Source: Acidipropionibacterium jensenii DSM 20535 (GTDB lineage Bacteria; Actinomycetota; Actinomycetes; Propionibacteriales; Propionibacteriaceae). From it: a DNA stretch of 55,517 nt. Under the pieces are notes generated by a model. The model did no database searches and had not been told where the DNA came from. It worked only from the letters and a program-made list of their open reading frames with translations. Each line of letters begins with the position of its first letter. The first letter of the stretch is position 1. Location of the stretch: the NCBI RefSeq assembly GCF_000425285.1, contig NZ_KE384345.1, forward strand, positions 2,094 through 57,610. Direction: 5' to 3'. The position numbers and the translations under genes are program-made. Shown here piece after piece: positions 1 through 55,517 of this stretch.

Positions 1-553
1 CCACGTCGGCACCCGAGGGGCCTCCGTCAACGGCTGGACACCGGTCAACTACCAGGGCACCAACGCCTGGATCTCCAGCGACTACCTGTCGCGGACCAAA
101 CCCGCCACCAGCACCGGCAGCAACGGCTCCTCAGGCAGTGGCTCCTCGGGGTCGAGCACCCCGACCTCCTCCTGGGCCGCACTCACCGCCAACGGCTCCT
201 CCGGCCTGTCCGGTCTGCGCCCCAGCGCCAAGGGAATCGTCAACCGGACCATCACGGCATTCCCGCAGATCAGGACGATCTACGGAATTCGCGCCGACTC
301 GATGGCCGACCACCCCAGTGGCCACGCGGTTGACCTGATGCTCCCCCGCGGCAGCAGGGACGCCGCCCTGGGTCAGCAGATCGCGGCCTACTTCCGCGCC
401 CACGCCCAGGAGCTAGGGGTGCAGTACATCATGTACAATAAGCAGATCTGGAACATCTCGCGCGACTCGGAGGGCTGGCGTGCGGTCGCCGACCGGGGCT
501 CGGAGACCGCCAACCACATGGATCACGTGCACATCACCACCATCTGGGACTGA
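1..553 (+). CDS. Secreted SH3b-domain protein with ARB_07466-like C-terminal domain (5' partial)
   Basis: The reading frame is open from base 2 to the TGA at 551-553, so the gene starts upstream of the window. The visible 183 residues begin with the end of a bacterial SH3 domain (GTRGASVNGWTPV ... GTNAWISSDYLS), a cell-wall-binding fold. A Ser/Gly/Thr-rich linker of about 35 residues follows, then a C-terminal domain with H-A-V-D-L-M-L and H-M-D-H-V-H motifs. That histidine/aspartate pattern resembles the ARB_07466-like domain found at the end of exported actinobacterial proteins, and suggests metal binding. The export signal would lie upstream and is not visible. The role is probably cell-wall binding or remodelling; the exact activity is unknown. 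Confidence 0.8.
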   Translation, partial: HVGTRGASVNGWTPVNYQGTNAWISSDYLSRTKPATSTGSNGSSGSGSSGSSTPTSSWAALTANGSSGLSGLRPSAKGIVNRTITAFPQIRTIYGIRADSMADHPSGHAVDLMLPRGSRDAALGQQIAAYFRAHAQELGVQYIMYNKQIWNISRDSEGWRAVADRGSETANHMDHVHITTIWD

Positions 554-650
554 GCCGGTCGGTCTGGCGCGGGCCCCTCAGACCCGGAGTACCGTGCGGT
601 GGCACGATGTCGGCCCCACCGGTAGCATGGTCGGGCCCGGTGCTGGCCCC

Positions 651-726
651 GTCCCGATCGTCCAGCGGCCTAGGACATCGCCCTTTCAAGGCGGTAACGC
701 GGGTTCGAATCCCGTTCGGGATACCA
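651..726 (+). tRNA. tRNA-Glu (TTC), CCA encoded
   Basis: The 76-nt cloverleaf starts GTCCCGA and ends TCGGGAT-A-CCA. The anticodon loop CTTTCAA gives anticodon TTC. The T-arm is GCGGG-TTCGAAT-CCCGT. The 3' part from 676 to 726 is repeated exactly at 9159-9209, so this gene is the integration target of the adjacent element and its 3' end was restored by the incoming DNA. Confidence 0.95.
676..726. repeat. attL (51-bp direct repeat, tRNA-Glu 3' end)
   Basis: This 51-bp segment is identical to 9159-9209. The base before it (A675 versus C9158) and the base after it (G727 versus A9210) differ, which sets the repeat limits. Confidence 0.92.
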
Positions 727-729
727 GAG

Positions 730-769
730 CGAACGGCCTAGTCAGATGAACAATCGGCTAGGCCGTTCG
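730..769. terminator. Hairpin between tRNA-Glu and integrase end
   Basis: Perfect 12-bp arms CGAACGGCCTAG (730-741) and CTAGGCCGTTCG (758-769) flank a 16-nt loop. It lies between the convergent tRNA-Glu and integrase genes and could terminate both. It is element DNA, so it was brought in with the insertion. Confidence 0.55.
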
Positions 770-786
770 TCACGTTCAGACAGCGG

Positions 787-808
787 CGTGCAACGCTCGT
801 GCAACGCT
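787..808. repeat. Tandem arm-type repeats near attL
   Basis: Two adjacent 11-bp copies of CGTGCAACGCT lie about 60 bp inside attL and overlap the integrase stop codon. A matching pair with one base changed per unit lies inside attR at 9049-9070, in the same orientation. Paired short repeats on both sides of a core are typical arm-type binding sites of tyrosine integrases. Confidence 0.6.
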
Positions 809-1911
809 CAGGATCGCCGTATGCCCCGGCGCCGTCTCGTCGGCCTCATCGCCGCGGCCCTCATGGCCTCCATCCGATCGGCCACCTGGTCGAGGTCGGC
901 ATCGAACAGGTCGGAGTAGACATCGAGCGTCATTGCCGCGGACTTGTGGCCCAGCATGCCCTGAATGACCTTGACGTCAGCTCCGGCCGCCACCGCGAGG
1001 CTGGCCGCTGTGTGCCTCAGCTCGTGCGGGGTCAGCCCCTCGACGCCGGCAGCCTTCGCGGCCGCGTCGAACCATGACCCGCGGGCCGACGCGTTGCGCA
1101 GCGGCCCGCCGCGCTCCCCGGGGAACAACAGGTCCTCGGGCTTCTTGCCGGCCGTCCTGTCCCTCATCGCCCGGTCGAGGAACGACGGGTAGGCCACGGT
1201 GCGGCTCGTGCGGCCCTTCGGCAGCCCCCAGGCCATGCCCATCGAGACGTTCGTCACCGACTCATCAACGCGGAGCCTGCGCCGGCCCAGATCGATGTCC
1301 TCCACCTTGAGGGCCGCGAACTCGCCCCATCGCAGACCGCAGTAGGCCAGCACGTGGATGACATCCCCCCAGGGGCCGGCTGCCCGGGCCAAGTCCTCCA
1401 CCTGGCCCACGCTGAGATAGCGACGCCTCCTCGGTTCGGCACGCGGATAGGAGACACCCTTCGCCGGGTTGACGACAAGACGATTCGCGATGACGGCATG
1501 GCCGAGGATCCCAGACAGGACATTCCCGATCTTGTGGACGGTGGCCGGCGCGAGCTCGTATCCGGAGATCCACTCCTGGATCGCCTCGGTGGTGACGTCG
1601 CCCAGGGCAACACTCCCCCACCGCGGAGCGATGTGGACTTTGACGATGTTCTCGTTGCGCTCGCGCGTCTTCTGCGACCAGTCGGGGTGAGCGTCGATCC
1701 ATGCGGCCGCCTCCGCGGCGACGGTGCCGCGGGTCCGCTTCGGGTCGATCCAGACGCCGGTGACCTGGTCGGCGGTCTGCTGGTCGATCCAGCGTTGCGC
1801 GTCGATCTTCCGGGGGAAGTTCTGGTAGTGGGCGTGACGCTCGCGATCGAAATATCGGGCCTGCCATGTGACCGTGCCCGACTTCAGAGTCCGCTTGTAG
1901 ATGCTGGCCAT
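808..1911 (-). CDS. int: Tyrosine recombinase / integrase
   Basis: This site-specific recombinase would integrate and excise the element at tRNA-Glu. The 367-residue protein has an N-terminal arm-binding AP2-like region (about 1-60), a SAM-like core-binding domain (about 65-155) and a catalytic domain (about 165-345). The catalytic residues are visible, numbered from the upstream GTG: Arg195 in CGLRWGE, His297 and Arg300 in HELRHT, His323 in LGHKS, and Tyr333 in DVYSDL. The C-terminus is very basic. The ATG chosen overlaps the TGA of the upstream repressor gene; an in-frame GTG one codon earlier (1914) is an equal alternative. The gene is co-transcribed with the repressor and abuts attL. Confidence 0.93.
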   Translation of the reverse strand: MASIYKRTLKSGTVTWQARYFDRERHAHYQNFPRKIDAQRWIDQQTADQVTGVWIDPKRTRGTVAAEAAAWIDAHPDWSQKTRERNENIVKVHIAPRWGSVALGDVTTEAIQEWISGYELAPATVHKIGNVLSGILGHAVIANRLVVNPAKGVSYPRAEPRRRRYLSVGQVEDLARAAGPWGDVIHVLAYCGLRWGEFAALKVEDIDLGRRRLRVDESVTNVSMGMAWGLPKGRTSRTVAYPSFLDRAMRDRTAGKKPEDLLFPGERGGPLRNASARGSWFDAAAKAAGVEGLTPHELRHTAASLAVAAGADVKVIQGMLGHKSAAMTLDVYSDLFDADLDQVADRMEAMRAAAMRPTRRRRGIRRS

Positions 1912-2378
1912 CACTCACCGTGGTTCATCTCACGTAGCAGTCTGAGGTACGCCTCCCGCGCGTCCGGATCGATCATCCCGGGGCTGTAGTCCCCCTGATC
2001 GATCCGCTCCGACGAGTCCTCGAGTTGGTGCATGAGTTCCATCAGTCGCTCTGCGGTGTTGCCTCGGGCGTGGACGTTGAGCTCCCTAACCACGGAACCA
2101 TCGTGATCGGCAAGCACCCGTACGTCGTAGGTATCGAGCACCCACGCCAGCGCCCAGACTTCGACCCATCGCAATGGGCGCGAACCAGCCTCGACCTTCG
2201 CGACTGTCGTCTGCCGCCACGGGTCGGGCAAGAGCTCGCTGACCTGCTCGGCGACTTCGCGCTGAGACAGTCCGAGTCGCTCGCGTTGGGCACGGAGTTG
2301 CTGCCCGGTGGTGCTTGCCAGCTCTCCGAGGAGCTCTCTGTAGCGGTCCGGATCGCCCTTGTCATTCCCCATGGGCAT
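1911..2378 (-). CDS. XRE-family transcriptional regulator (element repressor)
   Basis: This 155-residue protein carries an XRE-type helix-turn-helix near residues 25-80 (QQLRAQRERLGLSQREVAEQ ... TTVAKVEAGSRPL). The C-terminal half is mostly helical with no recognised domain. It is transcribed with the integrase (start/stop overlap) and divergently from the excisionase-like gene. Its expected job is to hold the early promoter at 2398-2426 shut. Two starts are possible (2378 or 2372); neither has a clear Shine-Dalgarno sequence, so a leaderless or near-leaderless transcript is likely. Confidence 0.82.
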   Translation of the reverse strand: MPMGNDKGDPDRYRELLGELASTTGQQLRAQRERLGLSQREVAEQVSELLPDPWRQTTVAKVEAGSRPLRWVEVWALAWVLDTYDVRVLADHDGSVVRELNVHARGNTAERLMELMHQLEDSSERIDQGDYSPGMIDPDAREAYLRLLREMNHGE

Positions 2379-2395
2379 ACTTTAACGCCATCATC

Positions 2396-2428
2396 GGTTG
2401 CAACCCAGAAAACCCTGGCATAGTATGC
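2396..2428 (+). promoter_or_regulatory. Early promoter with two overlapping dyads (lysogeny-type switch)
   Basis: A strong sigma-70-like promoter is visible: TTGCAA (2398-2403), a 17-bp spacer, then TAGTAT (2421-2426). The palindrome GGTTGCAACC (2396-2405) covers the -35 box, and GCATA-G-TATGC (2418-2428) covers the -10 box. The region is much more AT-rich than its surroundings. The two dyads are candidate operators, but they differ from each other in sequence, so they may bind different proteins. Confidence 0.6.
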
Positions 2429-2473
2429 AATCAACCCACACGGGAATATACCGATCCGATGAAAGGTTCACTC

Positions 2474-2755
2474 ATGAACAAGGCGAGCAAGTCTCGAGGA
2501 GCCGCCAGCCGGGAAGCTACCGGGCTGCCCAACCACGAGGTTCTGAACACCGCCCAGGTGTCAGAGATGACTGGCGTCTCCCAGGTGACCCTCCGGAACT
2601 GGAGGCATCAGAGCACCGCCACGGGCAAGGGCGTCGGCCCGAAGTCCTTCAAGATGGCCGGCGTCGTCCGCTACCGCCGGTCCGATGTTGAGCAGTGGAT
2701 CGATGACACCTACAACGCCACGGTGCGCGGCGAGGGTGTCGTGGTGTCCCGATGA
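2474..2755 (+). CDS. xis: Excisionase-like MerR/HTH_17 DNA-binding protein
   Basis: A 93-residue protein with one winged helix-turn-helix of the MerR/excisionase type (about 32-85): LNTAQVSEMTGVSQVTLRNW, then a wing with VVRYRRSDVEQWID. It probably acts as recombination directionality factor and/or early regulator. ATG 2474 is chosen because GAAAGG lies 7 bp upstream; an in-frame ATG at 2459 is less well placed. It is the first gene after the switch promoter and overlaps the next gene by ATGA. Confidence 0.75.
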   Translation: MNKASKSRGAASREATGLPNHEVLNTAQVSEMTGVSQVTLRNWRHQSTATGKGVGPKSFKMAGVVRYRRSDVEQWIDDTYNATVRGEGVVVSR

Positions 2756-3321
2756 ACGCGATCCCGACCGCCGCGAATGGCGGCCTGCTGGCCTACCTGC
2801 TCGCCGCCCTGGTGCTCGTCGCCATGGCCGCGCTCAGCCGTCCCCGCTGCTCTGTCGCCCTCGACACCCCCGGCCCCCACAAGAACAACCCCGGCAACGT
2901 CTCGATCTTGGCGGAGAGCGACGTCACCGGGGCCAACCCAACCCCCAACAAGGAGAAGGACATGACCGAGACTACCCGCCTGTACCGCCTGGAGGTGGCC
3001 TACCCGGCCGCCGCGCTGACCACTGACGGGGCGCTTGACCCCGACTGGGTGCCCGACACGTTCACCCCGACCGAGCAGGTGCCGGCCTTCTACTGGCCGA
3101 AGACGGACCGGATCTACAAGTCACGATCCGCCGCGACCGACCGGGCCGCACTGCTCCGCCGCTACGGCTGCACCGTCACCATCCTGGAAGCCACCCCCGC
3201 GTGGGAGAACATCCCGACCGCGAACGCCCGCCGACACCGCGAGCGCACCGCGGCCACGATCCGCCACAGCATCGACAGCGTGTTCACCGACCGCGACCAG
3301 CTCGGGGAGGCCCAGGCATGA
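2752..3321 (+). CDS. Hypothetical protein, possible N-terminal membrane segment
   Basis: The frame encodes 189 residues. Residues about 10-29 (GLLAYLLAALVLVAMAAL) form a hydrophobic segment, and the C-terminal 120 residues are soluble and Arg/Thr-rich. A second in-frame ATG at 2962 is preceded by AGGAGAAGG at ideal spacing, so the functional product may be the 119-residue MTETTRLYRLEV... form, or both may be made. The first ATG overlaps the excisionase stop. I do not recognise a family. It belongs to the early operon of the element. Confidence 0.6.
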   Translation: MNAIPTAANGGLLAYLLAALVLVAMAALSRPRCSVALDTPGPHKNNPGNVSILAESDVTGANPTPNKEKDMTETTRLYRLEVAYPAAALTTDGALDPDWVPDTFTPTEQVPAFYWPKTDRIYKSRSAATDRAALLRRYGCTVTILEATPAWENIPTANARRHRERTAATIRHSIDSVFTDRDQLGEAQA

Positions 3322-3719
3322 AGTGGAACGGTAAGGGCAAGACGATTGAGTACCTGCCCAACGATGTGATGGCGAGGATAAAGGCCCAGCGTCCCCGGTG
3401 GGCCGGCCGACTCCGGGCCTTCTACCAGAAGAACCCGAACGACCCCACGGCCTCAATGCACTGGATCCGAGAGTTCCCCATCACGTCGGGGCACAAGGAC
3501 ACTGAGGTTGACCTGGTGCGCTGGGGGGACTTCACCTGTGACGGGGCCGTCACCGAAGACTCCTTCGAGACCATCGAGCTGGTGGGCGTGGACGGCGGGA
3601 CGTGCTTCTTCACCCGGGCCGAGCTTCCCGCGCTGATCGCCGCGCTCCAAGAGATCGCGGCCGACCTTGACGCCGACCACCTGCCCGAGCACTCCGACGA
3701 GGAGGCCAGCCATGCCTGA
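3318..3719 (+). CDS. Hypothetical protein of the element's early operon
   Basis: A 133-residue soluble protein starting MKWNGKGKTIEYLP, with a basic N-terminus and an acidic C-terminus (DADHLPEHSDEEASHA). The start ATG overlaps the previous stop (ATGA) and has GGGGAGG upstream at 3304-3310. No domain is recognised. Tight coupling to its neighbours argues that it is real. Confidence 0.65.
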   Translation: MKWNGKGKTIEYLPNDVMARIKAQRPRWAGRLRAFYQKNPNDPTASMHWIREFPITSGHKDTEVDLVRWGDFTCDGAVTEDSFETIELVGVDGGTCFFTRAELPALIAALQEIAADLDADHLPEHSDEEASHA

Positions 3720-3900
3720 CCGTGTCCTCACCGAGGCTGAGCATCAGCTGATCTGCAACGTCCTCGACAACGAGGTGCACCGACTCCAAGCCCTGGAGGC
3801 CGACGGGCTGCAACCGTCCACGCCGTCCGCCCAGCTGGAGCGACTCACCGACATGGTGTTCGCCGCCGACTCGATCATCCTGGAGGCCCACCATGGCTGA
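3712..3900 (+). CDS. Small hypothetical protein
   Basis: A 62-residue, mostly helical acidic protein (MPDRVLTEAEHQLICNVLD...). It overlaps the preceding gene by 8 nt and has GAGGAGG just upstream. The heptad-like spacing of hydrophobics suggests a helical hairpin. Function unknown. Confidence 0.6.
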   Translation: MPDRVLTEAEHQLICNVLDNEVHRLQALEADGLQPSTPSAQLERLTDMVFAADSIILEAHHG

Positions 3901-4111
3901 CGGTCTGAAACTGCTTGGGATCGTCTCCCCGGAGAACTGGACTGTCGCCGTGATCGACGGGCAGCCCGAGGAGGTCGTGAACCTGGCCGGCATGGCGCAG
4001 ATGGTCCGCTCTGCACCGATCGGGCAGCGCCGGGCACTACGCCGCCTCCGCCGCCTCCTGAACGACGACCACTACAGCCGCCTCCTGGCGGAGCTGGAGC
4101 GCACGAAGTGA
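3893..4111 (+). CDS. Small basic hypothetical protein
   Basis: A 72-residue protein overlapping the previous gene by 8 nt and the helicase gene by 4 nt (GTGA). The second half is Arg-rich and helical (GQRRALRRLRRLL), consistent with nucleic-acid or helicase contact. Its place directly before the replicative helicase suggests a loader or accessory role, but that is only inference. Confidence 0.6.
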   Translation: MADGLKLLGIVSPENWTVAVIDGQPEEVVNLAGMAQMVRSAPIGQRRALRRLRRLLNDDHYSRLLAELERTK

Positions 4112-5652
4112 CCGCCACTGAGCACCACAGGGCCCCTGCCGACGATCCGCCGGCAGGGGCCACTGGCCGGCTACCGCCCAACGACCACGATGCTGAGCGA
4201 GCCGTCCTCGGAGCCGTCATGCAAGGGGTCGACCCGGCCGAGCTGAGTCTTCAAGCTGACCAGTTCGACGATCCAGACCACGAGGCAATCTGGGCCGCTG
4301 CCTGCCGGCTCCGGCTCGCAGACAAGCCAGTGACCGTGGTCACCATCGGCGACGCACTAGCCGCAGACAATGTGCACCTGAACGTCAAGGGCGGACGCCC
4401 CTACCTGGCCGGACTGTGGGAAGCCGGTCTCCCAGTCGACGCCCAGGCGCACGCCGACATCGTCCGGCGTCATGCACTGGATCGCGAGACCCTCAAGCTC
4501 AGCCGGCTCATCGCCCAGGACATCAGCGAGGGCCACGACCCAGGCCGTCACGTATCCGCCCTCGTCGAGATCCGCGAGGGCGGCAGCCCTGTCCACAACC
4601 GCGCCATCGCCGGAGGAGAGTTCATATTCACCGCCTCCGAAACACCGTCGGCATGGTGGGGCCGAGGGACGGAAGTACTTGGTGCCACCGGTGAGTCCCT
4701 GGTGATCGCGGGCCCCCAGGGCACAGGCAAGTCCACTATCGGCCAGCAGCTCGCACTCGGCCGAGTCGGCCTGACCGACTACTCCGAACTACTCGGGTAC
4801 CCCATAGCGCCAGACCCTCGCGGCGTCCTCTACCTGGCGTGTGATCGCTCGATACAGGTCGCCCGCTCCATGCTCCGCATGGTTCCCAAGTCAGCCAGAG
4901 ACATCGTCAACCGGCGCATGGATGTATGGCGGGGGCCGCTACCCAAGTCGCTGAACGATGACCCGCTGGCCCTCGTCAAGCTCGGCCGGACATTCCACCG
5001 GGGGACCATCGTGGTGGACTCCCTCAAGGACACCACCCGTGCCCTGAAAGAGGACGACGGTGGATCCGCCTACAACATCGCCAGACAGCACGCCCTCGCT
5101 GAAGGCTTCGAGATCATCGAGCTGCACCACACGAAGAAGCGCCCGACGGACGTCAGGGGCAGGCCATCGGTGGATGACGTGTACGGATCCACCTGGATCA
5201 CCTCAGGCGCAGGTTCAGTGCTGCTGCTGGACGGCCAGCCCGGTGACCCAGTCGTGAAGCTCTTCCACGTCAAGCAGCCCATGGATGACGTCGGGCCCCT
5301 CACCATCGAGCATGACAACCGGACCGGGCGGACCCACGTACGGTTCGGCGTCGACCTGGTGCAGGCGGCACGCGGACGAAACGGGATCACCAACGCTGAC
5401 GCTGCCCGGCTGCTCTTCGAGTCAGACTCTGCCAACGACCGGAAGAAGGCAGAACGGCGCCTCACCGTCCTGGTGAACAAGGGTCTGCTCGACAAGATCC
5501 CCGGCGACAGCGCCACTCAGACAGCCTCGCTGTGGGTCGCGAAGGACCTTCCCGGACACCTTCCCGCGGGGGGTCAGAACGGGAAGGCATCCCGGCACCT
5601 TCCCGACCTTCCCGGCAAACACCTGCAAGTTGTACCTGACAAGGGGAAATGA
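4108..5652 (+). CDS. DnaB-N / AAA_25 (RepA-like) replicative helicase
   Basis: A 514-residue replication protein with a GTG start overlapping the upstream stop. Residues about 24-125 resemble the DnaB N-terminal domain (DHDAERAVLGAVMQG...). Residues about 178-415 form a RecA-like hexameric ATPase of the AAA_25/RepA type: Walker A GPQGTGKST (202-210), Walker B TIVVDS (300-305), and a HHTKK sensor motif (340-344). A winged-helix-like region follows (about 424-480). The last 35 residues (LPGHLPAG ... HLPDLPGKHL) are a by-product of the iteron array embedded in the gene's 3' end. It probably binds those iterons and starts replication of the excised element. Confidence 0.85.
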   Translation: MTATEHHRAPADDPPAGATGRLPPNDHDAERAVLGAVMQGVDPAELSLQADQFDDPDHEAIWAAACRLRLADKPVTVVTIGDALAADNVHLNVKGGRPYLAGLWEAGLPVDAQAHADIVRRHALDRETLKLSRLIAQDISEGHDPGRHVSALVEIREGGSPVHNRAIAGGEFIFTASETPSAWWGRGTEVLGATGESLVIAGPQGTGKSTIGQQLALGRVGLTDYSELLGYPIAPDPRGVLYLACDRSIQVARSMLRMVPKSARDIVNRRMDVWRGPLPKSLNDDPLALVKLGRTFHRGTIVVDSLKDTTRALKEDDGGSAYNIARQHALAEGFEIIELHHTKKRPTDVRGRPSVDDVYGSTWITSGAGSVLLLDGQPGDPVVKLFHVKQPMDDVGPLTIEHDNRTGRTHVRFGVDLVQAARGRNGITNADAARLLFESDSANDRKKAERRLTVLVNKGLLDKIPGDSATQTASLWVAKDLPGHLPAGGQNGKASRHLPDLPGKHLQVVPDKGK

Positions 5653-5697
5653 CCTTCCCGGCAAGCTTCCCTACCTTCCCGGACGCCTACCTTCCCG
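5546..5697. repeat. Iteron array: seven direct and one inverted CCTTCCCG units
   Basis: ACCTTCCCG occurs at 5546, 5558, 5597, 5606, 5652, 5673 and 5689, and its reverse complement CGGGAAGG at 5580-5587. Spacings run from 9 to 46 bp. The array spans the helicase 3' end and the following non-coding stretch, the usual place for an iteron-type replication origin next to its initiator gene. Confidence 0.75.
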
Positions 5698-5770
5698 TTT
5701 CCTCCCCCCCCTATAGGGGGAGGGAAGGGGGTAGGTCGGGCACCCCAACCAACCACCAAGAGGACACATC
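5698..5770. other. Candidate replication origin core next to iterons
   Basis: Directly after the last iteron comes a run of eight C, then TATA, then five G, giving the perfect palindrome CCCCCTATAGGGGG (5707-5720), followed by a strongly strand-biased purine tract. Together with the iterons this is the best candidate for the element's origin. No DnaA box was recognised. Confidence 0.45.
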
Positions 5771-5995
5771 ATGACCAGCTTCGCCCCCGCCACCTACCCG
5801 ATGCACGGAGTGTTCCGCCAGCAGGACGGCCACTCCTACGAGCTACTCCTCGCCGGATACGAGACCGACGACGACGGATCCACCGAACCCGTGTTCATGG
5901 GAGACCGCGAGGAGACCGGATCCCTGCTCAACCTCGGAGACATCGGCAACGACCTGGCAGCCATCCGGCCCGGCTTCCCCCCGAACGCATCATGA
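5771..5995 (+). CDS. Small acidic hypothetical protein
   Basis: A 74-residue protein (MTSFAPATYPMHGVFRQQDG...) with AAGAGGACAC upstream of the ATG. It is acidic in the middle (ETDDDGSTEP). It overlaps the next gene by ATGA. No domain recognised. Confidence 0.6.
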   Translation: MTSFAPATYPMHGVFRQQDGHSYELLLAGYETDDDGSTEPVFMGDREETGSLLNLGDIGNDLAAIRPGFPPNAS

Positions 5996-6180
5996 GGCTC
6001 CGACGCTGCAACCAGTGCGGCAAGCCGACTGCACCCCGCATCAACCGCTGCCCCGACTGCGGAGGCGAGATCCGCGTCACCATCACCGAACCCGGACACG
6101 GATACATCGACTACGTGATCCGGCAACCGAGACCAGCGAACGGATCGTCAACCGATCGTCAACGAATCGTTCGACGATGA
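5992..6180 (+). CDS. Small zinc-ribbon protein
   Basis: A 62-residue protein with two CxxC knuckles, Cys6/Cys9 (CNQC) and Cys20/Cys23 (CPDC), arranged as a zinc ribbon. The C-terminus is basic. The fold suggests nucleic-acid binding or a small regulator. It overlaps the upstream gene by 4 nt. Direct repeats of GATCGTCAAC sit inside its 3' end and may serve as operator sites for the downstream operon. Confidence 0.62.
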   Translation: MRLRRCNQCGKPTAPRINRCPDCGGEIRVTITEPGHGYIDYVIRQPRPANGSSTDRQRIVRR

Positions 6181-6305
6181 CCGCCGCCCGTTTTTTTGGG
6201 AGGCCGGCCGGCTCAGACACCGCCGATGGCCCCCCCTGGTCTTTTTTTCCTCGAATCGATCGTCTCGACGTGGGGGGCCGGTCGTGGCTGACGATCAGCC
6301 GGTGA
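6177..6305 (+). CDS. Possible 42-residue ORF with two TTTTTTT tracts
   Basis: An ATG at 6177 overlaps the zinc-ribbon stop as ATGA and opens a 42-codon frame ending at 6305, overlapping the next gene's start. It contains two T7 tracts (6191-6197 and near 6243-6249), each read as Phe-Phe with TTT codons, which are rare in this genome. The stretch could instead be an untranslated terminator/promoter region. Coding status is doubtful. Confidence 0.22.
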   Translation: MTAARFFGRPAGSDTADGPPWSFFPRIDRLDVGGRSWLTISR

Positions 6306-6523
6306 GGCGGCGGAGGGGCCGGCCTTCGACCACCGCGGCCACGGTGGAGGAGGTCGAGTGGCTGTTGTCGTTCGGGGAGTCCTTGGCGGGGGTCTGCTCG
6401 GCGTTGCGGCTGTCTGAGCACGGGCTGTATGTGGCGTTGCAGCGTGGTGGCCGGCTGGACCTGTGGCGGCGGTTGAGGCCGGTTGACCATCTCGATGGGG
6501 AGGCGGACCCGTGGCTTCGGTGA
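6284..6523 (+). CDS. Helix-turn-helix protein, resembles small-terminase N-terminus
   Basis: A 79-residue protein with a GTG start and GGGGGG 5' of it. A basic tail (RRRRGRPS) is followed by a helix-turn-helix (EEVEWLLSFGESLAGVCSAL, then SEHGLYVALQRGG). The GRP-S then GESL-x3-C pattern resembles DNA-binding heads of phage small terminase subunits and resolvase-like HTH proteins. It is the first gene of the capsid operon, so a packaging or late-regulatory role is possible; this is inference. Confidence 0.6.
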   Translation: MADDQPVRRRRGRPSTTAATVEEVEWLLSFGESLAGVCSALRLSEHGLYVALQRGGRLDLWRRLRPVDHLDGEADPWLR

Positions 6524-6855
6524 TGCTGTTCGGGGTGCCGATCGATGCCCAGGAGCTCGCCGACGTGATGGATGCCGAGGGTCTGCGCCGGCAGTTGAGT
6601 GGGCGGGGCCGGGAGACCGGCCGGCTGGATCTGATCGCCCGTCGGGCCCGGGAGTTCGCCGTTTTCGGCGAATCTGATCCTGGCCGCTGGTCTGGGGGTG
6701 CCTGGGTGACGTTGACTGAGTGGGCAGGCAGTTGCGGGGTGCCTGTGCGGACGGCCCGGGACTGGGCTGCCGCGTCGAAGATCCGGGCCCGGAGGTCGGG
6801 CCGGACGTGGCTTGTGGTGGCGGACGAGGTGCCGCCGACGAGAAGGAGACGCTGA
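6511..6855 (+). CDS. Winged-helix DNA-binding protein upstream of capsid
   Basis: A 114-residue protein with a GTG start and GGGGAGG at good spacing. The C-terminal half holds an HTH_17-like domain (WVTLTEWAGSCGVPVRTARD, then an Arg-rich wing and TWLVVADE) and ends in Arg-Arg-Arg-Arg. It overlaps its neighbours on both sides. It could regulate the late genes or recognise a packaging site. Confidence 0.6.
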   Translation: MASVMLFGVPIDAQELADVMDAEGLRRQLSGRGRETGRLDLIARRAREFAVFGESDPGRWSGGAWVTLTEWAGSCGVPVRTARDWAAASKIRARRSGRTWLVVADEVPPTRRRR

Positions 6856-7958
6856 TGGATGAGACGGCAGAGCTGGGGGCGGCCGAGCAGCTGCTCTCTG
6901 CGGTGCGGGACCTGGCCGCGAGTACCGGCGAGGCTGGAATCAGCCGCGCGGAGCGTGTGACCCGGTCGCGGCGGGCTGCTGAGGCTCTGCGGGACGTGCC
7001 CCAGGTGCTGAACGGGCTGGACCCGTACGCCGACGGGCAGCACAGCCGGGTGCGCGACCTGGTGCTGACCGCCGAGGGGCCGGTGGCGTTCAACCCGGAC
7101 GGTCCCGGAGTCGATCATCAGGGCCGGAACATGCCGCAGGCGTTCGGCGGTGAGGCTGCGGTCCGTGCGGCCCAGGACAGGCTTCGGGTGGCCTCCCAGC
7201 TGGCCGACGTGCGAGCGCGGGCCGCCGGGCTCGGCTTCGCCGACGTTGGCGAGGTGTTCGTGGCGCCGCCGGCCGCGGAGCTGCCTGGTCTGGCCGCATG
7301 GCTGGACGGGTACGCCCAGCCGGTGACCGCCTCGTCGGCTGCGAAGCTGATGACGCCGGTCGCCTGGGACGCGTTCCCGGCCGGGGTGATCAACCCGGGC
7401 ACCTCGAACCCGGCCGATGCTGGAACCGACCTCTCGCAGCTGGAGGGCGACGAGAAGCGGTACACGCTGGCCGGCTGGTCCACCAGCCGGTCCGCCCAGG
7501 TCGTGAACTGGGGGGTGAACGCCCTGGCCGAGCTGGACCGGCTCGGTACGGCGGTGGCTGACGTGGCACTGGAGGCCGAGCTGATCCGTCAGCTGGCCGA
7601 TGGTGCGCCGGCTGCCGCCAACCTGGAGGCTGCGGAGGTCGCGTGCGGGCAGGCATGGCCGTCGGGTGCGGACCTGATTCTGTGCCATGCGGCCGACCGG
7701 CCGAAGATCGTCCGCTCCTATGCGGCCGCCCAGCTGGGGCCGGCCGATCGCCCCCTGGTGCTGGCCACCGGCGGGGTCCGCGAGCCGGGAACCGCCTACG
7801 TGGTCGCGATGGGCGGGGTGTGGCTGGAGGCCTCCCCGATCGAGGCGTTCTCCATGATCGATCCGAAGGTACTTGGGACCCAGCTCGGATGGCTGCGCTA
7901 CGGGCAGGTGACCCGTCGGGCCGCCGGCGTCGTTCAGAAAGTGGAGGTGGCGGCATGA
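6855..7958 (+). CDS. HK97-fold-like major capsid protein
   Basis: A 367-residue protein. ATG 6855 is chosen for the AAGGAG 6-7 bp upstream and the TGATG overlap with the preceding gene. Residues 1-125 are mostly helical, like the scaffolding (delta) domain of HK97-type capsid proteins. Residues about 160-367 follow the HK97 order: E-loop-like beta segment (SQLEGDEKRYTLAGWST), long spine helix (about 208-250), A-domain (about 268-330) and a final strand (LGWLRYGQVTRRAAGVVQKV). No protease gene is nearby, so the N-domain may be retained or cut by a helper's enzyme. The call rests on pattern similarity, not an alignment. An encapsulin is the main alternative, but the phage-type context argues against it. 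Confidence 0.75.
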   Translation: MDETAELGAAEQLLSAVRDLAASTGEAGISRAERVTRSRRAAEALRDVPQVLNGLDPYADGQHSRVRDLVLTAEGPVAFNPDGPGVDHQGRNMPQAFGGEAAVRAAQDRLRVASQLADVRARAAGLGFADVGEVFVAPPAAELPGLAAWLDGYAQPVTASSAAKLMTPVAWDAFPAGVINPGTSNPADAGTDLSQLEGDEKRYTLAGWSTSRSAQVVNWGVNALAELDRLGTAVADVALEAELIRQLADGAPAAANLEAAEVACGQAWPSGADLILCHAADRPKIVRSYAAAQLGPADRPLVLATGGVREPGTAYVVAMGGVWLEASPIEAFSMIDPKVLGTQLGWLRYGQVTRRAAGVVQKVEVAA

Positions 7959-8293
7959 GCAGGAATCGTTGGGATGATGTGGTGCCGAGGCCGGCACGTC
8001 GGGCCCATGTGGCTCCCGGGGGGCATCGCTGGGACGACCTGACCGCACCGGTGATGTCGGCGATCCCGCCAGCGGCCAGGAGCAAGCGGGCGGTGATCCG
8101 GCTGGGGCCGGCGGCCCCGGTCGTGGATCTGGACCCGGAGATTGTCGGACGGGCTATGAGCCTGCCTCGTGATCGTCGGAACATGCTCAGGGCCGAGATT
8201 CAGCGTCGGGCGTCGGCGGGTGCGCAGAATCGCCGTCAGGTGGACTCTGACGGTTGGGTCGGCCTATTCCTCCTGGAGCAGGAGAAGCGATGA
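7955..8293 (+). CDS. Hypothetical basic protein after capsid gene
   Basis: A 112-residue protein whose ATG overlaps the capsid stop (ATGA). It is rich in Arg and Pro and contains an RWDD motif twice (near residues 5 and 25). The C-terminal 50 residues are helical (RNMLRAEIQRRASAGAQNRR). Position suggests a head-associated or packaging role. No family recognised. Confidence 0.6.
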   Translation: MSRNRWDDVVPRPARRAHVAPGGHRWDDLTAPVMSAIPPAARSKRAVIRLGPAAPVVDLDPEIVGRAMSLPRDRRNMLRAEIQRRASAGAQNRRQVDSDGWVGLFLLEQEKR

Positions 8294-8595
8294 GCGGCTC
8301 TGAGAACCCCGGGGGCGGCCGGGAGGACGGCGGAACGGTGAACGGCCCTCAGATCGACGCTGGCGAGCCCTCGGAGGCACTGGAGCCCGGCTCGTTCGAG
8401 TACTACCGGGCCGAGCACCCCGAGGCCGGCCCGCGGCTGTGGCGGTTCCTCGCTGACGCGTACCGGGACAATGGCGGTCGTTCGGAGATGAGCCTGGATG
8501 AGGTGCAGGCCGCCTCCCCTGGTGGTGAGGTCAACCGGGCCCGCCGGCTGATCGCCGCCGAGCTGGGCCGGACGTTCCAGTTCGAGGAACGATGA
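8290..8595 (+). CDS. Hypothetical acidic protein, last gene of capsid operon
   Basis: A 101-residue protein overlapping the previous stop (ATGA), with GGAG upstream. The N-terminus is a disordered Gly/Glu-rich tail and the rest is helical and acidic (FEYYRAEHPEAGPRLWRFLAD...). It may pair with the basic protein encoded just before it. No family recognised. Confidence 0.58.
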   Translation: MSGSENPGGGREDGGTVNGPQIDAGEPSEALEPGSFEYYRAEHPEAGPRLWRFLADAYRDNGGRSEMSLDEVQAASPGGEVNRARRLIAAELGRTFQFEER

Positions 8596-9158
8596 ACAAC
8601 TGAATCCTCCGGTGGGGGGTCCGGCCTGACGGCTAACCCTTTCGAGACCCCCTGACCGGTTCCGCGCCGCGGAGTGGGCGGCGCAGCGGAGTGCCCCCGT
8701 CCTGGTGCTGGAGCGGGGGCACTCCCACGCCCAGGGGGGGTGGCTCACGATGGGCCACCTGGGCACGGTCGTTACGACCGTGGTTGGCCGACCAGCTGCG
8801 CTGCCATTACGGCAGTGGAGGGCAACTGTTCGGTTCATCCGAACGGCTGCCCGGGGGTGGGCATCTGGTGCCACCCCCTGGTGGAAGCTTTTCCCGGCGC
8901 CGGGAAGTTCTTCCCCGATCGGGGAAGAACTGTGTGTGCCGGGTGGCATCCTGGTGGTGCAGTCACACGGCTGCTCTGGCAGGGGTGTTCCGACCCTCTT
9001 CCAGTGGCCTCCGTCGCTTGGAAACCGGCGGGGGCCACACCTCTGTTCCGTGCAACTCTCGTGCAACTCCCAGCCCCGGAAACCGGGGTGCATGGACGAC
9101 ACGGACAACGCCACAAACCCGCCTATAGAGCCGTTCGGCCCTCTGGCTTCGGGTGTCC
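8596..9158. other. Palindrome-rich non-coding end of the element (candidate cos/pac region)
   Basis: No gene is supported here. The stretch holds a 12-bp-arm hairpin (GGAGTGCCCCCG at 8688-8699 with its complement at 8714-8725), a 9-bp-arm dyad centred on T8773 (8764-8782), a 16-bp perfect palindrome TTCCCGGCGCCGGGAA (8891-8906) and, directly abutting it, a 24-bp perfect palindrome (8907-8930, arms GTTCTTCCCCGA). Such density is unusual and suggests protein-binding DNA: a packaging site, a regulatory site or part of the attP arm. Confidence 0.55.
9049..9070. repeat. Tandem arm-type repeats near attR
   Basis: CGTGCAACTCT (9049-9059) and CGTGCAACTCC (9060-9070) match the pair at 787-808 except for the ninth base or the last two variable bases. 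They lie about 90 bp inside attR and are in the same orientation as the attL-side pair. Confidence 0.58.
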
Positions 9159-9209
9159 CATCGCCCTTTCAAGGCGGTAACGCGGGTTCGAATCCCGTTC
9201 GGGATACCA
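9159..9209. repeat. attR (51-bp direct repeat, 3' tRNA-Glu fragment)
   Basis: This exact copy of 676-726 contains only the anticodon arm to CCA end of tRNA-Glu. It is the original chromosomal 3' end displaced by the insertion. Confidence 0.92.
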
Positions 9210-9214
9210 ACGAT

Positions 9215-9245
9215 CAGCCCCGTCGGACGTCGTCCGGCGGGGCTG
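9215..9245. terminator. Chromosomal tRNA-Glu terminator, now separated by the element
   Basis: CAGCCCCGTCGGAC pairs with GTCCGGCGGGGCTG across a 3-nt loop with one G-T pair. In the uninterrupted chromosome it would lie just after tRNA-Glu. The rest of 9246-9400 shows no gene. Confidence 0.65.
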
Positions 9246-9400
9246 ACGGCCATCACCCCTCGTCAGCGCCACGGCCGTCGCATGGCCCCTCGACCGCCCG
9301 CCGACACCGCAGATTTCACATCACCGGCGATCCTTGCTATATTTCTCGAGCTGCCTGATGCAGGCAGCGGTCAGGATTCTCGGGGCAACCCGAAGATCAA

Positions 9401-9474
9401 GGCCCCGTAGCGCAGTTGGTTAGCGCGCCGCCCTGTCACGGCGGAGGTCGTGGGTTCAAGTCCCATCGGGGTCG
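9401..9474 (+). tRNA. tRNA-Asp (GTC)
   Basis: The 74-nt cloverleaf has acceptor GGCCCCG/CGGGGTC, anticodon GTC in the loop CTGTCAC, and T-arm GTGGG-TTCAAGT-CCCAT. CCA is not encoded. Confidence 0.95.
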
Positions 9475-9538
9475 CTCACGCGGCGTTCACGGCGTCGCGT
9501 TCGTGCTGTGGAGCGTAAGTTCCCAGACACGAGCCTTT

Positions 9539-9612
9539 GGCCGGGTAGCTCAGTCGGCAGCAGCGTTCGCCTGAAAAGTGAAAGGTCACCGGTTCGATCC
9601 CGGTCCCGGCCA
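9539..9612 (+). tRNA. tRNA-Phe (GAA)
   Basis: Acceptor GGCCGGG/CCCGGCC, anticodon stem TTCGC/GTGAA with loop CTGAAAA (anticodon GAA), T-arm ACCGG-TTCGATC-CCGGT. The D-stem GCTC faces CAGC, so the fourth pair is a C-C mismatch, where related actinobacterial tRNA-Phe genes have GAGC. Confidence 0.92.
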
Positions 9613-9619
9613 CACAGAT

Positions 9620-9649
9620 GAGAAGGCCCCTCCACGGAGGGGCCTTCTC
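9620..9649 (+). terminator. Rho-independent-type terminator after tRNA-Phe
   Basis: GAGAAGGCCCCTCC pairs with GGAGGGGCCTTCTC around a very short loop, directly after the tRNA pair. Confidence 0.8.
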
Positions 9650-9872
9650 GTACCTCCGGCAGGTCACCGGACCGGATCCCTGCGTCCCCGCATCGGGGGT
9701 CCCTCTCCCCCCTCAGACCGCCGAATGTCACAGCTTGGTCACGACTCACATCCGGCCGTCGAGCGCTGACAAGGGGTGTAACACGGTGGAAACGCCTTCG
9801 TCGCCGATACGACGACAGGGGGCGGATAGCGTCTCGGGCAAGTAGTGATCAGCTCCCTCGAGAGGAACCCAC

Positions 9873-11180
9873 ATGCACCGCATTTCTTCGGGTCGTACTG
9901 CATCGTCAGAGGTGCCCGGCACCGCGTCGACCGTGATCTCGCGTCGGCGTCGTGTGGCCGCCAAGGCTGTCGCCGCATCCCTGTCCGTGATGGTGCTGGC
10001 GGCCTGCTCGTCCGGCTCGGGCGGAACCTCCTCGTCCTCCGCGGGCGGCAACGGTGCCTCCGGCGACCTCAAGATCGGCGCGATCTACCCGCAGACCGGG
10101 TCGCTGGCCCTGCTGGGACCCGCCGCCATCGCGGGCGCCAAGTTGGCCACCGCCGACATCAATGCCGCCAAGCCCACCTTCAAGACCAGCCTGACCGTCA
10201 AGGACTCCGGCGACACCACCACCGACATCGCCTCCTCCTCGGCCAAGTCCCTGCTGGCCTCGGGCACCTCGGCGATCCTCGCCCCGGAGTCCTCGGCCGT
10301 CGTCAAGACGGTGTTCAGCCAGATCACCAACGCCAAGGTGCCGTTCATCACCCCGGCCGCCACCGATCCGGGCATGACCAACCCGAACAAGAGCAACGGC
10401 ATGTTCTTCCGCACCGTCCCCAGCGACCTCCTGCAGGGCCAGGCCCTGGCCCAGAAGATCGTCTCCGACGGCAAGAAGAACGTCGCGATCCTCTACATGA
10501 ACGAGGCCTACGGCACCGGGCTCAACAACCAGATCGTCAACACCCTGAAGGCCAACAACGTCAAGGTCGGCGCTGATGTGTCCTTCACCCCGAACTCGAC
10601 GAACTTCAACGCCGAGGTCGGCAAGGTGCTCGCCGCCAAGCCCGACGCCCTGGTGGTGATCTCCTTCGACGAGATCAAGTCGATCTCCGCCGCCCTGCAG
10701 CAGAACAAGTTCGACTTCAAGAACTTCTACGGCACTGACGGTAACAACGGCATCCTCGGCAAGGGCGATCCCGACATCACCGGCGCCCAGTTCTCGACCC
10801 CCGGTGTCAACCCGGCCTCGGGCCTCAAGGACAAGCTCAACACGGAGAACGGCAAGCCGCTGAACTCCTTCTCCTACGCTGCCGAGTCCTACGACGCGAC
10901 GATCCTCATCGCGCTGGCCGCGGCCGAGGGCAAGAGCACCGCTCCCCAGACGATCGCCGACAACCTCATCAAGGTCTCCGACGGTGGCACCAAGTGCACG
11001 ACCTTCAAGGCCTGCTACGACCTCATCCAGAAGGGCACCGACATCGACTACGACGGTCAGTCCGGCCCGATCGCCTGGAACAAGGCGGGCGACGTCACCA
11101 AGGCCAGCATCTCCTTCTACAAGACTGTCGGCCCGAACAACAAGACCGACTGGGTGAGCCAGCAGACCTCCTCGCTGTGA
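9873..11180 (+). CDS. livJ: Branched-chain amino-acid ABC transporter, substrate-binding lipoprotein
   Basis: A 435-residue periplasmic-binding-protein-like lipoprotein that would capture leucine/isoleucine/valine or related amino acids for LivHMGF. The first 45 residues are an export signal with Arg-Arg-Arg-Arg near residue 24 and a lipobox LAAC at Cys45. A Ser/Gly-rich tether follows. The mature part starts LKIGAIYPQTGSLALLG, the usual type I (LivJ/amide-binding) fold opening, and continues with two alternating alpha/beta lobes. The RBS is GAGAGG. The permease and ATPase genes are on the other strand beyond a GNAT gene, so this gene is transcribed on its own. Confidence 0.9.
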   Translation: MHRISSGRTASSEVPGTASTVISRRRRVAAKAVAASLSVMVLAACSSGSGGTSSSSAGGNGASGDLKIGAIYPQTGSLALLGPAAIAGAKLATADINAAKPTFKTSLTVKDSGDTTTDIASSSAKSLLASGTSAILAPESSAVVKTVFSQITNAKVPFITPAATDPGMTNPNKSNGMFFRTVPSDLLQGQALAQKIVSDGKKNVAILYMNEAYGTGLNNQIVNTLKANNVKVGADVSFTPNSTNFNAEVGKVLAAKPDALVVISFDEIKSISAALQQNKFDFKNFYGTDGNNGILGKGDPDITGAQFSTPGVNPASGLKDKLNTENGKPLNSFSYAAESYDATILIALAAAEGKSTAPQTIADNLIKVSDGGTKCTTFKACYDLIQKGTDIDYDGQSGPIAWNKAGDVTKASISFYKTVGPNNKTDWVSQQTSSL

Positions 11181-11210
11181 TCCACGAGGTGGGCTGACGC
11201 CCAGGACATC

Positions 11211-11246
11211 AGGAAGGGCCCGGTTCTGTCGAACCGGGCCCTTCCT
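11211..11246. terminator. Terminator after livJ
   Basis: A perfect 16-bp stem (left arm 11211-11226, right arm 11231-11246) closes on the tetraloop TGTC, 30 bp after the stop codon. Confidence 0.85.
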
Positions 11247-11307
11247 CGTAGCTTCTGGCCTGGTCGACTTCCAGGGGGGTACGCCGTCCGACGCATACGA
11301 TCGGCTG

Positions 11308-11790
11308 GTGACAGATCTCCTCGCCGAGTACGACGCCCATCTCGGCAGCGAACCGCCGACCGGCGTGACGCTGCGCCGACTGACTGTGCCTGAGGAGATG
11401 CGCGCGGCCCTCGACGTGCAGGACGCCGTTTTCGGCGGCACCCCGCGCGCTCAACGGATGCTGCGCGAGATCCTGACCCGCCAGTCAAACGGGGAGAACG
11501 TCGAGTTGTGGGCGGCGGAGACCAACGGTCGCATCGTCAGCGCCGGTCGGATAGACCCGATCTCCGGCACCCCTTTCGCCGGGATCTGGGGCGGCGCAAC
11601 GCTGCCCGCCTACCGGGGTCGCGGCATCTACCGTGCGCTCACCGCCGCTCGAGTCCGGTCCGCGATGTCGCACGGCGCGCGGTGGATCCATTCGGACTCC
11701 ACCGAGTTCTCCCGCCCCATCCTCGAACGCGCGGGCCTGATGAGGATCACCGGGACCGTGCCGTGGACCTGGCAACGCCCGGCACGGTAG
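11308..11790 (+). CDS. GNAT-family N-acetyltransferase
   Basis: A 160-residue acyl-CoA-dependent acetyltransferase with unknown substrate. The acetyl-CoA-binding motif A is visible near residues 95-115 (ATLPAYRGRGIYRALTAAR, the Q/RxxGxG/A type). The GTG start lies 60 bp after the livJ terminator. It runs convergent to livF. Context does not point to a substrate. Confidence 0.82.
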   Translation: MTDLLAEYDAHLGSEPPTGVTLRRLTVPEEMRAALDVQDAVFGGTPRAQRMLREILTRQSNGENVELWAAETNGRIVSAGRIDPISGTPFAGIWGGATLPAYRGRGIYRALTAARVRSAMSHGARWIHSDSTEFSRPILERAGLMRITGTVPWTWQRPAR

Positions 11791-11870
11791 AGGATCCCCT
11801 CGCACGCGGTCAGGTCATGAGCGGGTCGACCAGTCCGTCGTGGCAGGTGGCTTGTCCGTGCCCACTCAGA

Positions 11871-11921
11871 GCTCATCCCCGGTCCCCCACCCCGAGTCGG
11901 GGTGGGGGACCGGGGATGAGC
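11871..11921. terminator. Very strong bidirectional terminator between GNAT gene and livF
   Basis: Perfect 24-bp arms (11871-11894 and 11898-11921) surround a 3-nt loop (AGT). It lies between two convergent genes and can stop transcription from both sides. Confidence 0.85.
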
Positions 11922-11934
11922 CGAGGAGAGCCGC

Positions 11935-12669
11935 TCAGCCCGCCTTGTGGTCGGCGGCGAGGGTACCGAGGTACAGCTGGATGACCTTCGGATCGTTGAG
12001 CAGGTCACGTCCGGTACCCATGTACGCATCCTTGCCCTGGTCGAGCACATAGCCGCGATCGCAGATCTGCAGGCACCGGGAGGCGTTCTGCTCCACGATC
12101 ATGATGGACACCCCGGCCGCATTGATCCGTGCGACGTTGACGAAGGTCTCGTCCTGCCGGACCGGGGACAGTCCCGCGCTCGGCTCGTCGAGCAGCAGCA
12201 CCTTCGGGTCCATCATGAGGGCCCGCGACATCGCCACCATCTGACGCTCGCCGCCCGACAGCGAACCGGCCCGCTGCTTGAGCCGCTTCTTGAGCTCGGG
12301 GAAGAGGTCCACCACGAAGGCCAGCCTCTTGGTGTACAGCTTGGGCTTCTGGTAGCAGCCCATCTGCAGGTTCTCCTCGATGGTGAGCGCCTGGAAGACG
12401 TTCTCGGTCTGAGGGACGAACCCGACTCCGTGGGTGACCAGCCGGTTGGCCGACAGGTTCGTGATCTTGGTGCCGTCCAGCACCACCGATCCCGAGTACA
12501 CCCGCACCAGCCCGAAGACGGCCTTCAGCAGGGTGGACTTGCCGGCCCCGTTGGGGCCGATGATGCCCACCAGCTCGCCGTCCTCGACGTAGGTGTTGGT
12601 CCCGTTGAGGATGTTGACTCCAGGCAGGTACCCGGCGACCAGATCCTTGGTCTCAAGAACGTGGCTCAT
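11935..12669 (-). CDS. livF: Branched-chain amino-acid ABC transporter ATPase LivF
   Basis: A 244-residue ATPase of normal LivF length. Walker A GPNGAGKST starts at residue 38, the Q-loop is near Gln87 (VPQTEN), the signature LSGGERQ is at 137-143 and Walker B LLLDEP is at 158-163. It powers the LivHM permease on the cytoplasmic face together with LivG. Its ATG overlaps the LivG stop. It is the last gene of livHMGF. Confidence 0.94.
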   Translation of the reverse strand: MSHVLETKDLVAGYLPGVNILNGTNTYVEDGELVGIIGPNGAGKSTLLKAVFGLVRVYSGSVVLDGTKITNLSANRLVTHGVGFVPQTENVFQALTIEENLQMGCYQKPKLYTKRLAFVVDLFPELKKRLKQRAGSLSGGERQMVAMSRALMMDPKVLLLDEPSAGLSPVRQDETFVNVARINAAGVSIMIVEQNASRCLQICDRGYVLDQGKDAYMGTGRDLLNDPKVIQLYLGTLAADHKAG

Positions 12670-13727
12670 GCCTTGTCCTTCCCTTTGTCATCGGTTGCCA
12701 CGGCGTCGGCGGCATCGTCCACCACGGCCTGGGAGTCGCCGCTCTCGCCCAGTTCCTGAGCCGCCTCGACGGCCTCCTGCTGGGCGTCCAGCACCTCCTC
12801 GTCGCGCTGGATGTCGATATCGGAGACGTCGACCTTCCTCTTGCGCGAGGACCGGATGCCGTTGATGACGTCGCCGAGATCCCGGTCCTTGTTGGAGCCG
12901 AGGTAGGCGTCGACCACCGCGGGATCCTCCATCACGACATCGGGAGTGCCCTCGGCCACCACCCTGCCCTCGGCCATCACGATCACCCAGTCGGCGATGG
13001 TGTGCACCATGTGCATGTCGTGCTCGACGAACAGCACGGTGACGCCGCTGTCCTTGAGCCCGACGATGTGGCCGAGCAGGGACTGCTTGAGGGCCGGGTT
13101 GACGCCGGCCATCGGCTCGTCGAGCATCACCAGCTGCGGGTTGCACATCAGGGCGCGCGCCATCTCCAACAGCTTGCGCTGGCCACCGGACATCGATCCG
13201 GCGAAGTCGTCCTTCTTGGCCAGCAGCCCGAAGCGGTCCAACAGCTCCAGGGCGCGCTTCTCGTTGGCCTTCTCCTGGCTCCGCCAGATGAAGGGGAACA
13301 GCGCGGCCCAGAAGTGCTCGCCGGTCTGGTGGCGGGCGCCCAGCTTCATCGACTCCAGGACGGTCATCCGCCCCAGCACCTTGGTGAGCTGGAAGGTTCT
13401 CACCTCCCCCAGCCGGGAGACCTTGTGGGCCGGGACGCCGGCCAGGTCGGTCCCGTCGAACTCCCACGCACCGGTGTTCGGGTTGTCGAACCCGGTGAGC
13501 AGGTTGAACAGGGTCGTCTTGCCGGCACCGTTGGGCCCGATGAGGGCGGTGATCGCCCCTCGCGGGATCTCGACGTGCTCGACGTCGACGGCCTTGAGGC
13601 CGCCGAACTCGCGGGTCACATTGCTGGCGACCAGGATCGGGTGAACCTTGTGGCAACCGGGTGCGGCCTTCTCGGCAGCAATCGCCTCCGTGCCGGAGTC
13701 TGGTGCAGTCTGTGAGGTCTCAGCCAT
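12666..13727 (-). CDS. livG: Branched-chain amino-acid ABC transporter ATPase LivG with acidic C-terminal tail
   Basis: A 353-residue ATPase; typical LivG proteins have about 250-290 residues. Walker A GPNGAGKT starts at 64, the signature MSGGQ is at 179-183, Walker B LVMLDEP lies around 199-205 and the H-loop EHD around 235. Residues 278-353 are an extra, highly acidic, Ala/Asp/Glu-rich helical tail, and an N-terminal extension of about 28 residues precedes the core. The extensions may be lineage-specific regulatory or contact segments. It overlaps livM by 8 nt. Confidence 0.92.
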   Translation of the reverse strand: MAETSQTAPDSGTEAIAAEKAAPGCHKVHPILVASNVTREFGGLKAVDVEHVEIPRGAITALIGPNGAGKTTLFNLLTGFDNPNTGAWEFDGTDLAGVPAHKVSRLGEVRTFQLTKVLGRMTVLESMKLGARHQTGEHFWAALFPFIWRSQEKANEKRALELLDRFGLLAKKDDFAGSMSGGQRKLLEMARALMCNPQLVMLDEPMAGVNPALKQSLLGHIVGLKDSGVTVLFVEHDMHMVHTIADWVIVMAEGRVVAEGTPDVVMEDPAVVDAYLGSNKDRDLGDVINGIRSSRKRKVDVSDIDIQRDEEVLDAQQEAVEAAQELGESGDSQAVVDDAADAVATDDKGKDKA

Positions 13728-14712
13728 TGAAGTAGGTCTCCGCCTTGTTGCCGAATATGCCCTGCGGCCGGAAGATCACCAGCGCCATCAGTCCGAGGCC
13801 GACCAGGATGAACCGGATCTGGCCGCCCTGGATGCCGCTGATCGGAAGGATGTTCGAGGTGGTGAGCAGGCTCACCACTCCGTCGGTGACGATGAGGGTG
13901 AACCAGAAGATCATCGAACCGATGATCGGCCCGAAGACCGTGGCCGCACCGCCCAGGAAGAGGATCGTCCACAGGAAGAAGGTGGTCTGGGTGCCGCCGA
14001 TGTCGGGGTTCAGGCCCTTCGGCATGATGTACAGCATGCCGGCCACACCGGCCAGCACGCCGCCCAGGACCAGGGCCTGCATCTTGTAGCTGAAGACGTT
14101 CTTGCCCAGCGCCCGCACCGCGTCCTCATCCTCACGGATGCCGCGGACGACTCGTCCCCACGGGCTGCGCATCAGGGCCCAGACGAGCACCGCAGCCACG
14201 ATCACCACCGCCCAGCAGACGATGAGGTTGAACAGGTCGTCGCGCGAGTAGGACAACGGACCGAAGGTGTAGAACCCTCCGGAGGCCGGCGCCGGTATCG
14301 GATTGAGCGCGGCCCACGCGTTGCCGTAGTCGAAGCTGGTGAGTCCGCCCTGGCCGCCGGTCAGCGGGGTCAGTTCCGGGGTGATCGCGACGTATCGCAC
14401 GATCTCGGCCGCCGCGATGGTGACCATCGACAGGTAGTCGGCCCTCAGCCGCAGGGTCGGTATGCCGAGCAGCAGGGCGAAGACGACCGCGCCGAGGACC
14501 CCGAACAGCAGGCACAGCGGCAGAGGCATGTTGAGGGTGCGGGCGCCGATCGCGAAGAAGTAGGCGCCGACGGCCATGAAGGCCGACTGGCCGAAGTTCA
14601 TCAGGCCGGTGTACCCGAAGTGCACCGCCAGGCCGATGGTGGCCAGGGCGTAGGCCGCGGTGTCCGGGGCGAACAGCTGCGAGAGAGCCTGGGAGATGAA
14701 GCTGAAATCCAT
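13720..14712 (-). CDS. livM: Branched-chain amino-acid ABC transporter permease LivM
   Basis: A 330-residue integral membrane protein with about nine to ten hydrophobic segments. It carries the family loop WGRVVRGIREDEDAVRALGKN, which contacts the ATPase, and a C-terminal RPQGIFG motif. ATG 14712 is chosen for GAAGGG upstream; the frame stays open above it but overlaps livH. It pairs with LivH to form the transmembrane channel. Confidence 0.93.
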   Translation of the reverse strand: MDFSFISQALSQLFAPDTAAYALATIGLAVHFGYTGLMNFGQSAFMAVGAYFFAIGARTLNMPLPLCLLFGVLGAVVFALLLGIPTLRLRADYLSMVTIAAAEIVRYVAITPELTPLTGGQGGLTSFDYGNAWAALNPIPAPASGGFYTFGPLSYSRDDLFNLIVCWAVVIVAAVLVWALMRSPWGRVVRGIREDEDAVRALGKNVFSYKMQALVLGGVLAGVAGMLYIMPKGLNPDIGGTQTTFFLWTILFLGGAATVFGPIIGSMIFWFTLIVTDGVVSLLTTSNILPISGIQGGQIRFILVGLGLMALVIFRPQGIFGNKAETYFNG

Positions 14713-14725
14713 GAGAGTTCCCTTC

Positions 14726-16135
14726 TCAGCCGATCCGCTGTTTCCTGCCGAGCAGACCCTGGGGCCTGACCAGCAGAACAACAATCATGATGAGCATGGC
14801 GACGACATACTTGAGTGAGGTCGGGACCCACATCGTCGAGACGTCCATCGCGAGTCCGATGATGATGGCGCCGACCAGGGCCCCCCAGGTCGTTCCCAGG
14901 CCACCGAGGGTGACCGAGGCGAAGAGCAGCAGGAGGATCAGCGCGCCGGCGTTCCACTGGAGCGTCTGGTAGTAGCCGATGAGGGCTCCGGCCACACCGG
15001 CCAGGGCACCGCCGCCCACCCACACGATGCGGATGATGAGTTCCACGTTGATACCGGTGGCCGCGGCCAGGGCCTTGTTGTCGGCCACCGCGCGGGTCGC
15101 CTTCCCGATCCTGGTGAAGGAGAAGAACAGCGCCACCAGCACCAGCAGGACGATCGCGATGATCGATCCGACGACGTCCCAGTACCGCAGGTTCACCGGC
15201 CCGAAGGAGACCACCGGGTCGTTGTCGGCGGGGATGGACAGCCGGTCGGGGCCCCAGATGAAGGCGAAGATGTAGCGCAGCGCCAGGGACAGCCCGATGC
15301 TGACGATCATGATCTGCATCATGCCGAGCCGCCGCTTGCGCAGCGGTCGCCACAGCGAGATGTCCTGGAGGTAGCCGAAGCAGCCGCCGAGGATCAGGGC
15401 GCCGAGGATGGCGATCCACCCGTTGAGCCCCCACTGTCCGGCGATCATGTAGGCCATGAAGGCGCCGAAGGTGACGAGCTCGCCATGGGCGAAGTTGTTC
15501 AGTCGGGTGGTGCTGTAGATCAGCGACAGCCCGATCGAGGCCAGCCCCAGCAACAGGCCGAAGGTGAGGCCGGTGGCGATCTTGGGGGTCAGCTGGTCGA
15601 TGAAGCTGGTGCCGCCCGAGGACCCTCCGGAGGATCCGGACCCGGAGCCGCCGACTGTCGCGCCGGGGGTCGACGCCGAGGAGGGCGCCGTGGCCAGCGG
15701 GGTCGGAGTCAACGCGGTGCGCACTCCGGAGGCCGACAGCGAGATCGCTGTGAACTGTGGCGAGATGTTGCCGGTGGTGGCGCGCACCGTCGGATTGGCC
15801 GCCGGGCCGACTCCCTTCGGCAGGGTGGCGACGTCGAAGTAGACGCCGTACCTGCCCGAGGCGGTGAGGTCGACGGTGGCCTTGCCCTGGGCATCGGTGG
15901 TGCCCTTGATGAGCTTGCCGGCGGCGTCGGCGACGGTGAGGCCGACCTTGGCGACCGGCTTTCCGGAGTCGTCAGCGACCGTCACGATGAGCTGAACGCC
16001 CGCCGCGTGGGCTCCTGGCGCGTTCTGAGCCTGAAGGGTTCCGAACAGTGCCAGGAAGGCCAGGAGAGCTAACCCCAGACGCCACAGGCGTCCTCCGTAG
16101 CTGGTCCGAATGATCGCCGGATGTGCTGGTCTCAC
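14726..16135 (-). CDS. livH: LivH permease fused to an N-terminal exported Ig-like domain
   Basis: A 469-residue protein; ordinary LivH has about 290-310 residues. Residues 1-45 form a signal-like hydrophobic segment. Residues about 46-135 form a beta-rich domain (VQLIVTVADDSGKPVAKVG ... GKATVDLTASGRYGVYFD) of the carboxypeptidase-regulatory/Ig-like type. Residues about 140-176 are a Ser/Gly/Thr-Pro linker. Residues about 178-469 are a normal LivH permease with the loop TRIGKATRAVADNKALAAATG and the ending RPQGLLG. It is the first gene of livHMGF. The extra domain would lie outside the membrane and might contact the binding protein or the cell wall; that is inference. Confidence 0.92.
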   Translation of the reverse strand: MRPAHPAIIRTSYGGRLWRLGLALLAFLALFGTLQAQNAPGAHAAGVQLIVTVADDSGKPVAKVGLTVADAAGKLIKGTTDAQGKATVDLTASGRYGVYFDVATLPKGVGPAANPTVRATTGNISPQFTAISLSASGVRTALTPTPLATAPSSASTPGATVGGSGSGSSGGSSGGTSFIDQLTPKIATGLTFGLLLGLASIGLSLIYSTTRLNNFAHGELVTFGAFMAYMIAGQWGLNGWIAILGALILGGCFGYLQDISLWRPLRKRRLGMMQIMIVSIGLSLALRYIFAFIWGPDRLSIPADNDPVVSFGPVNLRYWDVVGSIIAIVLLVLVALFFSFTRIGKATRAVADNKALAAATGINVELIIRIVWVGGGALAGVAGALIGYYQTLQWNAGALILLLLFASVTLGGLGTTWGALVGAIIIGLAMDVSTMWVPTSLKYVVAMLIMIVVLLVRPQGLLGRKQRIG

Positions 16136-16277
16136 GCGTTTTCCTCCCGTGTCCCCGGCCCTCTGAGGGGTGCCGGGTGAGCCTCGTCTCCTGCCCGGAC
16201 GCAGTGCCTGGGCAGTGGCTCAACCTGTGGGAACTGTAGAAGCGGTTCACCGGCCTACCGCCCGACGACCTCAAGAA

Positions 16278-16303
16278 GTAACAGATCATCGCGAATCTGT
16301 AAC
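16278..16303. promoter_or_regulatory. Candidate operator upstream of livHMGF
   Basis: GTAACAGAT and ATCTGTAAC form a dyad with one mismatched pair around an 8-bp spacer, 145 bp upstream of livH. It sits in the only AT-richer patch of the 16136-16392 intergenic region. The cognate regulator is unknown. Confidence 0.35.
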
Positions 16304-16392
16304 ATTGCGAAATCGCGCCTGCACAGCAGTGGCGGAGGCCGCGGACGCAGTGCCGCGAACCCCCGCCACGCGGGTCTCTCACAGACGTGTTG

Positions 16393-17289
16393 TTACTTCA
16401 CCGAACCGCTCATCAGACCGGCCACGAAGTACTTTCCGAGGACGATGTAGACGATCAGGGTGGGCAGTGAGGCCACCAGCACTCCCGCCATGATCTGCGG
16501 GTAGTTCGGGTTCTGCCCGGAGGCCAGGGCATTGAGGCCGAAGGTCACCGGGCCGTTGTTCTGGTTGGTGAGGAACAGTGCGAACAGGAAGTCGTTCCAA
16601 GCACTGGTGAACTGCCAGATGAGGGTCACCACGAATCCGGGAGGGGACACCGGCAGGACCACCCGTGTGTAGGTGGACCAGGTGGTGGCGCCGTCGACCC
16701 GGGCCGCCTCGATCATCTCGTTGGGTACCGAGGTGGCGTAGTAGTTCCGGAAGATCAGGGTGCAGATCGGGATGCCGTAGACGATGTGGCACAGGATCAG
16801 GGTCGGGACCCCTGCGAACCAGGGCGCACTGTCCTGGATGTTCAGCATCATCCCGGACAGCGGGATCATGATCGCCTGGTAAGGGATGAACATCCCGAAC
16901 AGGAAGAGCACGAAGATGACGTGGGAGCCGGGGAAGTGCCACTTGGCGAAGATGTAGCCGTTGAGCGATCCGAGCACCGAGGAGAGCACGGCCGCCAGGA
17001 TCGCCATCACCAGGGACCGGCCGACCGCCGGGGCCAGGGTGTTCCAGGCCGCCACCCAGCCCTCCACCGACCAGGTGGTGGGGATCTGCCAGGCGGTCGA
17101 CTGGTCATAGTCGCCCTGGCGCTTGAAACTGGTCACCAGCAGCACATAGGCCGGCATCAGCACGATGATGGAGAAGACGAACAGCAGGGCGTACTGAACG
17201 GTCCCGAAGGCCTTCTGCCCCCTGGTGCTTCTGCGGTGGCGGTGCGGAACGGCTGCGAGCCGGTCGGCCTCAAGAGTCGCCGAGGACAT
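16393..17289 (-). CDS. Carbohydrate ABC transporter permease (MalG/LacG type)
   Basis: A 298-residue inner-membrane permease with six predicted membrane segments. The EAA motif is visible (EMIEAARVDGATTWSTYTRV, then LP). The ATG at 17289 overlaps the upstream permease stop. It forms a heterodimer with the neighbouring MalF-type protein. The locus has no ATPase gene, so a shared MsiK/MalK-type ATPase encoded elsewhere is expected, as is common in actinobacteria. Confidence 0.9.
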   Translation of the reverse strand: MSSATLEADRLAAVPHRHRRSTRGQKAFGTVQYALLFVFSIIVLMPAYVLLVTSFKRQGDYDQSTAWQIPTTWSVEGWVAAWNTLAPAVGRSLVMAILAAVLSSVLGSLNGYIFAKWHFPGSHVIFVLFLFGMFIPYQAIMIPLSGMMLNIQDSAPWFAGVPTLILCHIVYGIPICTLIFRNYYATSVPNEMIEAARVDGATTWSTYTRVVLPVSPPGFVVTLIWQFTSAWNDFLFALFLTNQNNGPVTFGLNALASGQNPNYPQIMAGVLVASLPTLIVYIVLGKYFVAGLMSGSVK

Positions 17290-18185
17290 CAGCGGGCCCC
17301 CTTCTCGGTGCGGTTGGTGTAGATGAGGTACGGAATGACCGCGACCGCCACGATGAGCAGCAGCAGGGTGGCGTTGACGGCGGCCGCTGTGGGGTCGTTG
17401 AGCTGGAACATCTGGGTCCACATCAGGGTGGCGGGCACCTCGGCGGTGTAGGAGCTCTGCCCGGCGATCGAGTAGATGAGGTCGAACATCTTCATCGACA
17501 TGTGTCCGACGATGATGAGGGCGCTCAACGCGATCGGCGACAGCTGGGGGAACAGCACGTGCCGGTACAGCTTGAACTCGGTGGCGCCGTCCACCCGGGC
17601 GGCCTCCCGCTGGTCCTCGGAGATGCCGCGGAAACCGGCCAGGAAGAGCGCCATGATGTACCCCGACAGCTGCCAGATGGCGGGAATGGCCATCGCGGCC
17701 ATGTTGAATCTGCCCGCCGAGTACCAACTCGACTGGAGACCGTCCAGGCCCATCATCTGGAACAGCTGGTTCAGACCCACCGCATCGGAGCCCTGGGCCG
17801 GCGAGAGCAGCCAGCGCCAGACCACACCGGCGGCGATGAAGGAGATCGCCATCGGGAACAGCAGGACCGAGCGGAAGACTCCCTCGGCGCGCACCCCCCG
17901 CTCCAGCAGCAGGGCCCACAGCAGCCCGAAGAACATCGTGCCGGCGATGAACACCACGGTCAGCACGAGCAGATTCCACAGCGCGTGCTGGTAGCGCGGA
18001 TCACCGATCAGCGTCGAGTAGTTCTGGAACCCTCCCGGGGCCTTGAGCCGTCCCGATCTCGTCCGCACCGTGGCGAAGGATGCCACGATGTTCTTCCCGA
18101 TGAAGCCGTAGACGAAGATCCCGATGAGGATGATCGACGGCAGCACGAACAGGAAGCTCGGCAACCAGCGTCGCAATTTCACCAT
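17289..18185 (-). CDS. Carbohydrate ABC transporter permease (MalF/UgpA type)
   Basis: A 298-residue permease with six membrane segments and an EAA motif (QREAARVDGATEFKLYRHV, then LFP). ATG 18185 (MVKLRRWLPS) is chosen because it gives the usual length and N-terminus; the frame is open 39 nt further. It lies downstream of the binding-protein gene beyond a hairpin. Confidence 0.9.
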   Translation of the reverse strand: MVKLRRWLPSFLFVLPSIILIGIFVYGFIGKNIVASFATVRTRSGRLKAPGGFQNYSTLIGDPRYQHALWNLLVLTVVFIAGTMFFGLLWALLLERGVRAEGVFRSVLLFPMAISFIAAGVVWRWLLSPAQGSDAVGLNQLFQMMGLDGLQSSWYSAGRFNMAAMAIPAIWQLSGYIMALFLAGFRGISEDQREAARVDGATEFKLYRHVLFPQLSPIALSALIIVGHMSMKMFDLIYSIAGQSSYTAEVPATLMWTQMFQLNDPTAAAVNATLLLLIVAVAVIPYLIYTNRTEKGAR

Positions 18186-18265
18186 GTCTTCTGCACCTCT
18201 GTGTCTGCACCTGCGTGTGTGCACCAGCGGTGCACCTGAGCTGAGCCGGCCGGGGGCGGCCAGCA

Positions 18266-18296
18266 GGTGGGCCCGGCCGCCTTGGCCGGGCCCACC
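18266..18296 (-). terminator. Hairpin between sugar-binding protein and permease genes
   Basis: GGTGGGCCCGGCC and GGCCGGGCCCACC form a 13-bp stem with a 5-nt loop. Lying inside the operon just after the binding-protein gene, it probably causes partial termination or protects the 3' end, giving more binding protein than permease. Confidence 0.65.
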
Positions 18297-18308
18297 GATA
18301 CCGCTAAC

Positions 18309-19625
18309 TCACTGCGCGTACTTGCCGTGCGAGGCCACCAGGGCGCTCACCAGGTTCGCGGAGTTCTTGTCCTGGTAGTACTTGCTCATCGCGGTGTTGA
18401 TCTCCGAGCTCCAGGCCAGCGAGACTGCGGCACCGTGTGCGATCGAGGAGACGATCTTGGTGTCGGGGGACTTGAAGTCCTTCATCGCGGACTGCTGGTA
18501 GGGGCTGAAGCCCTCGGGCGAGATGTCGGTGCGGGGAGGGATGGACCCCTTGACCTTGTTGAAGGTGGTCTGGGCGTCCTTGGAACCGACGAACCGCAGC
18601 CAGTCCTTGGTGCCCTCGGGGTTCTTGGTGCCGGTCGGCAGGGTGAACGAGTCGGCCAGGAAGTCGAAGATGTTCTCCTTGCCGGGCATCGGGAAGGCAT
18701 CCCAGTCGGTCTTGTAGGTCTTGTTGCGCATCTCGAACTGCGCGACCGCCCAGTCGCCCATCACGTTGTAGGCGGCCTTGCCGTTGGCCACCATGTCGGT
18801 GGCGTTGGGCCAGTCGTCTCCGTCGGAGGCGGTGTTGGCGAAGCTGAGAGCCTTCTTGTACTGCTCGATGGAGGCCTTGACGCCGTCGGAGTCCCACTTG
18901 CCGTCCTTGGTGAACAGCTTGTTGTACTCATCGGCTCCCAGGTTGGAGGCCAGGATCGACTCGAAGAGCTCGGTCTGGGTCCAGGTGCCGCCGATCGACA
19001 GCGGGGTGGAGACGCCGGAGGCCTTGACCTTGGCCATGTCGGCCAACCACTCGTCGACGCTCTTCGGGGTGCTGGTGACGCCGGCCTTCTTCAGCACGGC
19101 GGTGTTCGACCACACCACATTGGCGCGGTGGACGTTGACCGGCACCGAGTAGATGTGGCCGTCGACGGTGAGTCGGTCGAGCAGGGTCTTGGGGAAGACC
19201 GACTCGCCGCCGACCTCCTTGATGATGCTGTCGACGGGCTCGACCTGGTCGTTGTCGATGTAGTCCATCAGCTCGGCACCGGCGTGACCCTGGAAGGATC
19301 CGGGCGGGTTGCCGTTCTTCAGGTCGGAGGCCAGCTTGGCCTTCGCGTTGGAACCAGATCCACCGGCCACCGCCAGGTTCTGGAAGGTGTCGTTGGGGTA
19401 CTTCTCCTTGAACATCTTCTCGAGGGCGTCCAGGCCCTTCTTCTCGGAGCCGTCCGCCCACCACGTGAAGACGCCGACCGTGCCTCCGGCGCCACCCGCC
19501 TTGGGGGTCGAGGCCGAGGTCTCATCGGAACCAGCCTTCGTGCTGCTCGATGATCCGCACGCCACGGTGCCGGACAGCACCAGAAGCGACGCAGTCGCGA
19601 GCGCCGCCAGTCTCTTGCCACGCAT
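18309..19625 (-). CDS. Sugar ABC transporter substrate-binding lipoprotein (family 1)
   Basis: A 438-residue extracellular binding protein. Signal peptide MRGKRLAALATASLLVLSG is followed by the lipobox TVAC at Cys22 and a Ser/Thr-rich tether. The mature part starts TVGVFTWWADGSEKKGLDAL, as in MalE/UgpB-type family 1 proteins. ATG 19625 is chosen for the GGGAGG 9 bp upstream. The transported sugar cannot be read from the sequence. It is the first gene of the importer operon. Confidence 0.9.
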   Translation of the reverse strand: MRGKRLAALATASLLVLSGTVACGSSSSTKAGSDETSASTPKAGGAGGTVGVFTWWADGSEKKGLDALEKMFKEKYPNDTFQNLAVAGGSGSNAKAKLASDLKNGNPPGSFQGHAGAELMDYIDNDQVEPVDSIIKEVGGESVFPKTLLDRLTVDGHIYSVPVNVHRANVVWSNTAVLKKAGVTSTPKSVDEWLADMAKVKASGVSTPLSIGGTWTQTELFESILASNLGADEYNKLFTKDGKWDSDGVKASIEQYKKALSFANTASDGDDWPNATDMVANGKAAYNVMGDWAVAQFEMRNKTYKTDWDAFPMPGKENIFDFLADSFTLPTGTKNPEGTKDWLRFVGSKDAQTTFNKVKGSIPPRTDISPEGFSPYQQSAMKDFKSPDTKIVSSIAHGAAVSLAWSSEINTAMSKYYQDKNSANLVSALVASHGKYAQ

Positions 19626-19815
19626 CAGAAATAACCTCCCGGTCACATCGAGACATCCATGTCTCGTTCCGGACTGCCTTGTCCGGCCACGCCGATTCTG
19701 ACAGACCCCAGACAGCTCGGCAACCAAAATGGTGACGTTATCATGACATCGTGACCGCCCCGTGATCTTTGGCACCCCGGGGGCCCGGAGAACCGGTGCG
19801 ACGCGGAGCCGACGA

Positions 19816-20766
19816 CTACTGGTAGGCCTGCACCCAGCGGCGCATCTCGGCGAAGACGCCGGCGCGCACCGAGGGGGCCGACAGCACCAGGTCGTGGAGC
19901 CCGCCGGTGACCCTCACCAGGGTGAGATGACGGCCCAGGTGCACCGAGGCGGCCGCCAGCCGGGAGACGTCCAGCACCGTGTCGGCGCCGCGCATCGTCT
20001 CGCTCCAGGTGGCCGACAGGTCGCTGCGGGCCGACAGCAGGGTGAGGATCGGCACCTCGATGCCCAGCCCCTGCTCGACCATCGCATGGCCGGCCAGGAC
20101 GGCATTGAGCCATCCGGCGCGCACCACGAAGGCGTCACCGTGGGACTTTTGGAAGGGGATGGCCCACTCCCCGCCGAACTCCCGGCGCACCGACCGCGAG
20201 TAGTTGTCGTGGCTGGGCAGCGGCAGCACAGTCGTCGCGGAGGCCTGGCTGACGGCCCGGGTGACCGGGCCGGCCATCAGTCGGGTCATCGTCGAGCCCT
20301 GCAGGTCGATCCACGGCGAGTTGAGGATGATGCCGCTCGCCCGGTGGGGATGACGGGCCATCCACAGCGGGAGGATCAGGCCGCCGGTGGAGTGGCCCAT
20401 CAGGGTCACCTCGTCGTGGTCGGCGCCGATCAACGACATCGCGGCGTTGATCTCCTGGTCGTAGTCGGCCAGATCGGGGATCCAGCCCGCCATCTGACCG
20501 TCGACCAGGTTGCGGCCGTAGCGCCGCAGCTCCAGTGCGTGGAAGTCCATCCCCCAGGACTCCACCTCGTCGGAGAGGTGCGCCTGGTAGAAGCAGTCCG
20601 ACCAGCCGTGCAGGTACAGCAGGGCCCGTCGTCGTCTGGGCGGATGGGGGCGGATCAGGCTTGCGGTCAGCAGTCCCTCGGGATCACCGGGAACCTTCGC
20701 TGCGCGTGGCAGAGCGATGCGTGCCCACTCGAAGCCGGGCACCACCGGATCTGCGATCCACCTCAT
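19816..20766 (-). CDS. Alpha/beta hydrolase (lysophospholipase-like)
   Basis: A 316-residue serine hydrolase. The nucleophile elbow is GHSTGG near residue 124, the oxyanion region is LYLHGWSD near 50, and a GLHD motif near the C-terminus supplies the likely catalytic histidine. The fold matches the serine aminopeptidase S33/monoacylglycerol-lipase group. No signal peptide is seen, so it is cytoplasmic. The substrate is unknown. Confidence 0.85.
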   Translation of the reverse strand: MRWIADPVVPGFEWARIALPRAAKVPGDPEGLLTASLIRPHPPRRRRALLYLHGWSDCFYQAHLSDEVESWGMDFHALELRRYGRNLVDGQMAGWIPDLADYDQEINAAMSLIGADHDEVTLMGHSTGGLILPLWMARHPHRASGIILNSPWIDLQGSTMTRLMAGPVTRAVSQASATTVLPLPSHDNYSRSVRREFGGEWAIPFQKSHGDAFVVRAGWLNAVLAGHAMVEQGLGIEVPILTLLSARSDLSATWSETMRGADTVLDVSRLAAASVHLGRHLTLVRVTGGLHDLVLSAPSVRAGVFAEMRRWVQAYQ

Positions 20767-20814
20767 CGGGACTCGGGGGACCCCTGTGACCAGATCACCG
20801 GAGGGTGACCGGAG

Positions 20815-21024
20815 TCACTGATCGTCCTCGCCGTAGTGGGAGTACTTCTCAGCCAGATCGGCGTACTTGTCGGAGAGCTCGTCTTCCTTGCCCGGGTCCT
20901 CACGCTCACGGACCTTGTCGCCCCTCAGCTCGCGCTCCAAGGACTCAAGATCCATATCAACCGAACGATACTTCAGATCTCGAGCAACCTTGGTCTGCTT
21001 CGCCTTTGCACGGCCGCGCCCCAT
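20815..21024 (-). CDS. DUF3073 family protein
   Basis: A 69-residue highly charged protein (MGRGRAKAKQTKVARDLKYR ... DLAEKYSHYGEDDQ) with a basic head and acidic tail. This is the conserved actinobacterial DUF3073 family, typically encoded next to purM as here. Function unknown. Confidence 0.9.
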   Translation of the reverse strand: MGRGRAKAKQTKVARDLKYRSVDMDLESLERELRGDKVREREDPGKEDELSDKYADLAEKYSHYGEDDQ

Positions 21025-21134
21025 ATGGGTCGACCCCCTCGCCTCGTTGGCCGCGGCATTGCCGCGCGCATGTCATCTACTGTCGTGACAGACAGGCTAC
21101 CCGAGCCAGCGCGAGGACACCAAAGCACCCGGTC

Positions 21135-22280
21135 TCACAGACTCCGGTAGTCCCCCACAAGCTGAACGGCGCCGGCGTCATCGTGGCCGCGGGAGGACAT
21201 CGAGCCGCACTGCCAGGCCGTCAACCCTCGTCCGGCCAGGAACGTCACCGCGGTCTCGACCCGGTCGGCGGGAAGCACCACGATCATCCCGACGCCCATG
21301 TTGAGAGTCTCCTCGATGTCGGGTCGGGAGATCCGGCCGACCTCCTGGACGAGCCGGAAGATCGGCGCCGGCGCCCAGGTCGAACGGTCCACGGTGGCCT
21401 CGAGCCCGTCGGGGATCACCCGGGCCAGGTTGTTGGCCAGCCCTCCCCCGGTGATGTGGCTCATCGCGTGCACCTCGACCGCTCCGATCAGCGCCAGCAG
21501 GTCTGCGGCGTAGACGGTGGTCGGGGTGAGCAGCTCCTCGCCCAGCGACCTGCCCAGATCGGGCACCACCTTCTCCAGTTTCCAGCCGGCCTGGCCGAGC
21601 AGCACGCTGCGAACCAAGGAGTAGCCGTTGGAGTGCAGTCCCGAGGAGGCCACCGCGAGCAGGGCGTCCCCCTCGACGATCCGGTCGGGACCGAGCACGG
21701 CGTCCTTCTCGACGGCCCCGGTGGTGGCCCCTGCGACGTCGTACTCGTCGGCGGCCAGCAGCCCCGGGTGCTCGGCGGTCTCCCCGCCCAGCAGCGCGCA
21801 GCCGGCCTTCTCACAGGCCTGGGCGATGCCCTTGACGACATTGGCGATCCGTTCGGGACGGACCCGCCCACAGGCGATGTAGTCGGTGACGAACCACGGT
21901 TCGGCGCCCACCACCACGAGATCGTCGACGAGCATCCCGACCAGGTCGAAGCCGATCGTGTCGTGGACGTCCATCGCCTGGGCGATGGCCACCTTGGTGC
22001 CCACCCCGTCGGTCGAGGTGGCCAGCAGCGGATGGCGGAAGTGGGCCAGGGCGGAGGCGTCGAAGAACCCGGCGAAGCCGCCGAGGCCGCCGATCACCTC
22101 GGGGCGGGCGGTCTGGGCGACGTGGGCCTTCATGAGTTCGACGGCCCGCTCCCCCGCCTCGATGTCGACCCCGGCACGGGCGTATGCCGAGGGCGTACCG
22201 GAACCGGCCTGTGCTGATTCGGGAGATGTCGGCCCGGGAGATGAGGGCTGGGTGGATGACGACTGGGAGGGTGGGGTCAT
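21135..22280 (-). CDS. purM: Phosphoribosylformylglycinamidine cyclo-ligase (AIR synthetase)
   Basis: Catalyses the ATP-dependent ring closure of FGAM to AIR in de novo purine synthesis. The 381-residue protein has a Ser/Pro-rich N-terminal extension of about 30 residues, then the ATP-binding half (STDGVGTKVAIAQ, GFDLVGMLVDDLVV, LLGGETAEHPG) and the C-terminal half (SSGLHSNGYSLVR, HITGGGLANN). It overlaps the purF stop by 4 nt and forms one transcription unit with it. Confidence 0.95.
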   Translation of the reverse strand: MTPPSQSSSTQPSSPGPTSPESAQAGSGTPSAYARAGVDIEAGERAVELMKAHVAQTARPEVIGGLGGFAGFFDASALAHFRHPLLATSTDGVGTKVAIAQAMDVHDTIGFDLVGMLVDDLVVVGAEPWFVTDYIACGRVRPERIANVVKGIAQACEKAGCALLGGETAEHPGLLAADEYDVAGATTGAVEKDAVLGPDRIVEGDALLAVASSGLHSNGYSLVRSVLLGQAGWKLEKVVPDLGRSLGEELLTPTTVYAADLLALIGAVEVHAMSHITGGGLANNLARVIPDGLEATVDRSTWAPAPIFRLVQEVGRISRPDIEETLNMGVGMIVVLPADRVETAVTFLAGRGLTAWQCGSMSSRGHDDAGAVQLVGDYRSL

Positions 22281-23797
22281 GACGGGTCCTCCTGAGGAGC
22301 TTCGGGAAGCGTGGCCTGGTGGTCACGTCCGGTGGCCGAGGGCGAGTCGGCGAGCAGGTGGTCGGCCTCGGGAGGCACCTGCACGGGGTAGACGCCGTCG
22401 AAGCAGGCCCGGCACAGATCGTCCTTGGGCACGTGGGTGGCCTGGATGAGTCCCTCGAGGCTGACATAGGCCAGCGAGTCGGCGCCGATGGAGGCGGCGA
22501 TCTCCTCGACCGACAGGCCGGCGGCGATCAACTGGGCCCTGGTCGCGAAGTCGATACCGTAGAAGCAGGGCCACTTGACCGGCGGTGAGGAGATCCTCAC
22601 ATGGACCTCCTTGGCGCCGGCCTGACGCAGCATGGCGACAAGCTGGCGCTGGGTGTTGCCGCGCACGATCGAGTCGTCGACGACGACCAGTCGCTTGCCC
22701 TCGATGACGTCCCTCAGCGGATTGAGCTTGAGCCGGATGCCGAGGTTGCGCAGCGTCTGGGAGGGCTGGATGAAGGTGCGTCCGACGTAGGAGTTCTTGA
22801 CCAGTCCCATGCCGTACTTGATGCCGGACTCGTCGGCGTAACCGATCGCCGCCGGGGTCCCGGACTCGGGGACCGGGATCACCAGATCGGCGTCGACGGG
22901 GGCCTGCTGGGCGAGGATCTTGCCGACCTTGACCCGGACATTGTGAATCCGCCGGTTGGCGATGATGGTGTCGGGACGGGCCAGGTAGACGTACTCGAAG
23001 ATGCAGCCCTTGGGACGGGCGGTGGCGAACCGTGCGCTACGCAGCCCGGCGGCGCTGATGGTGATGAGTTCGCCCGGCTCGACCTCGCGGACGAAGGTGC
23101 CCCCGACGATGTCGATGGCCGCCGTCTCGGAGGCCACCACCCAGCCGGTCTCCAGTCGTCCGAGCACCAGCGGACGGATCCCCTGGGGGTCCCGGGCGGC
23201 GCACAGCATGGTGTCGTCCATGAAGACGATGCTGAAGGCGCCCTTGAGGATCGGCAGCACCTTCATCGCGATCTCGTCGATCGGACCCTCGTAGGTGGCC
23301 ATCAGGGCGCTCATCAGGGCGGTGTCGGAGGTGGAGTCCATCCGTTCCTTGTGCGGGACCGAGGCCTCGGGGTCGCGAGCCCGGATCAGCTCCTCCAGCT
23401 CCTCGGAGTTGGTGAGGTTGCCGTTGTGCGCCAGGGCCAGTCCACCGCCCCCGGGCCGGGAGCGGAAGGTCGGCTGAGCGTTGTCCCAGACACTGGACCC
23501 GGTCGTGGAGTATCGGGTGTGGCCGATCGCCAGACTGCCCTTGAGGGTGTCGAGGGTGGGTCCGTCGAAGACCTGGGAGACCAGTCCCATGTCCTTGAAG
23601 ACCATCGTGCGCCGGCCGTCGGAGACGGCCATCCCGGCCGACTCCTGACCGCGGTGCTGGAGGGCGTACATCCCGAAGTAGACGAGGGTGGCGACCTCCT
23701 CGCCGGGGGCGTACACCCCGATGACGCCACAGGCGTCCTGGGGTCCATGGTCCTGGGGGTCGAGATCTGCAGTGAGATGTCCGTCAGCGCGGGTCAC
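22277..23797 (-). CDS. purF: Amidophosphoribosyltransferase
   Basis: Commits PRPP to purine synthesis by making phosphoribosylamine from glutamine. The 506-residue protein has a 22-residue propeptide before the nucleophile Cys23 (DACGVIGVY), a class II glutaminase domain (ALQHRGQESAGMAV), and a phosphoribosyltransferase domain with the PRPP motif LVVVDDSIVRGNT. The start is GTG. It is translationally coupled to purM. Confidence 0.95.
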   Translation of the reverse strand: MTRADGHLTADLDPQDHGPQDACGVIGVYAPGEEVATLVYFGMYALQHRGQESAGMAVSDGRRTMVFKDMGLVSQVFDGPTLDTLKGSLAIGHTRYSTTGSSVWDNAQPTFRSRPGGGGLALAHNGNLTNSEELEELIRARDPEASVPHKERMDSTSDTALMSALMATYEGPIDEIAMKVLPILKGAFSIVFMDDTMLCAARDPQGIRPLVLGRLETGWVVASETAAIDIVGGTFVREVEPGELITISAAGLRSARFATARPKGCIFEYVYLARPDTIIANRRIHNVRVKVGKILAQQAPVDADLVIPVPESGTPAAIGYADESGIKYGMGLVKNSYVGRTFIQPSQTLRNLGIRLKLNPLRDVIEGKRLVVVDDSIVRGNTQRQLVAMLRQAGAKEVHVRISSPPVKWPCFYGIDFATRAQLIAAGLSVEEIAASIGADSLAYVSLEGLIQATHVPKDDLCRACFDGVYPVQVPPEADHLLADSPSATGRDHQATLPEAPQEDPS

Positions 23798-23828
23798 AGG
23801 TACAAGCTATCTCAGCCGGAGCACCCGG

Positions 23829-25121
23829 TCAGTCGGTGACCACCGTCGGCCGGCCCGGGTGCTTCCTCGGATCGTGGACGCGGGGCGCGGGGGTGACCCG
23901 CCGGGCGACCAGCCAGCCCAACAGGCAGGCGATGGCTCCGGCGCAGACGGTCACCGCGTAGGCGGGGGTGTGTCCACCCCAGTCGGCCAGCTGTCCGGCG
24001 ATCGAGGCGCCCAGCGAGTAGCCCAGGCTGGTGGTGGCGGCCAGCACGGTCATCGCCGCGCCGATCCGGGAGGGCCGGGCAGCCCTCTCGGCCACCGAGT
24101 AGAGAGTGATGAGGTAGGGGGCCACCGCCAGTCCCAGAACCAGCAGCTCCGGGAGCAGGCCGCCCAGGGTGTTGACCGCCAGTAGCGGCAGGGTGAGGAC
24201 CGCCAGGGCGGTGGCGAAGACCCGCCAGCGTCCGACCAGTCCCACCCGGTGGGCGAGCCTGGGCAGCAGCAGCCCGGCCGTCGCACTGCCGATCGACAGC
24301 ACGGCGTGCAGCAGACCGGCCAGGCCGGGCCGGCCGGCCGCGGTGGCCAGGGTGGTGGTGCCGGTCTGCACCGACCCGAAGATCACGCCGATCATCAGCA
24401 GCCCGAGGGTGGCGGCCAGCACACCGGGGGTGAACAGCCTCTCCCGGGTCGGGCCCGAGGAGCTCCCGGCCGCCGCCGAGCGGGCTGAAGCAGCTCTCGC
24501 GGTGGCCTTGACGAGTCTCACGGTGGGGTGGACGGCGAACCAGGTGCCGAAGACCAGCAGCATGACTCCCGCCACGACGATCGCCCAGACCGGTCCGAGG
24601 GCCACCGCCAGCACTCCGGTGAGGGCCGGCCCGAGGGCGAAGGAGGCCTCGTCACCCGATCCCTCCCAGGCGAAGGAGGTCTCCAGGATGCCGGCCCGCT
24701 GAGCCGGCCGAGCGGCGGCGATCTGACGCCACCGGACACGGGCCATCGTGCCGATCTGGGGCATGAAGAAGCCGGCCACCGCGCCGATGGCGGCTACCAC
24801 CGGCCAGGGTGCGCCGATCACCGCCACCACCGCCTCGACGATCAGCGCAATCCCACCGGCCATCGCCTGCAGAATCATCAACCCCCGCTGGCCGCGACGG
24901 TCGGTGAGCCCGCCGAACAGGGGCGAGCCGATGGCATTGGCCAGGGCGACCGCCCCGGCCGCGATGCCGCCGGGTCCCATCCGGCCGGCCACCATCGGGC
25001 TGGAGACCAGCAGCATGGTGCCGAGCTGGCTCATCGCCAGGGGCAGACGGGCGGCGAATCCGACGGCCACGAAGGTGGCGCCGGAGTACGAGAACAGGGT
25101 GCGGTAGCGGATCGCTGCCAT
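23829..25121 (-). CDS. MFS transporter
   Basis: A 430-residue membrane protein with about twelve hydrophobic segments and a central cytoplasmic loop (about 190-215). The motif GLTDRRGQRG between segments 2 and 3 is the MFS motif A. ATG 25121 is chosen for GAGGAG 5 bp upstream. It lies 31 bp upstream of the purF start on the same strand. The export substrate is unknown. Confidence 0.88.
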   Translation of the reverse strand: MAAIRYRTLFSYSGATFVAVGFAARLPLAMSQLGTMLLVSSPMVAGRMGPGGIAAGAVALANAIGSPLFGGLTDRRGQRGLMILQAMAGGIALIVEAVVAVIGAPWPVVAAIGAVAGFFMPQIGTMARVRWRQIAAARPAQRAGILETSFAWEGSGDEASFALGPALTGVLAVALGPVWAIVVAGVMLLVFGTWFAVHPTVRLVKATARAASARSAAAGSSSGPTRERLFTPGVLAATLGLLMIGVIFGSVQTGTTTLATAAGRPGLAGLLHAVLSIGSATAGLLLPRLAHRVGLVGRWRVFATALAVLTLPLLAVNTLGGLLPELLVLGLAVAPYLITLYSVAERAARPSRIGAAMTVLAATTSLGYSLGASIAGQLADWGGHTPAYAVTVCAGAIACLLGWLVARRVTPAPRVHDPRKHPGRPTVVTD

Positions 25122-25237
25122 GGAACTCCTCAGGGTGCGCTGCAGTTCACGTCCCCCCACCCTTCTGAGACGCGGTACCACCCCTGCCTGACGGCGTGAC
25201 ACCTACAGTACGCCGGCCCGCCGCCTCCGGCCTCCCC

Positions 25238-25326
25238 CAGCTCCCCGCGCGGCCCCGGAGTGCCCCAACCAATTACGTGCGGAACATGTACGGGCTCGCA
25301 GCTCCCCGCGCGGCCCCGGAGTGCCC
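25238..25326. repeat. 28-bp direct repeat upstream of the MFS gene
   Basis: Identical 28-bp copies occupy 25238-25265 and 25299-25326, with a 61-bp period. Each unit starts CAGCTCCCCGCG and ends CGGAGTGCCC. The 25122-25381 interval has no other gene. Confidence 0.6.
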
Positions 25327-25381
25327 TCAGACGCGTCTCTTGCGGGGACACCCCCGGCCAGCAGCCTTCCGGTCGGGGATG

Positions 25382-26740
25382 TCAGGAGCGTCCCGGAAGG
25401 TCCGCCAGACCGGTCAGCAGCAGCACCTCGGTGAGGATCGCCCGGCGGAAGTCGCCCAGGTGCAGGGACTCGTCGATGCCGTGCATCCGCGAGTCCGGGT
25501 CGGTCACCGCGGTGACCAGCACGGTGGCCTCCGGGAAGGTCTGCTGGAGATCGGTGATGAGCGGGATCGCCCCTCCGCAGCCCATCTCGACCGGCTCGTG
25601 ACCCCACGCGATCCGGAAGGCCTCCTCGGCCACCTGGCCGGCGGGTCCGCTGATGCCGATGAGTCCGGGAGCACCGATCTGTCCGGCGCTGATGCTCACG
25701 TGTGCGCCGAAGCCGACGTGGCTCTCCAGGTGACGGGTGAGGGCCTCCAGGGCCCTGCCGGCGTCATCCCCGGGGGCGACCCGCAGGCTGACCTTGGCCC
25801 GGGCCGCGGCGGGCAGGATGTTCACCGCCTGGGCCACCGGGGTGGCGTCGATGGCCAGCACCGAGATCGAGGGTCTGGTCCACATCCGCTCGACGAGGGA
25901 TCCGGTCCCGGTCCACTCGACCCCGTCGAGAATGGCGGTCTCGGCGCGCAGCCGGTCCTCCGGGTACTCCAGGTCCGGGGCCGGGTAGGACCCGAGGCCC
26001 TCCACCGCGACGTCCCCGTTCTCGTCGTGGAGGGTGGCCAGCAGTCGGCACAGGGTGGTGAGGGCGTCGGGCACCACCCCGCCGAACTGTCCGGAGTGCA
26101 GCGGGTGGTCGAGGGTGCGCACCTCCACGGTGCAGTCGGCGACCCCGCGCAGGCTGGTGGTCAGCGAGGGGACGCCCTGCTCCCAGTTCACCGCGTCGGC
26201 GATGACGATGACGTCGGCGGCAAGCTCGCTGCGGTGCGCCGCGATGATGGCGGCCATCGACGGGGAGCCGATCTCCTCCTCCCCCTCGATGAGCAGGGTG
26301 ATCCCCACCGGCGGGCGGTCGCCCAGGGCGCGGATCGCCGCCAGATGAGCGGCGACCCCGCCCTTGTCGTCGGCGGTGCCGCGACCGTAGAGCCGGTCTC
26401 CCCTTCGGGTTGCGGTGAACGGCTCGGATCCCCAGGCCGACAGGTCCCCGGTGGGCTGGACGTCGCCGTGGGAGTAGAGCAGCACGGTGGGCGCACCCTC
26501 GGGGGCCGGCCAGTGGGCGATGACGACGGGCAGCCCCTGCCCCTCGGTGACCACGGCGACGTCGGCGGCCCCTGCCCGGGAGGCAAGGTCGGCGATGTGC
26601 TCGGCATTGGCGACCACCTGGTCGGGGTTCAGGGAGCTGACGGAGGGGATCGCGACCAGCCGGGTCAGCTCCTCGACGGCAGACTCCATCACGGCGTCGA
26701 CCCTGGCCTCCAGCTCACTGCTGTGCTCGGCAAGATTCAT
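25382..26740 (-). CDS. M20 family dipeptidase / metallopeptidase
   Basis: A 452-residue cytoplasmic zinc peptidase of the M20 (CPG2/DapE-like) family. Expected metal ligands are visible: His in YSHGDVQP, the bridging Asp in RGTADDKGG, the catalytic Glu-Glu in IEGEEEIGS, Asp in VIADAVNW, and His in RMHGIDESLH. A dimerisation domain lies between about 190 and 330. ATG 26740 is preferred over a GTG two codons earlier. Confidence 0.9.
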   Translation of the reverse strand: MNLAEHSSELEARVDAVMESAVEELTRLVAIPSVSSLNPDQVVANAEHIADLASRAGAADVAVVTEGQGLPVVIAHWPAPEGAPTVLLYSHGDVQPTGDLSAWGSEPFTATRRGDRLYGRGTADDKGGVAAHLAAIRALGDRPPVGITLLIEGEEEIGSPSMAAIIAAHRSELAADVIVIADAVNWEQGVPSLTTSLRGVADCTVEVRTLDHPLHSGQFGGVVPDALTTLCRLLATLHDENGDVAVEGLGSYPAPDLEYPEDRLRAETAILDGVEWTGTGSLVERMWTRPSISVLAIDATPVAQAVNILPAAARAKVSLRVAPGDDAGRALEALTRHLESHVGFGAHVSISAGQIGAPGLIGISGPAGQVAEEAFRIAWGHEPVEMGCGGAIPLITDLQQTFPEATVLVTAVTDPDSRMHGIDESLHLGDFRRAILTEVLLLTGLADLPGRS

Positions 26741-26770
26741 GGCCACAGCCTAGAAGTCCGGCCTCGGCCG

Positions 26771-26799
26771 CGGCCACCGGAGAGACTCCCCGGTGGCCG
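26771..26799 (-). terminator. Terminator after the norZ-slipin operon
   Basis: CGGCCACCGG pairs with CCGGTGGCCG around a 9-nt loop, 58 bp after the slipin stop. Confidence 0.6.
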
Positions 26800-26857
26800 G
26801 GGCCGACCGCCGTCCGGTCGGGGCCGAAGCCCGCCGGGGCCGGCCGGAAGCGACTGC

Positions 26858-27661
26858 TCAGTGAGCCTGGTCGCCGGTGGGCTCTGCGGACCTGCGATCT
26901 CCTCCCATCGCGTTCAGCAGCGGAGTGATGATGTCCATCGGCAGCGGGAAGACCACCGTGGAGTTCTGGTCCGCCCCGAGTTCCAGCAGGGTTTGGAGAT
27001 AGCGCAACTGCAGCGAGGCCGGGCTCTGGGAGAGCACATCGGCAGCCTGCTTGAGCTCCCCGGAGGCCTGGAGCTCACCGCGGGCATTGATGACCTTGGC
27101 GCGCCTCTCGCGCTCGGCCTCGGCCTGGCGGGCCATTGCTCGCTGCATCGCCTCGGGGATCTCGACATCCTTGATCTCCACCACCGAGACGTCGACCCCC
27201 CAGGGCCTGGTCTGGACCTCGATGATCTCGCGGAGATCGTGGTTGAGCTGCTCGCGATGGGCCAGGAGAGTGTCCAGGTCAGCCCGTCCGAGCACGCTCC
27301 GCAGGGTGGTCTGAGCGATCTGACTGGTCGCCACCGCATAGTTCTCGACATTCATCACGGCGTCCCGGGAATCGGTGACGTTGAACAGGACCACCGCATT
27401 CACCCTGGCCGGGACATTGTCCTGGGTGATGATCTCCTGGGGCGGGATGGTCAGGGTGACGGTCCGGGTGTCGACCCGGACCAGCTTGTCCAGGCCGGGG
27501 ACGATGAAGACCAGCCCTGCCCCGTGCAGAGGCCGCAGTCTGCCGAGCCGGAACACCACGGCACGCTCGTACTCGGGGATGATCTTCAGGCAGGTCACCA
27601 GTATCCCGACCACCAGCATCACCAGGGCGATGGTGGTGAACAGCCATTCCGTGTGATTCAT
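26858..27661 (-). CDS. Slipin / SPFH-domain (stomatin-like) membrane protein
   Basis: A 267-residue protein with an N-terminal membrane segment (about 5-27), then an SPFH/Band 7 domain (YERAVVFRLGRLRPLHGAGL ... TVTLTIPPQEIITQDNV) and a charged helical C-terminus (ARQAEAERERRAKVINARGE). Slipins scaffold membrane domains and protect membrane protein quality. ATG 27661 is chosen for GGAGG and the ATGA overlap with the upstream gene, which makes it the third gene of the NO-reductase operon. Confidence 0.9.
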   Translation of the reverse strand: MNHTEWLFTTIALVMLVVGILVTCLKIIPEYERAVVFRLGRLRPLHGAGLVFIVPGLDKLVRVDTRTVTLTIPPQEIITQDNVPARVNAVVLFNVTDSRDAVMNVENYAVATSQIAQTTLRSVLGRADLDTLLAHREQLNHDLREIIEVQTRPWGVDVSVVEIKDVEIPEAMQRAMARQAEAERERRAKVINARGELQASGELKQAADVLSQSPASLQLRYLQTLLELGADQNSTVVFPLPMDIITPLLNAMGGDRRSAEPTGDQAH

Positions 27662-28401
27662 CGCGGGCCTCCGGTCCGTGTCCGGGTGGCCCGGGAGCCA
27701 CCCTGTCGAGTACTCCCGGTGGACCACCGCGAGCTGTACCGCCTGATCAACTGCTCGGCCTCGTCGGAGGCACGGTCGGTGAGCGGCTGCCCGTGCACCC
27801 CTCGGGTCACCGCCCGCGAGCGCGGCCCGGGAATCTCGTCGAAGCCGGCGTCCAACGGCACCGAGGACTCGATCGGGATCTCATCGGGGATGTCGACGGG
27901 ACGGGTCCGCAGCGATCTGACCATCGGCAAGGCGGCCAACCCCACCACCGCGATGGTGGCCAGCAGGGCCACGTACTCGGCGGTGGTGCGGGCCATCAGG
28001 AGCATCCCGGCCGGCAGCGCGAGCCCGGCGATCAGGATGCACAGGCTCATGCCGCGGTGGAAGGTGCCGGCCTCCGAGTAGGGCCAGGGATCCACCGGAG
28101 CGGTGATCTCCCTGGCGCTGACCCCCGGTGCACAAGAGTCCTTGACCGGGCAGCGTCCACAGATCTCGTGCTGACCGCGGTATCGGATCACTCGTTTGAC
28201 CGGGTCGAAACTGGCCGGCCACAGCCAGTGGTCCTCGTGGCACTTCCAGGCGCCGTGGGAGTCGTGGAAGACGAAGTTGGCCGTCTTCCACTCCCGGGAG
28301 CGCCTGGCGCTGCGCCGTCCGAACAGATCGAGCAGCCAGGCCACCGCGATGAGCAGGACGGCGTAGCCGCACACCAGGAAGATCTGGACCGGAGCGGTCA
28401 T
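27658..28401 (-). CDS. Cys-containing membrane protein of the NO-reductase operon
   Basis: A 247-residue protein with an N-terminal membrane helix (about 5-25), a middle cytoplasmic region containing C-x2-C-x5-C (ICGRCPVKDSCAPG) and conserved-looking Trp/His residues (CHEDHWLWPASFDP), two further membrane helices (about 118-160) and a hydrophilic tail ending in many Arg. Its ATG overlaps the norZ stop. The clustered cysteines could hold an iron-sulfur cluster or zinc. No characterised family is recognised; a role in NO reductase maturation or electron supply is inferred from position. Confidence 0.8.
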   Translation of the reverse strand: MTAPVQIFLVCGYAVLLIAVAWLLDLFGRRSARRSREWKTANFVFHDSHGAWKCHEDHWLWPASFDPVKRVIRYRGQHEICGRCPVKDSCAPGVSAREITAPVDPWPYSEAGTFHRGMSLCILIAGLALPAGMLLMARTTAEYVALLATIAVVGLAALPMVRSLRTRPVDIPDEIPIESSVPLDAGFDEIPGPRSRAVTRGVHGQPLTDRASDEAEQLIRRYSSRWSTGSTRQGGSRATRTRTGGPR

Positions 28402-30767
28402 GACTGCGCCCCGCCGGGACCGGTCGGAGCCGGATCGGCCACCGGTCCGGCCTGCCCGCCCTCGGGCTTGTCGACGGTGAACAGGCTCTCCACCGGCAGC
28501 TCGTCGACGGTCTTGCCGTGCTTGCGGTGCCGCCAGCCTTGGAAGGCCATCCACAGGAACGGCAGGACGCCGCCCACGATGAAGATGATGTCCCCGGGCA
28601 TCCGCATCCACTCCAGGACCGAGTTGCGGTGATCGGTGATGTAGTTGAGGGAACGGGCCTCGAAGTACCCGGCACCGACTGCGTGGTAGAGCTGCAGCAG
28701 GCCGAGCGGCAGCAGGGTCACGAAGACCATCCAGACCAGGCCGATGTTGGTCGACCAGAAGGAGATCTTGGCGAGCCGGTCGTTCCATTTCTCCTCGGGG
28801 ATCAGGTACCTCAGCGCGAACATCCCCAGCGCCAGGGCGAGCATCCCGTAGACACCCATCATGGCGCCGTGGGCGTGGTTGGCGGTGAGAGCGGTGCCGA
28901 TCTCGTAGTAGGACACGATCGGCAGGTTGATGATGAACCCGAAGACGCCGGCCCCGACGAAGTTCCAGAAACCGACCGCGACCAGGAACATCACGCACCA
29001 GCGGTGCGGGAAGGGGGTCCTCGACCGGGACTCCTGTCGTGCTCCCAGCTGCATGAAGGCCCAGGCCTCCACGGTGAGGAAGGTCAGCGGGATCACCTCG
29101 GCCGCCGAGAAGAAGGCGCCGACCGCCATGCTCGAGCTGGGCGTGCCCGAGAAGTACAGGTGGTGCATGGTGCCCAGCACCCCGCCGGCCGAGTACAGGA
29201 TGACGTCCATGTAGATGATGGCCAGGGCCACCTTCTCCCGGACCACGCCGAGCATCACGAAGATGTAGGCGACCAGGACGGTAGTGAACAGCTCGAGGAA
29301 GTCCTCCACCCACAGGTGGACCACCCAGAACCGCCAGAACTCCGCCACCGACAGGTGGGTGCCGGAGCTGGCGAGCTGACCGACCGCGTAGAACATCGGG
29401 ATCGACAGCGCCGAGAAGAAGAAGACCCAGGGCATGTTGCCGCGCGACTCCCCCTTGAGGCGGCCGCGGATCGACCTCCAGATGATGAACACCCACAGGA
29501 ACATCCCGACCGTCAGCAGGGTCTGGAACACTCTGGGCAGGTCGAGGTACTCCCACTGCTGGCCGAAGAGCGGGCCGCGCGCCCAGGACACCCCGTAGAT
29601 GGACAGCATCTCGGCCGCCAGGGAGCCGAAGACGACGATGGCCACTGCGCCGAGCAGTACCCCGGCCCACCGGCCCTGGTGCCTGGGCTCGCGACCGGAG
29701 ATGAACGGTGCCAGGAAGATGCCACCGGCCAGGAAGGCCGCCGCCGTCCAGAACAGGGAGAGCTGGACGTGCCAGGTGCGGGCCAGGTTGTAGGGGAACC
29801 AGCTGGCCAGGTCGAAACCGAAGAAGCTGGTGAGATCGGAGCGGTAGTGCTCAGCGGCGGCCCCGCAGATCGTCTGCATCAGGAAGAGCGCGGCGATCAC
29901 CAGGAAGAACCAGGAGCAGACCCGCTGGGACTTCGTCAGGCCGACATCGCGCGGTCGGATGAAGGACAGCGTCGGCACCTCGGACTCATGCCAGCCGATC
30001 TTCCGGCTCCATCGGCCGTAGATCGCGAACATGATGCCGGTGCCGCCGATCAGGACGATGAGAGACAGTGCCGACCACAGCACCATGTCGGCTGTCGGCC
30101 CGTTGTCCACCCGCGACTCGGAGGGCCAGTTGTTGGTGTAGGAGTAGTCGTGGCCGGGCCGGTTGGCGGCCGCCGCCCAGGCGGTCCAGGCGAAGAAGCT
30201 GGTGAGCTGCTTGGCCTGCACCGGGTCGGTGATGTTGTCGGCGAGCAGGCCCAGGTTGTGGGAGTTCTTGCCGAAGTAGTCGGTGTAGTAGCCGACCAGG
30301 TAGGAGTAGGCGGAGGCCTGTTCCGGGGAGAACACGAGGACCCCGGTCTTCTCGTCGTACCGGTTGGTCCGCCAGTCGGCCTTGTTGGCCTCGGTCGGGT
30401 CGTGGACGCCGGACTTCTGGCGCAGCTGGAGGGTGTGGTCGGCCGCCCGCCGCAGGTAGTCGGCGGTGAAGTCGGGGCCGAGGTAGCCGCCGTGACCGAC
30501 GATCGAGCCATACTCCATCAGGCCGCGGTTCTGGAAGATCACCTGTCCAGCGGTGATGTCGGCCTGGCTGAACAACTCCTGGCCGGACGTGGTGGTGACT
30601 TTCTGGGGAATCGGCATCGAGTCGGTGTAGGTGCTCCAGGTGACGGCCCCCATGATGGTGAAGCCGAAGAGCATCACCAGGACCACGCCCTGCACCCAAC
30701 CCTTGCCCACCACCATCGGCCGGCGCTGCGGCGTTGACTGCGAGCGCGCCTTCGAAGTTCTGGTCAT
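28398..30767 (-). CDS. norZ: Quinol-dependent nitric oxide reductase (qNor)
   Basis: Reduces NO to N2O using menaquinol at the membrane. The 789-residue protein matches single-subunit qNor length. The N-terminal fused cytochrome-c-like, heme-free extension carries the usual qNor start (QELFSQADITAGQVIFQNRGLMEYGSIVG, split here: QELFSQADI and FQNRGLMEYG). The NorB-like core has fourteen or so membrane segments and the metal ligands (WFYNLARTWHVQ-type helix near LARTWHVQLSLFW; WVVHLWVEDFLELF; MHHLYFSGTP; NHAHGAMMGVYG). It heads a three-gene operon and has a dyad over its promoter. Confidence 0.94.
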   Translation of the reverse strand: MTRTSKARSQSTPQRRPMVVGKGWVQGVVLVMLFGFTIMGAVTWSTYTDSMPIPQKVTTTSGQELFSQADITAGQVIFQNRGLMEYGSIVGHGGYLGPDFTADYLRRAADHTLQLRQKSGVHDPTEANKADWRTNRYDEKTGVLVFSPEQASAYSYLVGYYTDYFGKNSHNLGLLADNITDPVQAKQLTSFFAWTAWAAAANRPGHDYSYTNNWPSESRVDNGPTADMVLWSALSLIVLIGGTGIMFAIYGRWSRKIGWHESEVPTLSFIRPRDVGLTKSQRVCSWFFLVIAALFLMQTICGAAAEHYRSDLTSFFGFDLASWFPYNLARTWHVQLSLFWTAAAFLAGGIFLAPFISGREPRHQGRWAGVLLGAVAIVVFGSLAAEMLSIYGVSWARGPLFGQQWEYLDLPRVFQTLLTVGMFLWVFIIWRSIRGRLKGESRGNMPWVFFFSALSIPMFYAVGQLASSGTHLSVAEFWRFWVVHLWVEDFLELFTTVLVAYIFVMLGVVREKVALAIIYMDVILYSAGGVLGTMHHLYFSGTPSSSMAVGAFFSAAEVIPLTFLTVEAWAFMQLGARQESRSRTPFPHRWCVMFLVAVGFWNFVGAGVFGFIINLPIVSYYEIGTALTANHAHGAMMGVYGMLALALGMFALRYLIPEEKWNDRLAKISFWSTNIGLVWMVFVTLLPLGLLQLYHAVGAGYFEARSLNYITDHRNSVLEWMRMPGDIIFIVGGVLPFLWMAFQGWRHRKHGKTVDELPVESLFTVDKPEGGQAGPVADPAPTGPGGAQS

Positions 30768-30778
30768 GGGCAGGACTC

Positions 30779-30798
30779 TATATTATTGAGGACTCAAT
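30779..30798 (-). promoter_or_regulatory. norZ promoter with ATTGAG-GA-CTCAAT dyad
   Basis: On the minus strand an AT-rich ATAATATAG (-10-like) lies about 13-20 bp before the norZ ATG and is directly preceded by a 14-bp dyad (30785-30798). The AT-rich patch is isolated in high-GC DNA. The dyad is a candidate site for a NO-responsive repressor such as an Rrf2/NsrR protein; the regulator is not in the window. Confidence 0.5.
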
Positions 30799-30847
30799 CC
30801 TGATAACTGTCCATGAGCAGTTCCCGACGAGTACCGGAACCGTCGAC

Positions 30848-33106
30848 TCAGATCTCCATGGCTGCCGGGATCGGGGCCTGCCAGGTCTTGCCCAGGGTGG
30901 CCAGGTCGAGGCTGAGCAGGTCCTGAATCTCGATCTCCCCGGAGTCGACCACCTCGCCCAGCCGGGCCACCGGCACCCCGTGCTCGGCGCACAGGTCGGT
31001 GAACCGCTGGTAGTCGGCCCCCGACAGGGACACCAGGGCGCGGGCCGGGCTCTCGGAGAACAGCGTCACCGCGGGCTCCCCCTCGGGAAGGGTGAGGCTG
31101 ACCCCGATGCCGTGATCGAGGCAGGCCTCCACCAGAGCCTGGGACAGTCCTCCCTCGGACAGGTCGTGGGCGGAGCTGAGCAGGCCGTCGGCCGCCGCGG
31201 CGGCCAGCACCTGCCCGAGCGCCTTCTCGGCGGGCAGGTTGGGCATCGGGGGCATCCCGCCGAGGTGGCCGTCGTGGATGACGTCCTCCCAGGCCGATCC
31301 GCCCATCTCGACCTTCGTCTCGCCGAGCAGCAGGACGGCGTCGCCGCAGTGGCAGAAGCCCGCCGGGATGCGGTTGGCGACGTCGTCGATGATGCCGAGC
31401 ATCCCGACCAGCGGGGTCGGCCGGATGGACTGGTCGCCGGTGCGGTTGTGCAGGCTGACGTTGCCGCCGGTGACCGGCACGCCGAGCTCCCGGCATCCGT
31501 CGACCAGGCCGAGGATGGTCTCGGAGAACTGCCACATCACGTGGGGGTCGTAGGGGGAGCCGTAGTTGAGGCAGTCGGTGATCGCCACCGGGGTGGCGCC
31601 GGTGACGGCCACATTGCGGTAGGACTCGGCCAGTGCGAGCTGGGCGCCGAGGTAGGGGTTGAGCATCCCGTAGCGGGGGTTGGCGTCCAGGGACAGGGCG
31701 ATGCCCAGGCCACTGGTCTCGTCGACCCGGATCATCCCGGCGTCGGAGGGCTGGGCGAGCACCGTGTTGCCGCGCACGAAGCGGTCGTACTGGTCGGTGA
31801 TCCAGGACCGGTCGCACAGGTTCGAGGAGCCGACCAGGGCCAGGATCTGGGCCGCCAGGTCGGCGCCGTCGTTGCTGCGCGGCAGGTTGTTGGCGTGGTC
31901 GGCGTTGAGCGGGTCGATCCAGTCGGGACGGGCCACCGGCATGTGCAGTTCCAGGGAGTCATGGGCGACGGTGTGGGGGTCGACGTCGACGATCTTCTCG
32001 CCGCGCCAGTCGACGATCAGCCGGTCCCCGTCGGTGACCTCGCCGATGACGGTCGCCTGGACCTGCCAGTGGGCGCAGATCTCCATGAACCGCTCGAGGT
32101 TCTCGGGGGTCACGACGGCCGCCATCCGCTCCTGGGACTCGCTCATCAGGATCTCCTCGGGAGCGAGGTTCGGGTCGCGCAGCGGCACCCGGTCGAGCTC
32201 GACGTGCATGCCGCCGTCGCCGGCACTGGCCAGCTCCGAGGTGGCGCACGAGATGCCGGCGGCGCCGAAGTCCTGGAGGGCCTCGCAGACACCGGCGTAG
32301 AACAGTTCGAGGGTGCACTCGATGAGGAGCTTCTCCATGAACGGGTCGCCGACCTGGACGCTGGGCCGCTTGGACTCGCCCTCGGCCTCGAAGGACTCGG
32401 AGGCCAGGATGGAGGCCCCGCCGATCCCGTCCCCGCCGGTGGCCGCACCGAACAGCACGACGAGGTTGCCGGCTCCCGAGGCCTTGGCGAACTGAAGGTC
32501 CTCGTGGCGCAGCACGCCGACGCACAGCGCGTTGACCAGCGGGTTCCCGTAGTAGGTGGGGTCGAAGACGGTCTGGCCGCCGATCGTGGGCAGTCCCAGG
32601 CAATTGCCGTAGTCGCCGATGCCCGAGACCACCCCGGGCAGCACCCGGGCGGTGTCGGGGGCATCCAGGGGGCCGAATCCCAGGGCGTTCATGACCCCGA
32701 TCGGCCGGGCGCCCATCGCCATGATGTCGCGCACGATGCCGCCGACCCCGGTCGCCGCGCCCTGGTGCGGCTCCACGTAGGAGGGGTGGTTGTGGGACTC
32801 CGCCTTGAAGGTCACCGCCAGCCCGTTGCCGATGTCGACCACCCCGGCGTTGTCGCCGATGCCGGCCAGCAGGGGGCCGCGGGGAGTGGTCTGGGGCAGC
32901 GCCGCGAACTTCTTGAGGTAGATCTTCGACGACTTGTAGGAGCAGTGCTCCGACCACATCACCGAGTACATGGCGAGCTCCCCGCCGGTGGGACGTCGTC
33001 CCAGGATCTCGCGGATCGAGCGGTACTCATCCTCGGCGAGCCCCAGGTCGGCCCAGGGCTGCGCCAGATCCGGTGTGTTGCGGGCATTCTCTACGGTGTC
33101 GGCCAC
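30848..33106 (-). CDS. purL: Phosphoribosylformylglycinamidine synthase subunit PurL
   Basis: The 752-residue small-type PurL converts FGAR to FGAM with PurQ and PurS. Two AIR-synthetase-like halves are visible: EHCSYKSSK near the N-terminus, [13 protein letters not shown] and [23 protein letters not shown]-like [13 protein letters not shown], and in the second half the [10 protein letters not shown] motif. Its partners purQ and purS lie about 7 kb away on the same strand. Confidence 0.95.
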
Positions 33107-33170
33107 GGGAACAATCTAGCGGTTCGCGCCGTGACAGTGGTATGGGGCGGCCCCCACCACTGCTGGGCGG

Positions 33171-34205
33171 CTACTTCCGGGGGTCGGCGGGCTCGGACCA
33201 GCCGAACTCCGGGACCCGCGAGGCGAAGATCCTCAGCACCTGCTCGGAGGCGTCCAGGGCGTCGGACTCGCCGGCGTCCAGGGCGGCGCAGGCCTGCTGA
33301 GCGCGCTGCTGGACCTCGGGATCGCCGTCCAGGGAGTCCATGATCCGGTTGCGCACGATGCTCCACATCCACTCGTGCTGCTGAAGGGTTCGGCGGGACT
33401 CCAGGGATCCGTTGTCCACCAGCCAGGAGCGATGGTCCTGGACGGCCTTCCAGACGTCGTCCAGCCCCTCCCCGCTCACCGCCGAGCAGGTGAGCACCGG
33501 AATCTTGCGGCTGTCCTCCTCCGTCGAGGAGGACATCATCCGCATCGCCTGACGCAGGTTGCGGGCGGCCTCCCGGGCGTTGGGGGCGTTGTCCCCGTCG
33601 GCCTTGTTCACCGCGACGATGTCGGCGAGTTCCAGGACGCCCTTCTTGATCCCCTGGAGCTGGTCTCCGGTACCGGCCACCGACAGCAGCAGGAAGGTGT
33701 CGACCATCCCGGCCACCGCCACCTCGGACTGTCCGACGCCGACCGTCTCCACCAGCACGACGTCGTAGCCGGCCGCCTCCATCACGACGATGGCCTCGCG
33801 GGTGGCTCGCGCCACACCGCCCAGGGAGCCGCCCGAGGGAGAGGGGCGGACGAAGGCGTCCTCGCGTTCGGCGAGGGCCCCCATCCGGGTGCGGTCGCCC
33901 AGGATCGAGCCGCCGGTGTTGGCCGAGGAGGGATCGATGGCCAGCACGGCCACCTTGTGGTGGTACTCGTCGACCAGCCGGCAGCCCATCGCGTCGATGA
34001 AGGTCGACTTGCCGGCGCCGGGAACCCCCGAGATGCCGACCCTGACCGCCTTTCCGGTGTGCGGGGCGAGCAGCCTCAGCATCGTGCGGGTCCGCTCACG
34101 GTCCACCGGTCGGCTGGACTCCACCAGGGTCAGGGCCCTGGCGATGTGCGGCCTGCTGCCCGCCACCACATGCTCGACGAGATCGTTGACGTCCACTGGT
34201 CCCAC
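33171..34205 (-). CDS. meaB: Methylmalonyl-CoA mutase-associated GTPase MeaB
   Basis: A G3E-family P-loop GTPase that protects and reloads B12-dependent methylmalonyl-CoA mutase. The 344-residue protein shows G1 GVPGAGKST (60-68), the base-contact region AIDPSSANTGGSILGDRTRM, G3 ETVGVGQSE and G4 NKAD. GTG 34205 is chosen for GGAGG 9 bp upstream; a GTG three codons later is possible. The mutase genes are not adjacent. In propionate-forming actinobacteria this enzyme serves the Wood-Werkman cycle. Confidence 0.93.
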   Translation of the reverse strand: MGPVDVNDLVEHVVAGSRPHIARALTLVESSRPVDRERTRTMLRLLAPHTGKAVRVGISGVPGAGKSTFIDAMGCRLVDEYHHKVAVLAIDPSSANTGGSILGDRTRMGALAEREDAFVRPSPSGGSLGGVARATREAIVVMEAAGYDVVLVETVGVGQSEVAVAGMVDTFLLLSVAGTGDQLQGIKKGVLELADIVAVNKADGDNAPNAREAARNLRQAMRMMSSSTEEDSRKIPVLTCSAVSGEGLDDVWKAVQDHRSWLVDNGSLESRRTLQQHEWMWSIVRNRIMDSLDGDPEVQQRAQQACAALDAGESDALDASEQVLRIFASRVPEFGWSEPADPRK

Positions 34206-34401
34206 TGTTCTGCTCCTCCGTCTCGAGACCGGTCCTGGCCCGGCCAGCCGCCCGTTCGTCGAGCCTATGATGTCGCTCCGACATCCTCGCACCGGGGCGG
34301 ACGCAACCGGGAGCGGCCGGCTCCGGGCCGGGGTCTGCGCGAACCGGGCAGCGGGGTGAGCAGGGCGGGTGAGCAACAGGGCGAGCGCCCCGTGCCCCAG
34401 C

Positions 34402-35817
34402 TCAGTGGCGGGCCTCCTCCGCCAGCGCGTCGGCGAGGATCTCGATGCCACGGGTGGCCTGCTCGGCGGTGATGACGCAGGGCGGGACGACGTGAATGCG
34501 GTTGTCGTGGACCGGAAGGATCAGGCCCCGCTGGTGGCAGCGCCTCGAGACGGCTGCCAACCGTGACCCCTCCAGCCTCTCCCTCGTCGCCTTGTCAGCG
34601 ACCAGTTCGACGGCCCAGAAGACACCCTGGCCGCGCACCTCCCCGACCAGCGGGTTGTCGCCGAGAGCACGCAGCCCGGGGCCAAGGACCGTCTCGCCGA
34701 TCTGGTCGGCGTTCTCGACGATCCCCTCGTCCTCCATCGCGGTGATGGCCGCCACGATCGCCGCCATCGCCAGCGGGTGGCCGGAGTAGGTCAGGCCGCC
34801 GGGGAACACCCGTTCGTCGAAGAAGTGCGCGATCTCGGAGCTGATGACCACACCGCCGGCCGGGACATAGCCGGAGTTCACCCCCTTGGCGAAGGTGATG
34901 AGGTCGGGGACGACGTCCTGCCGCTGGAAGGCGAACCAGGCACCGGTGCGCCCGAACCCGGCCATCACCTCGTCGCAGATCATCACGATGCCGTACCGGT
35001 CGGCGATCCTGCGAACCCCTGCCAGGTATCCGGGCGGGGGAACCATGATCCCGGCGGTGCCGGGAACCGACTCGAGCAGGATCCCGGCTATCGTCTCGGG
35101 TCCCTCGGCGAGGATGGTGTGCTCGAGGTGCTCAAGAGCCCTGGCGCACTCCTGCTCGGCTGTGGTGGCCCAGAACTCGGACCGGTACAGGTAGGGGCCG
35201 AAGACGTGAACGTGTCCCCTGGCGTACTCGTTGGGGATGCGTCGCCAGTCACCGGTCGCCACGATCGACGCACCGGTGTTGCCGTGGTAGGAGCGGTACC
35301 GGGAGATGATCTTGTCCCGGCCGGTGACCAACCGCGCCATCCGCATCGCGTTCTCGTTGGCATCGGCCCCGGCGTTGGTGAAGAAGACCTTCTCGAAACC
35401 GGCCGGTGCGTGCTCCAGAATCTTGCCGGCCGCCTCGGCCCGCTGCTTGTTGGAGGTTGACGGGGCGACCATCGTCATCACCTCCGCCTGCCTGCGGATC
35501 GCGGCGACGACTCGCGGGTGCTGGTAGCCGATGTTGACGTTGATCAGCTGGCTGGAGAAGTCGATCCAGGTGTTGCCGGCGTAGTCCCACAGACTGGCTC
35601 CGGACCCGCCGGCGATCGACGAGGAGGGCAGATGGGCCTGGGCGCTCCAGGAGTGGAGGACCCGGGAGTGGTCGGCCTCGATGACGGCGGCGTCGAGATC
35701 GGCGCCGGTCAGGTCGTGCCCGACCCCCGCCGCTCCGCAGTCCTCCTCCCACCCGACGACGGGGCGGATCCCGGCCTCACGTTGATTCCCGGTGCTGCTG
35801 TGCGAGGAGGTGGACAT
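34402..35817 (-). CDS. Class III PLP-dependent aminotransferase
   Basis: A 471-residue omega-transaminase-like enzyme. Visible are the PLP-phosphate region (FFTNAGADANENAMRMARL), the cofactor Asp in ICDEVMAGFGRTG and the Schiff-base Lys in ITFAKGVNSGYVP. ATG 35817 has GAAGG upstream. The family includes GABA, ornithine, putrescine and pyruvate transaminases; the substrate is not decidable here. It diverges from the downstream MFS gene. Confidence 0.88.
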   Translation of the reverse strand: MSTSSHSSTGNQREAGIRPVVGWEEDCGAAGVGHDLTGADLDAAVIEADHSRVLHSWSAQAHLPSSSIAGGSGASLWDYAGNTWIDFSSQLINVNIGYQHPRVVAAIRRQAEVMTMVAPSTSNKQRAEAAGKILEHAPAGFEKVFFTNAGADANENAMRMARLVTGRDKIISRYRSYHGNTGASIVATGDWRRIPNEYARGHVHVFGPYLYRSEFWATTAEQECARALEHLEHTILAEGPETIAGILLESVPGTAGIMVPPPGYLAGVRRIADRYGIVMICDEVMAGFGRTGAWFAFQRQDVVPDLITFAKGVNSGYVPAGGVVISSEIAHFFDERVFPGGLTYSGHPLAMAAIVAAITAMEDEGIVENADQIGETVLGPGLRALGDNPLVGEVRGQGVFWAVELVADKATRERLEGSRLAAVSRRCHQRGLILPVHDNRIHVVPPCVITAEQATRGIEILADALAEEARH

Positions 35818-36025
35818 CGGTGCCTTCTTCCGACTCGGACCTGCTTGGGGTGTTCGCGGTGCCGACCCTGACCGGGCCCACCGCCGGTGGCCCCACTGTC
35901 CGGCTCCCGTGTTTCCGGGTCGTTTCCGCACCCGATCACCTGTGTGACGGCCCGGGCACATCCCCCGCCTGGATTGCCGGACCGGGCCGGGCATAGCATG
36001 ACCGGTCGTGCCAGCAGGAGTGCGG

Positions 36026-37336
36026 ATGACGGGGCGACCGCAGGCCAGAGCCTGGATCGTCTGGGGGGCCGCCGTACTGGCCTACACACTGGCGGTGCTC
36101 CAGCGCAGCTCACTCGGTGTGATGGGCCTGACCGCCGCCGCGCACTTCCACGCCACCGCAGGCATCGTCGCCACCTTCATGATGCTTCAGCTGGCGGTCT
36201 ACGCGCTCGCACAGCTTCCCGCCGGGCTGCTCCTCGACCGGTTGGGACCTCGGGTCGTCATCACCCTCGGCGCGGTGCTGATGACCGCGGGCCAGCTGAT
36301 CATCGCCCTCACCAGCGATCCCGGTCTGGCGATCCTGGCCCGCATCCTGGTCGGCGCCGGGGACGCCTGCACCTTCAGCTCGGCGATCCGGGTCATCCCG
36401 GCCTGGTTCCCGGCCCGACAGGTCCCGATGCTCACCCAGCTCACCGGGCTCATCGGCCAGATCGGCCAGATCGGCTCGACGGTGGGGCTGGTGACCCTGG
36501 TCGGCACCCGAGGATGGCGCACCACCTACCTGGTGGCGGCCGCGGCCGGCGTCGTCGGGATCCTCACCAGTGCCCTGCTGCTGAGGGACGCGCCCGCCGG
36601 GTCCAGGGATCAGCGCGCCTCCGCATCGGTGCGCCAGCTGCCCCGGGAGGTCCTGGCGGTGATCCGCAACCCGGCCACCGGGGTGGGGTTCTGGGCCCAC
36701 TGGTCGACGAATCTGGGCGGGGTCGTCTACTCGATGATGTGGGGAATGCCCTATCTCACCCGGGCCGAGGGGAGATCCACCGCCACGGCCTCGGGGCTGA
36801 TGACCTTCTACATCATCGCCTCGGCCGTGTCGGGGCCGGTCGCGGCCCGACTCACCCAGCGCCACCCGTTGCGCCGCACCACCCTGGTGGTCGGCATGGT
36901 GGGGCTGGCCGTGGTCCCGTGGATCGCGGTCCTGGGATGGCCGGGCAGGGCCCCGCTGTGGCTGCTGGCGACCCTGTCGGCAGGTCTTGGACTGTGCCTG
37001 CCGGGCGGGGCGATCGGTTTCGACGTGCTGCGCACCAGCCATCCGGCCCGGCGGCTGGGCACCGCGACCGGGATCGCCATCATGGGCGGGTTCACGGCCT
37101 CCCTGATCCTCATCCAGGTCATCGGGCTGGTCCTGGACCGGCTGTGCCCCGGTGGCGCCTACACCCTGTCGGCGTTCCGGTGGGCGATGAGCATCCAGTT
37201 GATCTTCTTCGCCGTGGGAGTCTGGGGGCTCCTCGACTCGGGACGCCGGATGCGGGCGATGATGGCGGCCTCCGGGACAGTCGTCCCGCCCTGGCGCGAG
37301 GCGATCGCCCGACACCGAGGAGGCCGTGACGGCTGA
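36026..37336 (+). CDS. MFS transporter
   Basis: A 436-residue membrane protein with twelve predicted segments. MFS motif A appears as GLLLDRLGPRVV between segments 2 and 3. ATG 36026 is preferred because AGGAG lies 5 bp upstream; a GTG at 36008 is possible. It diverges from the aminotransferase gene, which might share a substrate. Substrate unknown. Confidence 0.86.
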   Translation: MTGRPQARAWIVWGAAVLAYTLAVLQRSSLGVMGLTAAAHFHATAGIVATFMMLQLAVYALAQLPAGLLLDRLGPRVVITLGAVLMTAGQLIIALTSDPGLAILARILVGAGDACTFSSAIRVIPAWFPARQVPMLTQLTGLIGQIGQIGSTVGLVTLVGTRGWRTTYLVAAAAGVVGILTSALLLRDAPAGSRDQRASASVRQLPREVLAVIRNPATGVGFWAHWSTNLGGVVYSMMWGMPYLTRAEGRSTATASGLMTFYIIASAVSGPVAARLTQRHPLRRTTLVVGMVGLAVVPWIAVLGWPGRAPLWLLATLSAGLGLCLPGGAIGFDVLRTSHPARRLGTATGIAIMGGFTASLILIQVIGLVLDRLCPGGAYTLSAFRWAMSIQLIFFAVGVWGLLDSGRRMRAMMAASGTVVPPWREAIARHRGGRDG

Positions 37337-37380
37337 GCGGTGCAGGCGGTGACGGCTGAGCCGTGGAGCTCGGCCGCCGC

Positions 37381-38379
37381 TCAGCTGCGGACGGTGAGCT
37401 CCCCGGCGATGCTGGTGCCCATCCAGTGGGCCACCTCCTCTGCCCCCAGACCCTGGGAGAGCAGGAAGACCAGCTTGGCGTAGACGGCCTCCAGAGTCAT
37501 GTCCTCCGATCCGATCGCCCCCGCCCGGGCCAGCTCCCAGCCGGCCTCGTAGTGGCCCAGCAGGACATCGGCCTGGTGGCACTGGGAGGTGACCACCACC
37601 GGCACCCCGTCGGCGATCGTCGCGGCGATGACGTCGACCAGTCCGGGTTCGTCGCTGGGAGCGTTTCCCACCCCGAAGGCCCTCAGCACCACGGCCTCGG
37701 GACGCGGATCGATCATCGCGGCCAGCCGGTCGGCGGTGATTCCGGGCGCCAGGTCCAGCACCGCGATGTCGCAGCGCCGGTAGGGCCGGGGGCTGTCCCA
37801 GCCGCACCCGCGCGGACCGGGAGCGGTCCACTGCCAGGGCGCCCCGGTCCGCGCCAGCTCGGGGACGCTGGGCGAACCGAATCCCTGGAAGGCCCACGAC
37901 GAGGTCTTGGTCACCCGGGTGCCGCGCAGCAGCTTGTGGCCGAAGAAGATCGCCACCCCGAAGGACTGCCCGGCCATCGCGGCACGCAGCGCCCCGGTGA
38001 CATTCGGGGCGGCGTCGGTGCCCACCACCCCCAGCGGGTACTGGGCCCCGGTGAGCACCACAGGCTTGTCGAAGCCGGTGAGCGCGTAGGACAGTGCGGC
38101 GGCGGCGTAGGCCATCGTGTCGGTCCCGTGCAGGACGACGAAGGCGTCGGCGTCATCGTGCCGCGCCCACAGCTCGTCGACGATGTGCTGCCAGTCCTCG
38201 GAGGTCGCGTTGGCCGAGTCGATCAGGTGGTCGAAGGTGACCAGACCGACCCCCCGATCCAGCTCGGTGCCGCTGAGCAGTCTGTGCAGCCAACCCTCCA
38301 GGTCGGCCCCGGGGGCCAGCCCCTGAGGGGTGTCGACCATACCCAGGGTGCCACCGGTGTACAGGATCTCGACCCTCAT
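37381..38379 (-). CDS. ansA: L-asparaginase (type I)
   Basis: Hydrolyses asparagine to aspartate and ammonia in the cytoplasm. The 332-residue protein has the N-terminal active-site loop ILYTGGTLGM with the nucleophilic Thr, and the second motif VLHGTDTMAY with the Thr-Asp pair. A Lys (GHKLLRG) completes the expected triad. No signal peptide is present. The permease gene just upstream is likely the asparagine importer. Confidence 0.92.
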   Translation of the reverse strand: MRVEILYTGGTLGMVDTPQGLAPGADLEGWLHRLLSGTELDRGVGLVTFDHLIDSANATSEDWQHIVDELWARHDDADAFVVLHGTDTMAYAAAALSYALTGFDKPVVLTGAQYPLGVVGTDAAPNVTGALRAAMAGQSFGVAIFFGHKLLRGTRVTKTSSWAFQGFGSPSVPELARTGAPWQWTAPGPRGCGWDSPRPYRRCDIAVLDLAPGITADRLAAMIDPRPEAVVLRAFGVGNAPSDEPGLVDVIAATIADGVPVVVTSQCHQADVLLGHYEAGWELARAGAIGSEDMTLEAVYAKLVFLLSQGLGAEEVAHWMGTSIAGELTVRS

Positions 38380-38398
38380 GCGGCTCTCCTCCTCGGTT

Positions 38399-39868
38399 CT
38401 ACTTCTGTGACGTCTGGGACGTGGTGTCGGCCGACTCGGCCGAGTCGGCGTCCAGGATGTTGTCGAGCAGGTCCCCCTTGATGCGGTTGCGCACCGCGAA
38501 CCAGCCGATCACCAGCAGCACGACGACCCCCAGGAACATGTAGATGGTGGGACGCCCGACACCCGGGTCGAACCACATCGACACGATCACCACGACCAGG
38601 AAGACGATGGCCACGATATTGGTCACCGGCGCCCCGCGCAGCCGGAAGTCGGGACGCTCGACGTCTCCCCTCCTGGCGCGGCGGACGAAGATCACATGGG
38701 AGGCGAGGATCGAGATCCAGGTGCCGGCGATGCCGATACCGGCCAGGTTCATGACGATGTCGAAGGCGCCACTGGGGTAGATGTAGTTGATGAGCACGCC
38801 GATCAGGCCCAGCGAGGCGGTGATGGTGATGCCGCCGGCCGGCACCTGGTGCCTGTTCAGCTTGGAGGCCATCCGCGGGGCCTCCCCGGCCACCGCCATC
38901 GACCGCAGGGTGCGACCGGTGGCGTAGAGACCGGCATTGAGGGAGGACAGTGCCGCGGTGAGCACCACCACCTGCATGATGTCTCCGGCGTAGGGCACCC
39001 CGATCCGGGCGAAGAAGGTGACGAACGGGGACTCGTCCCCGGAGTACGCGGTCCACGGCAGCACCAGGGTCATGAGGATCACCGAGCCGACGTAGAACAC
39101 GAAGATTCGCAGAATCATCGAGTTCACCGCCTTGGGCAGGATCTTCTTGGCCTCGGCGGCCTCTCCGGCGGCCACGCCGACCATCTCGGTGCCGCCGAAG
39201 GCGAAGATGACGCCGAGCGACAGGGTGAGCAGCGGGGCCACTCCCAGCGGGAAGAACCCGCCGTGCTGGGTGAGGTTGGCCAGTCCGGCATGGTCCTTGC
39301 CGACCGCGTGGCCGGTGACGATGGCCCAGATCGCGACCGCCATGAAGGCCACGATGGCCGTCACCTTGATCGCGGCGAACCAGAACTCCGCCTCGCCGAA
39401 GTACTTCACCGAGAACATGTTCAGGGTGAAGACCACCGCCAGGGCGATCATCGCCAGCACCCACTGGGGGACCGGCTGGAAGAAGGTCCAGAAGTGCAGG
39501 TAGAGCGCGACGGCCGTGATGTCGGCCATCACCGAGGTCGCCCAGTCGAGGAAGAACAGCCATCCGGTGATGTAGGCGCCCTTCTCCCCCATGAACTCAC
39601 GGGCGTAGGAGACGAAGGCTCCCGAGGAGGGCCGGTGGATGGACAGCTCGCCCAGCGCTCGAACCATGATGAAGGCGAACAGTCCGCAGATCGCGTAGGC
39701 GATGGCCAGCGCCGGGCCGCCCTTCGCCAGCCGGCCGCCGGCACCCAGGAACAGCCCGGTGCCGATCGATCCGCCGATCGCGATCATTCTGATGTGTCGG
39801 GTCTTCAGACCCTTCTGGTAACCCTCGTCGGCCTTGTCAACGACCCGGGTGTCTGCGTCCGAACTCAC
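38399..39868 (-). CDS. ansP: Amino-acid permease, probably L-asparagine permease
   Basis: A 489-residue APC-family transporter with twelve membrane segments. The first helix region reads GLKTRHIRMIAIGGSIGTGL, the amino-acid permease signature of the AnsP/CycA/GabP group. Asparagine is proposed because the asparaginase gene lies 19 bp downstream on the same strand. The GTG at 39868 is the best visible start but has no strong RBS. Specificity is inference. Confidence 0.88.
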   Translation of the reverse strand: MSSDADTRVVDKADEGYQKGLKTRHIRMIAIGGSIGTGLFLGAGGRLAKGGPALAIAYAICGLFAFIMVRALGELSIHRPSSGAFVSYAREFMGEKGAYITGWLFFLDWATSVMADITAVALYLHFWTFFQPVPQWVLAMIALAVVFTLNMFSVKYFGEAEFWFAAIKVTAIVAFMAVAIWAIVTGHAVGKDHAGLANLTQHGGFFPLGVAPLLTLSLGVIFAFGGTEMVGVAAGEAAEAKKILPKAVNSMILRIFVFYVGSVILMTLVLPWTAYSGDESPFVTFFARIGVPYAGDIMQVVVLTAALSSLNAGLYATGRTLRSMAVAGEAPRMASKLNRHQVPAGGITITASLGLIGVLINYIYPSGAFDIVMNLAGIGIAGTWISILASHVIFVRRARRGDVERPDFRLRGAPVTNIVAIVFLVVVIVSMWFDPGVGRPTIYMFLGVVVLLVIGWFAVRNRIKGDLLDNILDADSAESADTTSQTSQK

Positions 39869-39911
39869 CGGGTAAGTATGGACCCGGCGAGTCGGGCGTC
39901 CGTCCAACCGC

Positions 39912-40589
39912 TCAGACGTGGACGCTGAGGAATCGACGCACCGACGAGATGAATCCCAGTCCGTCGGTCCCACCGCTGGTGAGGTCCTCGACGGCGTGCT
40001 CGGGATGGGGCATCAGGCCCACCACATTGCCGGTCTCGTTGGTCACCCCGGCGATGTCGTGCTCGGACCCGTTGGGATTGCGCACGTACCGGAAGACCAC
40101 CTGGTTGTTGGCCTCCAGGGCCGCCAGCTCATCGGTGGAGGCGACGTAGTTGCCCTCGCCGTGCTTGGCCGGGATCAGGATCCGCTGATCGGGCTTGAAG
40201 TCGCAGGTCCACACCGTGTCGATGCTCTCCACGACGAGTTCCTGGACCGAGCAGTGGAACCGCCGCTGCTCGTTGCGCATCAGGGTTCCGGGCAGCAGGT
40301 GAGCCTCGCACAGCACCTGGAAGCCGTTGCAGATTCCCAGCACGGGCAGGCCCCTGTCGGCCGCCTCGCGCACCGCGGTCATCACCGGCGACAGCGCCGC
40401 GAGGGCACCGGCCCTCAGGTAGTCGCCGTAGGAGAAGCCACCGGGCAGGATGACCCCGTCAACACTCTTGAGGTCGGCGGAGGCGTGCCACAGGTGCACC
40501 GGCTCGGCGCCGCCCAGGCACACCGCTCGGGCGGCGTCCTGGTCGTCGAGGGTTCCCGGGAAGGTGACCACACCGATCCGAGGGGCCAT
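39912..40589 (-). CDS. purQ: Phosphoribosylformylglycinamidine synthase subunit PurQ
   Basis: A 225-residue class I glutaminase that feeds ammonia to PurL. The nucleophile Cys87 sits in GICNGFQ, and the His/Glu pair lies in [10 protein letters not shown]. The ATG follows the PurS stop by one base (TGAGATG), so the two are coupled. Confidence 0.95.
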
Positions 40590-40590
40590 C

Positions 40591-40827
40591 TCAGCGCTCC
40601 ACGTGAATGTCGTAGGACTCGATGACGGTGTTGGCCAGCATCGTCTCGGCGATCTCGCGGATCTCGTCGAGCCGGTCCTCGACCCCCTCGCCGGTGATCT
40701 CGAACCGCTTGCCCTGTCGGACCGTCAGGCCCTCGTGGGCCCGCCTCCCGAGGACGCCGGTGATGGCCTTGCCCTGCGGGTCGAGGATCTCGGGCTTGGG
40801 CATGACGTCCACCACAACACGTGCCAT
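40591..40827 (-). other. purS: PurS portion of the PurC-PurS frame (possible internal start)
   Basis: 78 residues matching the small PurS subunit that bridges PurL and PurQ. If initiated at the internal ATG this would be a stand-alone PurS of normal length; otherwise it is the C-terminal domain of the fusion. Confidence 0.75.
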
Positions 40828-41778
40828 GGCGCCGATCCTATCGGTACCGGCCGACGTCTGGTCGTCGGTCCCGGGGCGGACCGTCCCGGCATCGGCGGAC
40901 CCCAGCGGATCGCTCACTCCGGTGAGCATCGTCCATGCCTCGAGGTACCGGTCGCGGGTGGCGCTGACGATGTTGTCGGGCAGGGTCGGGGGTTCCTCGT
41001 CCGAGTGTCGGTCCCACCCCGATCCGAAGGTCAGCCAGTCGCGGACGAACTGCTTGTCGAAGGAGGGGTTGGACCCTCCCGGGGCCCACTGGGAGGCGTC
41101 CCAGAACCGCGAGGAGTCGGGGGTGAGCACCTCGTCGCCCAGCACGATGGTGCCGTCGGCACGGTGGCCGAACTCGACCTTGGTGTCGGCCAGGATGATG
41201 CCGCGGTCGCGGGCGATCTGCTCGGCGCGGGCGTAGATGGCCAGGGACAGTCGGCGCAGCTCCTCGGCGACCGGGGCCCCCACGATGGAGACCAGGGTGT
41301 CGAAGTCGATGTTCTCGTCGTGCTCGCCGTAGTCGGCCTTGGTGGCCGGGGTGAAGATCGGCTCGGGCAGTCGTGAGCCGTCCTGGAGCCCCTCGGGAAG
41401 GGCGATGCCGCAGACCTTGCCGCTCTGCTGGTACTCGGCCCAGCCCGATCCGGTGAGGTAGCCGCGCACCACGCACTCGACCGGGTACATCTGGAGCTCC
41501 TCGACCACCATCGCCCGGCCCTGCACGGCCTCGGGGACGTCGGTGGAGACGAGATGGTTGGCGACCACGTCGCGCAGCTGGTCGAACCACCACAGGGAGA
41601 TGCCGGTGAGCACCTTCCCCTTGTCTGGGATGTCCGGGGACAGGATGTGGTCGTAGGCGCTGATCCGGTCGGTGGCGACCATCAGCAGTCGACCCGGCTG
41701 ATCGGGCAGTCGGTACATGCGCCGAACCTTGCCCTCGCTGAGCAGTGGAAGCCCGAGATCATCGGTGGAGCTGGCCAT
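40591..41778 (-). CDS. purC: PurC-PurS in-frame fusion (SAICAR synthase plus FGAM synthase subunit PurS)
   Basis: The open frame encodes 395 residues. Residues 1-290 form a complete SAICAR synthase ([44 protein letters not shown]), which joins aspartate to CAIR. Residues about 291-317 form a Gly/Asp/Thr-rich linker. Residues 318-395 ([20 protein letters not shown] ... [12 protein letters not shown]) are a complete PurS. No stop codon separates them. An internal ATG at 40827 has only a weak AGGA 8 bp upstream, so PurS might also be made separately. The downstream gene is purQ. Confidence 0.9.
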
Positions 41779-41804
41779 GCAGGCATCATCTCACGCACTC
41801 CGCC

Positions 41805-41870
41805 CCCGTGCGCAGCACGTCCAGACGGCCCGTGCGCAGCACGTCCAGACGGCCCGTGCTCAGCGCGTCC
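41805..41870. repeat. 24-bp tandem repeat, 2.75 copies
   Basis: Exact copies at 41805-41828 and 41829-41852, then a degenerate 18-bp part copy at 41853-41870. Each unit holds the dyad CGTGC-GCA-GCACG. It lies between divergent purC and ahpC. Confidence 0.7.
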
Positions 41871-41897
41871 CGATCACATCGTGATCACTGGAATCTA

Positions 41898-41932
41898 TTG
41901 GTCGGACCAAAAGTGATAGCTTGTCTCTATCA
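41898..41932 (+). promoter_or_regulatory. ahpC promoter with OxyR-type operator
   Basis: TGATAG-N7-CTATCA (41914-41932) contains ATAG-N7-CTAT, the consensus OxyR half-site pair. Just upstream a 13-bp dyad TTGGTC-G-GACCAA (41898-41910) overlaps a -35-like TTGGTC, with TTGTCT 17 bp further as a -10 candidate inside the OxyR site. Overlap with the -10 suggests reduced OxyR represses. oxyR itself is the third gene of this unit. Confidence 0.72.
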
Positions 41933-41960
41933 GCAAGCGAGACAACCAAGAAGGTCACTG

Positions 41961-42524
41961 ATGAGTCTGATCAACACGAAGATCCTTCCTTTCCAGGCGC
42001 ACGCCTACCACCAAGGCGAGTTCGTCGACGTCTCCGATGCCGACGTGGCCGGCAAGTGGGCCATCTTCTTCTTCTACCCGGGCGACTTCACCTTCGTCTG
42101 CCCCACCGAGCTCGGCGACCTGGCCGACCACTACACCGAACTGCAGAAGATGGGCGTCGAGGTCTTCTCGGTCTCCACCGACTCGCACTTCGTCCACAAG
42201 GCATGGCACTCCGAGTCGGAGACCGTCGCCAAGGTCCAGTACGCGATGATCGGCGACCCGAGCCTCCAGCTCACCCGCAACTTCGACGTCGAGCGCCTGG
42301 GCGCCGGACAGGCCGACCGGGCCACCTTCCTGGTCGACCCGCAGGGAGTCATCCAGTTCTACGAGCTCACCGCCGAGGGAATCGGCCGCAACGCCGAGGA
42401 GCTGGTCCGCAAGGTCAAGGCGGCCCAGTACATCGCTGCCCATCCCGGTGAGGTCTGCCCCGCCAAGTGGGAGGAGGGCGATGACACCCTCGCCCCGTCC
42501 ATCGACCTCGTCGGCATGATCTGA
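41961..42524 (+). CDS. ahpC: Peroxiredoxin AhpC
   Basis: A 187-residue 2-Cys peroxiredoxin that reduces hydrogen peroxide and organic hydroperoxides. The peroxidatic Cys47 is in FVCPTE and the resolving Cys166 is in GEVCPAKW. ATG 41961 has AGAAGG upstream. The length and C-terminal pattern match bacterial AhpC of the Prx1 group. It is recycled by AhpF, encoded next. Confidence 0.96.
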   Translation: MSLINTKILPFQAHAYHQGEFVDVSDADVAGKWAIFFFYPGDFTFVCPTELGDLADHYTELQKMGVEVFSVSTDSHFVHKAWHSESETVAKVQYAMIGDPSLQLTRNFDVERLGAGQADRATFLVDPQGVIQFYELTAEGIGRNAEELVRKVKAAQYIAAHPGEVCPAKWEEGDDTLAPSIDLVGMI

Positions 42525-42540
42525 TCCTCATCCCCGAACC

Positions 42541-42585
42541 ATCGCGAGCCCCCGGCGGGGACCCGACCCGCCGGGGGCTCGCGAT
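42541..42585 (+). terminator. Strong hairpin between ahpC and ahpF
   Basis: A perfect 19-bp stem (42541-42559 with 42567-42585) and a 7-nt loop lie 16 bp after the ahpC stop. It probably lets only part of the transcripts reach ahpF and oxyR, giving excess AhpC. Confidence 0.72.
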
Positions 42586-42649
42586 ATCTCGTCACCCTTC
42601 TCGGACAGCTTTGCAAGGCCGCCCGTCACAGCCTCGAAGGAGAAACACC

Positions 42650-44230
42650 ATGCTCGATCCCGCCCTCACCCAACAGCTCAAGACCTACCTGGCGATGACC
42701 ACCGAACCGGTCGTCCTGGTGCCCTCCCCCGGCACCGACAAGAGGTCCGAGCAGATGATGGAGCTCCTCGGTGAGATCGAGGCCGCCGGCGAGCGGGTCA
42801 CCGTCGCCGACCCAATCGCCGACGACCGCACCCCCTCCTTCGCCATCACCCGCCCCGGCACCGACATCTCGGTGCGCTTCGCGGGCCTGCCGATGGGCCA
42901 CGAGTTCAACTCCCTGGTGCTGGCCCTGCTCCAGGTCGGAGGGGTTCCGGTCAAGGCCGACGCCGCCCTGCTGGACGCCGTCCGCGGCCTGTCCGGCCAC
43001 CACGAGTTCACCACCTACATGTCGCTGACCTGCCAGAACTGCCCGACGGTGGTCCAGGCCCTCAACGCGATGAGCATCACCAACCCGAACATCCGGCACA
43101 CCGCGGTGGAGGGCGGGGCCTTCGCCGCCGAGGTCAAGGCCAAGGGCATCCAGTCGGTGCCGGCCATCTACCTGGACGGTCAGGAGTGGGGTTCGGGCCG
43201 GATGACGATGGCCGACATCCTGGCCAAGCTGGACTCCGCGGCCGCCGAGCAGGCCGCCGAGGACCTCTCGCAGCGCGAGCCCTACGACGTCCTGGTGGTG
43301 GGTGCCGGCCCGGCCGGAGCCTCCGCCGCCGTGTACGCCGCCCGCAAGGGGATCCGCACCGCGATGGCCGGTGAGCGGATCGGCGGACAGGTGCTCGACA
43401 CCGACGCCATCGAGAACCTCATCTCGGTGCCGCACACCACCGGCCCGAAGCTGGCCGCCTCGCTCAGCGCCCACATCAGCGACTACCAGATCGACGCCAT
43501 CGAGCGTCAGCACGCCACCGAGCTCATCCCGGCCGGGGAGGACGGTCTGACCGGCGTCCGGTTCTCCGACGGGGTGCTGCGCGCCAAGGCCGTGGTGCTG
43601 GCCACCGGCGCCCGCTGGCGTCAGCTGGGGGTGCCCGGCGAGCAGGAGTACAAGACCAAGGGTGTCACCTACTGCCCGCACTGCGACGGCCCGCTGTTCA
43701 AGGGTCAGGACGTCGCGGTGGTCGGCGGCGGCAACTCCGGTATCGAGGCGGCCATCGACCTGGCCGGTGTCACCGGTCATGTCACCGTCCTCGAGTTCAT
43801 GGACTCCCTCAAGGCCGACGCCGTGCTGCTGTCGACCCTGGAGTCGCTGCCCAATGTCGACGTCATCACCTCGGCCCAGTCGACCCAGGTGGTCGGCGAC
43901 GGCTCGCACGTCACCGGTCTGGAGTACCGCGACCGCGGCACCGGCGAGCTGCACACCGTCCCGGTGCGCGGAATCTTCGTCCAGATCGGCCTGCTGCCCA
44001 ACACCGAGTGGCTCGAGGATGCGGTCAACCTCACCAAGCGCGGCGAGATCGTCGTCAACACCCGCGGCGCCACCTCGGTGCCCGGTGTCTTCGCCGCCGG
44101 TGACTGCACCACCCAGCCCTTCAAGCAGATCATCATCTCGATGGGATCGGGTGCCACCGCGGCACTGGGCGCCTTCGATCACATCATCCGCTCCGCCGGA
44201 GCCGCCAAGACCTTGGCCAAGGCGTCCTGA
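42650..44230 (+). CDS. ahpF: Alkyl hydroperoxide reductase subunit F
   Basis: A 526-residue flavoprotein that passes electrons from NAD(P)H to AhpC. The N-terminal double-thioredoxin-fold domain has CQNC (Cys128/131). The FAD site is VVGAGPAGASAA (about 216-228), the redox disulfide of the TrxR-like domain is CPHC (Cys342/345) and the NAD(P) site is VVGGGNSGIEAA. ATG 42650 has GAAGGAG upstream. Confidence 0.95.
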   Translation: MLDPALTQQLKTYLAMTTEPVVLVPSPGTDKRSEQMMELLGEIEAAGERVTVADPIADDRTPSFAITRPGTDISVRFAGLPMGHEFNSLVLALLQVGGVPVKADAALLDAVRGLSGHHEFTTYMSLTCQNCPTVVQALNAMSITNPNIRHTAVEGGAFAAEVKAKGIQSVPAIYLDGQEWGSGRMTMADILAKLDSAAAEQAAEDLSQREPYDVLVVGAGPAGASAAVYAARKGIRTAMAGERIGGQVLDTDAIENLISVPHTTGPKLAASLSAHISDYQIDAIERQHATELIPAGEDGLTGVRFSDGVLRAKAVVLATGARWRQLGVPGEQEYKTKGVTYCPHCDGPLFKGQDVAVVGGGNSGIEAAIDLAGVTGHVTVLEFMDSLKADAVLLSTLESLPNVDVITSAQSTQVVGDGSHVTGLEYRDRGTGELHTVPVRGIFVQIGLLPNTEWLEDAVNLTKRGEIVVNTRGATSVPGVFAAGDCTTQPFKQIIISMGSGATAALGAFDHIIRSAGAAKTLAKAS

Positions 44231-44247
44231 GGGCGGTTGCAGGAGTC

Positions 44248-45171
44248 ATGAATCTGCGGTGGGTGGAGTACCTGGTCGCACTGGCCGATGAGCGTCATTT
44301 CGGCCGGGCCGCGGCCAGGTGCGGGGTGAGCCAGCCGACCCTGTCGGCCCAGCTGCGCCGTTTCGAGGAGGAGCTCGGCGGGCCCCTGGTGGTGCGTGAA
44401 CCGCGGGTCGAGCTCACAGAGCTGGGGCGCCGGGTGGTCGGTCCGGCCCGCCAGATGCTCTCCCTGGCCGAGGACATCTCCTGGGCGGGTCGTGACCAGG
44501 AGGGATCGGTCACCGGGACCGTGCGGGTCGGGATCTTCCCGACCCTGGCGGCCTACCTGCTGCCGCACCTGTTGGCCGGGTTGGACCATGATGCGCCGGG
44601 GGTGGACCTGTCGGTGGTCGAGGAGAAGTCGGCCACCCTGCTGGGGCTGCTGGACTCTGGTGAGATCGACGTCGCCCTGCTGGCCTCCGCGGTGCCCGCC
44701 AAGCTGAGTTCGGTGCCGGTCTTCCGCGAGGAGTTCCTGCTGGCCACCCCGGCCGATGACCCGCTGGGAACCGACCCGGGCCCGGTGGACCCGGCTGCTC
44801 TGCGCGGCACCGATCTGATCCTCATGTCGGAGGGTCACTGCCTGCGCGACCAGGTCCTCGAGGTGTGCGCGGACTCGGGTTCCGGTGTCCGCAAGGACAT
44901 CCAACCCGGGTCGGTGGCGACCCTGTCCCAGCTGGTGGCGGCCGGTTCCGGGCGGACCCTGATGCCCCGGATGGCAGTGAGCCCCCCGATGGCCCCCGAT
45001 CCCCGGATCGCACTGCGCGAGTTCACCGAGCCCCGGCCCCATCGCGACGTGGTGGTGTGCGGGCGGGCCGCCGTGCTGGAGCGGCGCGCCGTGCGGGCGC
45101 TGGTCGCGGTGCTGCGCGACCTGCCCGGCGGCCTGGTCGAACCCCTCGAGAGCCTCTGCTACAGCACCTGA
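44248..45171 (+). CDS. oxyR: LysR-family peroxide sensor OxyR
   Basis: A 307-residue LysR regulator with an N-terminal winged helix (about 1-60) and a periplasmic-binding-like sensor domain. Cys198 in EGHCLRDQ and Cys207 match the redox-active pair (Cys199/Cys208) of E. coli OxyR. It starts 17 bp after ahpF with GGAG, so it is in the ahpCF unit and would regulate its own synthesis through the site at 41914-41932. Its last 13 nt overlap the end of purB. Confidence 0.93.
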   Translation: MNLRWVEYLVALADERHFGRAAARCGVSQPTLSAQLRRFEEELGGPLVVREPRVELTELGRRVVGPARQMLSLAEDISWAGRDQEGSVTGTVRVGIFPTLAAYLLPHLLAGLDHDAPGVDLSVVEEKSATLLGLLDSGEIDVALLASAVPAKLSSVPVFREEFLLATPADDPLGTDPGPVDPAALRGTDLILMSEGHCLRDQVLEVCADSGSGVRKDIQPGSVATLSQLVAAGSGRTLMPRMAVSPPMAPDPRIALREFTEPRPHRDVVVCGRAAVLERRAVRALVAVLRDLPGGLVEPLESLCYST

Positions 45172-46592
45172 CCGGGCAGATACCGGGCCGCCTCGGGATG
45201 ATCGGCGACAATCGCCTCCACCTGCCCCACCAGGGCGGCGACCTGGGAGCGGGCGGCCCCGGTCAGCTCGATCGGCGAGGTCACCAGGTCGGCCAGCTCG
45301 GAGGAACTCAGCGGGATCCGGTCGTCGGCGGCCAGCCGGTCGAACAGATCGTTGTGGGTGCTGCCGGTCTCTCGCATCTGGAGGGCCAGCGAGACGGCGT
45401 TCTCCTTGATCGCCTCGTGGGCATCCTCCCGGCCCACTCCGGCGCGCACGCACGCCATCAGCACCTTGGTGGTGGTGAGGAAGGGCAGGTAGCGCTGGAG
45501 CTCGGCCTCGATGACGGCGGGGAAGGCGCCGAAGTCGGTGAGAATGGTGAGGAAGGTCTCGAACATCCCGTCGACGGCGTAGAAGGCGTCCGGCAGCGCG
45601 ACCCGGCGCACCACCGAGCAGGAGACGTCCCCCTCGTTCCACTGCACCCCGGCCAGCCCGGTGGTCATCGTGAGGTAGCCGCGCAGCACCATGAGGAAGC
45701 CGTTGACCCGCTCGCAGGAGCGCGCGTTCATCTTGTGCGGCATCGCCGAGGAGCCCACCTGGCCGGGCTTGAATCCCTCGGTGACCAGCTCGTTGCCGGC
45801 CATCAGGCGGATCGCGGTGGCCAGATCGGAGGGCCCGCAGGCCACCTGGACCAGAGCCGAGACTACCTCGAAGTCCAGCGAGCGCGGGTAGATCTGGCCG
45901 GTGGAGGTGAGCACGTGGTGGAAGCCGAGGTGCTCGACGATGGTGCGCTCCAGGGTGGCCAGCTTGGCGGCGTCGCCCCCGAGCAGGTCGAGCATGTCCT
46001 GAGCGGTGCCCATCGGCCCCTTGATGCCGCGGGCCGGGTAGCGCTCAATGAGCTCCTCGACGCGCCGGTAGGCCACCAGCATCTCGTCGATGATGGTGGC
46101 GAACCGCTTGCCGAGGGTGGTGACCTGGGCCGCGACGTTGTGGGAGCGGCCGGCGATCGGCTGGTCGGAGTACTGCGCGGCGAGCCGGGCCAGCTGGGAC
46201 AGCGCGGCGACCATCCGGTCGCGAATGAGGGTGAGAGAGACCAGCACCTGGTGCTGCTCGATGTTCTCGGTGAGGTCCCGACTGGTCATCCCCTTGTGGA
46301 TCTGCTCGTGGCCGGCCAGCGCGTTGAACTCCTCGATACGGGCCTTGACGTCGTGGCGGGTGATCCGCTCACGGGCCGCGATGGAGTCCAGATCGATGAC
46401 GTCGACGACCCGCCGGTAGTCGGCGAGCACCTGCTCGGGATCCTCTCCCCCGAGCGGGACGCCCAGTGCGATCTGCTCGGCCAGCACCGCGATCCACAGC
46501 CGGCGCTCGGCCTTGATCTTGTTCTCCGGCGACCAGATCTCGCGCATCTGGACCGAGGCGTAACGGTTGGCGAGGACATTGGGCACACTCAC
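45159..46592 (-). CDS. purB: Adenylosuccinate lyase
   Basis: A 477-residue fumarase-superfamily enzyme that releases fumarate from SAICAR and from adenylosuccinate. The signature SSAMPHKMNARSCE is present, and the catalytic His region reads GRSHNVAAQ. The start is GTG. It overlaps the 3' end of convergent oxyR by 13 nt and follows purD at 82 bp. Confidence 0.94.
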   Translation of the reverse strand: MSVPNVLANRYASVQMREIWSPENKIKAERRLWIAVLAEQIALGVPLGGEDPEQVLADYRRVVDVIDLDSIAARERITRHDVKARIEEFNALAGHEQIHKGMTSRDLTENIEQHQVLVSLTLIRDRMVAALSQLARLAAQYSDQPIAGRSHNVAAQVTTLGKRFATIIDEMLVAYRRVEELIERYPARGIKGPMGTAQDMLDLLGGDAAKLATLERTIVEHLGFHHVLTSTGQIYPRSLDFEVVSALVQVACGPSDLATAIRLMAGNELVTEGFKPGQVGSSAMPHKMNARSCERVNGFLMVLRGYLTMTTGLAGVQWNEGDVSCSVVRRVALPDAFYAVDGMFETFLTILTDFGAFPAVIEAELQRYLPFLTTTKVLMACVRAGVGREDAHEAIKENAVSLALQMRETGSTHNDLFDRLAADDRIPLSSSELADLVTSPIELTGAARSQVAALVGQVEAIVADHPEAARYLPGQVL

Positions 46593-46674
46593 GGACGCTC
46601 TCCTGACAGGGTTGAGGGACAGATTCGAGGGACGGCTGCCGACGGCGGCGGGAGCAGGGCTCGGCGGACGGCCG

Positions 46675-48018
46675 TCAGCCCTGGTTCCCGCCGTCCTCCG
46701 GGGACTCCCGGGAGTCCTTGGCGGAGGGACCGTTGGGCTCCGACATCGCGTTGAAGGCCTCCTCCTCGGCGGCGGTCAGGGCGATGTCGTCGCGGTGGAA
46801 CCCTCCGGGCAGGTCGATCCGCGCGAGACGTGCGTAGGCGGCCTGGCGGGCCCCGGTCAGCGTCTCGCCGTGGCCCAGGGCGACCAGCACCCGGCCGCCG
46901 GCCGAGACCAGCCGGCCATCGGCGGCCAGTGCCGTCCCGGCATGGATGACGTCGGGGTCGGGGCCTCCGTCGGGGGCCTGGGCCCCGGTGATCGGTCCCC
47001 CGGTGGTCGGGGTGCCCGGGTATCCCTGAGAGGCCAGGACGACGCCGACGGCGAATCCGCGACGGAACTCCAGGCCGCCGAACCCCGACAGGTCTCCCCT
47101 GGCGGCGGCCCGCATCACCTGGGCCAGCGGGGAGGTCAGCAGGGACAGCAGCGGCTCGGTCTCCGGGTCGCCGAACCGGACGTTGAACTCGACCACCTTG
47201 GGACCCTCGGCGGTCAGTGCCAGGCCGACGTAGAGCAGCCCCTGGAAGGGCGTCCCGCGACGCCTCATCTCGGCCAGGGTCGGGCGGATCACCTCGCGGC
47301 CGACCTGCTCGACCAGGTCGTCGGGAGCCCATGGCAGCGGGGTGTAGGCGCCCATCCCACCGGTGTTGGGCCCGGTGCCGCCGTTGCCGACCCGTTTGAA
47401 GTCCTGGGCCGGTTGGAGGGGCAGTGCCAGCTGGCCGTCGCAGATCGCGAAGAGGCTCACCTCGGGCCCCTTGAGGAACTCCTCGACAACGACCCGGTGA
47501 CCGGCGTCCAGGCAGTGCGCCGCATGGTCCAGCGCGGCCTGCTGGTCGCTGGTCACCACGACCCCCTTGCCGGCGGCCAGCCCGTCGTCCTTGACCACGT
47601 GCGGGGCGCCGAACCGGTCCAGGGCGGCGGCCACCTCGTCGAGGTTGACGCAGCTGACGGCGGTGGCGGTCGGCACCCCGGCGGCCGCCATCACCTCCTT
47701 GGCGAAGGCCTTGGATCCCTCCAGGCGTGCCGCCTCGAGGCCGGGGCCGAAGCAGTCGATGCCGGCCTGGCGCACGGCGTCCGCCACCCCGGCGACCAGC
47801 GGCACCTCCGGTCCGATGACGACCAGGTCCGCGCCGATCCGGCGGCTCAGCTCCACGACCGCCTCGGCATCGTTGATGTCGACCGGATGATTGGTGGCGA
47901 AGGACGCCGTCCCGGGATTGCCCGGGGCCACGTGCACCGCCGCAACCGCGGGATCGCGGGAGATGGCCAGGGCGATCGCGTGCTCGCGTCCACCCTGGCC
48001 GAGGACGAGGACAGTCAT
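46675..48018 (-). CDS. purD: Phosphoribosylamine-glycine ligase (GAR synthetase)
   Basis: A 447-residue ATP-grasp enzyme that adds glycine to phosphoribosylamine. The start MTVLVLGQGGREHA is the canonical PurD opening; a GTG three codons upstream (48027) is an alternative. ATP-grasp residues are seen in KDDGLAAGKGV and in EFNVRFGDPETE. It is followed by purB on the same strand. Confidence 0.93.
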   Translation of the reverse strand: MTVLVLGQGGREHAIALAISRDPAVAAVHVAPGNPGTASFATNHPVDINDAEAVVELSRRIGADLVVIGPEVPLVAGVADAVRQAGIDCFGPGLEAARLEGSKAFAKEVMAAAGVPTATAVSCVNLDEVAAALDRFGAPHVVKDDGLAAGKGVVVTSDQQAALDHAAHCLDAGHRVVVEEFLKGPEVSLFAICDGQLALPLQPAQDFKRVGNGGTGPNTGGMGAYTPLPWAPDDLVEQVGREVIRPTLAEMRRRGTPFQGLLYVGLALTAEGPKVVEFNVRFGDPETEPLLSLLTSPLAQVMRAAARGDLSGFGGLEFRRGFAVGVVLASQGYPGTPTTGGPITGAQAPDGGPDPDVIHAGTALAADGRLVSAGGRVLVALGHGETLTGARQAAYARLARIDLPGGFHRDDIALTAAEEEAFNAMSEPNGPSAKDSRESPEDGGNQG

Positions 48019-48141
48019 CTCGGTCACGGGTCAAGACTAGAGGACGGCGCTCCCGGCACCAGACCTGACGGGTCGGGCGGCCGGCGTCCCGGCTGATGTC
48101 CGGCAGCCCGGCAGCCGGCCCGGGTACCGTACGCTGCCCGG

Positions 48142-51414
<3,273 letters not shown>

Positions 51415-51442
51415 GGCTCCTCCTGAGGCCTGTGGCACCGGC

Positions 51443-52054
51443 TCAGCCCTGAGCCGTGCTGCCGACCGTCTGTTCAGCGGCGGGCTGACCCCCATCATCC
51501 CGCGACTCGCGCGCCTTGTCAGAGGTATCGGCATTGTCGGAGCCGTCGGCAGTGTCCGGGGTATCAGCATGGTCGGGGGCATCGGCGGTGTCGGAGGTGT
51601 CTGCCACCACGAGTGTGGTGTGGAGAACCTCCCATGCGGACTCGCTGAACCGACGGAGGAACTCCACGCAGCGATGGGCCTCCTCGGTCTGGCCGATCCG
51701 GTCTGCGGCCACGGACCTCGCCCACACGCACCGGAGGAGACCCTGGTTGGTGAGGTGGCCCCAGGGGACCGTGCCCTCGTCCTGCCACCCCTCGGCCCGC
51801 AGTGCCGCCATGCCGTGGTGGCAACCGGTCAGCGCATACGCGTATCCGGCGATGTCGGCCTCCTCGGTGCCGGCCATCAGGGCGCCCTCGGCGAGCAGCG
51901 CCCAGCACAGCGCCGAGGTGGGGTAGTCCCGCACCACGGAGAGGAAGTCGTTGCGGCCGTGGTCTGCCAGTTCGGCGATCGCCGGATCCGGGGGAAGCCG
52001 CGTCGCCGGCTCCGTCTCGGCCGACAGACTCTGATGCGTCTGGTCTTCTGCCAT
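51443..52054 (-). CDS. DUF3151 family protein with Asp/Thr/Ala repeat tail
   Basis: A 203-residue protein. Residues about 18-150 match the actinobacterial DUF3151 pattern (LPPDPAIAEL, YPTSALCWALLAE, YAYALTGCHHGMAALRAEGW, VPWGHLTNQGLLRC). The tail (about 152-185) is a low-complexity repeat of A-D-T-S/P-D units. Function unknown; the family is widely conserved in actinobacteria. Confidence 0.85.
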   Translation of the reverse strand: MAEDQTHQSLSAETEPATRLPPDPAIAELADHGRNDFLSVVRDYPTSALCWALLAEGALMAGTEEADIAGYAYALTGCHHGMAALRAEGWQDEGTVPWGHLTNQGLLRCVWARSVAADRIGQTEEAHRCVEFLRRFSESAWEVLHTTLVVADTSDTADAPDHADTPDTADGSDNADTSDKARESRDDGGQPAAEQTVGSTAQG

Positions 52055-52129
52055 GGTGCAACCCTAGGGCTCCGGCCCGCCCGCCGTCGTGCTGGCCCGC
52101 GGGCCCGACCTCTGGCCGGAGTCATCAAA

Positions 52130-52145
52130 ACACCCCCCGGGGTAT
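52130..52145. promoter_or_regulatory. CsoR/CstR-type operator upstream of the repressor gene
   Basis: ACACCCCCCGGGGTAT matches 15 of 16 bases of the perfect palindrome at 54143-54158. It lies 72-87 bp before the repressor ATG. C-tract/G-tract palindromes of this type are bound by CsoR-family tetramers. Confidence 0.75.
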
Positions 52146-52216
52146 CATCATCCCGATTCCGGCCGGCCCCATTGATGACGAGGGCGCCCGGCCATCGCAG
52201 CTGACGAGGAGATCCG

Positions 52217-52480
52217 ATGAAACTCGACCCCGAGGAACTCAAGCCCGTGATCACCCGGCTGCGCCGCGCCCAGGGCCAGATCGGCGGGGTGATCGCGATG
52301 ATCGAGGACGGCCGGGAGTGCCGCGACATCGTCACCCAGCTCGCCGCGATCGGCAAGGCGGTGAACCGGGCCGGCTTCACCCTGGTGTCCACCGGTGTGC
52401 GCAGCTGCATCGCGAACGGCGGCGAGGGCTGCGAGGAGGACCTCGCCGGGCTGGAGAAACTCTTCCTGTCCCTGGCGTGA
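52217..52480 (+). CDS. cstR: CsoR-family repressor, CstR-like (persulfide sensor)
   Basis: An 87-residue all-helical DUF156 repressor. Cys35 and Cys64 have the 29-residue spacing of the conserved pair. The position four residues before Cys64, which is His in copper-binding CsoR, is Gly60 here, so the Cu(I) Cys-His-Cys site is missing. That pattern, and the neighbouring CoA-disulfide reductase-rhodanese gene, point to a sulfane-sulfur/persulfide sensor. A third Cys (72) is present. Confidence 0.85.
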   Translation: MKLDPEELKPVITRLRRAQGQIGGVIAMIEDGRECRDIVTQLAAIGKAVNRAGFTLVSTGVRSCIANGGEGCEEDLAGLEKLFLSLA

Positions 52481-52511
52481 GCGCACCCAGTCTGCGACGA
52501 GCACCCGACGG

Positions 52512-54131
52512 CTACCGTCCCGCCGTCCCGTCGGCCCAGGTGGCGAAGCCGCCGTCCAGGCTGCGGGCCCGCCGTCCGTGCTGGGTGAGGATCCGGGCGG
52601 CGACGTAGCTGCGCAACCCGGCCGCGCAGTGGACGATGAGGTCGCCGTCAGGCAGGTCGCCGAGGCGCTCGCGCAGCTCGTCGAGAGGGATGAGCGTCGA
52701 ACCGGGGATGGCCCCCTTCTCGTGCTCTGCGGGGGTTCTCACGTCGATCACACGGGCGCCGCCTGCCATCGCACTGGCCAGTTCGTGCCACTGGATGGTG
52801 TCGACCAGGCCGTCGGCGAGGTTCTGGTCGGCCCAGCCGAGGAAGTTCACCGGATCCTTGGCCGAGCCGAACTGCGGCGCGTAGCACAGCTCCAGATCGG
52901 CGAGCTGCGACGCCTTCAGCCCGCCTGCCATGGCCGTGGCGATGACGTCGATCCGTTTGTCCGCCCCCTGATCGGCGACCGCCTGGGCGCCGAGGATGCG
53001 GTCGGTCCCGGGGTCGACAAGGAGTTTGAGACGCATTCCGACGGCGCCGGGGTAGTAGCCGGCGTGGTGCACCGGATGGGTGTGGATGACGCGCACGGGC
53101 CGCCCGGCGGCCCGAAGCCGGGTCTCGCTCCAGCCGGTGACCGCGACCTGGAGCCCGAACACCCCGACGATGGCGCTACCGAGGGTCGGGCGCACGACCC
53201 CGGGGCGCCCGGAGATGACATCGGCGACCAGCCGTCCGTCACGGTTGGCGGTGTTGGCCAGGGGCACGAGAACGTCGTCGCCGGTGATGGCATCGATCTT
53301 GGCCACAGCGTCTCCTGCGGCGTGGATGTGCGGGTCGGAGGTCGCCCAGCGATCGTCGACCGCAATGGCACCGGATCCGGTGATCTCCAGGCCCGCCCCG
53401 GCAGCCAGACGCGACTCCGGCCGCACCCCGATGGCCGCGAGCACGAGGGCGCCGGGCAGCTTCTCGCCGGTATCGAGGGTGACGCCGTCGTCACCGATCT
53501 CGACCACCGTCGAGCGCAGCCTCAGGTCCACGCCGTTGGCGCGCAACCGGGAGTGGACGGGCTCGGCCATCTCGGGATCCAGGGGTGCGATGACATGGCC
53601 GGCGGCCTCGACCAGATGGACCGAGATGCCGCGGGCGACCAGATTCTCGGCCACCTCGACACCGATGAACCCGGCTCCGATGACGACGGCCTCCGCGGCG
53701 TCCTCTGCGGCGTCGATGATCTGGTCGAGGTCGGTGACGTCGCGCAGCGTCAGGGCATGCTCGATGCCGGGGATGGGCGGGCGGACGGGCGCGGCACCGG
53801 GGGTGAGGACGAGCTCGTCATATTCCAGGGACTCGACCGCCCCGTCAGGGTGTCGCAGCTCGACGGTGCGCTCGGCGGGGTGGATGGCCAGGGCCTCGGT
53901 GCGAACGCGCACATCGATACGGAATCTGGCGGCGAGGGACTCCGGAGTCTGGAGCAGCAGCGCCGAGCGATTCTCAATGACTCCACCCAGGTGATAGGGC
54001 AACCCGCAGTTGGCGAAGGAGACGTGCTCGCCGCGCTCGACGACGATGATCTCGGCGTCCTCCTGGAGACGGCGCAGACGGGTGGCGGCGGACATGCCGG
54101 CGGCGACTCCGCCGATGATGACGATCCTCAT
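52512..54131 (-). CDS. CoA-disulfide reductase / pyridine nucleotide-disulfide oxidoreductase fused to rhodanese
   Basis: A 539-residue flavoprotein of the CoADR-RHD type that reduces CoA disulfides, CoA persulfide or polysulfide. The FAD site is IIGGVAAGMSAA (about 5-17). Cys42 in SFANCGLPYH is the CoADR active-site Cys. The NAD(P)H site is VVIGAGFIGVEVAENL. A C-terminal rhodanese domain (about 435-539) carries Cys502 in VHCAAGLRS. ATG 54131 lies 12 bp from the operator at 54143-54158, so the repressor would directly block its transcription. Confidence 0.92.
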   Translation of the reverse strand: MRIVIIGGVAAGMSAATRLRRLQEDAEIIVVERGEHVSFANCGLPYHLGGVIENRSALLLQTPESLAARFRIDVRVRTEALAIHPAERTVELRHPDGAVESLEYDELVLTPGAAPVRPPIPGIEHALTLRDVTDLDQIIDAAEDAAEAVVIGAGFIGVEVAENLVARGISVHLVEAAGHVIAPLDPEMAEPVHSRLRANGVDLRLRSTVVEIGDDGVTLDTGEKLPGALVLAAIGVRPESRLAAGAGLEITGSGAIAVDDRWATSDPHIHAAGDAVAKIDAITGDDVLVPLANTANRDGRLVADVISGRPGVVRPTLGSAIVGVFGLQVAVTGWSETRLRAAGRPVRVIHTHPVHHAGYYPGAVGMRLKLLVDPGTDRILGAQAVADQGADKRIDVIATAMAGGLKASQLADLELCYAPQFGSAKDPVNFLGWADQNLADGLVDTIQWHELASAMAGGARVIDVRTPAEHEKGAIPGSTLIPLDELRERLGDLPDGDLIVHCAAGLRSYVAARILTQHGRRARSLDGGFATWADGTAGR

Positions 54132-54142
54132 GACGAGAAATG

Positions 54143-54158
54143 ATACCCCCCGGGGTAT
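54143..54158. promoter_or_regulatory. Perfect CsoR/CstR-type operator in divergent promoter region
   Basis: The 16-bp palindrome ATACCCCCCGGGGTAT sits between the divergent CoADR-rhodanese gene and the small Cys-rich gene and can control both. Confidence 0.78.
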
Positions 54159-54241
54159 ATGCTGTCCATCGTCAACGGCTCCCCGGAACGGGAGTACGAG
54201 AGCCACTGAGCACCAGGGCCACGAGCACGAGGAGCGACATC

Positions 54242-54430
54242 ATGTGTAGAGCAGTCACCTGCAAGGTCTGCGGAAAGACCACCTGGGCCGGATGCGGCCA
54301 ACACATCGATCAGGTGAAGGCGGGCGTTCCCGCTTCGCAGTGGTGCGGCGGGAAGCACACCGAGGCCGAGATCCGGGCGGCGCGCAGGGCCCGGCCCTCA
54401 AACCCCTTCGCGCGACTCTTCGGGCGCTGA
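54242..54430 (+). CDS. Small Cys-rich protein in the sulfur-response locus
   Basis: A 62-residue protein beginning MCRAVTCKVCGKTTWAGCG with Cys2, Cys7, Cys10, Cys18 and Cys35 plus two His, probably a zinc-binding fold. GAGGAG precedes the ATG. It is divergent from the CoADR-rhodanese gene across the CstR-type operator, so it likely shares its regulation. Similar short proteins are common in actinobacteria but uncharacterised. Confidence 0.75.
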   Translation: MCRAVTCKVCGKTTWAGCGQHIDQVKAGVPASQWCGGKHTEAEIRAARRARPSNPFARLFGR

Positions 54431-54564
54431 TCCCGGGATCGAGGTCGCTGGGGGTGCGGACAGAGTCTGACCAATTGCGGTGCGAGTTCACACGACAGAC
54501 CACCACAGTTGATCGACTGAACTCATGCTGGATCACGCGGACCGGCCCTCTGGATGATGAGCGT

Positions 54565-54900
54565 CTACTCGTCGACGAAATCAGTGATCCACCTGCGGAT
54601 CTCGGCCAGCGTCGCCGGATCGACCCGGCCCGCACGGCCGACCACGTGCTCCCGCGAGATGGTGCGCAGCTGCTCATTCATGGCCCATGACCGGCATTGC
54701 AGGGCATCGGGCCGCAGCGGGATGTGATTCGACCATCCGCGGTCCACGGATGTGACCGGCACCACGATCACGAGCGTGTCGGCGATCAGGAGATGTCCGC
54801 GCGAGGAGACGACCACCGCGGGGCGCCGTCCGCTCTGCTCCCGCCCGACGACCGGATCGAGGAAGACCCAGACGATGTCACCGGGGCTGAGGTCAGGCAT
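54565..54900 (-). CDS. mazF: MazF/PemK-type toxin (mRNA interferase)
   Basis: A 111-residue type II toxin. The N-terminal pattern GDIVWVFLDPVVGREQSGRR-PAVVVS is the PemK/MazF beta-barrel start, and VVPVTS follows in the core. Such toxins cut mRNA at short sequences. Its ATG overlaps the antitoxin stop by 8 nt. Confidence 0.88.
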   Translation of the reverse strand: MPDLSPGDIVWVFLDPVVGREQSGRRPAVVVSSRGHLLIADTLVIVVPVTSVDRGWSNHIPLRPDALQCRSWAMNEQLRTISREHVVGRAGRVDPATLAEIRRWITDFVDE

Positions 54901-55120
54901 CCTGGGCCGACTCCCACCAGGCAGTCTCCTGCCGGTATGAGGCGAGATCCTTGGCCGGCGTCGCGTCGATCTCGGCCCTCAGCCGCTCGAACCGCTTCTG
55001 CTTGTCGGCCAGTGAGGCGAGATACCGGAGATGCTCACCCAAGGTGCGGTGCTCCGCGGCGGCCTGCTCCTTGAGCAGGTCGCGAACCTCGGGACTGACC
55101 TTGATCGTGGTGAGTGTCAT
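54893..55120 (-). CDS. Antitoxin with ribbon-helix-helix-like N-terminus
   Basis: A 75-residue protein starting MTLTTIKVSPEVRDLLKEQA, a ribbon-helix-helix-type DNA-binding start, followed by a charged helix and a tail (YRQETAWWESAQDA) of the kind that fills the toxin groove. ATG 55120 is preferred to the longer upstream frame. It is the first gene of the pair. Confidence 0.82.
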   Translation of the reverse strand: MTLTTIKVSPEVRDLLKEQAAAEHRTLGEHLRYLASLADKQKRFERLRAEIDATPAKDLASYRQETAWWESAQDA

Positions 55121-55146
55121 ACCACGAGGATACCCGCGGTCATACC
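55116..55146. promoter_or_regulatory. Paired GTCATACC repeats at the toxin-antitoxin promoter
   Basis: GTCATACC occurs at 55116-55123 (covering the antitoxin start codon) and 55139-55146 (23 bp apart), with GATACCC between them. Such spacing suits cooperative binding by an antitoxin for autoregulation. Confidence 0.5.
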
Positions 55147-55331
55147 CCCCGTGAGCCGGCCCGGCTCGTCGCGGCCCGACGGTCGAGAGCCACAGCAGCC
55201 CCACCGTGATGGGATGCAGCCCAGCTTCGCGGATCGTGGCGTACACATCAACCCCCAGAGAGCGCGAGCACAGAACTGAGGAAGTTATTCATCAGTGGCT
55301 ACCAGCCGATTCTGCAGAGTTCAGGGGCTCT

Positions 55332-55517
55332 TCACGAACGAGGGTGTAGCGCGGGTCTGAATCCGCCGGCTTCGAGCAGCGACCGAGCGATGTAGTGGCT
55401 GAGGTTGCGGAAGCCGAGGGCTGTGCCGCGGAGGTGTTCGAGTCGGCCGTTGAATCTCCTATGTCTGTCAAGCAGAGCTTGGGGTGCAGTTGGCTGCGGC
55501 CGTGTTGAGTTTTCGGT
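55332..55517 (-). CDS. ISL3-family transposase, C-terminal 61 residues (cut by window edge)
   Basis: The minus-strand frame runs in from the window edge and ends at the TGA at 55332-55334. The visible end contains RRFNGRLEHLRGTALGFRNL and YIARSLLEAGGFRP, the typical ISL3 transposase C-terminus in actinobacteria. The sequence GGCTCTTCACGAACGAGG starting at 55326 overlaps the stop and looks like the ISL3 terminal inverted repeat, so the element's end is close to 55326. The interval 55147-55325 shows no gene. Confidence 0.8.
   Translation of the reverse strand, partial: TENSTRPQPTAPQALLDRHRRFNGRLEHLRGTALGFRNLSHYIARSLLEAGGFRPALHPRS

Follow-up and report, generated by a model that had tools for sequence, protein, structure and literature searches.

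Capsid-like gene in a satellite-type element at tRNA-Glu of Acidipropionibacterium jensenii DSM 20535

We analysed a 55,517-nucleotide stretch of the genome of Acidipropionibacterium jensenii DSM 20535 (the window) and found in it a mobile element of satellite type that carries a capsid-like gene; this assignment is well supported. The element is probably an intact phage satellite integrated at tRNA-Glu, of the actinobacterial capsid-carrying (phiRv-like or cf-PICI-like) kind, which would have its own HK97-type shell and receive the rest from a helper.

Integration structure and gene content

The element spans 8,483 bp (start to start) and is bounded by exact 51-bp direct repeats at tRNA-Glu. 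Its features are listed below.

651..726, plus strand: tRNA-Glu(TTC), the integration target (ARAGORN; Rfam tRNA); its 3' part is attL
676..726, plus: attL, 51-bp exact direct repeat
787..807, plus: putative integrase arm-type site, two GTGCAAC units (repeated pattern)
808..1914, minus: tyrosine integrase, 368 aa (PF00589, 5.7e-24; phrog_1, 2.4e-68)
1911..2378, minus: HTH_31 repressor-like protein, 155 aa (PF13560, 9e-9)
2459..2755, plus: excisionase-like HTH_17 protein, 98 aa (PF12728, 3.8e-8; phrog_66, 2e-8)
2962..3321, plus: small ORF, longer reading from 2752 (phrog_5253, unknown function, 9e-7)
3318..3719, plus: small ORF without significant PHROGs or Pfam family
3712..3900, plus: small ORF without Pfam match
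3893..4111, plus: small ORF without significant Pfam match
4108..5652, plus: replicative helicase, DnaB-N and AAA_25 (RepA-like), 514 aa (PF00772, 2e-11; PF13481, 4e-9; phrog_6012, 5e-87)
5546..5697, plus: seven ACCTTCCCG iterons, at and just past the 3' end of the helicase gene
5771..5995, plus: small ORF without Pfam match
5992..6180, plus: zinc-ribbon-like protein (Zn_ribbon_3, 1e-4, under its gathering score)
6284..6523, plus: small ORF without Pfam match
6511..6855, plus: HTH DNA-binding protein, directly 5' of the capsid-like gene (HTH_17, 0.0018, under the gathering score)
6855..7958, plus: capsid-like protein, 367 aa, with an N-terminal region and a putative HK97-like core (remote homology via relatives)
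7955..8293, plus: small ORF overlapping the capsid-like gene, without significant family match, in the position of a head-completion gene
8290..8595, plus: small ORF without family match, in the position of a head-completion gene
8596..9158, no strand: right end without called gene, with hairpins (hairpin count against shuffles)
9049..9069, plus: putative integrase arm-type site (repeated pattern)
9159..9209, plus: attR, 51-bp exact direct repeat

The preliminary description, made from the letters, had named the att duplication in tRNA-Glu, the integrase, the repressor and excisionase genes and a helicase with iterons; all were recovered here, with the left att copy lying inside the tRNA gene. 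The arm-like sites are placed close to each element end, and their pattern, which was derived from the repeat itself, gave 2 matches in the window against 0.00 expected. The congener G003 has an empty site: its tRNA-Glu agrees with the att sequence at 49 of 51 bases and adjoins the left flank, and tRNA-Asp follows 280 bp past tRNA-Glu, compared with 191 bp past attR in the window. The left flank adjoins tRNA-Glu in the remaining three of the four congeners too (49–51 att bases matched), where a stretch of 0.9–2.6 kb lies ahead of tRNA-Asp. The integration machinery considered for a Mycobacterium-type candidate PICI is thus represented by the att repeat, integrase, excisionase, empty site and arm sites.

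The helicase is up to 43% identical to mycobacteriophage helicases across 61% of its length, and no relative was confirmed in viral contigs by pattern search and tblastn. The iteron was found 7 times in 5546-5697 and 9 times in the whole window against 0.65 expected, and the array is the probable replication origin. The two small ORFs that follow the capsid-like gene could be head-completion genes, judging from position alone. The right end has 90 hairpin-covered bases, compared with a mean of 23 and a maximum of 88 in 100 shuffles; its hairpins were considered as a packaging site, but with so marginal an excess we do not propose one.

The capsid-like gene and its relatives

The capsid-like gene is an intact reading frame. 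Its product alone gave no match in Pfam, PHROGs, NCBIfam, PDB sequences or phage records, tblastn against plasmids was empty, and tblastn found no similarity between the gene and the capsids of a prophage and an island in the same genome (described below). The capsid label comes from remote homology through two relatives. A full-length homolog (E 1.3e-35, 39–40% identity) in G160, a genome of another genus of the same family, is part of a 7.9-kb element, which lies at tRNA-Pro and has a 23-bp repeat. A distant full-length homolog (E 1.1e-8) in G567, from elsewhere in the class, is part of a 9.1-kb element, which lies at tRNA-Thr and has a 53-bp repeat (94%), and this protein matches the major head protein family phrog_2263 (E 3e-4). 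Short weak matches were left out as relatives (8 of 10 genomes in one search and 7 of 9 rows in the other); one discarded row marks a second place in G567. Capsid queries against viral contigs and genome contigs confirmed no relative, some pattern-matching stretches having failed tblastn.

We compared the family of three with 13 HK97-type capsids by hhalign profile-profile tests, using 59 decoy proteins and 200 column shuffles as controls. The global alignment, which runs from end to end through 252 collinear columns, reached a score of 21.1 (P 5e-4), whereas no decoy (n = 59) exceeded 9.2 and no column shuffle (n = 200) exceeded 11.5; the decoys were single sequences, compared against a three-member family. 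The G567 protein alone scored 34.4 locally (P 4e-4; decoys ≤26.0, 200 shuffles ≤21.2), and the local family score of 26.0 did no better than tie with the best decoy. The window protein alone (local 15.7, global 1.5) and the G160 protein alone (local 15.0, global 1.1) were not significant against the capsid profile, and the family had no significant match to any capsid subgroup taken singly. These runs supersede an earlier one with 14 capsids (local P 0.02). Single-sequence AlphaFold2 models had a mean pLDDT of 37 for the whole protein and 33 for residues 119-367, both too low for a usable fold.

The remote homology suggests that the gene encodes an HK97-type capsid. Of the earlier claim of a capsid-like gene, the intact frame and the remote homology to HK97-type capsids stood, whereas the protein's own sequence remained without a match; the fold unlike HK97 that had been allowed for is not what this homology points to. 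We consider it very unlikely that the protein is something other than a capsid protein, carried by a small integrative replicon that moves in another way. Such a reading would agree with the finding that the window protein matches no family directly and with the low probabilities given by hhalign itself (3.6% local, 13% global and 33% for the G567 protein), but the PHROG match of the G567 protein, the controlled profile test and a connector-like ORF in G160 argue against it.

The HTH gene directly upstream of the capsid-like gene is kept in all three elements (35–36% identity to the two relatives), so that this gene pair is conserved in three separate small elements. Its product gave E 0.15 against the small-terminase family phrog_57, and its two relatives gave 0.0012 and 0.0068; MerR- or excisionase-type families match these proteins as well or better.

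It is unlikely that the capsid-like protein works by interference, as a decoy subunit that poisons or resizes the helper shell while the element travels in helper-made heads, or that the gene serves mainly immunity. Only a single recognisable virion-type gene is kept, tblastn of the three related proteins against phage records was empty, and there is a precedent in satellites known to manipulate the capsid size of their helpers (PMC11389934). Against this reading, the three proteins align across their full length and two small genes follow in two of the three elements, one G160 ORF behind the capsid gene matching the head-tail connector family phrog_2796 (E 1.2e-3). PADLOC, run on 8 of the 15 element ORFs, found no defence family, which bears on the idea only indirectly.

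Virion and packaging genes in the element and elsewhere in the genome

No significant match to a terminase, portal, protease or tail gene was found in the 15 called ORFs, of which ten were scanned with PHROGs and Pfam and five (3712-3900, 3893-4111, 5771-5995, 5992-6180 and 6284-6523) with Pfam only. This agrees with the preliminary description, which had seen no other virion or packaging gene; the terminase, portal and tail of a complete prophage are thus not recognised in the element. With the same coverage no connector was recognised, nor was a gene for redirecting helper packaging. Weak terminase-type signals were limited to HTH matches, in 6511-6855 and in the excisionase (small-terminase phrog_141, E 0.17). 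An AICE or integrative conjugative element is defined by an FtsK/TraB-type or relaxase transfer gene, and Pfam found neither domain in the 15 ORFs.

Contig C1 of this genome carries a 10.2-kb cf-PICI-like island that encodes TerL and portal, and contig C7 carries a tailed prophage with the sole PhageMin_Tail match in the genome. No tail was recognised in the island. TerL_nuclease and SPP1_portal matched only on contig C1; these models do not catch every kind and are silent on the C7 prophage.

The island bears on a further reading, which we regard as quite unlikely, namely that a prophage or cf-PICI-like island lost its terminase and portal and left this element as a defective remnant. The integrase and excisionase are related to those of the island (53% and 41% identical, respectively), as a remnant might be. 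However, eight island and prophage proteins, including TerL, portal, capsid and the HNH-like ORF of the island, had no tblastn match in the element at E 0.1, and all called ORFs are intact and lie close together. Moreover, the HTH-capsid pair recurs in three elements, each at a different tRNA gene, in genera sharing only family or class, and this conservation speaks against a deletion remnant. The G160 and G567 elements are equally small, not the full prophages that the preliminary description had contemplated in relatives, and no portal or terminase was recognised in any of the three. The G160 genome gave no TerL_nuclease, SPP1_portal or PhageMin_Tail match and therefore has no resident helper of those families.

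Comparison with known satellites and implications

In the satellite that we favour, the integrase and excisionase would move the element and the helicase would replicate it from the iterons. The element would provide its own HK97-type shell protein, replacing that of the helper or mixed with it, and a helper phage, infecting or resident, would provide portal, terminase, tail and lysis. The heads may be small, as the preliminary description proposed. The helper would presumably also induce the element, the capsid-like protein would form shells, the helper's motor would package the element DNA, and the HTH gene 6511-6855 may encode a late regulator or packaging factor.

PICIs are characterised by their size and int-rep-xis-replication layout. 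The element resembles SaPIs and PICIs in both, and differs in having no clear terS or capsid-redirecting gene but a capsid-like gene in their place. Like cf-PICIs it is integrated, satellite-like and equipped with its own capsid-like gene (by remote homology); unlike them, it has no recognised portal, terminase, protease or connector. The Streptomyces satellites MulchRoom and MiniFlayer, described with small and large terminase and portal and without known primases (PMC10690885), resemble the element in their actinobacterial hosts and in a capsid gene of their own, if the capsid-like gene here is one; neither their terminases nor their portal was recognised here.

The Mycobacterium "candidate PICIs", defined by integrase plus capsid, include phiRv1/phiRv2-like elements (PMC10654092). 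phiRv1 (9.3 kb) and phiRv2 (10.8 kb) have att repeats and an integrase (PMC3986857, PMC10654092). In phiBN42_1, the five genes given a function are integrase, excisionase, primase, prohead protease and capsid, with no portal or terminase among these five (PMC3986857). Set beside these three by description only, the element is likewise small with att repeats and integrase, and it shares with phiBN42_1 an excisionase, a putative capsid gene and no recognised portal or terminase; the prohead protease listed for phiBN42_1 was not recognised here. The hosts also differ from those of the Mycobacterium elements, and the window capsid-like protein belongs to no family, only its G567 relative reaching a PHROG capsid family. 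The earlier statement that the element fits no class exactly was therefore too strong, as phiBN42_1 (PMC3986857) and the candidate PICIs (PMC10654092) are already in print. These sources thus already describe small elements in Mycobacterium for which a capsid, but neither portal nor terminase, is reported; the putative shell protein of the present element, however, is so diverged that only a distant relative ties it to viral capsids.

As a long shot, the three elements may represent a class of their own among actinomycete satellites, shell-only ones. Their shell protein would be self-sufficient, with a scaffold-like N-terminal region joined to an HK97 core and without a protease, and would be built around a portal and filled by a terminase from others. 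The donor here could be the C1 island, which encodes portal and TerL and in which no tail was recognised; the element would then be a satellite of a satellite, and its tail would come from the C7 prophage.

The element bears on the question of which virion parts a satellite has to encode itself. If the shell protein alone is kept in three elements, capsid supply would be separable from portal and packaging genes, which, if true, would constrain the compatibility of capsids and portals in ways that can be tested. With the cf-PICI-like island, the tailed prophage and the capsid-only element side by side, this genome provides a natural system for asking who supplies what.

Integration site and gene content

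An exact 51-bp repeat (676–726 and 9159–9209) bounds the element on contig C17, and its left copy lies inside tRNA-Glu(TTC), as the preliminary description had stated. The placement of GTGCAAC pairs would suit integrase arm sites, and the pair pattern, which was derived from the observed repeat itself, occurred twice in the window, where 0.00 occurrences were expected. The tRNA-Glu of the congener G003 matched 49 of the 51 att bases, adjoined the left flank, and was followed after 280 bp by tRNA-Asp; this locus is an empty site. The left flank also adjoined tRNA-Glu in three further congeners, with a gap of 0.9–2.6 kb to tRNA-Asp. The att repeat, the arm-like sites, and the congener flanks therefore mark 676–9209 as an integrated element whose ends are defined.

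Features of the element and its integration site
651–726: tRNA-Glu(TTC), its 3′ part being the left copy of the 51-bp repeat
787–807 and 9049–9069: putative integrase arm sites (GTGCAAC pairs), just inside each element end
Integrase: PF00589, 5.7e-24
Repressor: HTH_31
Excisionase: HTH_17
Helicase: DnaB-N and AAA_25
At and just behind the helicase gene 3′ end: seven ACCTTCCCG iterons
Between the helicase and HTH genes: small ORFs, one of them zinc-ribbon-like
6511–6855: HTH protein
6855–7958: capsid-like gene, 367 aa
Behind the capsid-like gene: two small overlapping ORFs
Right end: no called gene

The integrase, the repressor/excisionase pair, and the helicase with iterons described previously were all recovered, and the iteron occurred 9 times in the whole window against 0.65 expected. 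Using PHROGs and Pfam (Pfam alone for 5 ORFs), none of the 15 element ORFs matched a terminase, portal, protease, or tail family significantly, in agreement with the earlier claim that no other virion or packaging gene accompanies the capsid-like one. Small-terminase HTH matches in PHROGs were weak (E 0.15 and 0.17); for the HTH protein, such scores were equaled or exceeded by those of MerR- and excisionase-type families. This protein may act in late regulation or in packaging.

Left of tRNA-Glu, window positions 1–120 had 2, 3, 4, and 6 matching places in the congeners G003, G004, G002, and G001, respectively (loci L067–L070), spaced mostly 215–240 bp. This stretch appears to be part of a tandem-repeat gene, within whose repeat tract the window begins and whose copy number may vary from species to species.

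Distribution of the capsid-like gene

The window capsid-like protein alone had no match in Pfam, PHROGs, NCBIfam, PDB sequences, phage records, plasmid records, or viral contigs, and was found in one of 57 relatives (itself). Among family genomes, at least 10 of 198 gave matches at E 0.1, of which two were full-length (itself and G160, a member of another genus; E 1.3e-35, about 40% identity) and eight were weak and short. At least 2 of 391 order genomes (itself and G160) and, at E 0.01, at least 8 of 394 class genomes gave matches, the latter including itself, a near-full-length homolog in G567 (E 1.1e-8), and otherwise weak, short ones. The counts were 1 of 22 in the family of G567 (itself) and, among the matches listed, at least 1 of 396 in the phylum (itself). 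These samples overlap, and the rarity of the gene is approximate because the first 5–10 candidates per genome were scored in the family, order, class, and phylum searches.

The G160 element (7.9 kb) is bounded by a 23-bp repeat (L014 3366–3388 and 11266–11288), the right copy lying within tRNA-Pro. It carries an integrase 27% identical to that of the window element, an excisionase-like protein and an HNH-like ORF recognized by eye (the latter without family support), and an HTH_36 protein, matched just under gathering, that probably acts in replication. Its HTH gene, capsid-like gene, and two small ORFs are in this order, and the second small ORF matched a head-tail connector PHROG (E 1.2e-3). 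The G567 element (9.1 kb; 53-bp repeat, 94%; tRNA-Thr) carries an integrase and an excisionase (42% and 28% identical to those of the window element), a repressor-like ORF, a second recombinase, a replication-initiation-like protein, and the HTH and capsid-like genes. Short repeats resembling the window iterons were noted within the probable replication genes of both (L014 5988–6128 and L023 11724–11858).

The HTH-capsid pair recurred at tRNA-Pro and tRNA-Thr; the window HTH protein is 35–36% identical to its two counterparts. That this pair persists at three tRNA genes speaks against the window element being a recent deletion remnant.

Candidate PICIs of a 2023 Mycobacterium survey comprise integrase and capsid, with phiRv1/phiRv2-like elements counted in (PMC10654092); phiBN44_1 and phiMCAN_1 represent a portal/terminase/capsid type, and the five function-assigned genes of phiBN42_1 encode integrase, excisionase, primase, protease, and capsid (2014; PMC3986857); according to PMC10690885, cf-PICIs have genes for capsid, protease, portal, connectors, and terminase; and many actinobacterial elements <15 kb are expected to be satellites, experimental proof being scarce (PMC10023795). 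Compared with these descriptions, the window element lacks a recognized protease, and its capsid-like protein is reached directly by no family model. No description of this family was recognized in the titles, abstracts, and passages available.

Probable relationship to HK97-type capsids

The three capsid-like proteins were compared with 13 HK97-type capsids using hhalign, with 59 unrelated proteins and 200 column shuffles as controls. For the family profile the global score was 21.1 across 252 collinear columns (P 5e-4); the unrelated proteins stayed at or below 9.2 and the shuffles at or below 11.5. Its local score (26.0) equaled that of the best decoy, the decoys being single sequences whereas the family profile holds three. 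Taken singly, the G567 protein scored 34.4 locally (P 4e-4; best decoy 26.0, best of 200 shuffles 21.2), and it matched phrog_2263, a major head protein, at E 3e-4. Neither the window protein nor the G160 protein was significant by itself, nor was the family against single capsid subgroups; hhalign itself assigned low probabilities (3.6% to the local and 13% to the global family comparison, 33% to the G567 protein), and two single-sequence AlphaFold2 runs on the window protein gave no usable model. The proposed capsid identity is supported by remote homology, through the G567 relative and the family global score, and not by the window protein itself, and from these profiles we consider HK97-type homology likely.

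Potential helpers and proposed life cycle

Contig C1 of the same genome holds a 10.19-kb island (62591–72825; L051 12591 to L052 2825) bounded by 48-bp repeats at tRNA-Thr, whose integrase and excisionase are 53% and 41% identical to those of the window element. Besides an AAA_25 protein and, as judged by eye, an HNH-like ORF, it carries TerL, an SPP1-type portal, Phage_capsid (7e-41), and an adaptor, and no tail family was found by Pfam among the ten ORFs scanned; the island is cf-PICI-like. Long perfect palindromes are arrayed between its last called gene and right att site (L052 1991–2777; 7 stems of ≥8 pairs, against a mean of 0.05 and a maximum of 1 in 100 shuffles), a possible packaging or regulatory site.

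Contig C7 (1–34500; L065, L066) carries a tailed, probably siphovirus-like prophage, truncated by the contig start, in which tape measure, capsid, adaptor, and integrase were recognized. The adaptors of the prophage and the C1 island share 43% identity, and the prophage is a plausible helper for the island; no link was found between the prophage capsid and the window element. In the genome scan, TerL_nuclease (2 matches, both in one gene) and SPP1_portal (a single match) were detected on C1 only; these models do not cover every kind, because the C7 prophage was also missed. G567 had matches to both on contigs other than that of its element, and G160 had none; PhageMin_Tail gave two matches in G567 and none in the four congeners or G160. 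With tblastn at E 0.1, neither the window element nor the G567 element was matched by any of eight C1 and C7 proteins (TerL, portal, two capsids, two connectors, HNH-like, and tape measure), and G160 had two matches, both short and weak (E 0.066 and 0.016).

The C1 island as donor to the window element is a bold reading, retained because SaPI3 offers a published precedent for the dependence of one satellite on another (PMC11389934). The anatomy and conservation of the window element were directly observed; induction, shell formation, and packaging are inferred. With moderate confidence, we favor a satellite that would move by its own integrase and excisionase, replicate by its own genes, and form a shell from its capsid-like protein, while a helper would provide portal, terminase, and tail.
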